Shown here in pieces: positions 1 to 64,000 of a stretch of 64,000 nt of DNA. The position numbers and the translations under genes were made by a program. Below the pieces are notes generated by a model, which was not told the origin of the DNA, searched no databases, and saw nothing but the letters and a program-made list of their open reading frames with translations. How positions within the stretch are numbered: the first letter of the stretch is position 1; every line of letters starts with the position of its first letter. The DNA is from an uncultured Gammaproteobacteria bacterium (lineage in GTDB: Bacteria; Pseudomonadota; Gammaproteobacteria; Arenicellales; JAANXG01): the NCBI GenBank assembly GCA_947259175.1, contig CAMYKW010000001.1, forward strand, positions 107,568-171,567, given 5' to 3'.

Positions 1-572
1 TATTGTTGTTGAAAATGATAGGCGACCGATGCCATTCTTCCTTTGTGCCATTCACTCGGGCCATATACATTGAAATAACGCAATCCAACTATTTGTGACT
101 GCGCCGTCACCATCCGTCGTCTAACGAATTGATCAAACAATAACTTGGAGTAGGCATAGATATTCAAGGCGCTCTCGTTCTGCGGCGCCTCGGAAAAGTG
201 GCGCCCGGCACCATATACCGACGCTGATGAGGCATAAATAAATGGAATTTCCCGGAAACTGCAGAATTCAAGCAAATGTTTGGAGTAGGCGTAATTGTTT
301 TCCATCATGTAACGCCCATCCGTCTCCATGGTATTGGAGCATGCGCCCTGGTGAAGAACGGCTTCCACCTTGTCCGGAATCGACCTTGAAGCCACCAGAT
401 CGATGAACTCTTGTTTATCCAGAAAATCGGCGATCATGCAACCCTCGAGATTTCGGTGTTTATCCGCATTCTCGAAGTTATCAACCACCAACACATCGTC
501 GATGCCGATATCGTTCAAGCCCTTAACCAGATTTGAACCAATAAATCCTGCTCCGCCGGTGACAATAATCAT
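1..572 (-). CDS. hldD: ADP-L-glycero-D-manno-heptose-6-epimerase (partial, C-terminus outside window)
   Basis: Reverse-strand translation begins [32 protein letters not shown] (Rossmann GGxGFIG), includes YAYSK; start codon at 570-572; adjacent to the heptose kinase gene. Confidence 0.9.
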
Positions 573-1519
573 GACTCGATGCCGTTCAACTCCGTTATCA
601 ATTCCTGTTCGCTCACCGTCGCGGTGCCCAGTTTGCCAACCACGATCCCCGCGGCGGTATTGGCTATCGTCAGTTTTTCGAAATCTTCCAGTTCCGCCGC
701 GTGACACAATGCCATCGTGCCGATGACGGTGTCACCGGCACCGCTGACATCGTATACCTCTTTAGCGCGTGCCGGACTGTGTGTGACGTCTCCGTTTCGA
801 CTGATCAAAGACATCCCTTCGTGGCTGCGCGTGACCAGAAGATAATCCAGATTCAACTCCGCAATCAGTTTCCCAGCCGCCGTCTCGAGCGACCGTTCAT
901 CTTTGATCTCTCCGACTACACGCTGAAATTCAGTAATGTTGGGGGTGATCATTGTCGCGCCGTGGTATTGTGAAAAATCCGCACCCTTTGGATCAATCAA
1001 TACTGGGATGTTTTTCGATCGTGCCGCTGCGATCATTTCCTTGATATGTCTCAACCCCCCCTTGGCATAATCGGAAATTATGGCCACATCCACTGTATCC
1101 AACTGTTCCAGGAAATCGCTAAGGCAGCGCGCCAGTATTTCGTGCGTGGGGCGCGTGTCAAAATCGGCTCTCAATAACTGCTGATTGCGGGAGATCATGC
1201 GCAGTTTTACGGTGGTAAGCATACCCGGATCGCAATGCAGAACCGCTTCGATTCCCGAGTTATTGAGCAGTCGGTTTAAGCTGACACCCGCCTCGTCGTC
1301 ACCAACAACCGAGAGCAAAGTGCACTTCGCTCCCAAGGCGCGAACGTTGCTGGCGACGTTGGCTGCGCCGCCCGGTCGTTCTTCAGTGTCGCTGACCGCG
1401 ATTACGGGCACCGGAGCTTCCGGCGATATGCGATTCACCTCCCCAAACCAGTAGCGGTCGAGCATCACATCGCCGACCACCAATACCGAAAGCTTGCGGA
1501 ACATCCCGGCCTCGATCAT
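569..1519 (-). CDS. hldE: D-glycero-beta-D-manno-heptose-7-phosphate kinase (kinase domain only)
   Basis: PfkB-family kinase, '[26 protein letters not shown]', '[12 protein letters not shown]'; 316 aa, no cytidylyltransferase domain. Confidence 0.88.
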
Positions 1520-1525
1520 GGGCCT

Positions 1526-2845
1526 TTATCTTCCGATCCCGAGGTAATCAAATCCCTGTTGTCTAAGCTTTTCCGGATCATATATGTTTCTGCCGTCGAA
1601 AATGACGTGCCTGCGCAGTCGTTTTTTTATCTCGTCGAAGTTGGGGCTGCGAAAGATGTTCCATTCCGTGACCACCACCAAACCATCCGTATCCTGCAGC
1701 GCCTCGTAAGGATCCGACGCAAGCAAGAGGTCGTCGCGATTTCCATAGATGCGCCTCGCCTCATGCTCCGCCACCGGGTCGAACGCCTTGACCGATGCGC
1801 CATCGCCCCACAACCCTTCCATAAGCACCCGACTGGGCGCCTCCCGCATATCATCGGTATTTGGCTTGAAAGCCAGACCCCACAGCGCAAACCGTTTGCC
1901 CTGCAAATCGAAGTCAAAATAACTGCGGATCTTTTGTAACAGTACGGTTTTCTGCTGGTTGTTCACGGATTCCACCGCATCCAGCAACTGCGCCTCAAAA
2001 CCGACACCCTTGGCGGTGCGTGACAGCGCCTGGACATCTTTAGGAAAGCATGAACCTCCATAGCCGCATCCGGGATAGATGAAATGGTAGCCAATTCTCG
2101 GGTCGGCGCCGATGCCCTTGCGGACTGCTTCTATATCGGCGCCCAACCGCTCGGCGAGATTCGCCATTTCATTCATAAACGATATTTTGGTGGCAAGCAG
2201 GGCATTTGCCGCATACTTTGTGAGCTCGGCGGATGGAACGTCCATAACGATGATACGTTCCCGATTGCGATTGAATGGCGCATACAGCGTTTGCATGGCT
2301 TCAATTGCCCGCGAATCGTCAGCCCCAATCACGATGCGGTCCGGCTTCATGAAGTCTTCTATAGCGGCACCTTCCTTCAAGAATTCCGGATTCGAAACTA
2401 CAGTGAAATCAGCACTGGCTTTACGCTTGGATAAACTCTGTTCGATCTGAGCACGAACTTTTTCGGCAGTGCCTACCGGCACCGTGGATTTGGTCACCAC
2501 AATGCGGAATTCGTCTATAAACCGGCCAATGTCCCTCGCTACCGCGAGAACGTGGCTGACGTCGGCGGACCCATCTTCGTCGGGAGGTGTTCCGACCGCA
2601 ACAAATATAATCTCGCCGTGTTTTACGCCGTCCTCGATACTGGTGGAAAAATGCAGCTGTCCGGTAGCCGAATTTGACTCCACCATCGGCGCCAGGCCAG
2701 GCTCAAAAATTGGCATCCTGCCGGCCTTCAGCATTTCGATTTTCGCCGCATCCGAATCTATGCACAAGACGTCGTTACCGACTTCCGCCAAGCAGACACC
2801 CGATACCAGCCCCACATAACCTGTTCCAACTACAGTAACTTTCAT
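1526..2845 (-). CDS. ugd: UDP-glucose 6-dehydrogenase
   Basis: [42 protein letters not shown] catalytic Cys motif. Confidence 0.95.
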
Positions 2846-3030
2846 ACGATCAAATCCAGAAAAACTTTAATCAACTGTGTGCCGGCCCGTATTCTTTGCC
2901 ACGCTACAATGCGCGAAAGCTTATTGAGATTTCCATCTTACTAACGGTGGAACGTCCTGGCGCGATATACGGGTCAGCTTGGCGGAGGCGTTATTATCCT
3001 TTTTTTTGCGGGCATGTCGAGTGGGATAAG

Positions 3031-3097
3031 AAATTCCGTAACGGCCGGGGGACGCTGTTAACGCCCCCCGGATAAAAGCACGTTACTACGGAATTAC
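3031..3097. other. Extended inverted repeat / hairpin at comEA 3' end
   Basis: Outer arms AATTCCGTA/TACGGAATT and inner arms CCGGGGGACG/CGCCCCCCGG around CTGTTAA. Confidence 0.5.
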
Positions 3098-3405
3098 TTC
3101 TGTGGTTGATGTTTCGTTCGCAAGATGATGTCTTGCTGGTTCCGCTCCAGCGTCTTGGAACCGACGCCCTTCACATTAAGGAGGTCGTCGATTGACTGGA
3201 ATGGCCCATGTTGCTTTCGATATTCCACAATTGCGGCTGCAATTTTAGGACCTATTCCACTCAACGAATCAGCCAGTTCCTGGGCGTCAGCCGAATTGAC
3301 GTCCACCGGCGCGGCATTTAACCCGAGGGAAGTAACGAAAAGAAAAATAAAGAGGAAGATTGACTTGTTCATCCCTAAGTCTCCTTGTTTCCATGTGATT
3401 GTCAC
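3094..3405 (-). CDS. ComEA-family helix-hairpin-helix DNA-binding protein
   Basis: Signal peptide then VDVNSADAQELADSLSGIGPKIAAAIVEYR...HGPFQSIDDLLNVKGVGSKTLE. Confidence 0.88.
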   Translation of the reverse strand: MTITWKQGDLGMNKSIFLFIFLFVTSLGLNAAPVDVNSADAQELADSLSGIGPKIAAAIVEYRKQHGPFQSIDDLLNVKGVGSKTLERNQQDIILRTKHQPQK

Positions 3406-3480
3406 TAACCCACCGCAATTTGCGGTGCATGGCTATATTACCCCATTTGCACGCTTTGTCAATTATGTGCAGCCAGCAAA

Positions 3481-4644
3481 TTATCGTTCCTCGTCAACAG
3501 GCTTAATGGTCGTCCAGCCTTTACATCCCGGACATTGCCAGTGCATGGATCGACCGCTGAAACCACATTGTTGGCAGATATAACCGGCATTATCGTCGAT
3601 GGTGCTTGCCAGTACGTTGTCCAGGATTCGATCGCGATCGGTCAACTGATCCTGATCGGCCTTGCGCAACTCCATGAGGTATCGAAAACCGGTTATTGAC
3701 GGATTCTCGCTGAGCCATTCGGTTAGAAAAGCCTCCGCGTCGGCATCGCCGTTTTTCCCGCGAAGCTCCTTGACCTTGGCAATCAACAATCTGGGGCTGC
3801 GAATTTCCTCCAAAGACTCGTTCAAAAACGCTTCCAGCGCCCGATCATCCTCGAGATGTCTGAAGGCCTCTAACAGCTTGTCGATAATCTCGCCAAGAAA
3901 TCGCGGATCCTGTTTTCTGATTGCACTCCAAGTTTGAACTGCGGCACCATAATCGGCATTACGATATTCAACCTCACCCAACAAGATCACGGCCCGCGTA
4001 CATTGACTATCTTCCTGCAGAGCACGCTCGATGTGTTCATGGGCGTCAGCAGTGTTTCCATCAGACAACGCGACCTCAGCCATCTCACAGTAATATTGCG
4101 CGATAATCTTTGAGTTATCCTTGTCCAGCTGTTTCTCTGATTGCCTCAATATCGAAACAGCCTTGCTCCATTCCTTTTCCTGTTCATAGATCTGGGACAG
4201 GTATCTCAACGCCGATTCGGCGTGCCCTGGAATATCCGCCAACTCCTGAAAAAGGCTCTCCGCCCGATCGAATAATCCGGCCTTGAAATAATCCTGAGCA
4301 AGCTCATAGAGCGCCTGGATTCTCTGACTCTTACTCAGACTCGGCCTGGCGATCAAGTTCTGATGAATTCGCGTGGCGCGTTCCACCTCGCCTCTCCGGC
4401 GAAATAGATTGCCCAACGTTAAATGCATCTCAACGGTTTCCGAATCCACCTCCAGAACCTTGATAAATACCTCAATAGCCTTATCCGGCTGCTCATTCAG
4501 TAGAAAATTGAGGCCTTTGAAGTAGGCAGAAGGAAGATTGAATTCCGCCTGCGTTTGCCTGCGGAGAGCATCGCGCCTGGCGATATACCATCCCGATGCA
4601 GCCGCCAGTGGCAGAAGCACCAACAGCCACGCCGGGTCAAGCAC
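3481..4644 (-). CDS. lapB: Lipopolysaccharide assembly protein B (TPR + C-terminal rubredoxin-like CxxC..CxxC)
   Basis: N-terminal TM, TPRs, C-terminal YICQQCGFSGRSMHWQCPGCKGW; next to lapA. Confidence 0.92.
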   Translation of the reverse strand: MLDPAWLLVLLPLAAASGWYIARRDALRRQTQAEFNLPSAYFKGLNFLLNEQPDKAIEVFIKVLEVDSETVEMHLTLGNLFRRRGEVERATRIHQNLIARPSLSKSQRIQALYELAQDYFKAGLFDRAESLFQELADIPGHAESALRYLSQIYEQEKEWSKAVSILRQSEKQLDKDNSKIIAQYYCEMAEVALSDGNTADAHEHIERALQEDSQCTRAVILLGEVEYRNADYGAAVQTWSAIRKQDPRFLGEIIDKLLEAFRHLEDDRALEAFLNESLEEIRSPRLLIAKVKELRGKNGDADAEAFLTEWLSENPSITGFRYLMELRKADQDQLTDRDRILDNVLASTIDDNAGYICQQCGFSGRSMHWQCPGCKGWTTIKPVDEER

Positions 4645-4952
4645 TAGACATCATCCTTGACCGGCAGCGCCCGAAGATTGTTCACTTCCTGTTCCATTTT
4701 CCTGACTTCCCTCTTCGCGTGTGACAGTCGGCGCTTAGACCGCAGTACCCACGTGGACGTGAGCAAAACGCCGAGAACCGCCCCTATGGCAATCGCTATT
4801 GCCAGTACCGCAGCCAGTCTTACTGTCCAGCTGATATCAAAGTAATAATTTATGGTGACCGTGTCTTGATTCTTGAGCGCAAAACTTACACCTAAGAGTA
4901 TGATCACCACAAAAAGCAGCAAATAAAACAAGCGCCTCATCGTTCCTCCCAA
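4644..4952 (-). CDS. lapA: LapA-family inner membrane protein
   Basis: Two TM segments, FALKNQDTVTINYYF; position before lapB. Confidence 0.85.
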   Translation of the reverse strand: MGGTMRRLFYLLLFVVIILLGVSFALKNQDTVTINYYFDISWTVRLAAVLAIAIAIGAVLGVLLTSTWVLRSKRRLSHAKREVRKMEQEVNNLRALPVKDDV

Positions 4953-5079
4953 TTTCTCTCGGATCGGCAGTCGTACGGCATACCGCCCACGTTCTATAAA
5001 GACCGGTCATCGGATTGCACGCACGGCACCTGGTTGATCTGTTCGGTAATGAATTTTACCGACAAGCTTAGCTAAGGTA

Positions 5080-5388
5080 CTACCGGGCGCTGGAGGCGGT
5101 ATCCACTCTTTCTCGAAGCTCCTTCCCGGGCTTGAAATGCGGGACATGTTTGTCGGGCACACCGACGGCCGCACCGGTCTTTGGATTTCGGCCCACGCGC
5201 GCCGGCCGGTAATGTAGTGAAAAGCTGCCGAACCCCCTGACTTCTATGCGCTCGCCTTCCGTCAGAGCTTTGGCCATACATTCCAGCAGGCCTTTTACCG
5301 CCAATTCCACATCACGATAGGCAAGCTGCGGTTGTTCAGCAGCGAGCATTTCTATCATTTCCGACTTAGTTATTGCTGAATCACCCAT
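5080..5388 (-). CDS. ihfB: Integration host factor subunit beta
   Basis: HU/IHF fold: [11 protein letters not shown]...[28 protein letters not shown]; follows rpsA. Confidence 0.93.
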
Positions 5389-5462
5389 GATTTCAGAACC
5401 AGGTCACGGCGAAAAGCTTACCCGTATAACACTAAACTCAGATTGCATTCGTATTATCGCGA

Positions 5463-7139
5463 TCAAGTGTTGCTGCTTTTTTCCAACTGCTCCTTGAGCT
5501 TTTCGCCAAGCGTGGTTGTAGCCTTGGTCTTGCGCGTGTACTCCTGAATAACTTCACTCTCCTGTTGCGCTTCCAGCGCTTTTATGGATAGCGAGATGCG
5601 TCGATTCTTGCGATCAATGCTGGTCAGTTTGGCTTCAACGGTGTCGCCCTCGCTCAGTACGCTTCGCGCGTCTTCCACATGATCGCGCGACAACTCCGAG
5701 GCCCTGAGATAACCTTCAACGCCCTGACCAAGGTCTATTACCCCGCCCTTGGCGTCGGCGCTCAGCACCTTCCCCTCAACGACGCTGCCCTTGCTATGCT
5801 CACTGACATAGATCGTGAAGGGATCCTGGGTCACCTGTTTAATGCCTAGTGAAATCCGTTCCCGTTCCGGATCCACGGACAACACGACGGCTTCCACGTC
5901 GTCACCTTTCTTGTATTCCCTAACGACCTCCTCACCCGGACGATCCCAGGACAGATCACTCAGATGAATCAAACCATCTATTCCGCCCTCCAATCCGATG
6001 AATACGCCAAAATCGGTGATTGATTTTATTTGTCCGGTGACTTTATCACCTTTGTTGCGGATCGCCGCAAACTCCTCCCACGGATTCGGCTTGCACTGCT
6101 TCAATCCAAGTGAGATACGCCTGCGCTCTTCGTCAATATCCAAAACCATCACTTCGACTTCGTCACCGACGTGGCAAACCTTAGTGGGGTGAACGTTTTT
6201 GTTGGTCCAGTCCATTTCAGAGACGTGCACCAAACCTTCCACGCCCTCCTCCAATTCCACGAACGCGCCGTAATCCGTGATGTTTGTCACCTTGCCGAAT
6301 ACCCGCGTACTTTCCGGATAGCGACGGGGAAGATCAACCCACGGATCATCGCCGAGTTGCTTCATTCCGAGAGACACCCGGTTGCGCTCGCGGTCAAACT
6401 TCAGTACCCGCGCCTCGATCTCGTCGCCAACGCTCAAGATCTCCGACGGATGCTTGACTCGACGCCATGCCAGGTCGGTGATGTGCAGCAGACCATCGAT
6501 CCCTCCCAGATTTACGAACGCGCCATAGTCGGTGAGATTCTTTACCACGCCTTTTACAACCTGACCTTCTTCCAGATTGGCCAATAATGCTTCCCGTTCG
6601 GCGCTCAGCTCGGTTTCCACCACCGCTCGCCGGGATACAACAACATTGTTGCGCCGCCGATCCAGTTTGATAACTTTGAATTCGAGTTCCTTCCCCTCGA
6701 GATAACCCGAATCCTTGACGGGTCGGACATCAACCAGTGATCCAGGCAGAAACGCGCGGATACCCTTGACCGAGACGGTAAACCCGCCTTTCACCTTGCC
6801 GGTAATCACACCTTCCACCACCGCCTGTTCCTCTAGAGACTTCTCCAGCTCGTCCCAGGCTCGCTCCCGGCACGCTTTTTCCCGGGACAGGCGGGTGTGT
6901 CCGAACCCGTCTTCCAACGCCTCGATCGCAACCTCGACGGTATCGCCGATGTTGACGGTCAGCTCGCCGCTGTCGTTTCTGAATTGGGATGCCGGAATTT
7001 CGGCTTCGGATTTCAAACCGGCGTTTACGATGACCAGCTCACCATCTAAGTCGACGACTTCGCCGGTGATCACGTCACCCGGCGTCATTACCTTGTTTGA
7101 GATGCTGGCCTCAAAGAGTTCCGCAAAACTTTCTGTCAT
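5463..7139 (-). CDS. rpsA: 30S ribosomal protein S1
   Basis: Six S1 domains; start placed at [12 protein letters not shown] (7139) rather than the ORF-track start at 7208. Confidence 0.96.
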
Positions 7140-7146
7140 GCTTCTA

Positions 7147-7893
7147 TCAATCGCGTGAGTCCCCACCACCGCTCGCGCTGGTTGTGCCCGTCCGTTCTGC
7201 CCGTGCATGGACGAGTCGAGGTTGCAATAAATCCAGTACTCGTGACACGACCTCCGTTATCTCGAGGTCAGAAGTATCCAACGTAACCGCGTCATCGGCA
7301 GGGACGAGCGGCGACGCGCTACGCTGTGCATCACGGGCATCACGATCCTGGATCACCTGAAAAAGGTGCGCAAGGTTAACATCGAACCCCTTTAACTTCA
7401 ACTGCTTATAACGCCTTTGCGCGCGTATTTCAGGGGAGGCGGTGAGGAATATTTTGAGCGTGGCGTCGGGAAACACCGTGGTGCCCATATCCCGGCCGTC
7501 GGCGACCAGACCCGGGGGGCGCCGCGCCCGCCTCTGGGCGGCAAGCACCGCCTCTCTAACGGGCGGTTCGGCAGCCAGCTGGGACGCCAATGAGCCGATC
7601 TCTTCGGTACGCAGTTGCTGCCCGGTATCCTCGCCGTTGACGATGATCTTCGCGGCGCCGTCGGGATCCGGCACACACACGACCTGCAGTTGTCGGGCGT
7701 GACGCACCGCCGCGTCGACATCCCCGGCAGCAATTCCCGCCTTGCGCAGAGAAAAAGCCAGCGCGCGATAAATGGCGCCGCTGTCGAGATATTTCCAACC
7801 CAATCGCCGGGCACACAACTGTCCGACCGTACCTTTACCGGAACCACTCGGCCCGTCGAGACACATCACCGGCGGCTTATGCCTCGACGTCAT
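7147..7893 (-). CDS. cmk: Cytidylate kinase
   Basis: [44 protein letters not shown]. Confidence 0.95.
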
Positions 7894-9203
7894 GCGCGAC
7901 GCACATCCAACCCGGCGCTGTCAGCGCGGGCTAAGAAGTCAGGGAACGACGTCGCGATATTGCCGCAATCATGAACCATGATCGGTTGCGCCGAACGAAG
8001 CGAAGCGATGCAAAAAGCCATGGCAATGCGGTGGTCTCCATAACTGGGCACCTGCCCTCCATTGATCTCCCCCCCGCGAATCAGCATGCCGTCATCGAGT
8101 TCCTCGGCGTGGACGCCGACACCCTTGAGCCCGGTGACCATCGCCCGTATACGATCGCTTTCTTTGTGGCGTAACTCCTCGGCGCCCCGCACTATGGTGT
8201 CGCCCTCGGCGCACGCCGCCGCGATGGCAATGACGGGGAATTCATCAATGGCCAACGACACCAGGTCCGGCGGAATTTCAACACCGGTCAACGGCGCGTG
8301 CCGGACCGTAATATCCGCAACGGGTTCGTTGCCGGCGACTCTCTGATTGGTGATCTCAATCTGTGCCCCCATCCGCCGCATCACCGTCAGTATGCCGTCC
8401 CGGGTGGGGTTGACGCCGACTCCCTTCACCGTGATCCGAGATCCGGGATTGATCGCCGCACCAACCAGGAAAAATGCGGCTGACGATAAATCGCCGGGTA
8501 CATCGATATCGGTTCCATGCAACGTGCCGCCACCTTGCAAACACACGCGCAGGCGATCTCTCCGGCATGGATAACCGAATGTCTCCAGCATGCGTTCAGT
8601 ATGGTCCCGGGTGATCTGAGGCTCATCAATGCAGGTCTCACCAGTTGCGTACATTCCCGCGAGCAGGATCGCCGACTTGACCTGAGCACTGGCCACCGGC
8701 ATGGCGTAATCAATGCCCTGAAGCGTGTTCGATTGACGGATAAGGACCGGAGGCACCCCGCCCTCACTCGGAATTACCCGCGCGCCCATCAGCCTTAGCG
8801 GCTCCTCGATCCTTCGCATCGGTCGTTTGCGCAGCGAATCGTCTCCGGTGAGCGTCGCCTCCACGTTTTGCCCTGCGAGCAGGCCCGCAAGCAGGCGCAA
8901 TGCGGTGCCCGAGTTGCCCAGGTCGAGTTGCGCTTGGGGCATTTTGAGACCGGCTGGACCCACGCCCCGCACCGTGAGACGTCCATCTTCGGCGTCTTCG
9001 ATCTCAACCCCCATATCCCGAAATGCGCGCACCGTGGCTATTACGTCCTCGCTGCGCAGTAATCCGGAAATGTGGCTGGCGCCCGATGCCACCGCGGCCA
9101 ACATAACGGCGCGATGAGAGATTGATTTGTCACCGGGAACGTTAATTACGCCGGAAAATCTCCCTGATCCACGTACAATCAAATCCACCGCAGCGTCATC
9201 CAC
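7890..9203 (-). CDS. aroA: 3-phosphoshikimate 1-carboxyvinyltransferase
   Basis: NVPGDKSISHRAVMLAA, LGNSGTALRLLAGLL; likely GTG start at 9203 (ORF track begins at 9290). Confidence 0.95.
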   Translation of the reverse strand: MDDAAVDLIVRGSGRFSGVINVPGDKSISHRAVMLAAVASGASHISGLLRSEDVIATVRAFRDMGVEIEDAEDGRLTVRGVGPAGLKMPQAQLDLGNSGTALRLLAGLLAGQNVEATLTGDDSLRKRPMRRIEEPLRLMGARVIPSEGGVPPVLIRQSNTLQGIDYAMPVASAQVKSAILLAGMYATGETCIDEPQITRDHTERMLETFGYPCRRDRLRVCLQGGGTLHGTDIDVPGDLSSAAFFLVGAAINPGSRITVKGVGVNPTRDGILTVMRRMGAQIEITNQRVAGNEPVADITVRHAPLTGVEIPPDLVSLAIDEFPVIAIAAACAEGDTIVRGAEELRHKESDRIRAMVTGLKGVGVHAEELDDGMLIRGGEINGGQVPSYGDHRIAMAFCIASLRSAQPIMVHDCGNIATSFPDFLARADSAGLDVRRA

Positions 9204-9207
9204 GTTG

Positions 9208-10098
9208 TTATTTCTTTTTCTTTCCGTCCAAGCCCGAATCCCTGGCGCGCTTGGCATCGGTGAAATACTGCCGCAGCAGCTCGCCGTCATCTTCCTTCAC
9301 TGCACCGATGATGTCGTCCAATCTTGATTTGAATTCATCTATCGCCGCCAGAATAGGTTCACGATTCGTCATACAGATATCCCGCCACATCACCGGATCG
9401 CTGGAGGCGATGCGCGTAAAATCGTAAAACCCCCCCGCAGCGAATTCGAACATGGCGTCGCGCTGCGGATGTTCCGCCAGACAGCGTACCAGCGAATACG
9501 CGATCACGTGAGGCAGATGGCTGGTCGCCGCCAGAATCTGATCATGATAAGCGGGGTCCATATTGATTACATCCGCCCCGGTCGCATTCCACATATCGGA
9601 TATCGCACGCACCGCCGCATCGCTGTTTTCCGGTAAAGGGGTCAATACCACGTGGCGTTGCTCGAACAATTCGGCGAACGAAGCGCCGATCCCAGAGCGT
9701 TCTGTCCCGGCGATGGGGTGCCCGGGCACAAAACGATCCAGGTGTCCCGGCAAATGCCGTCTCGCGGCGTCGATCACGTATTGCTTGACGCTGCCGACAT
9801 CCGTTATCAACGCGTCACCAGGCAAGTTCTCCGCAATGGCTTGGAACAGCCCGGGAAATGAGCGCAACGGCGTGGCGACTACAACCACCGACGCACCCCT
9901 GACCGCCTCGCCGGCATCCGATTGGAAGCTGTCAATCACCCCAAGATCTAAGGCTAAATCTCCGCTGGTACGACTGCGGGCGACTCCAATGACCTGATCC
10001 ACCGCTTTTACCCGCTTCAATGCGCGGGCCAGCGAGCCGCCTATCAAGCCGATGCCGATGAGCACTAATCGTTCGATCGACGGCTGCAGGTCGGTCAT
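9208..10098 (-). CDS. tyrA: Prephenate dehydrogenase
   Basis: LIGIGLIGGSLARALKR, GHPIAGTERSG. Confidence 0.93.
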   Translation of the reverse strand: MTDLQPSIERLVLIGIGLIGGSLARALKRVKAVDQVIGVARSRTSGDLALDLGVIDSFQSDAGEAVRGASVVVVATPLRSFPGLFQAIAENLPGDALITDVGSVKQYVIDAARRHLPGHLDRFVPGHPIAGTERSGIGASFAELFEQRHVVLTPLPENSDAAVRAISDMWNATGADVINMDPAYHDQILAATSHLPHVIAYSLVRCLAEHPQRDAMFEFAAGGFYDFTRIASSDPVMWRDICMTNREPILAAIDEFKSRLDDIIGAVKEDDGELLRQYFTDAKRARDSGLDGKKKK

Positions 10099-11204
10099 AC
10101 GAGAATCTTAATGGCATCGATGAGTTGATCGATTTCATGGGACCGGCCAAGGGTTACGCGCAGATGATTCGGCATGCCGTAGTTGTCCAACGGGCGAACG
10201 ATGATGCCTTGCTCCAGCAGAGACTGCTGGATACTTGCCGCATTTTGGCCGAATTCGATCGTCACAAAGTTGGCCACCGATGGAATGTAGGCCAATCGCA
10301 GGTCATCGCATGCCGCGCACAATCGCTGCATCTGCTGCCGGTTCAGCTCCCGGCTACGTTCAATATGCTCGAGATCTTCCAACGCCGCGAACGCCCCCAT
10401 TTGCGCCACCTGACTGACATTGAATGGTTGGCGTACGCGGTTCAACAGGTCCGAAATTTCCTCACTGGCCACGCCGTAACCGACGCGCAGGCCGGCCAGA
10501 CCGAAGGCCTTGGAAAAGGTACGCACCACGATCAAATTGGAATGCCCGTCAACATACTCCAATCCATTGGGGTAATCGGTGTTCTGAACGTATTCAAAGT
10601 ACGCCTCATCCAGCACTACGATCACATCCGACGGCACCGATGCGAGAAACGCCTCCAGTTCCGCGCCACTGCTATAAGTTCCCGTAGGATTATTGGGATT
10701 GGCGATGAATATGACCTTGGTACGACTGGTAACCGCAGCGGCCATCGATCCCAGATCATGCCCCCAATCTTTCGCCGGGATCACCCTGGCTTCACCGCCC
10801 ACCGCCGCCGTCACCAATGGGTAAACCAGAAACGCGTATTGCGAGAAAATGACTTCGTCACCCGGCGCAACAAATACTCTCGCGACGAGGTCGAGGACGT
10901 CATTCGACCCGTTACCCAAGGTGATATGTTCCGTCGAAATATTCAGCAAGGTGCGCAACGCCTGCTTTAACCGGAATCCGTTCGCATCAGGATATAAAGC
11001 AATACTGTCCAGGCATTCGCGCATTGCCGCTAATACCAGCGGAGAAGGTCCCAAGGGATTTTCATTAGAGGCCAACTTGATGGCGTTCGGGATGCCCAGC
11101 TCCCGTTCCACCTCCTCTATCGGCTTGCCGGGTTGATACGGAGTCAGGGTTTGCACACCTGAAACCGCCTTGGAATAGGGAAACGATGCTGGTCTGTTGT
11201 TCAC
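10095..11204 (-). CDS. hisC: Histidinol-phosphate aminotransferase
   Basis: KLASNENPLGPSPLVLAAM, TFSKAFGLAGLRVGYG; likely GTG start at 11204 overlapping the pheA stop. Confidence 0.93.
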   Translation of the reverse strand: MNNRPASFPYSKAVSGVQTLTPYQPGKPIEEVERELGIPNAIKLASNENPLGPSPLVLAAMRECLDSIALYPDANGFRLKQALRTLLNISTEHITLGNGSNDVLDLVARVFVAPGDEVIFSQYAFLVYPLVTAAVGGEARVIPAKDWGHDLGSMAAAVTSRTKVIFIANPNNPTGTYSSGAELEAFLASVPSDVIVVLDEAYFEYVQNTDYPNGLEYVDGHSNLIVVRTFSKAFGLAGLRVGYGVASEEISDLLNRVRQPFNVSQVAQMGAFAALEDLEHIERSRELNRQQMQRLCAACDDLRLAYIPSVANFVTIEFGQNAASIQQSLLEQGIIVRPLDNYGMPNHLRVTLGRSHEIDQLIDAIKILV

Positions 11205-12298
11205 AACGACGCCCGCGGATAGGCGCCAAGCAACTTGACCACCGCCGCCTCTGTTTCCAATTCCGTCAGCACCTCGGAAACACGCCGTTCTTTTGCATGA
11301 CCCTCGATATCTATGAAAAAGACGTACTCCCACAAACCTTTTCGCGATGGCCTCGACTCTATTCGCGTCAAACTGACCTCGTGTTTTGCCATTGGCGCCA
11401 ACAATCGATACAGGGCCCCGGGTTTATTCTGGCTGGACACCAGTAGACTGGTCTTGTCGTCACCGCTCGGTTCAACCTCGGTTGTTCCAACGATGAGAAA
11501 CCGTGTGGTGTTGTCAGGGTCGTCCTCGATATCGGAAATCAATACCTTCAAACCGTAGATCTCCGCAGCGGCGCTGCTGGCGATCGCGGCGAGATCCGGG
11601 CTCTGTGCAGCTTTCTCGGCGGCCTCGGCATTGCTGTTGGTGGCTATTGTATCCACTGACGGCAGATTATTAGACAGCCAGCGCCGACACTGCGCCAAAG
11701 ACTGACCATGAGCCAATACCTTTTGAATTTGGCCGATTGATTCCGCATTGCTCAATAGCTGATGGCGCACACGCAACAGAACTTCGCCACATATTTTTAG
11801 ATTGGAATCTATAAACATGTCCAGGGTATGGGTCACGACACCTTCGGTTGAGTTCTCCACCGGTACGATCCCGTAGTGCGCCTGTTGTTTTTCCACCGCA
11901 TAAAACACCTCGTCAATGGTCGGCAACGACAGACACTTGACCGAGTGGCCAAAATGCTTGATCGCAGCATTATGGGTGTAGGTCCCGTGCGGCCCCAGAA
12001 ACGCGACGGTTATTGATGCTTGAGCGGCGAGGGATACGGACATGATCTCACGAAACAAGCGGGCCATGTCATCATCCGACAGAGGACCCTGGTTTCGTTC
12101 TATGATGGCGCGGAGAATACGCGCTTCCCTTTCTGGCCGGTAGAAACACTCCGACCCGGAACGGGCCTTCACTGCCGCTATTTGTTTGGCGACTTTGACG
12201 CGCTCATTGATCAAGTCCTGGATCTCGCGGTCGAACTGATCAATCTGCTGACGAAGCACCTCTAGTTCTTTTTCTTCCGACATGGCCGGCGTCCGCAA
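11201..12298 (-). CDS. pheA: Bifunctional chorismate mutase/prephenate dehydratase
   Basis: N-terminal chorismate mutase, then VAFLGPHGTYTHNAA; ACT domain 'TRIESRPSRKGLWEYVFFID'. Confidence 0.94.
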   Translation of the reverse strand: MRTPAMSEEKELEVLRQQIDQFDREIQDLINERVKVAKQIAAVKARSGSECFYRPEREARILRAIIERNQGPLSDDDMARLFREIMSVSLAAQASITVAFLGPHGTYTHNAAIKHFGHSVKCLSLPTIDEVFYAVEKQQAHYGIVPVENSTEGVVTHTLDMFIDSNLKICGEVLLRVRHQLLSNAESIGQIQKVLAHGQSLAQCRRWLSNNLPSVDTIATNSNAEAAEKAAQSPDLAAIASSAAAEIYGLKVLISDIEDDPDNTTRFLIVGTTEVEPSGDDKTSLLVSSQNKPGALYRLLAPMAKHEVSLTRIESRPSRKGLWEYVFFIDIEGHAKERRVSEVLTELETEAAVVKLLGAYPRASL

Positions 12299-12314
12299 GA
12301 AGTATGCCCGGAGT

Positions 12315-13487
12315 TTACAACACCCTTGCCATCATGACCCCATCAATTCGACGCACCCTCTCCCGGGTGGTCTCGGGAATCGGACTATCCGTATCCACGA
12401 TTGTGTACGCGATATCGCCCCTCGATTGATTGATCATGTCATGAATATTGAGATTCGCATCCGCCATTGCGGTGGAGATCTGTCCCAGCATGTTCGGCAC
12501 ATTGGCGTTGGCTATGATCAAACGGTGCGGGGATCCCCGGGGTAAATTGACCTCGGGAAAATTTACGGAATTTCTGACAATTCCGTTTTCAAGAAACTCT
12601 CTTACCTGCGTCGCGACCATGACCGCGCAATTGTCTTCCGCTTCCTGCGTCGATGCACCCAGATGCGGAAGCGCCACTACGCCCTTGCAGCCCTTGGTTG
12701 CGTTGTTTGGAAAATCGGTGACATATGCGCTGATGATCTCATCGTCTATCGCTTTGCACACCGCCTTGTCGTCAACCACTCCTTCGCGTGCAAAATTCAA
12801 TACCGTAGCCGACGGTTTCATCTGGCGAATGTTTTCCGCATTGATCATGTGCCGCGTGCCATCGGTCAACGGTACATGAAACGTAACGAAATCCGATTTC
12901 GACAATAAACGATCTATCGTGTCGGCCCTTTCCACCGTCGAAGAAAGTTGCCACGCGCCCTCAACCGTAAGCATCGGGTCGTAACCGATCACGTCCATGC
13001 CGAGTTCGATGCATATGTTGGCCACCGACCGGCCTATGGCGCCCAGTCCAATCACGCCCATCATTCTTCCCGGCAATTCGAAACCAGCGAATCGTTTCTT
13101 ACCGGCCTCGACCGCTTTGGCAAGGTGCTTGTCGTCTCCGTTCAACTTCCGCGTGTAATCCCACGCGTCGCACAGGTTCCTGCAAGCCAGCAACAATCCC
13201 GCAACTACCAGCTCTTTCACAGCATTGGCATTCGCGCCGGGAGCGTTGAATACCGGAATTCCCAGGCTGCTCAATTTGTCGACGGGAATGTTGTTTACCC
13301 CGGCGCCGGCGCGTCCCACGGCCTTGAGCGTTTCAGGAATTTCCATGTCGTGCATCTGAAAAGAACGAAGGAGTATGGCGTCCGGTTTCCCGTCCGAGTC
13401 GGATATACGATAATTGTCGTGAGGTAAGCGGTCCAATCCCAGCGGAGAAATGTTGTTCAGGGTAAGTATTCGATACATTTCAAGCAA
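12315..13487 (-). CDS. serA: Phosphoglycerate dehydrogenase
   Basis: D-2-hydroxyacid dehydrogenase fold (GVIGLGAIGRSVANI) plus C-terminal ACT; adjacent to serC. Confidence 0.88.
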   Translation of the reverse strand: MLEMYRILTLNNISPLGLDRLPHDNYRISDSDGKPDAILLRSFQMHDMEIPETLKAVGRAGAGVNNIPVDKLSSLGIPVFNAPGANANAVKELVVAGLLLACRNLCDAWDYTRKLNGDDKHLAKAVEAGKKRFAGFELPGRMMGVIGLGAIGRSVANICIELGMDVIGYDPMLTVEGAWQLSSTVERADTIDRLLSKSDFVTFHVPLTDGTRHMINAENIRQMKPSATVLNFAREGVVDDKAVCKAIDDEIISAYVTDFPNNATKGCKGVVALPHLGASTQEAEDNCAVMVATQVREFLENGIVRNSVNFPEVNLPRGSPHRLIIANANVPNMLGQISTAMADANLNIHDMINQSRGDIAYTIVDTDSPIPETTRERVRRIDGVMMARVL

Positions 13488-14565
13488 ACCTTCGCTGAAA
13501 ATCGATCATGAATTCAACCAACGCGTCTACGCCTTCCTCGGGTACCGCGTTGTAAATACTTGCACGCAAACCGCCGACCGAACGGTGCCCTTTCAACGCC
13601 GCCAGGCCGGCTTGCTGGGCGCGCACCAGAAATTCCGACTCTAAATCTTTTTGCGCCAGGCTGAAGGTAACGTTCATCCAAGATCGACACGCTGGATCTA
13701 TATGATTACCGTAAAAACCGTCCGAGCCATCGATACACGCATAGAGTTTGCCCGCTTTCCGCTCGTTAATCGCGGCCATCGCGGCAAGCCCGCCTTGGTT
13801 CTTCAGCCACTGGAACACCAGACCGGACACGTACCAGGCAAAAGTCGGCGCGGTATTCATCATCGATCCGCTATCCGCTTGTTTCTTGTAATCGAACAGG
13901 CTGGGCGCAATTTCAGCGGTTCGGCCGAGCAGGTCGTCACGCACGATTACTACCGTAACCCCCGCGGGTCCGATATTTTTTTGCGCCCCTGCATAAATAA
14001 CGCCGAATTTCTCTACCTCGATCGGCCGCGACAATATCGTCGACGACATGTCGGCCACCAGCGGCACGTCTCCGGTGTCAGGAGTCCAATGAAACTCCAC
14101 ACCACTGATGGTCTCATTAGGTGTGAAGTGGACATACGCGGTATCGGAGTGCAGCTGCCAGCTCGATTGCGGCGGTACTGTCGTGAAGTCGGAATCCTCG
14201 CTGCTTGCCGCGATGTGGACTTTGGCGAACCGCTCCGCCTCGGCGATGGCCTTCTTTGACCAGTGCCCGGTGTTTATGTAGTCGGCCACCCGTTTGCCGC
14301 CGAGCAGATTCATAGGAACCATGGCGAATTGCAGCGTGGCACCACCTTGTAGAAACAACACTTTGTAACCGTCAGGTATTTCCAGCAACTCGCGCAGATC
14401 GGCCTCCGCGCACTCCGCGATGCTGATAAAATCCTTGCTGCGATGGCTGATCTCCATCACCGAAGCGCCGGCGTTGTCCCATTCCAAGAGTTCGTCGCGA
14501 GCCGTCTCGAGAACGGCCTGCGGTAGCGCGCCTGGTCCAGCGCTGAAGTTATACACCCGGCTCAA
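13480..14565 (-). CDS. serC: Phosphoserine aminotransferase
   Basis: VYNFSAGPGALPQAVLE; VIYAGAQKNIGPAGVTVVIVR. Confidence 0.96.
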   Translation of the reverse strand: MSRVYNFSAGPGALPQAVLETARDELLEWDNAGASVMEISHRSKDFISIAECAEADLRELLEIPDGYKVLFLQGGATLQFAMVPMNLLGGKRVADYINTGHWSKKAIAEAERFAKVHIAASSEDSDFTTVPPQSSWQLHSDTAYVHFTPNETISGVEFHWTPDTGDVPLVADMSSTILSRPIEVEKFGVIYAGAQKNIGPAGVTVVIVRDDLLGRTAEIAPSLFDYKKQADSGSMMNTAPTFAWYVSGLVFQWLKNQGGLAAMAAINERKAGKLYACIDGSDGFYGNHIDPACRSWMNVTFSLAQKDLESEFLVRAQQAGLAALKGHRSVGGLRASIYNAVPEEGVDALVEFMIDFQRRFA

Positions 14566-14598
14566 AGTTGCACCTCCTCGTCGTCTGGAATTCCAAAG

Positions 14599-17166
14599 TT
14601 ATTCTTTCTCGGCGACTGGCTGCCCGTTGGCCTCTACAACCTTTTCCATGCTGACTAATCGCTCGTCTCGTTGCAGGTCTATCAGCCGCACTCCTTGAGT
14701 ATTTCTTCCCTGGGTAGAAACTTCGGCAACCCGAGTACGAATCAAGATCCCGACATTGGTGATGAGCATCACCTCGTCATTGGCATGCACCAATTTGGCA
14801 CCCACAACCGGTCCGTTCCGTTCGTTGACCTGAATCGATATGACACCCTGGCCTCCCCGACCCTGTACAGGATAATCAGCGACAGACGTCCTCTTTCCGT
14901 AGCCGTTTTCGGTACTCGTCAGCACGCTGTCCTGGGCGTTTTCCCCGCTGTTTGCAATAATCAAGGAAATCACCCGCTGACCTGATTTGAGCACAATTCC
15001 CTTAACGCCGCGTGCGGTGCGGCCCATCGCGCGCACACCGGATTCCTTGAAGCGAATCACTTTTCCGGCATTGGTAAACAAAAACACGTCCTGCTCGCCA
15101 TCTGTCAGCGCGACCCCCACCAGGTGAGTGTTCGCTCGCAGATCAATGGCAATAATCCCGGAGCTGCGCGGCCTTGAGAACTCCCCCAACGGCGTCTTTT
15201 TGACCGTGCCATCGGTCGTGGCCATAAAGATGAATTTACCTTGCTCGAAGCCTTGAACGGGAAGCACCGCGGTAATCTTCTCGCCTTCCTGCAGCGGAAG
15301 CAGATTCACCAATGGTTTGCCGCGGGCCGTGCGGCCGGCTTGAGGCAGCTGATAAACCTTTAACCAATAGACTTTGCCCCGATTGGAGAAACACAGAATC
15401 ATATCGTGGGTGTTGGCCACGAACATTCGCTCCACGAAATCCTCTTCCTTGGTGCGGGTTGCCGTCTTTCCTCTCCCGCCTCTTCGTTGTGCACGATAAT
15501 CGGACAATGGTTGCGATTTCGCATAACCGGCGTGGGAAAGCGTCACCACCACGTCTTCTTCAGCGATCAAATCTTCCGTGGATAAATCGACTTGATCCTG
15601 GAGGATTTCGGTTCTTCGTTCGTCGCCGTATTTGTCGCGGATTGCAAGAAGCTCTTCGCGGATCACGCGCAACAGTCGATCGGTACTCTGCAATATGTCC
15701 AGCAAGTCTCTGATTCGCTCCAGGATCTCCTCAAATTCCTTGCGCAGCTTGTCTTGCTCCAGACCCGTTAGTCGGTGCAGTTGCAAGTCGAGAATCGCCT
15801 TGGCCTGTGCCTCGGAGAGGTGATAGCCGTCCTCGAGCAACCCGCATCCGGCATCCAGACCATCAGGACGTGAAAAAGATGAATCGGCGCGTGCCAGCAT
15901 TTCCGTGACGATGCCCGGATCCCACACCGTAGTTACAAGTCTTTGCCTGGCCTCACTGGGACTCGAAGAGGATTTGATCAGGGCGATAATCGGATCAATG
16001 TTGCTAAGAGCGACGGCCAGACCTTCCAGCGTGTGGGCCCTCTCCTTGGCTTTACGAAGTTCATAGATCGTGCGCCTGGTGACGACTTCCCGGCGATGCC
16101 GTATGAACTCTTCGAGCAACTGCTTGAGATTGAATACCGCCGGTTGATTTTTACTCAACGCAACCATATTGATGCCGAACACACTTTCCATCTGCGTGTG
16201 CCGGTATAGATTGTTCAGGACGACTTCGGGAACCTCTCCCCGGCGCAGTTCGATTACCATGCGCATGCCGCTTTTATCGGACTCATCGCGAAGTTCGGAA
16301 ATCCCCTCGATGCGCTTCGCCTTTACCAGTTCCGCGATCTTTTCCAGCAGGCGCGCTTTATTCACCTGATAGGGCAACTCGGTGACAATAATCGCCTGGC
16401 GGTTGCGCTTTTCATCCACCTCGATCATCGTACGGGCGCGAACATAGATTTTTCCGCGCCCCGTGCGATACGCCTGATGTATGCCGAGATTCCCGTTGAT
16501 GATTCCCGAGGTCGGGAAGTCCGGCCCGGGCACGTACTCCATCAATTCCTGAACTGACAACTCCTCGTTGTCAATCAGCGCAATGCACCCGTTGATCACC
16601 TCTGTGAGGTTATGCGGTGGAATATTGGTAGCCATGCCGACCGCGATGCCCGAAGACCCATTGACCAACAGATTGGGCACCCGGTTGGGAAGCACCAGCG
16701 GCTGCACCTCGGTCTCGTCATAGTTCGGCCCGAAATCCACGGTTTCCTTATCGATATCCGCGAGCATCTCATGGGCGATCTGAGTCAAACGGATCTCGGT
16801 GTAGCGCATCGCCGCCGGGGAATCCCCGTCGACCGACCCGAAATTACCCTGCCCGTCGACCAGCGGATAACGCATTGAAAACGGTTGCGCCATGCGTACG
16901 ATGGTGTCGTACACCGCGACATCCCCATGGGGATGATACTTGCCGATTACGTCACCCACGACCCGGGCGGATTTCTTGTAGGGTTTGTTCCAGTCGTTTC
17001 CGAGCTGGGACATGGCGTACAGAACGCGCCGATGCACCGGTTTGAGGCCGTCCCGGACATCGGGCAAAGCACGACCCACGATTACGCTCATCGCGTAATC
17101 CAGGTATGACTGCCGCATTTCCTGCTCCAAATTGGCAGGAATTGTCTCTTTCGCGAATGGTTCCAT
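14599..17166 (-). CDS. gyrA: DNA gyrase subunit A
   Basis: [34 protein letters not shown] GyrA-box; 855 aa. Confidence 0.97.
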
Positions 17167-17343
17167 CTAACTTGGGAGTTATACCAACACCGGACCGGGA
17201 ATGAGGGGGGTTATTCCGACCCGGTTAACACCAGAGTACCGCCGGGAAGTATATCACGACGTCATATCGCGACGCAGCAATGTTCAATGTCGGCTATACT
17301 ACGCGCCCAACGAATTAACTCACGATTGACCAGACTTAAGAGA

Positions 17344-17958
17344 ATGAACCAACTACCCAACCCACACAACCTCACCTGGCACCACGCCACAGTGACTCGA
17401 CACCGCCGGGAGCAATTAAACGGTCACCGCGGCGGCATCGTATGGTTTACCGGGCTGTCTGGGGCCGGCAAGTCCACCATCGCCCATAGCGTTGAAGAGC
17501 ATCTGCATCAAATGGACTGTCGCACCTTTGTATTCGACGGCGACAATGTGCGCCACGGATTGTGCTCGGACCTCGGATTCAGTCCCGCCGACCGCCATGA
17601 AAACCTGCGTCGCATCGGCGAGATGGGCAAACTATTCGCCGAGGCGGGCATTATCGCCCTAACTGCATTTATTTCCCCATTCCACTCTGATCGAGAAATG
17701 GTCCGGAACTTGGTTGCCAGCGACGATTTCCTCGAGATCTATTGCCGCTGCCCCCTCGAAGTCTGCGAAGACCGGGACGTCAAGGGTTTGTATCGTCGCG
17801 CGCGGGCCGGTGAAATCAAGGAATTCACCGGAGTGTCAGCCCCCTACGAAGAGCCGGTTAACGCGTCGCTGGTGATTGACACCGACCGGATGGACGTCGA
17901 ACAGTCCACCCAATTGGTATTAAAGCTGATCGCCGAACGGGGAATCGTCCCCGCCTGA
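17344..17958 (+). CDS. cysC: Adenylylsulfate kinase
   Basis: [51 protein letters not shown]. Confidence 0.93.
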
Positions 17959-17987
17959 CTTGATCCGGCGGTACCGGGAGTCCGTCC

Positions 17988-19112
17988 TTGGACATTAGCT
18001 TTGTCGATCTGAACCAACAGTTCCGCCGGCTCGAGCCCGAATTGAGACGACGGTTCGATAACGTCTTTGCCCATGGCCAATACGTCATGGGACCGGAGAT
18101 CATGGAGCTGGAACGTGAATTGGCGGATTTTGTCTCCGTCAGGCGCGTCATTGGCTGTGCCAGCGGCACGGACGCGTTGCTCATGCCACTCATGGCCTAC
18201 GAAGTTGGGCCCGGAGACGCGATATTCACCACCCCATTCACATTCATCGCGACCGCCGAGGTGATCGCCTTGCTGGGCGCGACGCCGGTGTTCGTCGACA
18301 TCGACCCGCAGACCTTCAATATCGATCCGGCGAGTCTCGCGCGGTCGGTGGAGCGCGTCCTGGCCGCCGGTACGCTGCGGCCGCGGGGGATCATTCCGGT
18401 GGATTTATTCGGCGTTCCCGCGGACTACGACGCCTTGAAGCCGATTGCGGATCAGCACCAGCTGTTCGTATTGGAAGACGCGGCGCAGAGTTTCGGCGCC
18501 TGGTACCACGGCCGGCGCGCCGGAAGCCTGGGCGATGTTGCGGCCACAAGCTTCTTCCCTGCCAAGCCGCTCGGCGCATTCGGCGACGGCGGCGCAATAT
18601 TCACGAATGACGATGATTTCGCCGATGCGCTGGGTTCCATACGCGTCCACGGGCAGTCCGGTGACCGATACAACAACGTCCGTATCGGCTTGAACGCCAG
18701 GTTGGACACCCTGCAGGCCGCCGTTGTGTTGGCCAAGATGAAGGTATTCGAGGATGAACTGGACACCCGGCAGCGCGTAGCCGCGCGTTATTCCGAGCGA
18801 CTACGCGACAACGTGCGTGTCCCGCACGTACCCGAAGGCATCGTCAGCTCCTGGGCGCAGTACTCCATTGTTTCCGAACACCGCGACGATATTCGCTCGG
18901 CACTGACATCCGCCGGCATTCCCACTGCTATTTATTATCCGATACCTTTACACTTACAGTCAGTTTTCGCACATCTCGGTCATCGAGTCGGCGACTTCCC
19001 CATCTGCGAGGAGATTTCCGCGAAGATCTTCAGCCTTCCCCTGCACCCCTATCTCAGCGACGCACAGATAGATCTGATTTGTGACCGGATCATTGCCGCC
19101 GTCCGCGTCTAG
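17988..19112 (+). CDS. DegT/DnrJ/EryC1/StrS-family PLP aminotransferase
   Basis: VIGCASGTDALLMPLMA...EDAAQSFGAWYHGRRAGSLGDVAATSFFPAKPLGAFGDGGA. Confidence 0.92.
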   Translation: MDISFVDLNQQFRRLEPELRRRFDNVFAHGQYVMGPEIMELERELADFVSVRRVIGCASGTDALLMPLMAYEVGPGDAIFTTPFTFIATAEVIALLGATPVFVDIDPQTFNIDPASLARSVERVLAAGTLRPRGIIPVDLFGVPADYDALKPIADQHQLFVLEDAAQSFGAWYHGRRAGSLGDVAATSFFPAKPLGAFGDGGAIFTNDDDFADALGSIRVHGQSGDRYNNVRIGLNARLDTLQAAVVLAKMKVFEDELDTRQRVAARYSERLRDNVRVPHVPEGIVSSWAQYSIVSEHRDDIRSALTSAGIPTAIYYPIPLHLQSVFAHLGHRVGDFPICEEISAKIFSLPLHPYLSDAQIDLICDRIIAAVRV

Positions 19113-19113
19113 C

Positions 19114-20421
19114 ATGTCAGGCAAACAACAATTAATCGAAAAATTAGGCGACCGTTCGGCGGTGATAGGCGTCGTGGGTCTGGGCTATGTCGGATTGCCG
19201 TTATGCGTACGTTGTGTCGATGCCGGGTATCGAGTGATCGGTTTTGACACCGATCCGGAAAAAATCACGGCATTACTCGAAAACCGCAGTTACATCGAAC
19301 ATATCGATCTCGGGAACCTGCTTCCGGCGGGTGAACGATTCCATCCAACCGGCGATTTCTCCCAGTGTACGGAAACCGACGTCATTGTACTGTGTGTTCC
19401 CACGCCTTTGAACGCCCACCGTCAGCCGGATCTGTCCTATGTCATCGGTTCTGTAAACGCCGTCGCTCCGTATCTACATCCGGGCCACGTGGTCTCTCTG
19501 GAGAGCACGACATACCCCGGCACCACCGAGGAAGAGGTTCGTCCGCTGTTGGAGAAACCCAATTTCAGGTGCGGCGAGGATTTCTTTCTCGTGTATTCAC
19601 CGGAACGGGAGGACCCGGCGAATCCCGAGTTCACGACACGCACCATCCCCAAGATTGTCGGCGGTAGTTCTCCGGCATGCCTCGAAATAGGACGCGCGTT
19701 CTATGGAAATATCGTCGATGAAGTGGTGCCGGTTTCATCCACGCAAACCGCGGAGATGGCCAAGATCCTGGAAAACACCTATCGCGCCGTGAATGTCGCG
19801 TTGGTGAACGAGCTCAAGCTCGTCGCCGACGCCATGGGCATCGACATCTTTGAAGTGATCCGCGCCGCGGCGACAAAACCCTTCGGTTTTACCGCCTTTT
19901 ATCCGGGGCCGGGTTTGGGTGGGCACTGTATCCCGATAGACCCGTTTTATCTGACCTGGAAGGCACACAGCTGCAATATCGCGACGAAATTCATCGAGCT
20001 GGCCGGTGAGATCAATACGCAAATGCCGGACTACGTCGTATCCAAGATAATGGAAGCTCTCAACGACCGGGGAAAGGCGGTGCGTGGGGCGAAAGTACTG
20101 GTGCTCGGCGCTGCATACAAGAAAAATGTTGACGACGTGCGCGAATCACCCAGCCTCGTCATTATCGAACAACTTCTTACGTTGGGGGCGGAAGTGTCGT
20201 ACGCAGACCCTCATGTGCAGCGTATTCCCAAAATGCGTAAGCACGATCTCGCCATGGAGAGCGTGCGCATCAGCCCGGAAATTCTTGCCGCATGTGATTG
20301 TGTCCTCGTCGCCACCGACCACGACCGGTTCGACTGGCGGATGATCGCGCGCCATGCCCCGTTGATCGTGGACTCGCGGGGGGTCTATCCAAGCGGTATG
20401 GCCAACTTGTATCGCGCCTAG
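19114..20421 (+). CDS. UDP-N-acetyl-D-glucosamine 6-dehydrogenase family (WbpA/Tvi-like)
   Basis: VIGVVGLGYVGLPLCVRC; YSPEREDP; GPGLGGHCIPIDPFYLTWKA. Confidence 0.92.
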   Translation: MSGKQQLIEKLGDRSAVIGVVGLGYVGLPLCVRCVDAGYRVIGFDTDPEKITALLENRSYIEHIDLGNLLPAGERFHPTGDFSQCTETDVIVLCVPTPLNAHRQPDLSYVIGSVNAVAPYLHPGHVVSLESTTYPGTTEEEVRPLLEKPNFRCGEDFFLVYSPEREDPANPEFTTRTIPKIVGGSSPACLEIGRAFYGNIVDEVVPVSSTQTAEMAKILENTYRAVNVALVNELKLVADAMGIDIFEVIRAAATKPFGFTAFYPGPGLGGHCIPIDPFYLTWKAHSCNIATKFIELAGEINTQMPDYVVSKIMEALNDRGKAVRGAKVLVLGAAYKKNVDDVRESPSLVIIEQLLTLGAEVSYADPHVQRIPKMRKHDLAMESVRISPEILAACDCVLVATDHDRFDWRMIARHAPLIVDSRGVYPSGMANLYRA

Positions 20422-20481
20422 GCACCAAGGATCGCGGAAGCTGGCGAAGAGACTTGTCCTGAGCGTAGTCGAAGGATCGGA
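20422..20481. repeat. Dispersed intergenic repeat copy 1 (core ...AGACTTGTCCTGAGCGTAGTCGAAGGATCGG)
   Basis: 53-nt core at 20429-20481, about 47/53 identical by eye to 40811-40863; sits in the convergent gap between two genes. Confidence 0.8.
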
Positions 20482-20489
20482 CCCGCGCG

Positions 20490-21536
20490 TCAATCGAACA
20501 ACGCCCGAATACCCGCCGCGTCAGGCGCGTTCACGACGCCCTTCTCAGTGACCAGGCAGTCGATCAATTCAGCTGGAGTGACATCGAATACGGCATTGAT
20601 CGCACATGCCCCGGAGGGCGCGACGCGCCGCCCGCCGCAACTTAGAACTTCCTGTTGGTCTCTTTGCTCCAATTCGATATCGTCGCCGTTAGCCAGGCTC
20701 CTATCGATAGTGCTCGTCGGCGCCACCACCATGAACCGCGCCCCGTGTTGGCGTGCCAATACCGCAAGCGAATAAGTGCCGATCTTATTGGCGACGTCAC
20801 CATTGCCCGCCACCCGGTCGGCACCGACGATGACCCAGTCCAGACCAAGGCGGCGCATGACATGCGCCGCCGCTGAATCCGGCAGCAGCGTAACCGGGAT
20901 GTCGTCTTGCAGCAATTCCCAGGCGGTCAGACGCGCGCCTTGCAGCCACGGACGGGTCTCGCCGGCAAAGATTTGTTTGATTTTTCCCGCCGTAAAACCG
21001 GCGCGAATGACCCCCAGTGCGGTGCCGTAACCCCCGGTCGCCAAAGCTCCGGCATTACAATGGGTCATAACGCTGGCGTCCTGATCCAACAGATCAGCGC
21101 CCAAGGCGCCCATACGGCGATTGGCTGCGATGTCTCGCTGGTGAATGGACTTGGCTTCGGCCTCGATGAAATTCAGCGGGTCATGATCCGGCGCCATGGC
21201 GATGGTATTACGCATTCGGTCCACCGCCCAACGCAGATTGACCGCGGTGGGCCGCGCGTCACCCAGCTGCCGCAGATCCGCGTCAATCGATGTACGCCAT
21301 TGCCCGGGGTTGTCACCTATATGAGCCCGCGCCGCCAGCACCACCGCATAGGCAGCGGTAATGCCGATCGCCGGTGCGCCGCGCACCACCATATCGCGAA
21401 TCGCGCGTGTTGCGTCACCACAACGGTCGATGAACAGATACTCCGTCCGTTCCGGCAACAAACGCTGATCCAGCAGCACCAGCCGGTCGCCCGACCATTC
21501 GATGGCGCGTACTTTTTCGCTGGTCATCATGTCCAC
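20490..21536 (-). CDS. mtnA: Methylthioribose-1-phosphate isomerase
   Basis: VVRGAPAIGITAAY; MTHCNAGALATGGYGTALGVIR; DWVIVGADRVAGNGDVANKIGTY. Confidence 0.94.
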   Translation of the reverse strand: MDMMTSEKVRAIEWSGDRLVLLDQRLLPERTEYLFIDRCGDATRAIRDMVVRGAPAIGITAAYAVVLAARAHIGDNPGQWRTSIDADLRQLGDARPTAVNLRWAVDRMRNTIAMAPDHDPLNFIEAEAKSIHQRDIAANRRMGALGADLLDQDASVMTHCNAGALATGGYGTALGVIRAGFTAGKIKQIFAGETRPWLQGARLTAWELLQDDIPVTLLPDSAAAHVMRRLGLDWVIVGADRVAGNGDVANKIGTYSLAVLARQHGARFMVVAPTSTIDRSLANGDDIELEQRDQQEVLSCGGRRVAPSGACAINAVFDVTPAELIDCLVTEKGVVNAPDAAGIRALFD

Positions 21537-21626
21537 AATCGGACCTTAACACTAAAGGGAATCGGCACCAATATTATGTCCGCGGATCGACTTGTACTGC
21601 ATTCGGGGGATCGGTATCTTTCGTCC

Positions 21627-22976
21627 ATGACGCAAGCAATCGATACTTTGATACATGCGCGCTGGGTGGTAACCGTGGATGGAAATTGCGACCCCTGCGA
21701 TGACCACAGCGTGGCTGTTCACGATCACCGGATCGTTGAAGTCCTGCCGCGCGCGGAAGCGGTCGTTAAGTACCGATGCGCCCAGGAATCACATCTCGAC
21801 AGTCATATACTGATTCCCGGTTTGGTCAATACCCATACACATGCGGCAATGACCTTGTTCCGCGGATTAGCGGACGACCTGCCGCTGATGGACTGGCTTC
21901 ATCACCACATCTGGCCGGCAGAGACCCGTTGGGTCGATGAAGAATTCGTTCGCGTTGGTTCGAGCCTGGCAGCGGCCGAAATGCTGCGCAGCGGCACGAC
22001 GTGTTTCAACGATATGTACTTTTTCCCTGATGTCGTGGCGGAGGTGGCAAGAAACATCGGCATACGCGCCAGCATCGGGCTGATTCAAATCGATTTTCCA
22101 ACCGCATGGGCGCAAACTCCCGAGGATTATTTCCGCAGGGGCTTGGAACTTCATGACGAGGTGAAGAATTGGGATCTGATAACGACAGCGTTCGCTCCTC
22201 ACGCGCCTTATTCAGTTTCCGACAAGCCGCTGATCAAAATACAGACGCTCGCCGACGAATTGGATATGCCGATACACATGCACGTGCATGAAACCGAACA
22301 TGAAATAAGGACCTCCATCGAGCACTTCAGAATGCGGCCATTGGAAAGGTTGAGTCGGCTTGGCTTGCTCACCGATCGGCTGCTGGCTGTTCACATGACG
22401 CAACTGCTGCCTGCGGAGATTGAGGCGGTCGCGGACAGTGGCGCCCACGTGATCCATTGTCCCGAATCCAACTTGAAACTCGCCAGTGGTTTGTGTCCGG
22501 TGGCGAAGATGGCGGACACAGGGATCAATGTGGCCATTGGCACAGACGGCGCCGCCAGTAACAACGACTTGGACATGTTGAGCGAGATGCGCACTGCCGC
22601 GTTGCTGGCGAAGGGCGTTAGCCAGGACCCAACAGTGTTGCCCGCCCACGAGGCGTTGCGCATGGCCACCGTCAATGGCGCGCGGGCACTGGGTCTGGAG
22701 GACATAACAGGCACTATTACGCCGGGGAAATGCGCCGATCTAGTGGCGGTGGATCTCGACCACATCAACACCCGACCCACCTACGACCCGGTGAATCAGT
22801 TGGTTTACAGCGCGGGACGTAATCAAGTCAGCGACGTCTGGGTCAACGGCAATCACGTCGTCAGCGCCGGCAAGCTGACGACCATCGACGTGGCGCCTCT
22901 GTTTGCCCAGGTATCGATATGGGCCGATAGAATCATTGCAACCGACTCTGAAAGTAACGAAAAGGCAGCTTCATGA
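21627..22976 (+). CDS. mtaD: 5-methylthioadenosine/S-adenosylhomocysteine deaminase (amidohydrolase, TRZ/ATZ family)
   Basis: [55 protein letters not shown]; start placed at [15 protein letters not shown]. Confidence 0.92.
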
Positions 22977-23686
22977 CCCAGACCAGCGATAACATCGACA
23001 ACGCGGAGATCGCCAAATTCGAAGAACTGGCTTTCCGTTGGTGGGACCCGAACAGCGAATTCAAACCACTGCATGATATCAACCCCTTGCGTGTTGATTT
23101 CATGCGGCAACGCGCCGACATTTCAGGAAAGTCGCTACTGGACGTGGGTTGCGGCGGTGGATTATTGGCCGAGAGCATGGCACAGCTTGGCGCCGAGGTA
23201 ACCGGTATCGATATGGGTGAGGCGCCGCTGTCGGTAGCCAAACTTCACTTAAAGGAAAGCGGCCATCAGGTCGATTATCAACGGGCCACGGCGGAGGATT
23301 TTGCCGCACGCCACGGCGGTCATTACGACATCGTCACTTGCCTGGAAATGCTCGAACACGTACCAAACCCGGCGTCTACGGTGCGCGCCTGCGCAGAATT
23401 GGTTAGGCCCGGCGGGACCTTGTTTTTTTCCACCATCAATCGCAACCCCAAAGCCTGGTTGTTCGCCATTGTTGGCGCCGAATACGTGCTCAATCTGCTG
23501 CCCAAGGGCACTCATGATTATTCCAAACTCGTCAAACCGTCCGAACTGGATAGCTGGTCACGGGAGGCGGGGCTGTCGGTTCGCGAGATGATCGGAATGC
23601 ACTACAACCCGATCACTAAACGCTATTGGCTGGCTCCCGGTCTGGATGTGAACTACATCGTGCATGCCGAAAAACCCGATGCCTGA
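22973..23686 (+). CDS. ubiG: Ubiquinone biosynthesis O-methyltransferase
   Basis: [42 protein letters not shown]. Confidence 0.95.
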
Positions 23687-24344
23687 CGTCGATGCGGTGT
23701 TGTTTGACCTCGATGGGACCCTCGCCGATACCGGTCCCGATATGGCGGCGGCATTGAACGCCTTATTGGCCGAAGAAGGTCGGGGGGCTCTACCCTACCC
23801 CGCAATTCGTCCCCAGGTGTCCCACGGCGCACGAGGCCTGATATCGCTGGGACTCGGTGTGGACGCGACGGACCCGTCTTTTGCAGGTTTGAGATCGCGC
23901 TTCCTCGACCATTACCAACGCAATTTATGCCGGGACACAAAGTTGTTCGATGGTATGGAATCAGTATTGAGTTACTGTGAAAAGCGCAACATAGAATGGG
24001 GCATCGTGACCAACAAGCCGCACTACCTGACCGAACCTCTGGTGGCTGAACTCGGTCTTTCCGCGCGCGCCGCATGTGTTATCAGCGGCGACAGTCTCAG
24101 CAACTGCAAACCTCACCCGGACCCACTGCTGTATGCGTGCCGACTCATCGGCGGCGCGCCCCAACGCAGCGTTTATGTCGGAGACGCCTCGCGGGACATT
24201 GAAGCCGGAAACAGCGCGGGGATGGTGACGCTGGTGGCGGCGTTCGGATATCTGGGAGATTCAGACCAGCCCGACACCTGGGGCGCCGATGGCTTGGTTG
24301 ACACGCCGTCCGCCATTATCACCTGGCTGGACGGGGATCGGTGA
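23664..24344 (+). CDS. gph: Phosphoglycolate phosphatase
   Basis: HAD motif [46 protein letters not shown]; start may be 23679. Confidence 0.9.
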
Positions 24345-25120
24345 TGACAACCAAAAAAAAGCGCCACGCCGTGATTGATCGCCTGTGTGACTATAACGCT
24401 GCTCCAGACCTTCTCAACGAACGCATCATTCTGGTCACCGGTGCCGCCGATGGGATCGGCCGCGCGGTGGTTCGCGGATACGCGGCGCACGCGGCGACGG
24501 TAATCATGTTGGATCGACAACGGCGAAAACTCGAGATTCTGTACGACGACATCTGCGATCAGGGCTGGCCGGAACCGATAATCGTAGTTCAAGATCTGGC
24601 GCAAGCTACGGAAGAGACGTGCCGCGAGATTGCATTGGGTATCGCGCACGACGTCGGTCGTCTCGACGGTATCCTGCATAATGCCGCGCACATCAATACC
24701 CTGACTCCACTTGGCAGCTATTCGTGGAAAGACTGGCAGACTACCGTCAAAGTAAACCTGGACATTCCTTTTCTACTCACGCGGGAATTATTGCCGCTGC
24801 TCAAGGCGTCGGATTCCGCCTCGGTCCTGTTCAGCTCGGCGGATGTTGGACGCCGCGGACGCGCGTACTGGGGGGCCTATGCCGTCGCCTACTTCGGAAT
24901 CGAGGGGTTGGCGCAAATCTGGTCGGCGGAAACCGAAGTCAATACCACGATTCGTTTCAATACACTCGATCCTGGGCCGGTGCGTACAAAGATGCGCGGC
25001 CGGCTTTACCCGGGAGAAGATCCTGAAACTCGTCCCACGCCCGAAGAAATCGTTCCTGCATATTTATATTTAATGGGCAGAGACAGCAGCCACGTAAACG
25101 GAATGGCCCTGGCGGTTTGA
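24341..25120 (+). CDS. yciK: YciK-family SDR oxidoreductase
   Basis: LLNERIILVTGAADGIGRAVVRGYA; HNAAHI; WGAYAVAYFGIEGL; adjacent to gph. Confidence 0.88.
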   Translation: MMTTKKKRHAVIDRLCDYNAAPDLLNERIILVTGAADGIGRAVVRGYAAHAATVIMLDRQRRKLEILYDDICDQGWPEPIIVVQDLAQATEETCREIALGIAHDVGRLDGILHNAAHINTLTPLGSYSWKDWQTTVKVNLDIPFLLTRELLPLLKASDSASVLFSSADVGRRGRAYWGAYAVAYFGIEGLAQIWSAETEVNTTIRFNTLDPGPVRTKMRGRLYPGEDPETRPTPEEIVPAYLYLMGRDSSHVNGMALAV

Positions 25121-25154
25121 CCCGGATATTGCGCCTTGGTGCAATATCCGGGTC
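25119..25154. repeat. Perfect 14-bp palindrome filling the convergent yciK/rsd gap
   Basis: GACCCGGATATTGC-GCCTTGGT-GCAATATCCGGGTC. Confidence 0.9.
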
Positions 25155-25614
25155 AACGCAAAAGTGTTATCAGCTTGTCTTCAAGTTCGATACGGGTGGC
25201 AAGTTGCTCACCCAATATGGACAGGTCCTCCGCGAGTTGCGCGTCATCCTTCACCTTCTCGGGATTTTCATATTTGTCGTTAAAATCCAAGGCGGAGCCG
25301 GTCGTTTCGGCGATGTCGGGATATATATCATCGGCCACCTCGGCCACCCTTTGTCTTCGCTCCTCGCCGTTTACGATTCTATCGTAGAGCGTGAAATGTC
25401 CCGCGGCGATGTAGTCCACGAGCAACTGACAGAACTCTTCAACCGTTTTGGCCACCGAGTCCCCCGGCGGATCGGCGTCGAGACCCGCTGCCCGGCAATA
25501 CAGCACCAGCATCTTTGCGCGCTCTTCCAGCAGTTTATCCACCAATTCCTGTGTGTTGGACCGCCGATCTTCATTGCGCTCCATCGTAATATCGTCCGAC
25601 ATCGATTGACACAC
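25153..25614 (-). CDS. rsd: Rsd/AlgQ family anti-sigma factor
   Basis: NTQELVDKLLEERAKMLVLYCRAAGL, EEFCQLLVDYIAAGHFTLYDRI, DIAETTGSALDFNDKY. Confidence 0.88.
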   Translation of the reverse strand: MCQSMSDDITMERNEDRRSNTQELVDKLLEERAKMLVLYCRAAGLDADPPGDSVAKTVEEFCQLLVDYIAAGHFTLYDRIVNGEERRQRVAEVADDIYPDIAETTGSALDFNDKYENPEKVKDDAQLAEDLSILGEQLATRIELEDKLITLLR

Positions 25615-25692
25615 TCATCTGGTAATTTGAAATGATCCTACTCCCCGCGCCGGAATCTGTAAACATCATCCCGCGCGTCGAACGCGAATCCG

Positions 25693-26445
25693 TTACGGGC
25701 GGCGAAAAAACTGCGGAATCCGGGCGCCGATTTTGGTCACAAAAAACATCGGTGACACCTTCATTTGATGTTTTTTGCAGGCGCGATAGGACTCCAGATT
25801 CCCTTTGATGATATTCATCAAACTTTTGTTCGTGGTACCACCCATGCGCATTCTGACCCAAATTTCCGGCACGTAGGTGGAGCGAATGCGATGCAGTTCG
25901 AACAGCCTTAGAGTTAGTTCGAAGTCGGATTGAATTTTGTAATCGAGATCGAAACCACCGCACTGGTCGTAGACGGTCTTTTTGACAAAAAACGTTGGAT
26001 GCGCGGGAAGCCAGCCTTTGAAACACAAACCAGGCGTGAATGGCCGGGAGGTCCAATAGCGAACGATCTTGGTCAGATCTTTGCGGTCCACATAAACCAG
26101 ATTCGCATAACACGCATCAATCTCCGGATCCGAGAATATTTCCGCGACTCGGGCCAGAACCTGGTCGTGCTCGTACATATCGTCCGCATTCAGTATCCCG
26201 ACGACATCCCCCGTAGCGGCTGCGATTCCCTTGTTCATGGCGTCATAGATGCCGCTGTCCTTCTCACTGATGACAACCGCTATGTCGCTGCGATGCCGAT
26301 CCACTATCGACAGGGTGTTATCTGTCGACATCCCATCGACGATGATGTGTTCGACGTTGGGGTAGGTCTGGCCGGCCACCGAGGTTATCGTATCCTCAAT
26401 CGTTTCCGCATCGTTATACACTGCGGTGATCACTGAGATCTTCAT
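25693..26445 (-). CDS. Glycosyltransferase family 2
   Basis: MKISVITAVYNDAETIEDTITSVAGQTYPNVEHIIVDGMSTDNT; LNADDMYE. Confidence 0.92.
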   Translation of the reverse strand: MKISVITAVYNDAETIEDTITSVAGQTYPNVEHIIVDGMSTDNTLSIVDRHRSDIAVVISEKDSGIYDAMNKGIAAATGDVVGILNADDMYEHDQVLARVAEIFSDPEIDACYANLVYVDRKDLTKIVRYWTSRPFTPGLCFKGWLPAHPTFFVKKTVYDQCGGFDLDYKIQSDFELTLRLFELHRIRSTYVPEIWVRMRMGGTTNKSLMNIIKGNLESYRACKKHQMKVSPMFFVTKIGARIPQFFRRP

Positions 26446-27113
26446 GTTGCGGCGTCACCTCTGTTGCCGTCAAACACGCATAGCGACCTGATGCAACAAC
26501 ATTCACACATCGGCACAGGACGGCACACGGCCTTTCCATGGGCAACGATCAGCGCATGATATTCCTTATAACCCGGCGCGTCTCTGGCGACTTCGGACTC
26601 GAACAGATGGCGTATCACGTCGTAGTCCTCGTTCCCCTGGATCAATCCAAGCCGTGAAAAGATCCGCCGCGTATAGGCGTCGACCACGAAGACCGGACGA
26701 TCAAAAGCGTACAGCAGTATATCGTCCGCGGTTTCGCGCCCAACGCCATAGACCGACAACAGCGCTTTGCGCAGCGCCGGAGTGGCGATGCGCTGCAGCT
26801 GCCCAATACCTCCGTTTTCAATGAGCCAGCGGCAGAGACTACGCAGGCGCCTGGTCTTGACGTTGAAATAACCCGAGGGCCGCAGCCAACTCGCCAACTT
26901 CCTGTGATGCGTCGCCATTATCGACTGTGGATCCATTACACCGGCTCGTTTCAAATTCGCCAACGCGCGCTCCACATTACGCCAGTTGGTATTTTGCGTC
27001 AGTATCGCTCCAACCATAACCTCGAATTTACTGTCCCCCGGCCACCAATATCTCGGTCCATATCGGTGATACATATTGCGATAAACGCGATTTATAATTT
27101 CTTGCGCATCCAC
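26442..27113 (-). CDS. Endonuclease III-like HhH-GPD DNA repair protein with 4Fe-4S motif
   Basis: VGAILTQNTNWRNVERALANL; LLSVYGVGRETADDILLYAFDRPVFVVDAYTRRI; C-terminal Cys cluster CRPVPMCECCCIRSLC. Confidence 0.88.
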   Translation of the reverse strand: MDAQEIINRVYRNMYHRYGPRYWWPGDSKFEVMVGAILTQNTNWRNVERALANLKRAGVMDPQSIMATHHRKLASWLRPSGYFNVKTRRLRSLCRWLIENGGIGQLQRIATPALRKALLSVYGVGRETADDILLYAFDRPVFVVDAYTRRIFSRLGLIQGNEDYDVIRHLFESEVARDAPGYKEYHALIVAHGKAVCRPVPMCECCCIRSLCVFDGNRGDAAT

Positions 27114-27118
27114 GACAT

Positions 27119-27880
27119 TCAGCGATCACGTGTTCCATTGTTCTCGCTTAGGTCGACGGAATCCAACAACAGCTTCATCGTAGCGCCTCCGAGTGTGCGC
27201 CAACCACCCGCCGGGAGGTCTTTGGGCAGGTGTATACAGCCGAAACGCAAACGTTTCAAACGATTCACGGACATTCCCATAGCCGCGAACAGCCGTCGGA
27301 CTTCACGGTACCGCCCCTCGGTGAGCACGACGCGGTACCAACGATTTCGCCCGCCTGATGACCTCAGCACCGAGACCTTGCTGACTGCGGCACGCTGTCC
27401 CTCGATGTCTATTCCGTCGATTAATTGTCGCCGTTGCGTCTCAGTCAGCGCACCGGCGGCGCGGACTAAATACTCGCGCTCGATGCCGTATCTTGGATGC
27501 ATCAACCGGTGGGCAAGCTCGCCGTCCGTTGTGAATATGAGCAGCCCACTGGTATTGATATCCAACCGCCCGACGGAAATCCAGTGACCATGGTCAATTA
27601 CGGGAAGATGTTCGTAAACGGACGACCTTCCTTGCGGATCGGAGCGCGTACAGATCTGGCCCTCGGGCTTGTGATAAAGAATTACACGCCGCGGCACACG
27701 CCGGTGGCCGGCGGCTACAATTCGTCCATCGACCGCGATTTCGGCGTCGGGCTCCACGCGCACCCCGACGCTCGCCGGTTGACCGTCTACGGAGACGCGG
27801 CCTTGTTCAATCCATTTTTCTATTTCGCGGCGAGACCCCAGACCGGCTCTGGCAAGTACCTTATGTAACTTCTCGCTCAC
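27119..27880 (-). CDS. rluB: 23S rRNA pseudouridine synthase RluB
   Basis: S4 domain VSEKLHKVLARAGLGSRREIEKWIEQGRV; VGRLDINTSGLLIFTTDGELA; likely GTG start 27880 (track ORF starts 28039). Confidence 0.9.
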   Translation of the reverse strand: MSEKLHKVLARAGLGSRREIEKWIEQGRVSVDGQPASVGVRVEPDAEIAVDGRIVAAGHRRVPRRVILYHKPEGQICTRSDPQGRSSVYEHLPVIDHGHWISVGRLDINTSGLLIFTTDGELAHRLMHPRYGIEREYLVRAAGALTETQRRQLIDGIDIEGQRAAVSKVSVLRSSGGRNRWYRVVLTEGRYREVRRLFAAMGMSVNRLKRLRFGCIHLPKDLPAGGWRTLGGATMKLLLDSVDLSENNGTRDR

Positions 27881-28625
27881 TATCCACGTCAAGACCGGGT
27901 TCCGACTCAGGCTCGTTGTCCGGATTTGGCTTACCGGAAGTATCCAGATGAATGATCTCCGCGCTGTGCTGCAGATCGGATGAATACTCGGATTCGTCCG
28001 CTTCAGACTGCGTCGCCTCGCCGTCGTCGCTGATCTCAAGTGGCAGCCGGAGATTTAATTCCTTGGCCACCTCCGCGGGGTCGCGTCTTTCCTTCAAAGT
28101 GGGTAGTTCATCCAGACTGCCCAGATTAAAGTATTCCAGGAACCCCGAAGTGGTACCGAACAAAGCCGGATGCCCGGGCACATCCCTGCGGCCCACCTCC
28201 TTGATCCAACCGCGGTCCAGTAATGCGCGCATGATGTCGGTGCTCACCGCCACTCCCCGTATTTCCTCTATATCCCCGCGGGACACAGGCTGCCGGTAGG
28301 CTATGATTGCCAGGGTCTCCATGGCGGCTCGTGAGTAGCGCGGCGGCTTACCCTCGTTGAGTCTTTGCAACCAAACTGAGTACTTTTCCCGCGATTGAAA
28401 GCGATACCCTTTACCGATTCGTCGTAACTCGATACCCCGACCGTGGAAGTCCCGTTCCAAGGTGTCCAGCGCTTCAGTGATTTGCGCCACGGTCGGCTGT
28501 GCATCGCCGGGAAACAGGGCTTTCAACGCGGAAACCGTCAGAGGACGGTCCGCGGCAAACAGCGCGGCCTCGAGAATGTTCTTCAGCTCGCTTTGCTCCT
28601 CGACCGCTGTTGGCTGATCACTCAT
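27861..28625 (-). CDS. scpB: Segregation and condensation protein B
   Basis: LKNILEAALFAADRPLT; ETLAIIAYRQPVSRGDIEEIRGV. Confidence 0.94.
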   Translation of the reverse strand: MSDQPTAVEEQSELKNILEAALFAADRPLTVSALKALFPGDAQPTVAQITEALDTLERDFHGRGIELRRIGKGYRFQSREKYSVWLQRLNEGKPPRYSRAAMETLAIIAYRQPVSRGDIEEIRGVAVSTDIMRALLDRGWIKEVGRRDVPGHPALFGTTSGFLEYFNLGSLDELPTLKERRDPAEVAKELNLRLPLEISDDGEATQSEADESEYSSDLQHSAEIIHLDTSGKPNPDNEPESEPGLDVDSEREVT

Positions 28626-29434
28626 TACGCGGCGGTCCTAACGTGAATCGGAGCGAACGGTTGATTCTGCACAACGACAATGTGATCGTCTCGGCACAAC
28701 TCAAGAATTGCAATAAAACTCACGACCAAGCCCATACGTCCCTCTGTCATATCGAATAAATCCTCAAAGCGGCCGAATTCGTTGTCCTTGAGGAAACTGA
28801 GGATGCGCGTCATGCGCTCCCGTACCGATAACAGCTCCCGGGTGACCTGGAGGTTCTTGAGATGTGACGCCCGCTCGATAACACCTTGAAAGGCTGCCGC
28901 CAGTTCGTTTAGACCCACCTTTGGAACCAGGCGCAGGGGCGCCGGATCTTCGAAATCCACCCTGACGACGAAGATGTCGCGTTCCAGACGCGGTATTTCG
29001 TTCAATTGCTGCGCTGCATCCCTAAACCGCTCGTATTCCAACAAACGGCGCACCAGAGCCGCCCGCGGATCTCCCTCTTCTTCCTCATCAACCGGCTTCG
29101 GTAACAACATGCGGGACTTGATCTCCGCCAGCGTCGCAGCCATCACCAGATATTCCGCGGCGAGATCCAGTTTCACCACGCGCATCAACTCAACGTACTC
29201 CATGTATTGACGGGTGATATCCGCGACCGGGATGTCGAGGATATCGATATTTTGCTTGCGGATTAAATACAGCAGCAGGTCAAGAGGGCCTTCAAAACTT
29301 TCGAGTATTACCTCCAACGCGTCCGGCGGTATATACAGGTCTTGCGGCCATTCCTTGAGCAGCTGGCCGTGCACCACCGCGCGCACCGAGGCGGAATTGG
29401 ACTGGTCCGGGGGCGGGCTATCAGCTGCCATCAA
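28625..29434 (-). CDS. scpA: Segregation and condensation protein A
   Basis: ILESFEGPLDLLLYLIRKQNIDILDIPVADITRQYMEY. Confidence 0.95.
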   Translation of the reverse strand: MMAADSPPPDQSNSASVRAVVHGQLLKEWPQDLYIPPDALEVILESFEGPLDLLLYLIRKQNIDILDIPVADITRQYMEYVELMRVVKLDLAAEYLVMAATLAEIKSRMLLPKPVDEEEEGDPRAALVRRLLEYERFRDAAQQLNEIPRLERDIFVVRVDFEDPAPLRLVPKVGLNELAAAFQGVIERASHLKNLQVTRELLSVRERMTRILSFLKDNEFGRFEDLFDMTEGRMGLVVSFIAILELCRDDHIVVVQNQPFAPIHVRTAA

Positions 29435-30702
29435 TAGTATTCCAGGCCCATACTGCGTCTAACCTCATCCAAGGTCTCTCCGGCGATTTCCCGGGCGCGC
29501 TCACAGCCGTCGGCGATGATATTCCGCACCAGGGTAGGATCTTCCGCATACGGCGCCGCGCGCTCGTGCATCAGCTTCTGCTCCGCCAGTATCGCGTCAA
29601 TCAACGGCAGCTTGCAATCCACACAACCGATATCCGCAGAGCGGCAACCTTCCTGCACCCAGGTTTTTGTTTCATCGGCCGAGTACACCTTGTGCAATCC
29701 CCACACCGGGCATTTTTCCGGGTCCCCCGGATCATGGCGACGCTTCCGCGCCGGATCGGTGGGCATTACTTTGAGCCCCTGGGCAACGCGGTCCGGGTCA
29801 TCGCGAAGGGCGATAATATTGTTGTAAGACTTGGACATTTTCTCGCCGTCCAGCCCGGGCAGCTTGGAAGCATGCGTCAGAATCGCCTCCGGCTCTTCCA
29901 GTATTATGCGACCGCCTCCCTCGAGGTAACCAAACAAGCGCTCTTTCTCCACAATGGCGATGTTTTGGTTCTCTTCCAACAATGCGCGCGCCTTCTCCAG
30001 AGCCTCCTGATCGCCGCGCTCTAAATACGCGGATTGCATCTCCCGGTACAACTTGGCTCCCTTCTTTCCCAGTTTTTTTATCGCCAACTCTGCTTTCTGT
30101 GCGTATCCCGAATCCCGGCCGAACAAGTAATTGAAACGCCTGGCCACCTCCCTGGTCAGCTCGACGTGAGGCACCTGATCGTCGCCGACCGGCACTCGCT
30201 TCGCCTTGTATATCAGTATGTCGGCGCTTTGCAACACCGGGTACCCAAGAAACCCATGGGTAGCCAAATCGCGTTCTTTCAATTTTTCCTGCTGATCCTT
30301 GAAACTGGGAACGCGCTCCAGCCAGCTCAGCGGAGTGATCATGGACAACAATACGTGTAACTCGGCGTGCTCGGGCACACGGGACTGGATGAACATAGTG
30401 GCGCGCCCGGGCTCCACCCCGGCGGCCAACCAATCGATTACCATTTCCCAGGTGCTTTCACCGATGATTCCGAGATCGTCTTCGTAGTGTGTGGTCAATG
30501 CATGCCAATCAGCAACGAAGAAAAAACAATCATACTCGTACTGCAACTCCACCCAGTTCTTGAGTACACCGTGATAATGACCGAGATGGAGGCGTCCCGT
30601 GGGACGCATGCCTGATACCACGCGCGCAGGTTGACCACTGCGGGTAATCAAGGCGGACCCCGCTTGCGGCATGCGGTAGCGCCAGGCGCGGGCCATGGAC
30701 AA
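29431..30702 (-). CDS. trpS: Tryptophanyl-tRNA synthetase
   Basis: VVSGMRPTGRLHLGHYHGVLKNW; GLDGEKMSKSYNN. Confidence 0.94.
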   Translation of the reverse strand: MSMARAWRYRMPQAGSALITRSGQPARVVSGMRPTGRLHLGHYHGVLKNWVELQYEYDCFFFVADWHALTTHYEDDLGIIGESTWEMVIDWLAAGVEPGRATMFIQSRVPEHAELHVLLSMITPLSWLERVPSFKDQQEKLKERDLATHGFLGYPVLQSADILIYKAKRVPVGDDQVPHVELTREVARRFNYLFGRDSGYAQKAELAIKKLGKKGAKLYREMQSAYLERGDQEALEKARALLEENQNIAIVEKERLFGYLEGGGRIILEEPEAILTHASKLPGLDGEKMSKSYNNIIALRDDPDRVAQGLKVMPTDPARKRRHDPGDPEKCPVWGLHKVYSADETKTWVQEGCRSADIGCVDCKLPLIDAILAEQKLMHERAAPYAEDPTLVRNIIADGCERAREIAGETLDEVRRSMGLEYY

Positions 30703-30760
30703 GGCGCTGAAGGATCTGTGGATACTAGGTTCGTTTCCCGCATGATGCGCGACCAGTATA

Positions 30761-31411
30761 TCAGCCTATTCGTTGCGATAGCGATTGCGTCTGTTCGAAA
30801 ACTGCCGCATCGCCTTTGCCCACGCGGATAACAACGGGCGTCTCGCCAATCCACTCCACGACGGTGGTGGGCTCAAATCCGCAGTGCCCACCGTCGACCA
30901 CCGCATCCACATCATGCTCCAGAATCCGTCTGATCTCGTGCGCGTCGCTCAAAGGCAGTTCCTGGCCGGGCAGGATCATTGTCGAGCTCATGATCGGCTC
31001 GCCGAGTTCCGCCAGCATGTCGCGAACAATTTCTGAGTCCGGAATGCGCAGTCCGATGGTCTTTCGCCGTGGATTTTGCAGGCGTCGCGGTAACTGTCTG
31101 GTGGCCGGCACGATAAAGGTATATGGGCCCGGAGTGCAGGACTTGATCATGCGGAATTGTTCGTTACTTATTTTGGCGAACAAGCTTATTTCCGACAAAT
31201 CCCGGGTAACCAGGGTAAAATTATGTTTGTTGTCCAGACGTCGTATTCGACGAATACGATCCATTGACGCCTTGTCGCCGATGTGGCATCCAATGGCGTA
31301 ACTGGAGTCGGTCGGATAGACAATGATCCCGCCACGCCGCACGATGTCGACGACTTGCTTGACTAATCGCTTCTGCGGATTCGCCGGGTGTATCTCAAAG
31401 TATTGGGCCAT
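30761..31411 (-). CDS. yciO: L-threonylcarbamoyladenylate synthase (Sua5/YciO/YrdC family)
   Basis: VRRGGIIVYPTDSSYAIGCHIGDK; PGPYTFIVPATRQLPRRL. Confidence 0.88.
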   Translation of the reverse strand: MAQYFEIHPANPQKRLVKQVVDIVRRGGIIVYPTDSSYAIGCHIGDKASMDRIRRIRRLDNKHNFTLVTRDLSEISLFAKISNEQFRMIKSCTPGPYTFIVPATRQLPRRLQNPRRKTIGLRIPDSEIVRDMLAELGEPIMSSTMILPGQELPLSDAHEIRRILEHDVDAVVDGGHCGFEPTTVVEWIGETPVVIRVGKGDAAVFEQTQSLSQRIG

Positions 31412-31417
31412 CTGGCT

Positions 31418-31942
31418 TTAATCTTGATCTGATAACGGGATGACCCGTTGTTGCTTTGTCGTACCCTGATCCAACAAGTCGTATACTAACCCACGCGCCG
31501 GTATAAACAAGTCCGGTGCGATTTCGCTCAATGGCAGCAAAACGAAGCGGCGCAGGTGCATGCGGGGATGCGGTACGGTGAGCCCGGGTTCGTTAATTTG
31601 CGCGTCACCATACAACAGCAGATCAAGATCCAGCGAGCGTGGACCGCCGGGGCGATCCTCATCCCGAATGCGTCTATGCTCTCGCTCGATATCAAAAAGA
31701 TGGTCGAGTATCCCCCGCGGGCTCAAAGAGGTGTGGATGGAACAGACTGCGTTTATGAAATCCGGTTGCCGCAGGTCTCCCACGGGATCTGAACGGTACA
31801 GCGAAGAACACCTGGCCACCCGGCAACGCGTTCCTGAATTCAGGTGATCCATCGCCGCCAAGACCTGCCGTTGCGGCTCGTCTAGATTACTACCCAGGCC
31901 CACATAACAAAGCACAGTCCCGGGGACTGCCGCAATCGTCAC
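31418..31942 (-). CDS. folK: 2-amino-4-hydroxy-6-hydroxymethyldihydropteridine diphosphokinase
   Basis: YVGLGSNLDEPQRQVLAAM; RPGGPRSLDLDLLLYGD; HPRMHLRRFVLLPLSEIAP. Confidence 0.94.
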   Translation of the reverse strand: MTIAAVPGTVLCYVGLGSNLDEPQRQVLAAMDHLNSGTRCRVARCSSLYRSDPVGDLRQPDFINAVCSIHTSLSPRGILDHLFDIEREHRRIRDEDRPGGPRSLDLDLLLYGDAQINEPGLTVPHPRMHLRRFVLLPLSEIAPDLFIPARGLVYDLLDQGTTKQQRVIPLSDQD

Positions 31943-33234
31943 GCCGCTCGACTTTTACGTTTGCGCCTGCGGCCTCGTTTCGGCGCGGACGCCCTTAGAC
32001 CGCGTATCATGCTATCTCGTTCTTGTTGACTCGCTTCCTGAATTTGGGTCCACCATTGCGCAATTTCGGGGCTGATCTCCTTCACTTCGGTGCGCAGCAA
32101 CAACAAATCATAGGCGGCGCGAAATCGTTTGTGCGCCAAAAGCCGGTTGATGTTTTTCGGTGATCTCTGCTCGAGCTGCGGTTGCAACGCCCAAATGTCT
32201 TTTATTACGATCATGAATCGCCTGGGAATGGCGACATGTTGCGCTTGGTCACGAAGCGCATCGGAAGCGGCGACGCTCCAGGCGCGTCGGACATCCATGC
32301 CCCCGTCACGCAATTTGTGCACATCCGCCTGTAGCGGGTCCCACAGCAGGCAGGCGAACAAAAACGCAGGTATAACCGGTTTACCCACTTTGATGCGGCT
32401 GTCGGTGTTCGCCAGCGCCAGTGACGGCAGATTCGGCATGATAGCGTCCAGGCATTGCTCGGTGAACGGAAACAAATAGCGAAACAAACCGTATTCACGC
32501 AGCATGTCATAGGTGCGCAACGCGTCACCGCCGTGGAACAGCTTTATGACCTCGTCCAACATCCGCGCCGGCGGGACATGGTGCAACAATGGAGCAAGTT
32601 CGGCGGTCGCCGCGATCACGTCGGGATCGATATCGAACTGAAGTTTCGCCGCAAATCTCACCGCGCGTAACATCCTCACCGGATCTTCGCGGAGCCGCTC
32701 CAGCGGGTCGCCTATGGTGCGAATGACCTGTTTCTCGAGGTCGATCATCCCGCCGACGAAGTCCAGCACCGATTGATCGTGGGGGTCGAAGTAGAGGGCG
32801 TTTATGGTGAAGTCCCGCCGCAACACATCATCCTCCCGGCTGCCGTAAACATTATCTCGCAGCACCTGTCCATGATCCGTAATCCGAATACGGTCATCAT
32901 CGACATCGTCATCATCGGACAGCGCGGCGCGAAACGTGGCGACTTCGATGGTTTCGCCGTTTCGTCGTACGTGGGCCAAACGAAATCGTCGGCCGATCAG
33001 CCGACATCCGCGAAACAGCGACTTTATTTCTTCCGGTTGAGCGTCGGTAGCGATATCAAAATCTTTCGGCGTGCGACCCAGTAACAAATCGCGTACACAC
33101 CCGCCCACCAAGTGGGCTTCGTACCCGGCGCTCTTTAGTTCTTCAACAATATTGATTGCAGTGCTACTGACCGCGGACAGGGAAATCGAATGACTGTCCG
33201 GCGATATGACTTGCGGCGTGTGCTTGTTGTTCAC
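31939..33234 (-). CDS. pcnB: Poly(A) polymerase
   Basis: AHLVGGCVRDLLLGRTPKDFDIATDAQPEEIKSLFRGCRLIGRRFRLAHV; basic C-terminal tail. Confidence 0.93.
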   Translation of the reverse strand: MNNKHTPQVISPDSHSISLSAVSSTAINIVEELKSAGYEAHLVGGCVRDLLLGRTPKDFDIATDAQPEEIKSLFRGCRLIGRRFRLAHVRRNGETIEVATFRAALSDDDDVDDDRIRITDHGQVLRDNVYGSREDDVLRRDFTINALYFDPHDQSVLDFVGGMIDLEKQVIRTIGDPLERLREDPVRMLRAVRFAAKLQFDIDPDVIAATAELAPLLHHVPPARMLDEVIKLFHGGDALRTYDMLREYGLFRYLFPFTEQCLDAIMPNLPSLALANTDSRIKVGKPVIPAFLFACLLWDPLQADVHKLRDGGMDVRRAWSVAASDALRDQAQHVAIPRRFMIVIKDIWALQPQLEQRSPKNINRLLAHKRFRAAYDLLLLRTEVKEISPEIAQWWTQIQEASQQERDSMIRGLRASAPKRGRRRKRKSRAA

Positions 33235-33357
33235 TCCTGACTAAAACCTTAGTTTGTATCCTCGTTTATATGACACGGCGGCGGTTTTGTCTTGTATCAT
33301 GCATAGTCCACCGTATAATACCATTTCGCTATCTGCTGCATCGCTTTCAGCTTCAGT

Positions 33358-33432
33358 GCTCCCTTCGTCTAGCGGTTAGGACGCCGGCCTCTCACGTCGG
33401 TAACAGGGGTTCGAGTCCCCTAGGGAGCGCCA
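33358..33432 (+). tRNA. tRNA-Glu (anticodon CTC), CCA encoded
   Basis: Acceptor GCTCCCT/AGGGAGC, D-arm TCGTCTAGCGGTTAGGA, anticodon arm CCGGC-CTCTCAC-GTCGG, T-arm CAGGGGTTCGAGTCCCCT. Confidence 0.95.
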
Positions 33433-33494
33433 ATTACCGCAAATGAATTGCACCATCGTTATGTCTAAGCGCCAACTATCGGGAAACACGTGTC

Positions 33495-34358
33495 ATGACC
33501 GAGAGCAGTACTATTTTTGACATCGACGCGGCGGCGTTCGAAGCTCGCGTTGTAGACCAATCCCATCGCCTGCCGGTCATGGTCGATTTTTGGGCCTCTT
33601 GGTGTGCCCCATGCCGGACGCTGACGCCTTTACTCACGAAAATCGTCGACGAATATCAGGGAACCGTTCTGCTCGCAAAAGTGAACACTGATACCGAGAA
33701 AGAACTCGCCGCTCGTTATCAAATTCGCAGCTTACCCACGGTTGTTTTATTTAAAGACGGACAAATTATCGATCACTTTGTCGGGGCACAGCAGGAGTCA
33801 GTGATCAAGCGCATGATCGATCCACATGTCAAACGCAAATCTAACTCTGAACTCGAGCGCGCCACTACCCTACTTGAAGCCGGTGACAACGACAAGGCTG
33901 TGTCGGTGTTAACATCGGCTGTGACTAAATACCCCACCGATGATCAGCTTAAACTAAAGTTAGCCGAGGTTCATCTGGAAAACAAGGAATTCGAACAGGC
34001 GAATAGGGTCTTATCTGACGTCTCTCAAGAAGCGAAGAATAGCGATAACTACAAAATTCTGCAATCACGAATTGAGTTCCATCATCGCGATGACGCCGCA
34101 GTGACTCTGAACGATCTACTCGCGCGGCTGTCGCAACAGCCCGATGACCTCGCGAACCGTCACAAATTGGCGATCCGCTACCTGGTTACAGGCGACACGG
34201 AAAAAGCGATGGCCCAGCTGTTGGAAATCGTAAAGCTTGATCGCAATTTCCAAGACGACGCCGGCCGTAAAGACCTGCTCAAGGTGTTCGACATGTTGGG
34301 CGGCAAAGGGACGCTGGTCAGCCGTTATCGCAGTCTGCTGGCTCAGGCGTTGAATTGA
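33495..34358 (+). CDS. cnoX: Thioredoxin-TPR co-chaperone (CnoX/YbbN family)
   Basis: Trx domain VMVDFWASWCAPCRTLTPLL followed by TPR region. Confidence 0.88.
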   Translation: MTESSTIFDIDAAAFEARVVDQSHRLPVMVDFWASWCAPCRTLTPLLTKIVDEYQGTVLLAKVNTDTEKELAARYQIRSLPTVVLFKDGQIIDHFVGAQQESVIKRMIDPHVKRKSNSELERATTLLEAGDNDKAVSVLTSAVTKYPTDDQLKLKLAEVHLENKEFEQANRVLSDVSQEAKNSDNYKILQSRIEFHHRDDAAVTLNDLLARLSQQPDDLANRHKLAIRYLVTGDTEKAMAQLLEIVKLDRNFQDDAGRKDLLKVFDMLGGKGTLVSRYRSLLAQALN

Positions 34359-34437
34359 AAGATCGGAACCGATGTTCTTGTGTGATCGCTTTTCCCTCCG
34401 CGGGATCCGGCATTGCATGGCGGGAATCGTAACGCGT

Positions 34438-35343
34438 CTAACCGCGGGGATGATGCTCGGCGTGCAAGCGTTTCAGACGCTCGCGCGCGATATGGGTGTA
34501 TATCTGGGTGGTGGACAGGTCGCTGTGTCCCAGTAGCATTTGCACCGAGCGCAGATCCGCGCCGTTATTCAACAGATGGGTGGCAAATGCGTGTCTGAGC
34601 GTATGGGGCGACAGCGGTGTCTCGATCTGTTGCTGCCGGGCATAGCGCTTGATGATTTGCCAGAAGGCTTGCCGCGTCATCGACGCGCCCCGCGCAGTTA
34701 CGAACACCGCTTCGCTGGACCGTCCCCGCAAGATCCCTCCCCGGCCGTTTTGCAGATAATCATCGAGCGCATCCATCGCCGCCTCTCCGAGCGGTACCAG
34801 CCGTTCCTTACCGCCCTTTCCCATGATGCGGATAATACCCGCGGTAAGGTTCAACTCGGACATGCTCAGGCCGACCAACTCGGAGACTCTGAGCCCGGTG
34901 GCGTACAGTGTCTCCAACATCGCATAATCCCGCCGTCCCAGGGGTGCTTTCGCGTCCGGCCCCCGCAACAAACGTTCGACCTCTTCTTCGCTCAGGGATT
35001 GGGGAAGCGTATGGGGAATTTTCGGAGACTCGATATCCGCGCAGGGGTCCTCGAACAGCTCGCCTTGTCTGATCAGATATTGATACAGGCGGCGCAGCGA
35101 AGATAACAAGCGGGCCGAGGTGCTGGCCTGAACACCGGCGCGAAAACGCAAACTGAGATAAGCCTGCAGGCACGCGCGGTCGGCGGTTAATAACGTTCGA
35201 CCGCGGCCGGCAAGATAGGTCGAATAAGCCGAAACATCGGCGCGGTATGCCTGGATGGTGTTGTGGCTCAGTCCGAATTCGAGCCACAAATTATCTAAAA
35301 ATCGATCGATGATTTCGTCGTCGGGCTGCTTGAGCTTGGGCAT
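34438..35343 (-). CDS. xerD: Tyrosine recombinase XerD
   Basis: SHNTIQAYRADVSAYSTYL; SPHTLRHAFATHLLNNGADLRSVQMLLGHSDLSTTQIYTHI. Confidence 0.94.
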   Translation of the reverse strand: MPKLKQPDDEIIDRFLDNLWLEFGLSHNTIQAYRADVSAYSTYLAGRGRTLLTADRACLQAYLSLRFRAGVQASTSARLLSSLRRLYQYLIRQGELFEDPCADIESPKIPHTLPQSLSEEEVERLLRGPDAKAPLGRRDYAMLETLYATGLRVSELVGLSMSELNLTAGIIRIMGKGGKERLVPLGEAAMDALDDYLQNGRGGILRGRSSEAVFVTARGASMTRQAFWQIIKRYARQQQIETPLSPHTLRHAFATHLLNNGADLRSVQMLLGHSDLSTTQIYTHIARERLKRLHAEHHPRG

Positions 35344-35363
35344 TTCCCGCCACCGTTCACGGA

Positions 35364-37133
35364 TTAGCGGTCCGTGGAGGGCGTTTCCTGCTCCTTTACG
35401 AACAGCTGTTGTATTGACCGCTCGAGTATCGCTCGTCGCGTTGGATTAATAGTCTCGTTCAACAGCGAATGATAGATGCGGCGGGCGTCCTCCACAAATC
35501 CGGCTTCCGCCAGGGTTTCCGCCGCATGATAGCGGGCGGTCTGACCCCAGATATCAGTGCCGCCCCGTTCAAACAGCGCGGAACGAAGATAGTGCTCCGC
35601 GGCGCTGTCGAACTTGTCGTCTCCGCGCAACGCGTCCGCCATCCAGAACATGATCTCCCGTTGCTGCGCGCGCTCGCTGGCCCGGGAAAACAATTCTTTG
35701 AGCAGAAGATAAGCGGCGCGCTGACGGTCCACGGCTTGCAGATCAAAAATCACCTGTAGCACCCTGTCCACCGCATCCTTGTCGAAGGACGAGTGGGCGG
35801 TTATCAACTCCTGCAGGATGTGAATGCTGTCATCGAACTCGCCGGTGTAGATCGACAACCGCGCCCGTTTCAAATTCCAATCCAGATTGTCGATCTCCTC
35901 GCCGACGTCGCTGAGACCGGCAGCCATTTTCGCCGCAAGTTCGATATTGCGTTGCGCAAAGGCCAGGTTGACCAATCGCAGGCGCACTGGATTGGGAACC
36001 CGTTGGATGTTGCCGAAGCGCCCCTGATGGGTGTAGAGGCTGATCGCGGTATCTTCGCGTTTCGCCTGCTTCAAACTGTCGTACAAGCGGAGATGATGCG
36101 CTGCGTAGGCAGCCGGATCGCGCGTACGTTCAGCCAGCAGCGCAATAATCGACCGTGCCTTTATCGGCCGGGTACTCGACAACGATGCCGACAATTTCAA
36201 CCAAGGTTCGTCGTCGCCTATCAGCAGATTCGACGCGTTTCCGGTTTTTTCCCCCAGGCGAATATACGCCTGCCAGAGCCCGTCGACATCGTATTCGAAC
36301 AGGCCTTTGAGATACGCGGGCAAGGGCATCGCGTAAAACTGTTCCAGGGCATCCACCTGCAGCGTGATTTCGTCCGCATAGAGCGCAGCTTCCGCCGTAA
36401 GCGCCCACAAGCCACTTCGCAGCGAATGGTCGGAGTCCAGTTTGCCCAACATCGCCGCGGCCTGGTCGATAACCCGCTGTGGGCTGTCGGCCTTGGACCG
36501 CAGTCGGCTCAACAGCCTCAGAAAGCGGCCGTTGTCATTCTGCACCGTGGCCAGATGTTCAGCCGCTTGCGCCGCATAACCCGCCTGGAGCAACACCTGG
36601 GCGTACAACAGGGACCAATCGGCATCATTGGGCAGGAACTCTTTTTGATAGCGAGCCATGGCATTCTGGGCGTCTTCCAACAAACCCTCCGCCAAATAGC
36701 TGCGTATGGTAAGCCGCCTCCAGTGGGCCACCTGGCGCGAATCGTAGGAACCCATCCATAACAGTTCGCGCAACATCGGGCGCACCGCGTGGCCGCGTCC
36801 GGAGTCGATCAACACTTCGATTCCCTGGGTGAGCAGCGTATGCCGTAGATGCGCCGGCAAATCCGTCGGAAGAGCCTGCAGGCGCTTTTGCAGCGCATCC
36901 CAGTCCTGCTTCTTGCGGTAGATGGTGAATCTCAGGCGCTCCCAGTCCATCCATTTTCGCGCATGGAATGGTCGCGGTTGCAGGCTGGATAGAACGCGCA
37001 GCGCCAGGTCAGGCGCGCCGTTGCGAACCAGGAGTTCAACCCGGTCCAACTGCGGGTCTGTCGATTCGTCGCCGGTGGCTGGGCCCAGCACCAGCGTCAA
37101 CGACACCAAGGCAACTGTGCACGCTCGTCGCAT
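35364..37133 (-). CDS. Exported TPR-like hypothetical protein (589 aa)
   Basis: N-terminal signal peptide MRRACTVALVSLTLVLGPATG and alpha-helical TPR-like repeats. Confidence 0.7.
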   Translation of the reverse strand: MRRACTVALVSLTLVLGPATGDESTDPQLDRVELLVRNGAPDLALRVLSSLQPRPFHARKWMDWERLRFTIYRKKQDWDALQKRLQALPTDLPAHLRHTLLTQGIEVLIDSGRGHAVRPMLRELLWMGSYDSRQVAHWRRLTIRSYLAEGLLEDAQNAMARYQKEFLPNDADWSLLYAQVLLQAGYAAQAAEHLATVQNDNGRFLRLLSRLRSKADSPQRVIDQAAAMLGKLDSDHSLRSGLWALTAEAALYADEITLQVDALEQFYAMPLPAYLKGLFEYDVDGLWQAYIRLGEKTGNASNLLIGDDEPWLKLSASLSSTRPIKARSIIALLAERTRDPAAYAAHHLRLYDSLKQAKREDTAISLYTHQGRFGNIQRVPNPVRLRLVNLAFAQRNIELAAKMAAGLSDVGEEIDNLDWNLKRARLSIYTGEFDDSIHILQELITAHSSFDKDAVDRVLQVIFDLQAVDRQRAAYLLLKELFSRASERAQQREIMFWMADALRGDDKFDSAAEHYLRSALFERGGTDIWGQTARYHAAETLAEAGFVEDARRIYHSLLNETINPTRRAILERSIQQLFVKEQETPSTDR

Positions 37134-37205
37134 AGCGGGTGCGCGGTCCTGTCTCGATCAACGTAGCGATCGATCGTCGAGAAGCGGCAACACCGAGGTG
37201 GCTTA

Positions 37206-37550
37206 TCAGATCTTTTCTTTGATTCGTGCGGACTTTCCGCTGCGCTCGCGGAGGTAATACAGTTTCGCGCGGCGTACATCGCCGCGCCGCTTTACCTTGA
37301 TTGTGGATATGAGCGGGCTGTGCGTTTGAAATACCCTTTCGACGCCTTCTCCGTACGAGACCTTGCGCAGCGTAAACGAAGAATTCAGCCCCCTGTTCCG
37401 CTTACCGATTACCACGCCTTCGAACGCCTGCAATCGTTCGCGATTACCCTCTTTGACCCGCACCTGGACTTCAACAGTATCACCGGTGCTGAATTCCGGC
37501 AGGTCCGCCGTAATTTGCTCGGCTTCATGTTCCTGAATAATAGTCGTCAT
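37206..37550 (-). CDS. rplS: 50S ribosomal protein L19
   Basis: [60 protein letters not shown]. Confidence 0.97.
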
Positions 37551-38302
37551 CTGTTGTCTCCTTCGAGTTCCAACTGAAACTCCCGTAACAAACTCTTTTG
37601 TTCGTCCGTTAATTTCGATTCATCCAAAAGGTCGGGACGTTTCGCCCAGGTCGTTCCCAACGATTGTTTGAGCCGCCAGCGTTTAATCGCTTCATGGTTT
37701 CCGCTCAACAATATCTCCGGCACACGCCGACCGGCGAAAATCTCCGGGCGCGTATAATGCCCGCAATCCAATAAACCATCGGCGAACGAGTCCTGCCTCA
37801 CGGACGCCTCGTTCCCCAGTACATCCGGCAATTGCCTGGCAATCGCATCGATCAACACCATCGCCGCCAACTCGCCGCCCGACAACACATAATCTCCGAT
37901 CGACCACTCCTCGTCGACGCAGGTGGTAATCACCCGTTCGTCAATACCTTCGTAACGCCCAAGCAACAGAATCATCGCATCCCGTCGCGCGAGCTCGCGC
38001 ACCGAGTGATGATCCAATCGCCTTCCTTGCGGACTCAGGTAACTCACCGGCGTGTTCGCGGCGCAATGCCGTTTCGCTGACGCAATTGCCGCAGTGAGCG
38101 GCGGCGCCATCATCACCATCCCAGGTCCGCCACCATAAGGACGGTCGTCCACGGTACGCCGTTGATCTTCGGCGTAGTCCCGCGGGTTCCATAAGTGCAG
38201 CCCGACCTGCCCCTGGTCGATCGCGCGACCGCTCACACCGTAGTCGCGGATTGCGGCGAACATCTCCGGAAAAATAGTGATGACGTGAAATTCCATCGTC
38301 AT
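37547..38302 (-). CDS. trmD: tRNA (guanine-N1)-methyltransferase
   Basis: [49 protein letters not shown]. Confidence 0.97.
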
Positions 38303-38316
38303 CCATCGTCAACCAC

Positions 38317-38820
38317 TCAAAAGTCCGCGTCCCAATCGACGCGGATCAACCCCTGTTCAAGATCAACCTGACGGACCACTTCGCGAATATACGGAATCAG
38401 GCGTTCCCGATCACCGCAAACGACCATCACGTCGTTGGCGCCGGTCTCCATCAAGTAATCCACCGTTCCCAGCTCCTCGTCGTTCACTGTGACCACGCGC
38501 AAGCCCTCGAGCTGAATCCAGTAGTACTCCCGATCGTCCAGCTCCGGCAGACTGTTCACCGGAACCGCTATGGTCGCGTCGATCAGCGCCCGGGACTGCT
38601 CGCGATCGGTGTACCCTTCCAATTGCGCAACCAATCGCGATCCTTGCACCTGACCTTGAATCACTCGCACCCGATCACAACTGCCGCCGCGCGTCAGGTG
38701 CCACACGTCGAAGGAAAAAATATCCTTTTTCCTGCTGGTGTAGGAATAGACCCGCACCCAGCCCTGGACGCCCCAGATACCCGTGATCTTACCCAGCGTG
38801 ACCAGATCCGGGCGGCGCAT
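38317..38820 (-). CDS. rimM: Ribosome maturation factor RimM
   Basis: LGKITGIWGVQGWVRVYSYT; YYWIQLEGLRVV; operon position. Confidence 0.94.
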   Translation of the reverse strand: MRRPDLVTLGKITGIWGVQGWVRVYSYTSRKKDIFSFDVWHLTRGGSCDRVRVIQGQVQGSRLVAQLEGYTDREQSRALIDATIAVPVNSLPELDDREYYWIQLEGLRVVTVNDEELGTVDYLMETGANDVMVVCGDRERLIPYIREVVRQVDLEQGLIRVDWDADF

Positions 38821-38830
38821 GCGAAACCGG

Positions 38831-39079
38831 CTAGGCCGATGGGTGGCTCGCCTTTAAAAGTTGCCTCACGCGTGGCGACGGCAGCGCACCCCGATTCAGC
38901 CAGAAATCGGCGCGTTCCTGATCGATTTTCAAGCGCTGTTCGTGCTCGACCGCGCGCGGATTGAAAAACCCGATCTTCTCGATAAACCTACCCCGCGGTG
39001 CGCGTCGCTGATCGGCGACCACGATCGAATAAAACGGTTTTTTCTTTGCCCCACCGCGGGACAGACGGATAATTACCAT
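38831..39079 (-). CDS. rpsP: 30S ribosomal protein S16
   Basis: MVIIRLSRGGAKKKPFYSIVVADQRRAPRGRFIEKIGFFNP. Confidence 0.97.
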   Translation of the reverse strand: MVIIRLSRGGAKKKPFYSIVVADQRRAPRGRFIEKIGFFNPRAVEHEQRLKIDQERADFWLNRGALPSPRVRQLLKASHPSA

Positions 39080-39360
39080 ACCTTGTGTTACCTGTGTTCG
39101 GGCCGCCTCGCCGGGCGGCTCATCAAATAGACGGTTGAACGAAAACCCAAAGGGTGCGCGATTTTATCGTCACCCGGCGATAAAGGAAACCAGTTACCGG
39201 TGCAAAACGCTGATTTTTCTCGAAAACAACCGAAAATGCTGGGCAACCCGGCGGCGCCCTATCGCCGGTATCGGCGGTGGCGGGTCGAACAAGGCGGGAT
39301 ATGTGCCATTTGCCGTCGCCCGGCAAGCGTTGGGGCGGAATTGTGGCCGCGATCGAAGCG

Positions 39361-40719
39361 CTAATACGGCAGTCCCGGCCTGCGGCCCTTCATCCCCGCC
39401 AGCAGATTCGCCATCCCCCCGCCCTTGCGCATCTTTTTCATCATCTTCTGCATCTGGGTGAACTGCTTCAACAGCCGGTTGACCTCAGGCACCTCGGTTC
39501 CGGAGCCGGCGGCAATACGCCGTTTGCGCGATCCGCGGATGATGGTGGGATTGGCGCGTTCTCCCGGGGTCATGGAATTGATAATCGCCACCGTGCGCCG
39601 GATCTGCCGGTCGTCCACCTGATCCATGACATGATTGGGCAAACCGCTCATTCCGGGGAGTTTTTCCACCAACGAGGCGATACCGCCCATCTTTTCCATC
39701 TGCATGATCTGTTCGCGGAAATCGTCGAGGTCGAATCGCTTTCCCTTGGCGATCTTCTTCGCCAGCTTCTCCGCCTTGCCCTTGTCGACTTTCTGCTGCA
39801 CCTCCTCGACCAGGGTCAACACATCTCCCATCCCCAGTATTCTCGACGCCACCCGGTCCGGGTGGAAGGCCTCCAGGGCGTTGAGCTTTTCGCCGGTGCC
39901 GAGAAACTTGATCGGTTTCCCGGTTACGTGACGGATCGATAACGCCGCGCCGCCACGGGCGTCGCCGTCGGTTTTTGTCAAAATAATGCCGGTGAGCGGC
40001 AGGGCCTCATCGAACGCAGTAGCGCTGTTGACGGCATCCTGCCCGGTCATGCTGTCGACCACGAACAGTGTCTCCACGGGATCCACCGCGGCATGAACGG
40101 CGCGTATTTCGGTCATCATCCGCGCATCGACATGCAGCCGGCCTGCGGAGTCCATCAAAACCACGTCAATACCGGACCTGCGGGCGTGATCGATCGCATT
40201 GCGCGCGATCGTTACCGGATCTTGATCGGTGGACGCAGGGAAGAAATCTACATCGATCATGTCCGCCAGCGTTTTCAGCTGATCGATGGCCGCCGGGCGA
40301 TAAATGTCGGTGGTCGCCAGCAGGATTTTCTTGTGCTCCCGCTGCTTGAGCCATTGCGCCAGTTTGGCCACCGTGGTGGTTTTGCCCGCCCCCTGCAAAC
40401 CGGCGACCAGCACCACCGCCGGTGGCCGCGCCGTGAGTTTGAGCACGTCGTTCGACTCACCCATGATCGCCACCAACTCTTCATGGACGATCTTGACCAC
40501 CATCTGCCCCGGGGTGACGCTCTGCATCACGTCCGCGCCCAACGCTCGCTCTCGCACCTGCGCGATAAAGGCCTTGACGACGGGCAATGCGACGTCCGCT
40601 TCCAGTAACGCGATGCGCACCTCGCGCATCGCCGTTGCAATATTGTCTTCGGTCAGGCGGGCCTGTCCGCGCACGCGCCTGAGGGTCTCACGCAGACGAT
40701 CACTGAGTTGGTCAAACAT
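39361..40719 (-). CDS. ffh: Signal recognition particle protein
   Basis: MFDQLSDRLRETLRRVRGQARLTEDNI; GLQGAGKTTTVAKLA; DSAGRLHVD; M-domain. Confidence 0.97.
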   Translation of the reverse strand: MFDQLSDRLRETLRRVRGQARLTEDNIATAMREVRIALLEADVALPVVKAFIAQVRERALGADVMQSVTPGQMVVKIVHEELVAIMGESNDVLKLTARPPAVVLVAGLQGAGKTTTVAKLAQWLKQREHKKILLATTDIYRPAAIDQLKTLADMIDVDFFPASTDQDPVTIARNAIDHARRSGIDVVLMDSAGRLHVDARMMTEIRAVHAAVDPVETLFVVDSMTGQDAVNSATAFDEALPLTGIILTKTDGDARGGAALSIRHVTGKPIKFLGTGEKLNALEAFHPDRVASRILGMGDVLTLVEEVQQKVDKGKAEKLAKKIAKGKRFDLDDFREQIMQMEKMGGIASLVEKLPGMSGLPNHVMDQVDDRQIRRTVAIINSMTPGERANPTIIRGSRKRRIAAGSGTEVPEVNRLLKQFTQMQKMMKKMRKGGGMANLLAGMKGRRPGLPY

Positions 40720-40792
40720 GATAGATCAATTTCTGTGCAAACGATTTCTGATAGGATATTGAATAATAGTAACCGATTTTGGCCCCCGGCTA

Positions 40793-41062
40793 GGCCGGAT
40801 ATTGCACCGGGGATCCCGGAGACTGGCGATGAGACTTGTCCTGAGCGTAGTCGTAGGATCGGGCGGCTGGACGCCGCGCTGGAGCGAAACCCATAGCCGT
40901 AGCCATGGCTTGAGTGAAGCGCAAGTGCAGGCTCTCGAGACCGAGCCAGAGCCGGGATAGGCGCGGTCGGGGAACAAAATGTTACTCATGTATTCACGTG
41001 AATAATCTTTATCAATCATGTCGATAGAACCAATCTTAGCCGCCTTGGCGCAATATTCGGGC
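40793..41062. repeat. About 270-bp intergenic block bounded by inverted repeats and carrying dispersed-repeat copy 2
   Basis: Left GGCCGGATATTGCACCGGGG (40793-40812) versus reverse complement of right CCTTGGCGCAATATTCGGGC (41043-41062), 15/20 by eye; internal copy 40811-40863. Confidence 0.6.
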
Positions 41063-41070
41063 TGACGAAT

Positions 41071-41877
41071 ATGCTGACACCGATGTTGACACTGACGGCG
41101 AGCGCATTCTATCTCAGCGCCGGCGGTCTGCTGGTGAGGGGGCTTTTTGACGCCGAAACTTCGACATCGCGGAAGTTCGTCACCTTGGGATTGGCGTCGG
41201 CAGGGGTGGTGTTACACGCCATATCCATAATCAACACCATGTCGCCCCACCTGGCATTTGGATTCACCAGCGCCGCATCGCTCATCGCCTGGGTCATCAC
41301 CGCGCTTTTCGTGGTCACCGCACTGGCCAGACCCATCGAGAATCTGGGCGTGCTGGTATTGCCGGTGGCGGCGGTTGCCATAGTTGGCGCGTGGCTGTGG
41401 CCCGGTCAACCGCAGATCGGGGTCACCGGATCGTCCTTGCTCGCCGTGCACCTGGTGATCTCGATGTTGGCGTATGCGTTCCTCGCCCTGGCGATGGTGC
41501 AGGCCGTCTTGTTGGCGATTCAAGAAAACCGGCTGCATCAACACCACCCAGGCCACCTGCTACAGGCGCTCCCACCCATAGAGACCATGGAGACGCTGCT
41601 GTTCCAACTGATAACCGCCGGCTTTGCGCTGCTGTCCTTGACCCTTGTCAGTGGCGTATTTTTCACCCGGGAGATCTTCGGCAAGCCCCTGGTGTTCAAC
41701 CATCACACGGTTCTGTCGTTGGTCAGCTGGCTGGTGTTTGCGATTCTGCTGGTCGGCCGCTGGCGGCTTGGATGGCGCGGGCGCCTGGCGGCGCGTTGGA
41801 CAATCGGCGGCTTCGCCTTCTTGTTATTGGCTTATCTCGGCACCAAATTTATCGTTGAATTCATTATCCCCAAATAA
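41071..41877 (+). CDS. ypjD: Cytochrome c assembly (CcsA/YpjD-like) inner membrane protein
   Basis: Multi-TM; HLVISMLAYAFLALAMVQAVLLAIQENRL; SGVFFTREIFGKPLVFNHHTVLSLVSWLVFAILLVGR; divergent to ffh. Confidence 0.88.
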   Translation: MLTPMLTLTASAFYLSAGGLLVRGLFDAETSTSRKFVTLGLASAGVVLHAISIINTMSPHLAFGFTSAASLIAWVITALFVVTALARPIENLGVLVLPVAAVAIVGAWLWPGQPQIGVTGSSLLAVHLVISMLAYAFLALAMVQAVLLAIQENRLHQHHPGHLLQALPPIETMETLLFQLITAGFALLSLTLVSGVFFTREIFGKPLVFNHHTVLSLVSWLVFAILLVGRWRLGWRGRLAARWTIGGFAFLLLAYLGTKFIVEFIIPK

Positions 41878-41963
41878 ACGCGGCCCAGCCGCGATGCAAG
41901 CTTTGCCCCCAGGTGCTACCTTTGTTATAGAATGAACGTCCCAGATCTCGAGGTTAACCCTAT

Positions 41964-43262
41964 TTGGAAGATATTTCGGTAGGCGCGCTGACCGGCTCGC
42001 TTATCTTTCTGATCATCCTCTCGGCGTTCTTCTCGGCGTCCGAAACCGCGATGATGGCGATTAACCGCTATCGCCTCAAACATCTGGCGGAAGCCGGCCA
42101 TCGCGGCGCGAGATATACGCGCAAACTGCTGGACGATCCGCACCAGTTGCTGGGAACCATACTGCTCGGCAACAACGCCGCCAATCTCACCGCTTCGGCG
42201 ATCGCGACGATCCTCGCGCTGCGCTTATTCGGGGACATACCCATCGCCCTGGTCACCTTCGGCCTCACCCTGGTGGTGCTGATCTTTGCCGAGGTCGCGC
42301 CAAAAACCGCGGCTGCGATGCACCCTGAATGGATAGCGTTTCCAGCGGCCTACGTGCTGTATCCGGCGCAAAAAATCGTGCGCCCGCTGGTTTGGATCGT
42401 CAATCAAGCCGGCAGCTGGCTGCTGAAACCTCTGGTGGGCGAAAAAAAGCATTCAGCGGACGCGCTCAGCGCCGATGAGCTGCGGGTAGCGGTGGCGGAG
42501 TCCGGTACATACATACAAGAATCCCACCAAAACATGCTGTTACAGATTCTGGATCTGGAAAAAATGAGCGTCGACGACGTGATGGTGCCGCGCGCCGAAA
42601 TCGAAGTCATCGACATAGACGACGATTGGGATGAGATCGTGAATCAACTCGCCACCAGCCATCATACCCGGCTCCCGGTATGCAAGGGCTCCCTGGATAA
42701 CGTTATAGGCATCCTGCATTTGAGGAAAGTGCTGCATCTGAGCCAAACCAATGAATTCAACCGCGACGGCATAATGAAAATTATACGCGAACCCTATTTC
42801 GTGCCGGAAAGCTCACCGTTGACCCAGCAGCTGCTCAACCTGCAGGAAGAGCGGCGGCGCCTGGCCCTGGTTGTTGACGAGTACGGGGATATCAAGGGCC
42901 TGGTGACTTTAGAAGAGATTCTGGAAGAGATTGTCGGAGAATTTACCGATCATGCGCCACGGCTGGCGGAAGACGTGCATCAGCAACCGGACGGCAGCGT
43001 CCTGATTCGCGGCACCGCTAATATTCGCGATTTGAACCGCAAAATGAACTGGGAGCTGCCGATCGATGGTCCCAAGACCCTCAACGGGCTGATACTGGAG
43101 TACCTGGAAGACATCCCCGAGCCGGGCACCAGTATTCGCTTGGCGGGTTATCCGATCGAGATCGTGCAAACCCGGGGCACGGCGGTGACGGTGGCAAAAA
43201 TTCAACCCGCCGACATTCTCGAATACGGCCCCGCGGCGCAGTCGCTATCCGGTACGCATTGA
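41964..43262 (+). CDS. CNNM/CBS/CorC-HlyC domain transporter-associated protein (CorB/YfjD-like)
   Basis: SAFFSASETAMMAINRYRLKHLAEAGHRGA; CBS domains; LALVVDEYGDIKGLVTLEEILEEIVGEFTD. Confidence 0.92.
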   Translation: MEDISVGALTGSLIFLIILSAFFSASETAMMAINRYRLKHLAEAGHRGARYTRKLLDDPHQLLGTILLGNNAANLTASAIATILALRLFGDIPIALVTFGLTLVVLIFAEVAPKTAAAMHPEWIAFPAAYVLYPAQKIVRPLVWIVNQAGSWLLKPLVGEKKHSADALSADELRVAVAESGTYIQESHQNMLLQILDLEKMSVDDVMVPRAEIEVIDIDDDWDEIVNQLATSHHTRLPVCKGSLDNVIGILHLRKVLHLSQTNEFNRDGIMKIIREPYFVPESSPLTQQLLNLQEERRRLALVVDEYGDIKGLVTLEEILEEIVGEFTDHAPRLAEDVHQQPDGSVLIRGTANIRDLNRKMNWELPIDGPKTLNGLILEYLEDIPEPGTSIRLAGYPIEIVQTRGTAVTVAKIQPADILEYGPAAQSLSGTH

Positions 43263-43375
43263 GGGGCCGATTTCGATTTTCTTTTAATTCGCTCTAAATT
43301 ATCTATAATACATAAGACATAAGATTCGATTTTTATAATAACTAATTGAATTATTTCATCAAAATGGGGTAGACC

Positions 43376-43864
43376 ATGAGACGACTACTGCTCGTTCTTC
43401 CGCTGTTTCTCACCGTTAGCTGCAGCAGTGGCGTGACCAGCGGCATTCTCGCACTGTTAACCGGGAATTGGCTGGGCCAGATGGTGTCCACAAACGATCC
43501 CTCCGCCCGCTTCAGCGGCAACGTGAGTATGAGCATCACGCAGGACGAGCTGGGTTTCATCACCGGAATCATCAATATCAGCGACCCGGAGACCAATTGC
43601 TGGATCGGCGGGATTTTGGACGCCGCGTCGTCAATCACCGGAGCGCGCGTATTGTTGAGTTGGAGCGATACCAGCGGCGCAGTCGTGACCGTGGATGCCA
43701 CCGCCACCAATAATTCGATCAACGGCCTGTACAACAGCACCGCACCGTCGGTGACGACTCTGCCGACGACGACAACCACCACGCCGACGACGCCAACAAC
43801 GACGCCCGCGGCGCCGGCGGTGTGCACGGCCAATTCCGGAACCTTCCGAGTCAACCGCAGCTAA
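43376..43864 (+). CDS. Putative lipoprotein with Thr/Pro-rich C-terminal linker
   Basis: MRRLLLVLPLFLTVSCSSG lipobox-like; TTLPTTTTTTPTTPTTTPAAPA tract. Confidence 0.6.
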   Translation: MRRLLLVLPLFLTVSCSSGVTSGILALLTGNWLGQMVSTNDPSARFSGNVSMSITQDELGFITGIINISDPETNCWIGGILDAASSITGARVLLSWSDTSGAVVTVDATATNNSINGLYNSTAPSVTTLPTTTTTTPTTPTTTPAAPAVCTANSGTFRVNRS

Positions 43865-44322
43865 AGCGAGTTTCGTTCGCGTTGCGACGCTTTAAACTCT
43901 TTGTCGTCATAGCGCTGTGCGCAATCGGCCACGCCCGGGCCGACGCGGAGTTTTCGGTTTTTCTGACTGCTAAGGCACTCAACGGCGTCCCCGCCGACGC
44001 ACCCGCCAGCGAGTTTGGATGCAGCGATAAGATCTACGCGGTGATCAGCGCCGACGGGCTGGCAAAAACACAGCACACGTTGGAGGCCGTGTGGCGCGAT
44101 CCTCATGGCAAGGACCGCGAGCATACGCGCTACCCTTTTGTCGTGCGGTTCGACCACGAACGAATTTGGGTGTGGTTGAAATTGCACCGTCCTCCAGAGG
44201 CTGCGTTAACTCAATTCATGAATCCATCGGCGGGTATGGACGAGTTCGTGGGCGAGTGGCGGATCAAAATTCTGGTCGATGGTCAGCTGATCGACCAGCA
44301 GACATTCAAAGTGGTATGTTGA
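43822..44322 (+). CDS. Putative exported hypothetical protein (true start probably about 43880)
   Basis: LFVVIALCAIGHARADAEFSVFLTAKAL signal peptide; open to 44322. Confidence 0.55.
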   Translation: MHGQFRNLPSQPQLKRVSFALRRFKLFVVIALCAIGHARADAEFSVFLTAKALNGVPADAPASEFGCSDKIYAVISADGLAKTQHTLEAVWRDPHGKDREHTRYPFVVRFDHERIWVWLKLHRPPEAALTQFMNPSAGMDEFVGEWRIKILVDGQLIDQQTFKVVC

Positions 44323-44347
44323 AAGCCGCTGGTACACGCCTACACGT

Positions 44348-45013
44348 TTACGGACCGACAACCCGGTGACGTAAATAGCTCGGCTGCGCCCGTTCGGCCG
44401 GCACCGCGCCACCCTGGGCGTAAATCGATGCCGCTATATGCGCGATCTCCGTGGCGCGCGGATGACAGTGTGGAACGTGGCGCACGGCACCCTGCGCCTG
44501 CGCCGCGCCCATTTGCCGTCCATACCGGTCCCACCCGCTGCCCACCGCCAGCCAATCCCCGGATTTTGGCAGCGCTACTTCCCGCGGCAACGTCAGCCGC
44601 TCGCGCCCGATGACGGTCATCAGCCCGCCCTCGTTGCGATAACATGCCCAGTACACCTGATCCATGCGCGCGTCGATGGCCGCGACCACTTGCGGCGCGC
44701 AATGCCGCTGGGCCATCGCCTGCAGGGTCGACACCGGAACCACCGGTATACCGCGCCCGAAAGCGACGCCCTGCGCAATCGCGGCGCCGATACGCAAGCC
44801 GGTAAACGCCCCGGGACCCCGTCCCCAGGCCACCGCGTTGAGCTCGGCAACAGTGGCGCCGCCCGCCGCCAAAACTTCTTCGATCATCGGCAGCAGTAAC
44901 TCGGAGTGCCGGTTTGGGGCGTGGACATGCCGCGCCGTCACCGACCCGTCGATCCACAACGCCGCCGAGCACGCCTCCGTAGCGGTATCGATCGCCAGTA
45001 GTGTCGTGCTCAT
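44348..45013 (-). CDS. tsaB: tRNA threonylcarbamoyladenosine biosynthesis protein TsaB
   Basis: MSTTLLAIDTATEACSAALW; GRGPGAFTGLRIGAAIAQG; start at 45013. Confidence 0.92.
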   Translation of the reverse strand: MSTTLLAIDTATEACSAALWIDGSVTARHVHAPNRHSELLLPMIEEVLAAGGATVAELNAVAWGRGPGAFTGLRIGAAIAQGVAFGRGIPVVPVSTLQAMAQRHCAPQVVAAIDARMDQVYWACYRNEGGLMTVIGRERLTLPREVALPKSGDWLAVGSGWDRYGRQMGAAQAQGAVRHVPHCHPRATEIAHIAASIYAQGGAVPAERAQPSYLRHRVVGP

Positions 45014-46929
45014 CACGCCGCAGGCCGAAAAAAATTTCGCACCGATTGGAGATCCCGGGTAATCGGCATCGGCGGCAGACTGCGCAGGAACAGCTTGCCG
45101 TAATTCTTGCTGAACAAGCGGGGGTCGCAAAGCATCAAGATGCCGCGATCGGTGACGTCCCGTATCAGCCGGCCGATCCCCTGCCTGAGGGTAAGCACGG
45201 CATTGGGCAGCTGATAGTCGAGAAACGGATTGCCCCCCGACTCCTCGATGGCCTGCAAACGGGCCCGCAACACCGGATCGTCCGGAGATTCAAACGGAAG
45301 TTTATCGATGATCACGCATGCCAAGGCATCACCCCGTACGTCCACCCCTTCCCAAAAACTCGATGTTCCCAACAACAGCGCGCGATCGCGGGTGCGAAAC
45401 CGGTCCAACAACCGGCTCTTGGGCATCGCGCCTTGCACCAGAATCTCGAAATCATCGCGGCTACTCATTGTTTCGGCGGCTTCGTGCAGGGCGCGGTAGC
45501 TGGTAAACAGCATGAAGGCGCGGCCTTGGCTGGCTTCCAGCACAGGTAGGGCGCGGTCCACCATCAGGCGGGTAAACGTTGGCTGACGCGGGTCAGGCAA
45601 TCCTTCCGGAATGAACAGCAGCGCCTGTTGCGCGTAATCGAACGGGCTGTCCCAGAGCCGCGCGTCCACCTCGTCGACGCCGATTTGGCGTTGATAATGG
45701 CCGAAGTCCCCGGCGATGGATAGCGTCGCGGACGTAAAGATCCACGCTTTCGACGGATCGTGCAGACGCGATCGTAGCACGCGGCCGATGTCCACCGGCG
45801 TGTCCTGAATGCGAAACGTGCGTGCGGTAGGTTCCGCCCAACGGATGTTGTTTCCGCCGTGGGGGTCTTCGCTGAGTTCACACAAGCGATCCTGCAGCTC
45901 CACACCGCGGCTCCAGCAGCGGGTAAGCCCCTCACCGGCGGCCGCCGCTTCGTGCAGTACTTCGTTGAGTTCGCCGATCGCCGTTAGGATGTTTTCCAGA
46001 ATCGATCGAAATCCGGACCGTTGACACAATTCGTGCCACTCGACGCGTTTTCCGGAACCATCGAGAACGCTTCGTATTTCCAGCGTATGCCGTTCCAGAC
46101 TCCGCATCGTTGACTCCAAAGCCCGCAGCTGACTTTTCTCCCGTTCCTCCTCGGCGCGTACGTCGCGGCACAGCTCCAGCAATTGGTTGCCGCTGATGGA
46201 GTTGCCGAGAAAATTGGACGCCACCGCAGGCAGTTGATGGGCTTCGTCGAATATCACGCATTCGACACCCGGCAATAGCTTGCCGAAGCCGTCCTCGCGC
46301 AACGCGAGATCCGCAAAAAACAGGTGGTGGTTGATCACCAATACGTCAGCGGTCAGCGCCGCCTTGCGCGCCTGGTTCACGAAACACTGATCGAACCACC
46401 CGCACGCTCCGCCCAGGCAATTGTCATTCGTCGACGTCAACATGGGCCATATGGCGGCATCTTCGGGAATGTTCGTCGCCTCCGCGGTGTCGCCGGTGGT
46501 GGTGGCGGATACCCAGGCACCGATGCTGGCCAGTTGTTCGCTGTGCGTGACCGACAGGTCTCTCCCCAGGGACAGCGTTCGTTGATAGCGTTCGCGGCAC
46601 AAATAGTTGGCGCGCCCCTTGAGCAATGCAACCGCCGCCGGGGAAGCCAGGGCCTCCCGAACCAGGGGTATATCGCGATGGTACAACTGGTCTTGAAGAT
46701 GCTTGGTGCCGGTGGAGATCAGCACCTTTTTGCCGGACAACAGCGCCGGCACCAGATAGGCCAGGGTCTTGCCGGTACCGGGCCCGCTCTCCGCGATCAG
46801 GGTGCCGTTATGGTCTATCGCTTCCTCGACCCGTTGCGCCATCTCCCGTTGCGCCGCCCGAGGTAAAAATCCCGGCAACAAGCTGCGCAAAGGACCGGCC
46901 GGTCCCAGAATCTCCGCGCTAGCCCGCAT
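45013..46929 (-). CDS. yoaA: DinG/YoaA-family ATP-dependent helicase
   Basis: LIAESGPGTGKTLAYLVPALL; CLGGACGWFDQCFVNQARKAA (Fe-S Cys); VIFDEAHQLP. Confidence 0.9.
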   Translation of the reverse strand: MRASAEILGPAGPLRSLLPGFLPRAAQREMAQRVEEAIDHNGTLIAESGPGTGKTLAYLVPALLSGKKVLISTGTKHLQDQLYHRDIPLVREALASPAAVALLKGRANYLCRERYQRTLSLGRDLSVTHSEQLASIGAWVSATTTGDTAEATNIPEDAAIWPMLTSTNDNCLGGACGWFDQCFVNQARKAALTADVLVINHHLFFADLALREDGFGKLLPGVECVIFDEAHQLPAVASNFLGNSISGNQLLELCRDVRAEEEREKSQLRALESTMRSLERHTLEIRSVLDGSGKRVEWHELCQRSGFRSILENILTAIGELNEVLHEAAAAGEGLTRCWSRGVELQDRLCELSEDPHGGNNIRWAEPTARTFRIQDTPVDIGRVLRSRLHDPSKAWIFTSATLSIAGDFGHYQRQIGVDEVDARLWDSPFDYAQQALLFIPEGLPDPRQPTFTRLMVDRALPVLEASQGRAFMLFTSYRALHEAAETMSSRDDFEILVQGAMPKSRLLDRFRTRDRALLLGTSSFWEGVDVRGDALACVIIDKLPFESPDDPVLRARLQAIEESGGNPFLDYQLPNAVLTLRQGIGRLIRDVTDRGILMLCDPRLFSKNYGKLFLRSLPPMPITRDLQSVRNFFRPAA

Positions 46930-47044
46930 ATTGCACCGGTCGTCCAGCGACTATTGCTGGTATGCGCTTTAGTACCCGCGACGTGAATACTACGAAGTGA
47001 CGGAGTAAGGTCTTGATATGACTTCCCTCAGAAAAGTAGCCGGG

Positions 47045-47917
47045 CTAGCCGACAAGGTTCGCGTCCACCAGGCATTGATTCAAGCCGGCGCGCCAGTCAG
47101 GCAGTTTGACGCCGAAGCGCTGCTGCAACTTGGCGGTGTCGAGTGTGGAATACCTGGGCCGTCGTGCGGGCGTCGGATACTCACTGCTGAGAATCGGAAT
47201 AACGCGCACGGACTTGTGTCCGGTAAGCTCGAGAATCGCCCTGGCGAACTCGTACCACGTTGTGGTCCCTGCGCAGGTCATGTGGTACGTACCCGCGTAG
47301 TCCTCGGCCCGCCGGTCGCGGATCAGCGAGAGAATTCTTGCGGTGGCAGCCGCGATCAGATCCGCGTAGGTGGGCGTGCCGTGTTGGTCGTCAACGACCT
47401 GCAGCTCGTCTCGTTCTCCCGCGAGTCTCAGCATGGTATTGAAAAAGTTCCGGCCACTGTGGGAGTACACCCAGCTGGTGCGAAAAATCAGATAGTTCCC
47501 GGTGTTCCTCGCCACCGCGATTTCCCCTTCCAGTTTGGTGCGGCCATACACGTTGACCGGATCCACCGGGCTGTCTTCTCCATAGGGTTGCGCTGAAGCC
47601 CCGGAGAACACGTAGTCGGTGGAATAATGAACCAATAGCGCGCCCAGCCGCTGCGCGCATCGCGCCATCACCCCGGGGGCCTGGGCATTCACCAGCCCCG
47701 CCCCGGCCGGGTCGGACTCCGCCTGATCCACCGCCGTGTAGGCCGCTGCGTTGACAATCACGTCGGGCCGGTGCTCGACAATCACCCGTTCCAATGCAGA
47801 GAGATCGGCGAGGTCCACGTCGGCGCGGTTGAGCGCAGTAATCCGGCCCAGATCCTGCAGGTAATGGGCCAGGCCCGAGCCCACCTGACCCGTTAGTCCG
47901 AATAAAACGATGTTCAT
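47045..47917 (-). CDS. rfbD: dTDP-4-dehydrorhamnose reductase
   Basis: MNIVLFGLTGQVGSGLAHYL; VNAAAYTAVDQAESDP; STDYVFSGASAQPYGED. Confidence 0.94.
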   Translation of the reverse strand: MNIVLFGLTGQVGSGLAHYLQDLGRITALNRADVDLADLSALERVIVEHRPDVIVNAAAYTAVDQAESDPAGAGLVNAQAPGVMARCAQRLGALLVHYSTDYVFSGASAQPYGEDSPVDPVNVYGRTKLEGEIAVARNTGNYLIFRTSWVYSHSGRNFFNTMLRLAGERDELQVVDDQHGTPTYADLIAAATARILSLIRDRRAEDYAGTYHMTCAGTTTWYEFARAILELTGHKSVRVIPILSSEYPTPARRPRYSTLDTAKLQQRFGVKLPDWRAGLNQCLVDANLVG

Positions 47918-47938
47918 TCCGCGCCGCCGGTGGTGATG

Positions 47939-48478
47939 TCAGTCGAACTTCATGTCCTTGAAGCGCATGCCGTGCGCATCCTTGGAGGACACGATGGGAT
48001 CATCGAGCGGCCATCGAATAGCGATATCCGGGTCGTTCCACACAATGCAGCGATCCTGATCCGCCGCATACAAGGTGGTCACCTTGTAAATCACATGCGC
48101 GTTCTCGCTGGTCACGCAAAAACCATGGGCAAATCCGTCGGGTATATACATTTGCTTGCGGTTCTCGCCGGATAACACCGCTGACACCCATTGGCCCCGG
48201 GTTGGTGAATCCGGCCGGATATCGACGGCGACATCGAAGATTTCTCCCACGACTACACGCACCAGCTTGCCCTGCCACTGCGGGTACTGATAGTGAAGGC
48301 CGCGCAACACCCCGCGCCGTGAGTAGGAATGATTGTCTTGCACGTACCGTTCCGGAAGTTGCGCGCCGGCCGCATCGCCGGCATTGAAAGTCTCCATGAA
48401 ATAGCCACGGTCATCGCGAAACACCTGCGGCGTAACGACCTTCACCCCCTCGAGCGATGTATTTTCGACCTCGATCAT
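47939..48478 (-). CDS. rfbC: dTDP-4-dehydrorhamnose 3,5-epimerase
   Basis: VVTPQVFRDDRGYFMETFN; VQDNHSYSRRGVLRGLHYQYP; IPDGFAHGFCV. Confidence 0.95.
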   Translation of the reverse strand: MIEVENTSLEGVKVVTPQVFRDDRGYFMETFNAGDAAGAQLPERYVQDNHSYSRRGVLRGLHYQYPQWQGKLVRVVVGEIFDVAVDIRPDSPTRGQWVSAVLSGENRKQMYIPDGFAHGFCVTSENAHVIYKVTTLYAADQDRCIVWNDPDIAIRWPLDDPIVSSKDAHGMRFKDMKFD

Positions 48479-49417
48479 TTATGAATTTCCAAGCTGCACC
48501 GCAGCTCCGTCTTTGCTCAACTTGAGTGCGGCATAAACGAAATCGTTGGCCGGGGTGGCGACCCCGAGATCCCGGCCCATACCCACCACCATCCCGGACA
48601 GCCAATCGAGTTCGAGCCGATTTCCCCGAGCCAGATCCTGCTGCATGGATGACGTCATGTTTCCCGGCAGCGAATCTATCAGCGCGAGACGATCATCAAC
48701 AAACCCGCCATCGAGTTCAATACCCTTGGCGCGCGCAACAGCAGCCGTTTCCTGCACAACCTGCACCAGCAGGTCCCTGGTGTTCGGGTCTTCCCGCACC
48801 GGCCCGATCGGTTGACGCGTCACCGACGTCAGCGCGCTGAGGCCCACGAGAAACACAAACTTCTGCCATAGGGCTTTTTCAATATCATCGGAAATCCGCG
48901 CGTTCACGCCCGCGGATTCGAATGCAGCCAGCAAATTTTCGCCGCGCCGGCTGCGTTCACCGTTCAGCTCTCCGAACACTACGCTGGCCATCTCGCCGGT
49001 ATGGCGAATGACCCCCGGAGCGGCAATCACCGCCGCGATCTGTGCGACCCCACCCATGACGTGATCGCGCCCGACGACTTCACTCAACCGGTACTCGGCG
49101 TCGATGCCGTTCTGCAGCGATACGACCGCGGTATGCGCGCCGATTAGCGGGACAACGGCGTTCGCGGCATCCACGGTGTCCCACAACTTCACTGCAAACA
49201 GCACGAAATCCACCACGCCGATATGCGCCGGCTGATCGGTCGCCCTGGCCGGGTGAATGTGCACATCACCAAGCGCGCTGTCGACTTTGAGACCGTCCCT
49301 ACGGATCGCCTCCAGATGCCGCCCACGGGCGATAAAGGTGACGTCGAAATCCGCCGCCGCCAAGCGGCCACCGAAATATGCGCCCACCCCGCCGGTTCCC
49401 ATGACCGCAAACTTCAT
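48479..49417 (-). CDS. panE: 2-dehydropantoate 2-reductase (ApbA/PanE)
   Basis: MKFAVMGTGGVGAYFGGRLAAADFDVTFIARG; SLQNGID. Confidence 0.9.
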   Translation of the reverse strand: MKFAVMGTGGVGAYFGGRLAAADFDVTFIARGRHLEAIRRDGLKVDSALGDVHIHPARATDQPAHIGVVDFVLFAVKLWDTVDAANAVVPLIGAHTAVVSLQNGIDAEYRLSEVVGRDHVMGGVAQIAAVIAAPGVIRHTGEMASVVFGELNGERSRRGENLLAAFESAGVNARISDDIEKALWQKFVFLVGLSALTSVTRQPIGPVREDPNTRDLLVQVVQETAAVARAKGIELDGGFVDDRLALIDSLPGNMTSSMQQDLARGNRLELDWLSGMVVGMGRDLGVATPANDFVYAALKLSKDGAAVQLGNS

Positions 49418-49444
49418 CGGCGTCCAGCCCCGAGTTTCGTCAAT

Positions 49445-50248
49445 TCAATTCCGGTCCCCGCCGCCGGGCTCATTCAGCATCTCGCGGTACTGATCGTAGG
49501 ATGGGGGGAATCCGCCGGTGTAATTCAGCCAGTTGGTGACCGGATAACGCGCCGCACCTGCCTTGTGCGTCGCCTCGAGGCCTTCGATGATTTCATTCAT
49601 CAGCGAGAATGGAAAACTGAACGCAACTTCATGATCCTGCACCTGACCGAAAATACGGTCCCCCGTGCACGGGACAATCATCTGCGGTTCGCCGCTGAGT
49701 ACCGGAGCGATCGCCACGTCGGCGCAATCGATACGGCCGCGAAATTCACTGTTCAACGTGCCGCCGCGCTTCCACAAATAGGCCTGGCCGAGCCGCATTA
49801 CCTGGGCGCTGTTGGCGTAGATGACGACGGAATCCGGCTCGAATGTAGCGCGGTTCAACGGCGCCAACACCACACCCACATACTTGCCCTCGGGCAACTT
49901 CGGCACGCTGTCCTCGCTGAGCCGGCCGGATTCGAGATTTTCGGTGTACAGGTCGACGCAAAGGTTGCCCGACGTATAGTGCGGTAACCGCTTTTCCAGG
50001 CCCAGGGCCATGGCGCCGAGCACGCAGCTGCTGTCCTCTCGCCCCAGGGCGATCACCCAGCCGAAACGCCGCGACATGGAAATCGCCTGACAGGTGGTGA
50101 AACGGTTATCCAGATCCTTTTTCGGGCGTCGCGCGCGCTCGGGCATTTCGTCCCAGCTGGTGAGAAATTTCACGCATACCGGAAACGTGTTGAGCCGCAG
50201 GTATTTGTTCAACTTTTCGTCGCATTGGGCGAGTTCGCGGGGCTCCAT
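49445..50248 (-). CDS. DUF169-family protein
   Basis: FPVCVKFL...RFTTCQAISMSRRFGWVIALGREDSSCVLGAMALGL pattern. Confidence 0.75.
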   Translation of the reverse strand: MEPRELAQCDEKLNKYLRLNTFPVCVKFLTSWDEMPERARRPKKDLDNRFTTCQAISMSRRFGWVIALGREDSSCVLGAMALGLEKRLPHYTSGNLCVDLYTENLESGRLSEDSVPKLPEGKYVGVVLAPLNRATFEPDSVVIYANSAQVMRLGQAYLWKRGGTLNSEFRGRIDCADVAIAPVLSGEPQMIVPCTGDRIFGQVQDHEVAFSFPFSLMNEIIEGLEATHKAGAARYPVTNWLNYTGGFPPSYDQYREMLNEPGGGDRN

Positions 50249-50342
50249 AAAATTCCATCCTCGAATTGGAAGAAGCCCGATTGTAACGTGAATTATGCAA
50301 AGGGTTGTTCAATTTTCCGCGCGTTTTCGCGCAAAAAGCGGA

Positions 50343-50460
50343 AAGCCGCTCCCACAGGCTTGCTTCTCATCCTCAGGACAGCGGGGACTCGGTGCTGCGG
50401 CCGGGGGCACCCAACAACACGCTGTGATCCAACCGCGACTGGCATCTGTGGGAGCGGCTT
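50343..50460. repeat. REPIN-like inverted pair of REP half-elements
   Basis: Perfect 15-nt inverted repeat AAGCCGCTCCCACAG (50343-50357) / CTGTGGGAGCGGCTT (50446-50460). Confidence 0.75.
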
Positions 50461-50570
50461 ATTACCGCGACAATCGCCACCAATGGCCGCCGCTAATCGA
50501 CGGCGGCACGCGTCCGGCACTCGCGACCGGAGGTGCTACCTCGACAGCGGAGCTTGCTGATACGGGACTG

Positions 50571-50855
50571 TCAATACTGTATTTTGCGCTTGCAGTTCTT
50601 CGGAACTTTGCTGGCAACCCGATTGAATCTATTCCTGACGTCGTCGGCGATGATGTGGGAATACTCTTCCTCGGAGACCACCCGTCCACTGACGTGCTTA
50701 TAGTTTCCATCGGAACTGCGATGCCAGCTCTGCGTCGCGTTAATTGGAGCGTGTGATGTGATGGGTTGTGTGGCGCAGCCGGCGACCAGCACCGTCGCAA
50801 TCAACCCCAGGATTGAAAACAGCATCTTGCGTGATTGTCCGTCGCGATACGTCAT
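50571..50855 (-). CDS. Small lipoprotein downstream of the c-di-GMP riboswitch
   Basis: MLFSILGLIATVLVAGCATQP lipobox (VAGC); strong purine-rich SD AGGGGGGG before ATG. Confidence 0.75.
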   Translation of the reverse strand: MTYRDGQSRKMLFSILGLIATVLVAGCATQPITSHAPINATQSWHRSSDGNYKHVSGRVVSEEEYSHIIADDVRNRFNRVASKVPKNCKRKIQY

Positions 50856-50959
50856 AATTACCCCCCCTATTAGATAACCGTGACCATTACTTCGATACAG
50901 TTGCTCAGACCCAACCCGCGACAGACTCCGTCACCACGGACACTTCAACTTGGGGAACC

Positions 50960-50982
50960 GAACGGTATTTACCGAACCGTTC
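50960..50982 (-). other. Candidate expression-platform hairpin
   Basis: Minus strand GAACGGT-tcggtaaat-ACCGTTC. Confidence 0.55.
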
Positions 50983-50984
50983 TT

Positions 50985-51068
50985 CCCGGGCAACCCGGCT
51001 ATCTCGTTTGACGCGAGACCCGTGGCTTTCCGTCCCCGCCTCGCGACGGGTTTGGCCTTAGCGGTAAC
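50985..51068 (-). promoter_or_regulatory. Cyclic-di-GMP-I (GEMM-I) riboswitch aptamer
   Basis: Minus strand GTTACCGCTAAGGCCAAACCCGTCGCGAGGCGGGGACGGAAAGCCACGGGTCTCGCGTCAAACGAGATAGCCGGGTTGCCCGGG; GNRA-capped P2 CCCGTC-GCGA-GGCGGG; P3 TCTCG/CGAGA; conserved GGAAAGCC and AUAGCCGGGUUGCC. Confidence 0.9.
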
Positions 51069-51072
51069 TAAA

Positions 51073-51078
51073 AGTATA
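51073..51078 (-). promoter_or_regulatory. -10-like element (TATACT) just upstream of the riboswitch
   Basis: Minus strand CGTCTATACTTTTAGTTACC; no convincing -35. Confidence 0.45.
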
Positions 51079-51417
51079 GACGAAACTGGGAGCGGTTGTG
51101 CTAACGCGGCGAGTTGCGTGTGTATCCGGCCGATAGAAGGTATAACAACCCGCTGCACGCTGCACAGTGCGAGCAACGCGGCTGCGCTTTGATCTTCGAA
51201 CGCATCGATGGGTACTACCACGCACTCCGGCTCGGCGGGTCATGATTTTTTTATGATTTTAGGCCTGTCGACATTTCACTTGATATTCTGGGTTAATGTT
51301 TTTGTTTTCTCTCATGTTTCATTGCACGCGCCTATGACTGGCTTATGTAACATTGTCACAACGGAAACCGAACCACCACCGCGCGTCAAAAATTTGCTGC
51401 CGTTTGTCGTTTAAGGC

Positions 51418-52584
51418 TTACGTCAGGCTTTTCAAAAACCGTTTCAGCGCGGCTTTGTCGCGATCGCGCATCGACAGGAACCGCGCCCCCAGTTCATATT
51501 CCTTGTTTTTTTTCAGTTCCCTCGAGCGCATCAACTTGGCTTTGCACACCAGCGCCGTTTTGCGCTTGGGCAAGGTGAGAGACAATTGGAAGATGTTGCC
51601 GATCGCCAGCGCCTGGGAATAATTGAACAGCACCCCGCTTTCACTGATATTGCGCACCTCGAACACATCGCCGACACTGGTCGCCAGGCGAAGACGGCCG
51701 GCAATGACCGTGTCTGCGCGCTCGAAGTCGCGCCTCTCTTGCTCGAATAACGCCGTCTGATTTTTACCGCGGCTCTTGGCGAGATACAATGCCTGGTCCG
51801 CCTTTTTGATTAATTCGTCCGCGCTCTCCGCATCCACGCTCAAAGTGGCCACACCCCCGCTGATCGAAAACCGTTTACCCGGCTGCAAATTACCCTTGGA
51901 AAATCCGCTTTTCTCTACGCTTTTCCGAATCCGTTCGCAGATCACATACGCCCCTTCCTTGTTGGTCTCCGGCAGCAGCAAGGCAAACTCCTCCCCGCCA
52001 TAGCGCGCGGGTATATCCACATCGCGCACCGACTTTTTGATGATTAGCGCCAGCCTTTTTAACGCCTTGTTTCCTGCAAGGTGACCGTTGACATCGTTGT
52101 AATGTTTAAAGTCATCTACGTCACAAACCACCAGACTCAGCGGCGCATTATATCGATGCGATCGCAGCACCTCCGCCTTCAACACCCGGGTGAAATAACG
52201 ATAGTTGTATAGCTGCGTCAGTTCGTCGACGAATGTCTCCTGTTGTGTCTTTTGGAAAACTCGGATCTCGATAATCTTGGGATTCTTAATCTTCCTGTTG
52301 ACGTCGATAAAATAATCCAGAAGCGCCACTCGGAAATCGATGTCCCGCCGAAGCTTTTTCTGCATTGCGCCCCAATGCCGATAGATCTCCTGGAAGTGGG
52401 TCTTGGCGGTGCGGGTGGCGAACTCCAGATGGGCGGTCACAAAAACGAGTTCGGAGTAGACATCATCGCCATGTTGCTCGGCGAGACGGTCGACTCTGTC
52501 CAAAAATGTCCGGCGATCTCCGGAACTATGAACGAGAAGCTTGTTGATTTCCCCCAGGATTCGGGTGTTCTCATCGTCGACCAC
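51418..52584 (-). CDS. Diguanylate cyclase (GGDEF) with C-terminal PilZ domain
   Basis: Active-site YGGEEFALLLP with I-site RDVD five residues upstream; C-terminal RRDFER...VRNISESGVLF PilZ pattern. Confidence 0.9.
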   Translation of the reverse strand: MVDDENTRILGEINKLLVHSSGDRRTFLDRVDRLAEQHGDDVYSELVFVTAHLEFATRTAKTHFQEIYRHWGAMQKKLRRDIDFRVALLDYFIDVNRKIKNPKIIEIRVFQKTQQETFVDELTQLYNYRYFTRVLKAEVLRSHRYNAPLSLVVCDVDDFKHYNDVNGHLAGNKALKRLALIIKKSVRDVDIPARYGGEEFALLLPETNKEGAYVICERIRKSVEKSGFSKGNLQPGKRFSISGGVATLSVDAESADELIKKADQALYLAKSRGKNQTALFEQERRDFERADTVIAGRLRLATSVGDVFEVRNISESGVLFNYSQALAIGNIFQLSLTLPKRKTALVCKAKLMRSRELKKNKEYELGARFLSMRDRDKAALKRFLKSLT

Positions 52585-52768
52585 TCGATATCCCCTTTCT
52601 TATGAGAGATTGTAGTCACCAGTTGACGCCGACAATTTAGCATAGCTGAAGTGATTTGTTGCGGAAAAATGCCGGCGACCGCTTGCCTTGACCGGCGTTT
52701 ATGGCTAGATACTATGTGACCGCGGGTTGACCCGCACATCGCACCCACGCGGTGGAGAATCATTTCCA

Positions 52769-53662
52769 ATGGCGGCGACTATGAACCTCGACACATGTAA
52801 AGTTTCTCTGGTGGTGCCAGCTTATAACGAAGAGCAAGCCATCGCCGGCGTACTGGAGGCCGTGCTCACGGTGCTGCGCGATGCCGGATTGGCGGATTTC
52901 GAGGTACTGGTGGTCGACGACGGCTCCACCGATCGCACCGCGGAAATCGCGCGTTCCACCGGCGCCGTGAAGCTGATACAGCACCCGCGCAACCGCGGCT
53001 ACGGCGCGGCGATAAAAACCGGAATCCGCCGCGCCCGCCACCCCTGGATTGCGATCACCGACGCGGACGGCAGCTACCCCAACGAGCGCCTGCCGGAACT
53101 GCTGGCGGCCGCCGGTGACGCGGCGATGGTGGTCGGCGCGCGCACCGCCGCGGATGCGGCGCAATCCTGGCTGCGCAACATTCCCAAGGCGGTCCTGCGG
53201 CGCTATGCGGAGTGGCTGACGCGAACCGACATCCCCGACCTCAACTCGGGTCTGCGGGTGTTTCGAAAAGACGCCGTTCAGCGATTGCTCAAGTTGCTGC
53301 CGGACGGCTTCAGCCTCACCAGCACGTTGACCATGGCGCTGATGCATAACGACGAGGACGTGCGCTTTGTCCCGGTCGGCTACGCAGCCAGGATCGGGAA
53401 ATCAAAAATACGCCCGCTGCGCGATAGCCTGAACTTTTTGATGCTCATAATCCGCACCGGTACGTACTTCGCACCGTTCAGGGTTTTCATGCCGCCGGCG
53501 GCCACGCTGTTCGCCTTGTTTCTGCTGAGCGCCGTGTATGACGTGGCGGTGTTGCGCAATCTGACCGAAAAGTCGCTGATCCTCCTGACCTTGAGCATGA
53601 ACCTGGGCATCTATGCCCTGCTCGCGGACATGATGCACAAGCAGCGGGACGAGACGGCGTAA
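52769..53662 (+). CDS. Family 2 glycosyltransferase (dolichyl-/polyprenyl-phosphate mannosyl/glucosyltransferase-like)
   Basis: VSLVVPAYNEEQAIAGVLEAV; VLVVDDGSTDRTAEIA; DADGSYPNERLPELL; C-terminal TMs. Confidence 0.9.
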   Translation: MAATMNLDTCKVSLVVPAYNEEQAIAGVLEAVLTVLRDAGLADFEVLVVDDGSTDRTAEIARSTGAVKLIQHPRNRGYGAAIKTGIRRARHPWIAITDADGSYPNERLPELLAAAGDAAMVVGARTAADAAQSWLRNIPKAVLRRYAEWLTRTDIPDLNSGLRVFRKDAVQRLLKLLPDGFSLTSTLTMALMHNDEDVRFVPVGYAARIGKSKIRPLRDSLNFLMLIIRTGTYFAPFRVFMPPAATLFALFLLSAVYDVAVLRNLTEKSLILLTLSMNLGIYALLADMMHKQRDETA

Positions 53663-53675
53663 CGGTCGGCCGGCA

Positions 53676-54476
53676 GTGGATGATCCCCCCTATGCCGACA
53701 GCGATGCATCGCGCCGGGCGCGCGATCGTCGCCTGTTCGACGCCATCGCGCCGCGTTATTGCCGCAAGGACCTGCTGCCGGCGTCGAGCCGCGCCCGGCG
53801 GTTACGCCTGGAACAGACCCTGCGCAAAGTGCCCTTGTCCCCGGCGGCCGACGTGCTGGAAGTCGGCTGCGGCGCCGGTTTCGCCGCGCGTTACCTGCAA
53901 GGCCGCTTTCGTTCCTATGTGGGTATCGACCAGTCGCAGCAACTCATACAACTGGCAACCGCCTACAACGCCGGCGACGATGTGGCTTTTCACTGCACCG
54001 ATATCACTTCCTATGAACCGGACAGACTTTTTGACGGAATTTTCATGATCGGGGTGCTGCACCACCTCCCACGCCCCGAGGATGACCTCGCGCACATCGC
54101 CGGTTGGCTGGCGCCCGCCGGCTGGCTGGTGGTCAACGAGCCGCAACCGGCCAACCCGCTGTTCAGTCACGCCCGGCGCATCCGCAAGCGACTGCACGAA
54201 GACTACTCGGCGGAACAGGAACAACTCTCCGCCGCCCAGCTCACCACAATGTTCGCGCATGCCGGTTTCAGCGATGTGGTTGTGGCGCCGCAAGGCTTGT
54301 TCTCCACGCCGTTGGCGGAGGTGGTGCTCAAGCCGCAACTGCTGGCTCGGGCGCTCGCCTTACCGGCGTGCCTGCTGGACCGCGTCCTGGAGGCTGCGGC
54401 CGCGCCGCTGCTGCGCCGCCTGTCGTGGAACCTGATCGCCGCCGGCCGCCGCGCCCCGGCGACCGCAGATGAATAG
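53676..54476 (+). CDS. Class I SAM-dependent methyltransferase
   Basis: DVLEVGCGAGFAARYL; GIFMIGVLHHLPRPEDDLAHIAGWLAPAG. Confidence 0.88.
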   Translation: MDDPPYADSDASRRARDRRLFDAIAPRYCRKDLLPASSRARRLRLEQTLRKVPLSPAADVLEVGCGAGFAARYLQGRFRSYVGIDQSQQLIQLATAYNAGDDVAFHCTDITSYEPDRLFDGIFMIGVLHHLPRPEDDLAHIAGWLAPAGWLVVNEPQPANPLFSHARRIRKRLHEDYSAEQEQLSAAQLTTMFAHAGFSDVVVAPQGLFSTPLAEVVLKPQLLARALALPACLLDRVLEAAAAPLLRRLSWNLIAAGRRAPATADE

Positions 54477-54900
54477 AAACTCCCCGCTATTGTTCGCAAT
54501 CTCCGGTTTCGGACTGCTCGGCATGGTCAGCTTCACGCTGAACCTGGGCCTGAGCGCCCTGCTCCACGAGGTTGTTAGGGCGCCCGAGGAACTGGCGTTC
54601 GCGGTCGCACTGGTGGTGGTGTTTGCGGTGAACTTTCTCGCTTGCCGCTATCTGATTTTCGACGCCGCCGGCGGCAACCTCTACCGCCAGCTCGTCGCGT
54701 TCGCCTTGTCGTCGCTGGTTTTTCGCGGTTTGGAATATGTCGCTTTTCTTTTGCTGCACAGCGTGGCGGGAGTCCATTACCTCGTCGCCATCGCCGCGGT
54801 GCTCGGCATATCGATGATCGGCAAGTTCTTGTTCTATCGCGGGGCGGTGTTCGTAGCGGACGACGATACGAAGCGGACGCGACGCGGGAATACACGCTGA
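54469..54900 (+). CDS. GtrA-family membrane protein
   Basis: Four TM segments; AVALVVVFAVNFLACRYLIF; operon with the GT2. Confidence 0.85.
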   Translation: MNRNSPLLFAISGFGLLGMVSFTLNLGLSALLHEVVRAPEELAFAVALVVVFAVNFLACRYLIFDAAGGNLYRQLVAFALSSLVFRGLEYVAFLLLHSVAGVHYLVAIAAVLGISMIGKFLFYRGAVFVADDDTKRTRRGNTR

Positions 54901-54938
54901 GGCCGGCCCATCGGGCGTCCCCAGACGTGACCGTCGGT

Positions 54939-55781
54939 TCAGCCTTCGGACAAATCCTCGTACCTGTGGGTGATCGCGTCCATGTTGTCGAGGATCCATT
55001 CACTGGCATCGCTTACGATCAGGCGGTACGAATCCGTGGCCTTCAGATCCAGAGCCAGTTCGAACCAGGTCCACTGCACGGTCACCGCGTCGAGTTCACG
55101 CCGGATGTCCAGGGTGTTTCTCGGCTCGTTGGCGAGCGTCTTCAGGGCATTGCCGAACTCTTCCTTGGCGATAGTTATCTGGTCCCTGACTTCCCGGCCG
55201 CCAAGACCCCATGAGTACAGCATGTACAGCTTGGCCAGCCGTTGCGAAAGCATGCGCTGGCGGCCGGACAGATTGACCAGGTAAGCGACGCGGCTCGACT
55301 CCGATGCCTCCAGCAAGCCGACGACGCGTTCCGAGGCATCGAGCAAATTGTCGCTGAGCGCCTGCAGGCGGTCGGCGCCATCACGGCTGACCGACCCCAA
55401 TGCCGCCGGTTTGAACTCAGACCACACCGCCGCGACCTGACCCAAGACCGTCTGTGTGTCGGCATCAAAGTCCTGGCGCCGCAGGAATGCAAGCTGCTCA
55501 TCGAACAGCGCCACCGAATCCTTTAACTGCGAAGCGGCGCGTTCCGGGTACACACCGAGGCCGAGTTCGCAATAGGCCTTCACAATCCGCTGGCTCAACA
55601 TCCGTTGGCGCCCGGCGATATTCACCGCCGCAGCCAACGCCGGGTCGTCCGCGTGCGCGATGGACATATCGACGACCCATAGCATGATCAACAGCAGCGA
55701 CAAAGCGCAGCGGTGCAGCGTGTCGCGTGATCTATTCAATGACTTCAGTTGTGGCATCGCGCTAAAGACGCATTCGTTCAA
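54939..55781 (-). CDS. Exported protein with tandem PilJ-type (type IV pili MCP N-terminal) domains
   Basis: Signal peptide; repeated INIAGRQRMLSQRIVKAY and VNLSGRQRMLSQRLAKLY motifs. Confidence 0.85.
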   Translation of the reverse strand: MNECVFSAMPQLKSLNRSRDTLHRCALSLLLIMLWVVDMSIAHADDPALAAAVNIAGRQRMLSQRIVKAYCELGLGVYPERAASQLKDSVALFDEQLAFLRRQDFDADTQTVLGQVAAVWSEFKPAALGSVSRDGADRLQALSDNLLDASERVVGLLEASESSRVAYLVNLSGRQRMLSQRLAKLYMLYSWGLGGREVRDQITIAKEEFGNALKTLANEPRNTLDIRRELDAVTVQWTWFELALDLKATDSYRLIVSDASEWILDNMDAITHRYEDLSEG

Positions 55782-55948
55782 TGCCGGGGCTCCGGCGTCC
55801 AGCGGTACATCGTACCAAACATTTCGCGGGTTATTACATCATCATTGCGGATCACTGCGGCGTGGATCGGGTCGGCGCATGACCGCGCGCGAAACCCTTG
55901 CAGCCATCGAAAAATACGTACAACTCATTGTTTTTATTATTAATGGTA

Positions 55949-56043
55949 GCTCTGAATAATTCATCCATGAATTCTCAGAGCACGAAAAACGAAAAATACG
56001 ATTTTCGTTTTTCTCCATAGATCAACCACATAGGTGATTGATC
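55949..56043. other. Three consecutive hairpin-forming palindromes
   Basis: 55949-55981 GCTCTGA(AT)AATTCAT-cc-ATGAATT(C)TCAGAGC; 55984-56013 GAAAAACGAAAA-atacga-TTTTCGTTTTTC; 56020-56043 GATCAAcCAC-atag-GTGaTTGATC. Confidence 0.7.
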
Positions 56044-56106
56044 CAGAGGTTCCTTATTATCGAGTTCTGCGGCTACCAGAATCCGGCTTGCTGCGGCCGC
56101 CGTTGG

Positions 56107-56343
56107 TTATGCCTCAAAGTAGACTTCGGCATGTATCGCCTCCTGGTCCCATTGGTAGTCCAGGTAACCACTGACCCAACCCCTGACATATTCGGTACTC
56201 ACGAATCCCAGCGGCTCCATTCGATAGCCATGGGCGTGGCCCATGTTGAACAACTCGGAATACACCACGGTAATCCGGGTCTCTACGGGAAACCTGCGCA
56301 GAAACGGGAACTGTGGTAACAGCGGTCTCAGTTCATCGAACAC
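56107..56343 (-). CDS. Short hypothetical protein (78 aa, GTG start)
   Basis: Open frame with ordinary composition; no recognised family. Confidence 0.4.
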   Translation of the reverse strand: MFDELRPLLPQFPFLRRFPVETRITVVYSELFNMGHAHGYRMEPLGFVSTEYVRGWVSGYLDYQWDQEAIHAEVYFEA

Positions 56344-56609
56344 TTGCGATACACCCGTTACGTAAGCGTGAGATCGGCATCCAGACTTAGGATTCGTCCG
56401 TCATGCCGCGCTCAATCGTACCAAGTTCCACACCGCAGTCATACGACGAATTGCGACCTATCCGGCAAACGGCACAGCGCCACAACAAAGCGCGCTGTGA
56501 TCACGCTTCACAACCGGCTGTGTCGCCAAGCAGGCATCAACGCGATACGCGTCTTTGGATAGCGGATTGCGGCTCATCGCTTTTTACGGCGACGCTCACG
56601 TCGACGTTT

Positions 56610-56623
56610 TTGATCTAAATCAC
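56610..56623 (+). promoter_or_regulatory. FNR/ANR-like binding site
   Basis: TTGAT-CTAA-ATCAC, 9/10 match to TTGAT-N4-ATCAA. Confidence 0.6.
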
Positions 56624-56639
56624 GGAATTCATGCGTGAA

Positions 56640-56655
56640 TGTGACTTAAGTCACC
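56640..56655 (+). promoter_or_regulatory. CRP/FNR-family palindrome
   Basis: TGTGA-CTTAAG-TCACC (perfect 14-nt GTGACTTAAGTCAC core), 31 bp centre-to-centre from the upstream box. Confidence 0.6.
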
Positions 56656-56688
56656 GACGCAACGGCCGCGAGGGCATTAACATGATTC

Positions 56689-56752
56689 GCGCAAGGATGC
56701 TTACGAGTAGTGTATTTGAGTTTAAGCCGCCATTCCTTGGCGGCTTTTTTTG
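56689..56752 (+). ncRNA. Candidate short sRNA ending at an intrinsic terminator
   Basis: -10-like TAACAT at 56678-56683, about 42 bp below the CRP-like site centre; transcript ends at the terminator 56724-56751. Confidence 0.4.
56724..56751 (+). terminator. Rho-independent terminator
   Basis: AAGCCGCC-attcctt-GGCGGCTTTTTTT. Confidence 0.88.
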
Positions 56753-56882
56753 TTGGTTGAATTAATTCCGGGTGTTCATCGCCGACCAACAACGGGGCCA
56801 CGTGGGGTACCGTGCTGTACCATCCGGTGCGCGCGGCTTTGAGCCGCGACCATCATGCATCAATGAAAGACCTGACCCCTAC

Positions 56883-57305
56883 TCAGCAGGACATGTTTTG
56901 GACAATGCTCACCGACTGGTTGCCGAAATCGTCGGCATCGGTGGACAGATCGCCCGGGCCCTGCACGCAACCAGAGTTTGCAAACTTGGAAATGGATGCG
57001 GCCCGGGAGTAACCGCGGATGCCGGACACCCGCGGAAAACCCACCAGCACGTTCGCGTCGTCGTAGTTCTTGGCACAGCTCGACTTTCTGCGGCCGATAT
57101 AGCACGAACGCATCAGCTCCTGCTGTTCGCCGGTTTCCAGATTGACATACACCACCATCGCCGAACAGGTGGTCCTGCTCACGTTGATGGATTGACCATC
57201 GGCATTGACGCCGCTAATGCTGCAGCTGAACTCGGTGGCCGCCTGCGCCACATTGACGCTCGCCGCCAGCAGGATTAAACAAGCAATCAGATTCCACCTT
57301 CTCAT
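56883..57305 (-). CDS. Small secreted Cys-containing protein
   Basis: Signal peptide LIACLILLAASVNVAQA; six Cys in the mature region. Confidence 0.6.
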   Translation of the reverse strand: MRRWNLIACLILLAASVNVAQAATEFSCSISGVNADGQSINVSRTTCSAMVVYVNLETGEQQELMRSCYIGRRKSSCAKNYDDANVLVGFPRVSGIRGYSRAASISKFANSGCVQGPGDLSTDADDFGNQSVSIVQNMSC

Positions 57306-57369
57306 TTGCTACCTCCTCACCAACAAGATATTGTTAACGCCATTCTACCCCAGTACGCGGAAATACTTT

Positions 57370-57663
57370 ATGACCGAAATCACAAAATCCGAGCTCGAAC
57401 CCTACCTGGGCCAAACGTTTCAAATCCGGTTCGGCGAGCAGTGTCGCGACGCCGAACTCATCGAAGTCTCGGTCATCAGGTCCGAGACCCCGAAAGACGG
57501 ACGCCAGGAGCCGTTCTCCGTCCTTTTTCGCACCGCGGAAAAAGAGGCGTATAACCAGGGCATCTATCCGGTCACCCACGAAGCGCTCGGCGAACACGCG
57601 ATCTTTCTGGTGCCCATCGGCCCCGACGACACCGGGATGCGCTACGAAGCGGTGTTTTCCTGA
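57370..57663 (+). CDS. DUF6916-like protein, no signal peptide
   Basis: LEPYLGQTFQIRF...ELIEVSVI...PFSVLFRTAEKEAYNQGIYPVTHEALGEHAIFLVPIGPDDTGMRYEAVFS. Confidence 0.65.
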   Translation: MTEITKSELEPYLGQTFQIRFGEQCRDAELIEVSVIRSETPKDGRQEPFSVLFRTAEKEAYNQGIYPVTHEALGEHAIFLVPIGPDDTGMRYEAVFS

Positions 57664-57697
57664 TTGCGGACCCCCGATCTCACCGGTAAAACCAGCC

Positions 57698-58186
57698 TCA
57701 ACGATCGAGCACCGTCGGCGACCATTCCATCAGGTAATACACCCCCTGTTCTTCAATCTTGCGGAACCCGAGGCGGTCGTACAGGCGCATCGCCGGGTTT
57801 TCGCGCTCGACGTGGATGCGCACCCGCTTGTTGACCGCGGCCGCCTCGTCGAGCACCTGCTGCATCAGTTTGGCGCCCAGGCCCTTGCCACGGTGCTGCG
57901 GAAGCAGCGCAATGTCGATCACGCGAATCTCGTCGTCGCGGCGCTCGACATATAAGCGCCCGATGCCCTCGCCGTGTTCTTCAATGATCTGGAATTCCGC
58001 CTCACTGAACTGTTCGGTGTAGAACGTGTGCTGCGCGTTGAACTGCATGCGCAGAAACTCCTGCTTCTGCTCATCGCTCCACGGCACCATCGCCATCTCC
58101 TCGTCGCGCGTCGACGCGTAGACCGCGTACAGGAACTCCTGGTCCCTGTCGGTGATCGGCCGAAAGTCGATCGCGGCGGACAGCAT
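57698..58186 (-). CDS. GNAT-family N-acetyltransferase
   Basis: Start MLSAAIDFRPITDRDQ (58186); IRVIDIALLPQHRGKGLGAKLMQQVLDEA...ENPAMRLYDRLGFRKI. Confidence 0.92.
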   Translation of the reverse strand: MLSAAIDFRPITDRDQEFLYAVYASTRDEEMAMVPWSDEQKQEFLRMQFNAQHTFYTEQFSEAEFQIIEEHGEGIGRLYVERRDDEIRVIDIALLPQHRGKGLGAKLMQQVLDEAAAVNKRVRIHVERENPAMRLYDRLGFRKIEEQGVYYLMEWSPTVLDR

Positions 58187-58203
58187 CGCGCAGTCGCAGC
58201 GGG

Positions 58204-58653
58204 TCAGTTGAACACCGATTCCAGATGGGGCCGGCCGGCGGCATCCGGCACGATGCCGAAAAACAGGTCCACGCGGCCCAGGCGCGCGTGTTCGACGCGA
58301 TAGGTGCGCCCGCGCCCGCTCAACGCCGCAATTCCCCGCCCCTCGAATACGGTGACGAAGGCCTCCGACCGCGGCAGGCCTCGCGGGCGCGCCCCTGCCG
58401 AAGGCAACCGGCACACCTCGGTCAAACGCACATAGACCGCGTCGCCCCGGTCATCATAGATGCGGAACCAGGATCCGATCAGCGGCGAGAAATCGGCGGC
58501 GGTCATCTTGTGCAGCGGCGGCAGACGGCGATGCTGCTCGGCCGACAATGCGGCATGGGCTACACCACCCACCGCGGACGTCACGCCGATTGCGCCCAGC
58601 GCCGAAATCTTCCGCAGGAATACGCGTCGTTGCGTCGTTTTAGTCTCGTTCAT
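58204..58653 (-). CDS. DUF6916-like protein with Tat-type signal
   Basis: TTQRRVFLRKISALGAIGVTSAVGGVAHA twin-Arg; MTAADFSPLIGSWFRI...GIVPDAAGRPHLESVFN. Confidence 0.7.
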   Translation of the reverse strand: MNETKTTQRRVFLRKISALGAIGVTSAVGGVAHAALSAEQHRRLPPLHKMTAADFSPLIGSWFRIYDDRGDAVYVRLTEVCRLPSAGARPRGLPRSEAFVTVFEGRGIAALSGRGRTYRVEHARLGRVDLFFGIVPDAAGRPHLESVFN

Positions 58654-58704
58654 GATGTGTCACTCCTGGCAGTTTCTTGATCCGGTCGACTGGGGTTCCC
58701 GCCG

Positions 58705-59235
58705 TCATGAGCGGCTGGGATAGGTACCCTCCAGCGCGATGATGTAATTCATGACTAAATACGGCTGCAGATTGTTGTGCGGCCCATTACCGCCCATGTT
58801 GGTGAGTGCATTGGGGGCCATATTTACCGCGTTGGCGCCCGAGCTGTATATCCGTGTGCTGGCGTCGGTTTCTCCGGTCAGATTGTTGGCGACATTCTGC
58901 TCGCCTTCTTCGTCGGTCGCGTCGTTCGATCCGAACAGGTCGTGATTGTGAATGGGCATTTGTGCCACGCTCAACGTCTCGACCTCCGCACCGGCTCTCT
59001 CGCCGAGCCTGCGCGTGGTCAATCCCGGCCCAGTGCCCTCGCCAATCGGGACGCGTCCCTCAAGATTCGGCAGTGCGGTCGTCGTGCGCCCGTCACCGCC
59101 ATAGATCGTGCCGATCAGCGAGAACAGCGCCGTGTTTTGGCTGATTGGCAGCAATTGACCATCGCAAAACGCGTAACCGCGCGGAGCAAAATTGCCGGCG
59201 AAGATCTTGATCTCGGCAAGAAATGGATCAGACAT
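58705..59235 (-). CDS. Phage tail collar-domain / MdpB-like protein 1
   Basis: DPFLAEIKIFAGNFAPRGYAFCDGQLLPISQNTALFSLIGTIYGGDGRTTTALPNLEGRVPIG. Confidence 0.93.
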   Translation of the reverse strand: MSDPFLAEIKIFAGNFAPRGYAFCDGQLLPISQNTALFSLIGTIYGGDGRTTTALPNLEGRVPIGEGTGPGLTTRRLGERAGAEVETLSVAQMPIHNHDLFGSNDATDEEGEQNVANNLTGETDASTRIYSSGANAVNMAPNALTNMGGNGPHNNLQPYLVMNYIIALEGTYPSRS

Positions 59236-59256
59236 GGGTTTATCCTCAAGAATGAA

Positions 59257-59769
59257 TTAGGCGCGGGATGGGTAAATGCCGACCAGGGCGATGATGAAGC
59301 AGATACACAGGTACGGCATCATGTTGTTGTGCGGTTGGCTGCCGCCGGTATTAGCGATTGCATTGGTCTCCATCGGAGCCGAGCCGCCGGGGACGTAAAT
59401 CGGTGTGCTGGCATTGGCCAGGACATTGTTCGCCGGCGCGTTGCTGTTGGCGGCGTCGTTTTCCGCCTGCAGCGTATGCTTGTGCTGCGGCAGATTGTTC
59501 GTGGTTAAAGTTACGTCTTGCTGGCCACTCTTGGTGCCAAGGGACCGCGGTGTCAGCCCCGGCCCGCTGCCGTAATGAATAGGCACCCGGCCGCGCAATT
59601 CGGGCAGCCCAAAGGTGGTGCGCCCGTCACCGCCGTAGATCGTGCCCAATAGCGAAAACAGCGCGTCGTTTTGGGCAACCGCCAGCAATTGACCTTCACA
59701 CTTCGCCCAGCCTCGCGGGGCAAAGTTGCCGGCAAACATTTTGATCTCACCGACGAAAGGTTCAGCCAT
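59257..59769 (-). CDS. Phage tail collar-domain / MdpB-like protein 2
   Basis: EPFVGEIKMFAGNFAPRGWAKCEGQLLAVAQNDALFSLLGTIYGGDGRTTFGLPELRGRVPIHYGSG. Confidence 0.93.
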   Translation of the reverse strand: MAEPFVGEIKMFAGNFAPRGWAKCEGQLLAVAQNDALFSLLGTIYGGDGRTTFGLPELRGRVPIHYGSGPGLTPRSLGTKSGQQDVTLTTNNLPQHKHTLQAENDAANSNAPANNVLANASTPIYVPGGSAPMETNAIANTGGSQPHNNMMPYLCICFIIALVGIYPSRA

Positions 59770-59807
59770 GTTCTTGTCTCCTGGTCATTGGTTCTTGTGC
59801 GTCTCGA

Positions 59808-60314
59808 TTAGTTGCGTGAGGGGAACAACCCCTGCAGGGCGATGCAGAAATTCACGGTGATGAAAGGCTGCATGTTGTTGTGGCCCGTATTAGTACCCGC
59901 ATTTCCCACCGCATTCGCATTCATGTTGACGGTCTTGGATCCGGACAGCGCATGGTAGATGGGAAGCACCGCCTGCCCGTAGCGCCTGCCGGTAGCCTGG
60001 TTGGAATCGGCGGCGTCGCCGTATCCCTGCAATTGGTGGGTGTGGTTGGGGATCTCACCGATGAGCAGCGTGTGATTCTCCTCGCCACTCTTCTGACCCA
60101 GCGCATGACTGTTTCCTTCATGCATGCAGGCGCGGCCGCGCAAGTCGGGCAACGCAAACGAGGTTCGTCCATCTCCGCCATAGGTCGTCCCCAACAGCGA
60201 ATAAAGCGACTGATTCTGATTGATCGGCAGGATCTCGCCATCACACTGGGCCCAGCCGCGGGGTGCAAAATTGAAGCCGAAAAGCCGTACCTCGGCCAGG
60301 AAGGGTTCAGACAT
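59808..60314 (-). CDS. Phage tail collar-domain / MdpB-like protein 3
   Basis: EPFLAEVRLFGFNFAPRGWAQCDGEILPINQNQSLYSLLGTTYGGDGRTSFALPDLRGRACMHEG. Confidence 0.93.
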   Translation of the reverse strand: MSEPFLAEVRLFGFNFAPRGWAQCDGEILPINQNQSLYSLLGTTYGGDGRTSFALPDLRGRACMHEGNSHALGQKSGEENHTLLIGEIPNHTHQLQGYGDAADSNQATGRRYGQAVLPIYHALSGSKTVNMNANAVGNAGTNTGHNNMQPFITVNFCIALQGLFPSRN

Positions 60315-60372
60315 GTGTTGGTCTCCTTATGTCACGAATGGTGATATCGGGATTTGTCTGTGTCATTGTCCC

Positions 60373-63300
60373 TTAATGACTCGGCAACGTCGTGGTGCAG
60401 GTGGCGTTGAAGGAAATCGGATTCGACGACGCGTTCAATATCGCTGTGGCGCCGTTGTTGGCCGTTGCCAAGGCAGCCAGCGACGCCTGGGTGATCGAGA
60501 TCGCTGAGGAATTTCTCTCGTCCAGCTCGATCGTTCCCGGCGATCCTGCAGCCCCGTCGTCGTTACCGGTGATGTCGGCACAGGCGCTGGCCGAATCACG
60601 AGTCGCCAGTTCGATCGCGCCGTCACCGATGCCGGTGAACGCATTGTTGGTAACATCCAGATTCAATGTCGGACTTTGGCTAGCGTCATCATCGAAGAAG
60701 AAGCGAATGCCCTCGGAATCCGTATTGGAAATCGAGTTGTTATCGATCGTGATGTTGTAGGTGCCGTCGTTATCGCCGACGGCAAACTGAATGCCGTCGT
60801 CACCACCATTGTCGCCTCCGCCCGGGACGGGATTGGTGATCGTGTTGTTCTGGATCAGCAGGGTCATCGTCTCGGCAATGGCGGCGTCGACGCCAACATC
60901 GCTGACAACGATGCCGTCGCTAACGGCGAAACCAAACGGGTCAACACCACCATTGATCGTATTGCCGTGGGTCAACAGCGGTCCGCCGATGCGTCCTGAA
61001 ATGTTACCGCCGCCGGTAGTAGGCGCGACGATGATGCCGTCACCAGGCAGATCGTTTTGCGTATTGCCTTGAATATCAAACGTCAGCGTCGCGGCGTCGG
61101 TCACCAGCATATGGAACGAGCCGCCGTTGGGGTTGTTGTCGGCGCCGCCCGGGTCGGTGACCGTATTACCGATCACATCGGCGTTGTTGGTTCCCGAGCC
61201 GCCAGCCTCGAAGCGGACGGCATCCGATTCGACGTCATCGAACAGGCTGCCGGTGACGTTCACGTCCGCGCCGGCCGTCCCCTCGGTCTCGACGACGATC
61301 GCCTGGCCCATTGAAGGCCCACCAGGCGCTACGGTGAAATCAGCGCCGTCAACGAAGTCGGATCCATTGATGACGTCAAAATCCAGCGTCCCGGCATTGT
61401 TGAAAATATTGACGCCGGTGTCGAAGTAGCGCGTCAAGTCAACGTTGTCGAGTGTGAAGCTGCCGCTGATGTTATTGGCCGCGGGGGTATCGAACGCAAA
61501 CGCGTCCTCGCCCGTCGCGTCGCCGATATCCTCAAAGATACTGTCGTTGACCGTCAAATTGACGACCCCGGTGCCGAATACGCCGTGCCGGCCGGTATTG
61601 TCGACCAACATTTGATTGAGCTCGATGTCCTGCGTATCGGTCAGCGAGATGCCGTCGCCGGTGGTGTTCTGAATCGTGCCGCCGGAGTTGTTCTGGGTTC
61701 CCCCGCCGTCGCCGCTGACCGTCAGCCCGCCACTGCTGCCCGTCGTATCCAACACGATGCCATTCGTCGCCCCGTTGGCCGAGATGCTCTCAAACGTCAA
61801 GCCGCTGCCGCCGATGGTGGTGTTGGTGACATCCAATGCGGTGCCGGTGCCCGAGCTGATCGAATTGTTCGCCCCGGTGACATTCAACGTGCCGCCGCCG
61901 TCCGCGAGGATGCCATCGCCGCTTGCCGTCGTGACGTCCATGTCGCCACCGGTGAAGTTGAACGTCGCGTTGGTGTTGGAGCCGCTCAAATCGATACCCC
62001 GATTGGCGCCCGTACTGGTGATGTCGATGTCGCTGCCGCTGAAGGTAAACGTTGCCGAACCGCCGTTATTGGTGCCGCCCACGCGGATGCCGGTGCCGCC
62101 GGCATTGTGGCTCAGTGTCCCCGAGTGCGTGAAGCTGCCGCCGGTCCGTTCGAAGATGAAGATCGCATCGCCCGCGGTGTTGCTGATGTTCGCACCAATG
62201 TTGATCGTGGCGTCTCCGCCGGTGCCATTCGTAGCAGTGCCGATTTCGATCGCCCGGTCCGCAGCGCCGGCGATCGTGCCCGCGGTGATCGTCAGTGAGC
62301 CGCTCACGGAGTCGAGCTCGATACCGTCCGCGGAGCTGCTGCTCGACGAGACTTCGTCGAAGGTGGCGTTCAGCGTACCGGTGTCGAGATCCAGGGCCTG
62401 ACCGCTGCCGCTGATTGTCACGTCGCTGACAGTCAAGGTTCCGAAGCTCGTGCCGACGATCCCCGTGCCCGTGCCGGTGTTGCCGATGTCGACGCCGCGG
62501 ATGATATTGCTGCTGGCGAGGCTGATGCCGGTGGCGTTCGTGCTGGCGATCGCCGGCGCGGTGCCGCCCACAGTGGGCAGCGTGCGGGAGTCGGTGGGCT
62601 CGGTGACACCGAGCAGCGCGGCGGTGGTGCCCGTCGCGCCTTCGCCGATGACGACCGAGATATTGTTCAGGTTCAGCGGGCCAGTGTAGCTGCCCGCGGC
62701 AATGAAGACCTCCTGGTTACTGGTAGCGGCAGAGACGTTGTAGCCGGCAATCGAATTGAAGGGATCACTGAGCGTGCCGACGTTGCCCGCGCCGCTGGGC
62801 GTGCTGTCGATGAACCAGATCACGTCGGTGCCGAATTGCAGGGTAACCGTCGCGGTATCGACACCGTCGGCCTCGTAAGTGAACGAGTCGTTAGTGAAGT
62901 CACCGGCAGGAGGTTCGTAGAGGAAGCTGCCGTTGGCCTGCACGGTGACGGTGCCGCTGTTGGTGGTCGCCGTGGCGATGCCGACATTGCCGGCTGCGCC
63001 ATTCACTTCGGTCACCGCCGAGGCACCATTGAGGTCATTGCTCAATACCCCGTTGCCCGCGGGAACGTTTAGGCCGACGTTGCCGATGATGCCCGGGTAG
63101 CTGTCATCCACGGCATCGACCGGCGGAGCGTCGTCATCGGTAATAATGACCGTATGCGTCGTCTGCGCGCCGAGGGCCGCGGGTCCGCCGGGATTCTGCA
63201 CCTGAAGGTTCACCGTCTCGCCAGTTCCCTCGTCATTCAGGTCGTCGATCGGGCTCAGGATTGCACTCATTACGGCTCCCGAAACGGTACCGGCGGGGAA

Positions 63301-64000
63301 CGTCAGTGTCTGCGTGCCGATAGCGGTGTAGTCGCTGCCGCTGGTGGCTGAGCCGCCGCCGGCATCGACCACATCCACGGTGACCGGTGTGCCCAGGGAT
63401 GCGGCGGCAAAAGTGATCCGGACATTGACGTTAAGAGAAGTGGATTCATTCGCAGTGGCGCTGCTTGCAAGCTGGAATTGCACGCTGGCGCTGCTTTCAT
63501 CGTCGAGGATGTTGGCGGTGGCCGAGGCGGTACCGATGCTGACCGCCGGATCGCTCGGGTTAGAGATGGTGGCGTCGATGGTCTCGGTGCCTTCCAGCAA
63601 GAGGTCGTCGTTGACCACAACGCTCAAGGTGCCGGTGCTGGCGCCGTCGGCGATGCTGATCTGCGGCGTCCCGATGGCCGTGTAGTCGCTGCCGGAGGTG
63701 GCCGTGCCCGTTCCATCATCGACCAGATCGACGGTGATCGCGCTGCCGGTGTCGTTGGTCTTGCTCAGCGTGGCCGTGTACACCGCATTGAGCGGGCCGT
63801 TCTCGTCGCCGTCGGTGGTCGCCGACAGATCGACGGTCGCCGTGTCATTGTCGAGGATGTTGGCGGTAGCCGAGGCGGTGCCGATGCTGACCGCCGGATT
63901 GCTCGGATTGGAGATCGTGGCGTCGATGGTCTCGGTGCCTTCCAGCAAGGCGTCGTCGATGACGGCAACGCTCAAGGTGCCGGTGCTGGCGCCGTCGGCG
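60373..64000 (-). CDS. Giant Calx-beta / parallel beta-helix repeat surface protein (partial; N-terminus beyond window)
   Basis: Repeated Calx-beta units (GTETIDATISNPSNPAVSIGTASATANILDND...), then beta-helix-like Asn/Gly/Thr-rich region, Cys-containing C-terminus CTTTLPSH. Confidence 0.88.
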   Translation of the reverse strand, partial: ADGASTGTLSVAVIDDALLEGTETIDATISNPSNPAVSIGTASATANILDNDTATVDLSATTDGDENGPLNAVYTATLSKTNDTGSAITVDLVDDGTGTATSGSDYTAIGTPQISIADGASTGTLSVVVNDDLLLEGTETIDATISNPSDPAVSIGTASATANILDDESSASVQFQLASSATANESTSLNVNVRITFAAASLGTPVTVDVVDAGGGSATSGSDYTAIGTQTLTFPAGTVSGAVMSAILSPIDDLNDEGTGETVNLQVQNPGGPAALGAQTTHTVIITDDDAPPVDAVDDSYPGIIGNVGLNVPAGNGVLSNDLNGASAVTEVNGAAGNVGIATATTNSGTVTVQANGSFLYEPPAGDFTNDSFTYEADGVDTATVTLQFGTDVIWFIDSTPSGAGNVGTLSDPFNSIAGYNVSAATSNQEVFIAAGSYTGPLNLNNISVVIGEGATGTTAALLGVTEPTDSRTLPTVGGTAPAIASTNATGISLASSNIIRGVDIGNTGTGTGIVGTSFGTLTVSDVTISGSGQALDLDTGTLNATFDEVSSSSSSADGIELDSVSGSLTITAGTIAGAADRAIEIGTATNGTGGDATINIGANISNTAGDAIFIFERTGGSFTHSGTLSHNAGGTGIRVGGTNNGGSATFTFSGSDIDITSTGANRGIDLSGSNTNATFNFTGGDMDVTTASGDGILADGGGTLNVTGANNSISSGTGTALDVTNTTIGGSGLTFESISANGATNGIVLDTTGSSGGLTVSGDGGGTQNNSGGTIQNTTGDGISLTDTQDIELNQMLVDNTGRHGVFGTGVVNLTVNDSIFEDIGDATGEDAFAFDTPAANNISGSFTLDNVDLTRYFDTGVNIFNNAGTLDFDVINGSDFVDGADFTVAPGGPSMGQAIVVETEGTAGADVNVTGSLFDDVESDAVRFEAGGSGTNNADVIGNTVTDPGGADNNPNGGSFHMLVTDAATLTFDIQGNTQNDLPGDGIIVAPTTGGGNISGRIGGPLLTHGNTINGGVDPFGFAVSDGIVVSDVGVDAAIAETMTLLIQNNTITNPVPGGGDNGGDDGIQFAVGDNDGTYNITIDNNSISNTDSEGIRFFFDDDASQSPTLNLDVTNNAFTGIGDGAIELATRDSASACADITGNDDGAAGSPGTIELDERNSSAISITQASLAALATANNGATAILNASSNPISFNATCTTTLPSH
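63503..64000 (-). repeat. Coding tandem repeat, period about 348 nt (116 aa, Calx-beta)
   Basis: TCGAGGATGTTGGCGGT... recurs at 63503 and 63851 with high nucleotide similarity; continues to the window edge. Confidence 0.8.

Follow-up and report, generated by a model that had tools for sequence, protein, structure and literature searches.

A predicted class I c-di-GMP riboswitch leading the message of a small predicted lipoprotein in an uncultured gammaproteobacterium

Which signal is read by the structured RNA encoded on the minus strand at 51065-50985 of the window (the whole 64,000-nucleotide stretch of DNA analysed here), and which gene would answer to it? A cmscan search of the whole window matches this RNA to RF03167 with 66.6 bits, above the gathering cut-off of 59 bits for that family, and with an E-value of 1.5e-13 that refers to the 64-kb window, both strands and 4227 families; all 80 model positions are aligned and the match is not truncated. 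The search with RF01051, which the initial annotation had proposed as a check on its GEMM-I reading, gives this site 65.8 bits, with a gathering cut-off of 35. The sequence quoted there is present on the minus strand, and both Rfam models, the full set of ligand-contact residues and the conservation seen across relatives uphold its assignment to GEMM-I; the coordinates given for it, 50985-51068, are right as to the position of the aptamer but run about 3 nt beyond the 5' end of the model. Judging from these sequence data, we regard it as very likely that the element is a c-di-GMP-I (GEMM-I) riboswitch. The only other Rfam match at gathering in the window is a tRNA at 33358-33429, and weak matches to iscRS and RNaseP-T, far under gathering, were taken as chance. 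The open reading frame that overlaps the aptamer (50931-51221) is spurious, as had been supposed, because at least four of five compared orthologous loci have stops in its frame.

The aptamer comprises P1, a GNRA-capped P2 and P3. When it is aligned with its counterparts in the same genome and in kin (17 aptamers in all), the three-helix structure has 91% of its cells paired, and 12 pairs are changed on both sides. The covariation score of this alignment is 0.278 against a mean of 0.190 for shuffled alignments, a value that none of 500 shuffles reaches, and slid controls fall far below the aptamer structure. P1, P2, P3 and the interhelical C44-G83 pair are all present, and the column pair that represents C44-G83 in the alignment (35-73) is invariant. 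The weakest part is P1, with 66% of its cells paired across the 17 aptamers; in the focal RNA it is short and imperfect, with mispair marks in the cmscan alignment. Folded by itself, the aptamer is unexceptional (z -0.77); what supports the structure is the match to the covariance model together with the comparative data.

With regard to the ligand, alignment to the model shows G20, A47 and C92 (Vc2 numbering) in the focal RNA, the standard c-di-GMP set, these three residues having been described as c-di-GMP contacts (PMC3764141, PMC4744006). All kin aptamers that could be read by pattern likewise carry G20 and A47. This bears on the possibility that the focal RNA belongs to c-di-GMP-I-GGC (RF03167), possibly with a different ligand preference, since RF03167 is indeed the top model after clan competition. 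Its consensus, however, has G where Vc2 has A47, and both the focal RNA and the pattern-read kin have A there. In addition, the two sibling models differ by less than 1 bit (66.6 vs 65.8), and the best score seems to be due to general similarity, for example on the ACGGGUC side of P3. The near-tie, together with A47, means that the top label is no evidence for the variant. The name "GGC" presumably denotes the residues at positions 20/47/92; as the diagnostic G47 is absent, the Rfam label was dropped as a call on specificity and the focal RNA is not filed as a GGC variant, a membership that we consider very unlikely. The case shows that a top Rfam label can name a variant without its diagnostic base, a mismatch that matters when automated annotation is used to infer ligand specificity.

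The focal core departs from the usual one solely at pair 21-46, situated beside the ligand and below A47, which is C21-G46 for the usual G21-C46, Watson-Crick pairing being kept through the double change. The same form occurs in more than 100 other genome stretches among the matches listed, whose carriers are mostly Desulfobacterota-like, gammaproteobacterial and Campylobacterota records. A sample drawn from the class yielded nine pattern-readable aptamers, all with G21-C46 (eight with G20, one with A20), the pattern having missed about two-thirds of the loci. We found no statement in the literature that makes the identity of this pair defining for c-di-GMP-I. Because the two forms exchange as a unit in the kin set and the swap is widespread, it is best read as ordinary covariation; the idea that C21-G46 marks a new variant was rejected on the latter ground. 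The focal aptamer is an ordinary additional member of a known riboswitch class and not a new kind.

The gene presumed to be regulated (50571-50855, minus strand) encodes a predicted lipoprotein of 94 aa, with an N-terminal hydrophobic segment followed by LVAGC. Its orthologues, found in five other genomes, four from the genus and one from another genus, have diverged to 34-48% identity, all members of the set being 90-94 aa long. The protein has no Pfam family and no NCBIfam match near cut-off, and nothing significant was found for it in PADLOC or among PDB sequences. A DUF169 protein (49445-50248, minus strand) lies downstream of the lipoprotein gene beyond a gap of more than 300 nt and is probably outside the unit.

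Just upstream of the aptamer, at 51078-51073, lies the TATACT that the initial annotation had noted as -10-like. It predicts a transcript start at about 51066, the first base of the aptamer, in agreement with the earlier placement of the aptamer near the 5' end of the mRNA. This hexamer is part of a sigma-S-like extended -10, the TCTATACTT box (51072-51080, minus strand), which is kept in all six orthologous leaders. Three leaders match the sigma-S extended -10 consensus, KCTAYRCTTAA (PMC5650638), without a mismatch, and the focal leader agrees with it at 9 of its 11 positions; a sigma-70 promoter scan gave no match at the promoter site. The genome encodes RpoS-family proteins (two matches over the curated cut-off), and we infer that the TCTATACTT promoter may be sigma-S-dependent.

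On the minus strand the order runs from a predicted diguanylate cyclase (52584-51418) through the TCTATACTT box (51080-51072), the aptamer and the ribosome site to the lipoprotein gene. The cyclase has a GGDEF domain and a C-terminal PilZ domain (Pfam, 6.1e-42 and 2.1e-12, respectively). Its translation contains GGEEF with RxxD five residues ahead and, in the PilZ part, RxxxR and NxSxxG, which suggests that its catalytic site is intact and that it can bind c-di-GMP. The unit formed by the TCTATACTT box, the aptamer, the G-rich ribosome site and the lipoprotein gene is kept in this order in six genomes of two genera. In all five genus genomes that have the unit, a GGDEF-PilZ orthologue stands directly upstream in the same orientation, its copies in the other four genomes showing 66-81% identity. 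In G003 (86% complete), the sixth genome examined from the genus, the lipoprotein is absent and no close orthologue of the enzyme is seen. Genome-wide, 39 matches to the GGDEF-PilZ query were found, a number that, together with the two RpoS-family proteins, suggests a large c-di-GMP network.

A terminator search of the minus strand between the aptamer and the lipoprotein gene gave no intrinsic terminator. A candidate competing (anti-P3) hairpin, CCGGG-UUG-CCCGG (50986-50998, minus strand), arises from bases straddling C92, and its formation would break P3. Its five pairs are possible in five of the six orthologous leaders, and four are possible in the sixth. Under constrained folding, the ensembles of the competing hairpin and of the aptamer fold are no more than about 6 kcal/mol apart in most leaders, and in several the competing hairpin is the lower of the two, a closeness in energy that is expected of a switch tipped by ligand. 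A further hairpin 3' of the aptamer, GGGAAGAACGGU...ACCGUUCGGUUCCC (50953-50987, minus strand; -15.6 kcal/mol, z -1.15), has no subsequent U-run. The predicted G-rich ribosome-binding site with its start codon, GGGGGGGUAAUUAUG, is at 50853-50867 (minus strand), and all six leaders have such a site ahead of the ATG.

Together, the competing hairpin and the G-rich site suggest control of translation initiation. If the modelled RNA stops at the AUG, the ribosome site is computed to be less open with the aptamer formed in five of the six leaders and unchanged in the sixth; extending the RNA gives no effect or a mixed one. We counted against gating that openness shifts little or inconsistently between folds and varies with transcript length, and we hold the chances of a translational gating step to be evenly balanced, with a slight computed lean to repression as the sign of control. 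Models in which a CCCC segment serves as anti-Shine-Dalgarno were rejected, their computed probabilities being inconsistent across orthologues and lengths.

The imperfect P1 and the lack of a clear expression platform on folding could also mean that the aptamer is degenerate or vestigial and no longer switches the gene. We consider this highly improbable, as all the ligand-contact residues are kept and the order of the leader has held across six genomes while the lipoprotein itself diverged as far as stated above. That the focal RNA senses 3',3'-cGAMP instead of c-di-GMP, the alternative that the initial annotation had named for testing, has a negligible probability, for although the aptamer scaffold is common to cGAMP variants, it is the G20A change that confers cGAMP binding (PMC7288161) and position 20 here is G, not A, so that cGAMP sensing is not predicted and this ligand is disfavoured at the sequence level.

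These considerations allow us to propose a model in which the mRNA of the small predicted lipoprotein starts with a class I c-di-GMP riboswitch. Transcription would begin at about 51066, driven by a promoter whose -10 box is sigma-S-like, and c-di-GMP would be bound through G20, A47 and C92. Binding would lock P3 together with the bases that immediately follow it on the 3' side, thereby excluding the CCGGG-UUG-CCCGG hairpin, and the choice of fold would alter the leader upstream of the G-rich ribosome site and so change translation of the lipoprotein. The c-di-GMP could plausibly be supplied locally by the GGDEF-PilZ enzyme encoded upstream. A more elaborate arrangement, which we think rather unlikely, would be a dedicated local circuit in which this enzyme makes the c-di-GMP, the sigma-S-type promoter and the riboswitch jointly make the lipoprotein responsive both to c-di-GMP and to stress or stationary phase, and the lipoprotein in turn acts back on the same pathway.

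Covariance-model searches find three aptamers of this class in the genome, and the kin aptamers stand upstream of secreted or surface-like proteins. The locus would thereby add a lineage-specific c-di-GMP regulon that includes one aptamer before an uncharacterised small lipoprotein. Several of the other aptamers have features of their own. In a paralogue in the same genome, L003 (G000:C41:19961-20047, plus strand), which precedes a large secreted-like protein, and also in L031, the 3' strand CAGCCGGGTCGCCA is almost perfectly complementary to a downstream TGGCGGCCCGGCTG; the resulting helix would be mutually exclusive with the aptamer fold and looks like a switching element. Five kin aptamers (L009, L017, L027, L030 and L033) have an additional insertion of about 30 nt in P3; a single genome can hold several such aptamers (G017 has five matches), and they mostly stand before secreted-like proteins. 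A small genome of the same class has two tandem GEMM-I aptamers followed by a hairpin with a U-run (L187, G116:C36, 975-1057 and 1197-1279); both aptamers have A in position 20, a substitution linked to cGAMP sensing.

Among the closest known systems is RF01051, represented by Vc2 and Vc1 of Vibrio cholerae, with which the focal RNA has in common the full three-helix layout, the GNRA tetraloop, G20/A47/C92 and C44-G83, as well as its position, predicted here, at the start of a message that encodes a cell-envelope protein. It differs from them in its C-G pair at 21-46, where theirs is G-C, in its short, imperfect P1 and in that no terminator-type expression platform was found. With RF03167 (c-di-GMP-I-GGC), its highest-scoring model, it has P3 sequence in common, but it has neither the G47 nor the G21-C46 pair of that model. 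The scaffold is also that of the 3',3'-cGAMP (GEMM-Ib) riboswitch, from which the focal RNA is set apart by G instead of A at position 20.

Follow-up and report, generated by a model that had tools for sequence, protein, structure and literature searches.

Collar-domain proteins, annotated as 'microcystin-dependent' (COG4675) or 'tail fiber' proteins, are frequent in bacterial genomes, and to our knowledge no role has been established for them. The locus considered here, which encodes three such proteins at one end of a 64,000-nucleotide stretch of DNA (the whole of which is referred to as the window), raises the question of whether these genes are what is left of a phage or instead form part of a bacterial device and, if so, what that device would do.

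Seven genes were located between positions 57370 and 64000 of the window, where the sequence-only reading had put them, and a Pfam profile search agreed with the families assigned. On the minus strand, these comprise the C-terminal 1208 residues of a giant Calx-beta/beta-helix surface protein (60373..63999; Calx-beta in three stretches, 8.6e-15, with a Big_9 match below threshold), collar 3 (59808..60314; 168 aa; PF07484, 1.1e-27), collar 2 (59257..59769; 170 aa; PF07484, 1.5e-28), collar 1 (58705..59235; 176 aa; PF07484, 1.6e-26), a DUF6916 protein bearing a twin-arginine (Tat) signal (58204..58653; 149 aa; PF21880, 2.8e-12) and a cassette-specific GNAT acetyltransferase (57698..58186; 162 aa; Acetyltransf_1, 6e-14), with the intergenic gaps from the giant to the GNAT gene measuring 58, 38, 21, 51 and 17 nt. 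A short DUF6916 protein of 97 aa, lacking a signal peptide, is encoded on the plus strand (57370..57663; PF21880, 5e-28) by a gene convergent with the minus-strand operon and 34 nt from it. A promoter scan at the locus gave no signal above chance, and none of the seven window proteins (0/7) was matched by the PADLOC anti-phage defence models.

The three window collars scored 92-99 bits against the curated PF07484 cut-off of 24, sharing the collar domain (E ~1e-27) with phage tail collars and T4 gp12-type fibre tips (PF07484, PF21939). Among PDB entries, T4 gp12 and a long tail fibre were matched by a collar 2 profile, and the HxH motif of the cassette, present as HNH, HKH and HTH in collars 1, 2 and 3, respectively, and in 256 of 256 cassette collars, aligned with that of the phage long-tail-fibre tip. 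Unlike phage fibre tips, however, the cassette collars are three separate short paralogues of about 170 aa, with no shaft and no other phage genes, and adjoin GNAT and DUF6916. Their N-termini are of a fixed MSEPF type (MSDPF, MAEPF and MSEPF in collars 1, 2 and 3), the first 60 residues showing some 93% modal identity as compared to 29-54% in mid-protein, and each carries a hypervariable segment of about 50 residues.

The extent to which this arrangement is conserved was considered in a set of 80 named genome contigs that covers at least eight phyla, with neither GNAT nor DUF6916 being used in their selection. The order collar 3-collar 2-collar 1 was retained in 66 of the 80 loci, exactly three collars were present in 53 of 61 complete loci, and plasmid-borne sets mostly held three copies. 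The three collars correspond to three ancient lineages, and operon position tracks the collar tree (18 changes, as opposed to 85 with shuffled labels). In the 65 loci with enough sequence, GNAT was found in 59 and DUF6916 in 55. Co-occurrence was addressed in 399 Pseudomonadota genomes, of which 101 encode collars. There, 44 of 45 genomes with DUF6916 (p ~1e-29) and 38 of 39 with the GNAT subfamily (p ~1e-24) also encode collars, with 49 of 54 DUF6916 matches and 37 of 40 GNAT-subfamily matches lying no more than 3 kb from a collar. The GNAT and DUF6916 are, as such, dedicated collar partners, and the trio consists of three ancient paralogues in a fixed order. Since one-collar loci exist, accounting for 24 of 54 cytosolic-type loci in an unbiased sample, the trio is not obligatory. 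Conservation of the neighbourhood and the absence of phage structural genes just outside the window had been named earlier as the checks on a domesticated tail-fibre-like module; strict gene order and partner linkage indeed recur across phyla, and that reading, of a module independent of phage, was borne out as far as the two checks could be taken.

Were the collars the leftover tail-fibre genes of a decayed prophage or tailocin, the phage origin of their fold and the many PHROG tail families that they match would be readily explained. Capsid, sheath, baseplate and terminase families, as well as lysis genes, are, however, absent from the neighbouring window genes, and the flanks of the cassette within the window revealed no phage structural genes. 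Moreover, DUF6916 gave 0 matches in 50,697 phage records, the closest phage collars share less than 60% identity (36-38% being the best among the matches listed), and relatives are encoded on only 5 IMG/VR contigs. In related genomes, the cassette adjoins housekeeping genes (tsaD, gatB/yqeY-like), and the recurrence of the ordered trio with GNAT and DUF6916 across phyla likewise speaks against a remnant, rendering this explanation highly improbable. Extracellular contractile injection systems and tailocins are also phage-derived tail parts found in bacteria, yet no sheath, tube, baseplate or ATPase genes lie by the cassette. The module is a conserved bacterial cassette, best read as descended from the tail-tip proteins of phages. 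A bacterial collar-domain protein outside phage is also seen in RhiB of the Rhizobium rhiABC genes, which are expressed in the rhizosphere and can influence nodulation (PMC13133039, citing Cubo et al. 1992). As described, the rhi operon has a single collar protein together with quorum-sensing genes, with no mention there of a trio, GNAT, DUF6916 or giant.

One correction concerns the giant protein, which at 1208 or more residues is incomplete: the contig (G000:C1) stops exactly at position 64000, within Calx-beta repeats with a period of 116 residues, and this contig end is the only cause of the missing N-terminus. Contig C23 was considered as a source of the N-terminal part and rejected, given that the 2074-aa inverse autotransporter encoded there ends at a stop of its own; a join is also ruled out by the different, S74-type C-terminus of that protein and by zero overlap between C23 and the end of the window. 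The last 400 residues of the window giant were modelled by AlphaFold2 as a strand-rich, beta-helix-like structure (pLDDT 76, pTM 0.82); a Foldseek search of this C-terminus against solved structures gave no significant match, with tailspikes and beta-helix enzymes topmost. Two C-terminal cysteines (residues 1140 and 1201) are invariant across 19 cassette giants. Tandem Repeats Finder detected no array in the giant gene. Complete cassette giants of the window's order have an N-terminal barrel in common with inverse autotransporters (type Ve, PF11924), as in the 2662-aa counterpart from the same genus (L030; 2.2e-11) and in a giant from the same order (L025; 7.6e-16). By analogy, the window giant, the N-terminus of which lies beyond the contig end, is probably anchored by such a barrel. 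In other lineages, by contrast, cassette giants are of autotransporter, OMP-barrel or DUF4347 type, such that the export routes of collar-adjacent giants (type Ve, type Va and DUF4347) are unrelated to one another, and the strand of the giants relative to the cassette varies between loci. A neighbour of about 410 aa in alphaproteobacterial cassettes had no match in the PDB or Pfam; a beta-propeller lectin would be our guess.

No signal peptide was detected in the collars, the GNAT or the short DUF6916 protein, nor was a common exporter found. The absence of signal peptides from collars, GNAT and DUF6916 in most loci would fit an intracellular complex of these proteins, with the surface giant being a chance neighbour. 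Of 68 cytosolic-type loci, 39 have a giant of at least 1000 aa nearby, as do 4 of the 11 loci with signal-peptide collars, a difference that is not significant (p=0.21). Such a purely cytoplasmic device is nonetheless unlikely: Sec-signalled collars have arisen in several lineages, the genome and genus of the window among them, Tat-type DUF6916 relatives repeatedly adjoin the cassette, giants of different export classes and of one common C-terminal type repeatedly lie directly next to collars, and a Ruegeria pomeroyi collar protein was detected in the exoproteome (PMC4949626). Collar proteins have also been reported from soil metaproteomes (PMC5579227).

In the DUF6916 protein encoded at 58204, the sequence opens with QRRVFLRK and runs on through a hydrophobic stretch to AHA; the twin arginine is kept in homologues. 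For the short version, AlphaFold2 predicted one helix and six strands (pLDDT 94), a fold with no significant match in the PDB or BFVD; DUF6916 is not mentioned in the literature searched. The Tat pathway exports folded proteins, and collars folded in the cytoplasm could conceivably be carried across the inner membrane as passengers of the Tat-signalled DUF6916 or another Tat partner. Small Tat-like proteins are enriched next to the cassette (26/483 ORFs vs. 21/1189 in the remainder of the loci; p=1e-4), often sitting between the collars and GNAT, and Chloroflexota, Bacteroidota and Deinococcus loci present a substrate-binding-like protein in a neighbouring slot, with a Tat signal in two or more of them. 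Still, a Tat-like partner was seen in only about one sixth of loci by the scan used, and we consider this route quite unlikely.

The best NCBIfam relative of the window GNAT is RimI, an N-terminal acetyltransferase, although at 45.4 bits the match falls below the equivalog cut-off of 86.4. In GNAT loci, the second collar residue is S, A, D, E, G or T in 86 of 87 collars, against a background of 39%. GNAT and DUF6916 were each found in 0 of 11 loci with signal-peptide collars, as opposed to 47 and 37, respectively, of 68 other loci, a contrast that is not phylogenetically independent, given how signal-peptide collars cluster, and for which a pairs test has no power. In the 399-genome sample, none of the nine genomes with signal-peptide collars encodes GNAT or DUF6916 anywhere. 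Although this restriction to cytosolic-type collars and the kinship to RimI point to the collar N-termini as substrate, GNATs have many substrates, and a formyltransferase, members of which class elsewhere act on sugars or tRNA, replaces GNAT in one Bacteroidota plasmid locus. That the GNAT modifies something else, for instance a lysine, a glycan on the giant or a small molecule, is a serious contender, falling only a little short of even odds, and the conserved collar N-terminus may have a structural role and not be a site of acetylation.

Taken as a whole, these observations are best explained by a domesticated tail-tip binding device with partners as outlined below, to which we assign a probability of roughly 0.55; the cassette probably makes a binding device that serves the cell surface or the surroundings. 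The collars, produced in the cytoplasm without signal peptides, would fold into metal-centred, tail-tip-like trimers of the T4 gp12 type through HxH. Since the three lineages have stayed distinct and in a set order, the native form would probably be a trimer with one of each collar, a possible heterotrimer. The linked GNAT would be a cytoplasmic modifier of the collars, with their invariant Met-Ser/Ala-acidic-Pro-Phe N-termini as its most likely site, and DUF6916, in cytosolic and Tat-exported versions, would serve as a small collar partner or chaperone. The collars would then be released or displayed, the hypervariable segments serving recognition, and would work alongside the giant beta-helix fibre that the same operon encodes for the surface, in putative adhesion. 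A broader reading, spanning many phyla and including the Gram-positive Paenibacillus, holds that an obligate heterotrimeric tail-tip head built from three paralogues, marked at its N-termini by a dedicated cytosolic acyltransferase and exported non-classically (as Tat cargo or otherwise), is mounted on giant surface fibres. Such an extension is unlikely but, if true, would describe a new kind of recognition organelle, phage-derived and served by a modification and export pathway of its own.

In this manner, collars are tied, by near-perfect co-occurrence, to an exact partner set, namely, a specific GNAT subfamily, DUF6916 and a giant surface protein, offering the first functional context for DUF6916. 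Culturable carriers, among them Ruegeria sp. TM1040, now allow the role of the collars to be tested directly.

Gene content and a Pfam domain search of positions 57370-64000 revealed exactly the genes listed by the sequence-only reading, the plus strand encoding a short DUF6916 protein and the minus strand a GNAT, a DUF6916 protein whose N-terminus is of the Tat type, collars 1, 2, and 3 (members of PF07484 by domain), and the C-terminal 1208 residues of a Calx-beta/beta-helix giant. As the minus-strand genes are separated by gaps of 17 to 58 nt and a purine-rich, GGAG/GAGG-like sequence lies upstream of four of the five downstream starts, these very likely form a single operon. The giant is incomplete because the assembly stops inside its Calx-beta repeats (period of 116 residues); the window covers G000:C1:107568-171567 of a 4.2-Mb draft genome, position 64000 being the contig end. 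Elsewhere in the window, genes for a GtrB-related glycosyltransferase, a methyltransferase, and a small protein stand in a single run on the plus strand (52745-54897), reminiscent of a set for modifying O-antigen or lipid-linked sugars.

When 84,980 species genomes were scanned with a collar 2 alignment, at least 549 relatives were recovered; the 80 best were retained and span Gamma-, Alpha-, Beta-, and Deltaproteobacteria, Acidobacteriota, Bacteroidota, Chloroflexota, Planctomycetota, Calditrichota, and others. The neighborhood proved to be conserved, a point on which the sequence-only reading had sought a check. The order col3-col2-col1 was seen in 66 of these best 80 of at least 549 relatives, twice in tandem in one, and among the 65 loci whose sequence extended 3.5 kb or more past the collars, the GNAT was present in 59 and a DUF6916 gene in 55 (within 5 kb), neither having been used for finding the loci. 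Deinococcus, the Gram-positive Paenibacillus, and Spirosoma were added from annotated plasmids; of the plasmids with a match, most carried three copies.

Co-occurrence was considered in an unselected, evenly drawn sample of 399 Pseudomonadota genomes, of which 101 contained a Collar domain, 45 DUF6916, and 39 this GNAT subfamily (E ≤ 1e-25). Collars were present in all but one of the DUF6916 genomes (hypergeometric p = 4e-29) and in all but one of the GNAT genomes (hypergeometric p = 1e-24), with 49 of 54 DUF6916 hits and 37 of 40 GNAT hits lying within 3 kb of a collar. Therefore, bacterial collars have dedicated partners in DUF6916 and this GNAT, the firmest new result obtained here. The sole sampled genome with DUF6916 and GNAT (a partial match) but no detected collar, G179 (C1:4953806 and 4977714), perhaps retains a decayed cassette. 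In genome G294, collars lack a neighboring GNAT, and one GNAT is found 2.5 Mb away. In the literature searched, no mention of DUF6916 and no paper combining a collar with Calx-beta were found.

That the cassette belongs to a prophage was ruled out on several grounds. No structural phage family was matched among its neighbors within the window, in line with the domesticated origin initially proposed; as read from sequence, the cassette of relatives adjoins identifiable housekeeping genes, namely, tsaD and gatB/yqeY-like genes in genome G001 and a fructose-bisphosphate aldolase gene in the same-genus genome G032; DUF6916 had zero matches in 50,697 phage records; and the closest phage collars share less than 60% identity, the best among the matches listed reaching 36-38%. 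By the same tests, the module is not a tailocin or contractile injection system. Relatives of collar 2 are encoded on only five IMG/VR contigs, and no PADLOC model matched the module.

When 180 collars taken from 60 triplets were placed on a tree, operon position required 18 changes, as compared to 85 with shuffled labels and a minimum of 2, and similarity classes required seven. Judging from these counts, the three collars are old paralogues maintained as a set. Exactly three collars were present in 53 of 61 complete loci of the similarity-selected set (one locus had five and one six), a number that fits a tip of the T4 gp12 type with its three chains. In an unbiased set of 54 cytosolic-type loci (i.e., with collars lacking a signal peptide), three collars were found in 24, one in 24, two in six, and more than three in none. 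Since single-collar loci exist, three collars are not required; those loci presumably form homotrimers. Within each class, the first 60 collar residues show ~93% modal identity and are followed by an HxH motif (256/256 sequences), ~50 hypervariable residues (29-54% modal identity per ten-residue block), and a conserved C-terminus, a layout that suggests a fixed trimeric scaffold with a variable recognition surface. T4 gp12 and a phage long tail fibre were both matched by the collar profile, and in the second of these the HxH was aligned as well. PMC4949626 cites the structure paper on the T4 short fibre. In phage tips, a metal on the axis of the trimer is bound by the HxH motif.

Where a signal peptide is absent, collars start with Met-Ser/Ala-Glu/Asp-Pro-Phe or Met-Asp/Glu. 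N-termini in which Met is followed by S, A, D, E, G, or T are typical N-acetylation substrates. Such a residue was found in 86 of 87 collars in GNAT loci vs. 39% of other ORFs, a count that is suggestive only, given that each start was assigned to the Met closest to the conserved motif and that the sequences are homologous. GNAT was found in 0/11 loci with Sec-signal collars vs. 47/68 others (Fisher p = 1.4e-5), a contrast that is not independent, as signal-peptide collars cluster on the tree; the corresponding values for DUF6916 were 0/11 and 37/68. All nine such Sec-signal-collar genomes in the 399-genome sample lack both genes entirely. We infer that the GNAT and the short DUF6916 protein may act on cytoplasmic collars.

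For the short DUF6916 protein, a fold of one helix and then six strands is predicted with high confidence (pLDDT 94), a model for which a fold search returned no significant structural relative. In a less likely rival reading, Tat hitchhiking, the presence of one DUF6916 form on each face of the inner membrane would be consistent with a protein escorting collars out of the cell. In favor of this, the Tat-signalled form occurs in the window and many relatives, and small proteins of Tat-like type are overrepresented next to the cassette (26/483 ORFs vs. 21/1189; p = 1e-4), an undercount in that the window's own copy was unlisted, probably owing to an overlapping antisense ORF.

Other genes accompany the collars. 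Between collar 1 and the GNAT, loci L060, L067, and L126 and 14 further loci encode a ~410-aa protein that lacks a signal peptide, invariably shares the strand of the collars, and contains repeated W..W motifs; it looks like a beta-propeller lectin. The L060 copy had no Pfam or PDB sequence match. A formyltransferase-family gene lies beside the collars in L048, L194, L200, and Spirosoma locus L213 (9690-10643), in the last immediately after the trio, with no GNAT being found. Genes resembling asparagine synthase and/or HPr kinase, of the kind seen in lasso-peptide clusters, are located near collars in L132, L168, L169, and L192. Sulfotransferase-like or aspartyl/asparaginyl-hydroxylase-like genes recur near collars (L071, L112, L128, L134, L136, L159, L160, and L194), hinting at further protein modification.

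Cassette-adjacent giants begin with export signals in many loci and share a C-terminal region with two invariant cysteines in all 19 aligned. Complete giants of the window's order (2662 and 3871 aa) are inverse autotransporters (PF11924; L030, 2.2e-11; L025, 7.6e-16). Outside this order, giants present a classical autotransporter barrel (3e-45, 7e-59), an OMP barrel (4e-10), or DUF4347 (2e-55). That giants with unrelated export routes repeatedly neighbor one and the same collar cassette speaks for a functional connection of cassette and giant at the surface. Counting against such a connection, giants (≥1000 aa) are found near cytosolic-type loci (39/68) but also near signal-peptide loci (4/11), the difference not being significant. 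The window's genome encodes a second, complete giant of 2074 aa (L123, G000:C23, 152-6376), with an inverse-autotransporter start, beta-helix repeats, and a weak endosialidase-chaperone (S74-like) C-terminus; its gene adjoins a fructose-bisphosphate aldolase gene, as in G032.

Support for the collar device being extracellular, a putative location in this organism, is indirect. A collar protein was detected in the Ruegeria pomeroyi exoproteome (PMC4949626) and COG4675 proteins in soil metaproteomes (PMC5579227), Sec signals were added to collars in several lineages, including the triplet of a same-genus genome (L036) and a fourth collar of the window's own genome (L006), and surface giants lie nearby. 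The gene for this fourth collar (L006, G000:C55, 9438-10247) is single, encoding a Sec-like signal peptide and adjoining a LysM-like protein gene, with no GNAT nearby. According to PMC13133039, RhiB of Rhizobium is a bacterial collar protein tied to plant interaction, although the rhi operon, as described there, differs from the cassette operon. The module is rated as one of phage-derived surface or secreted binding proteins, for which the evidence of linkage is strong and the mechanism putative.
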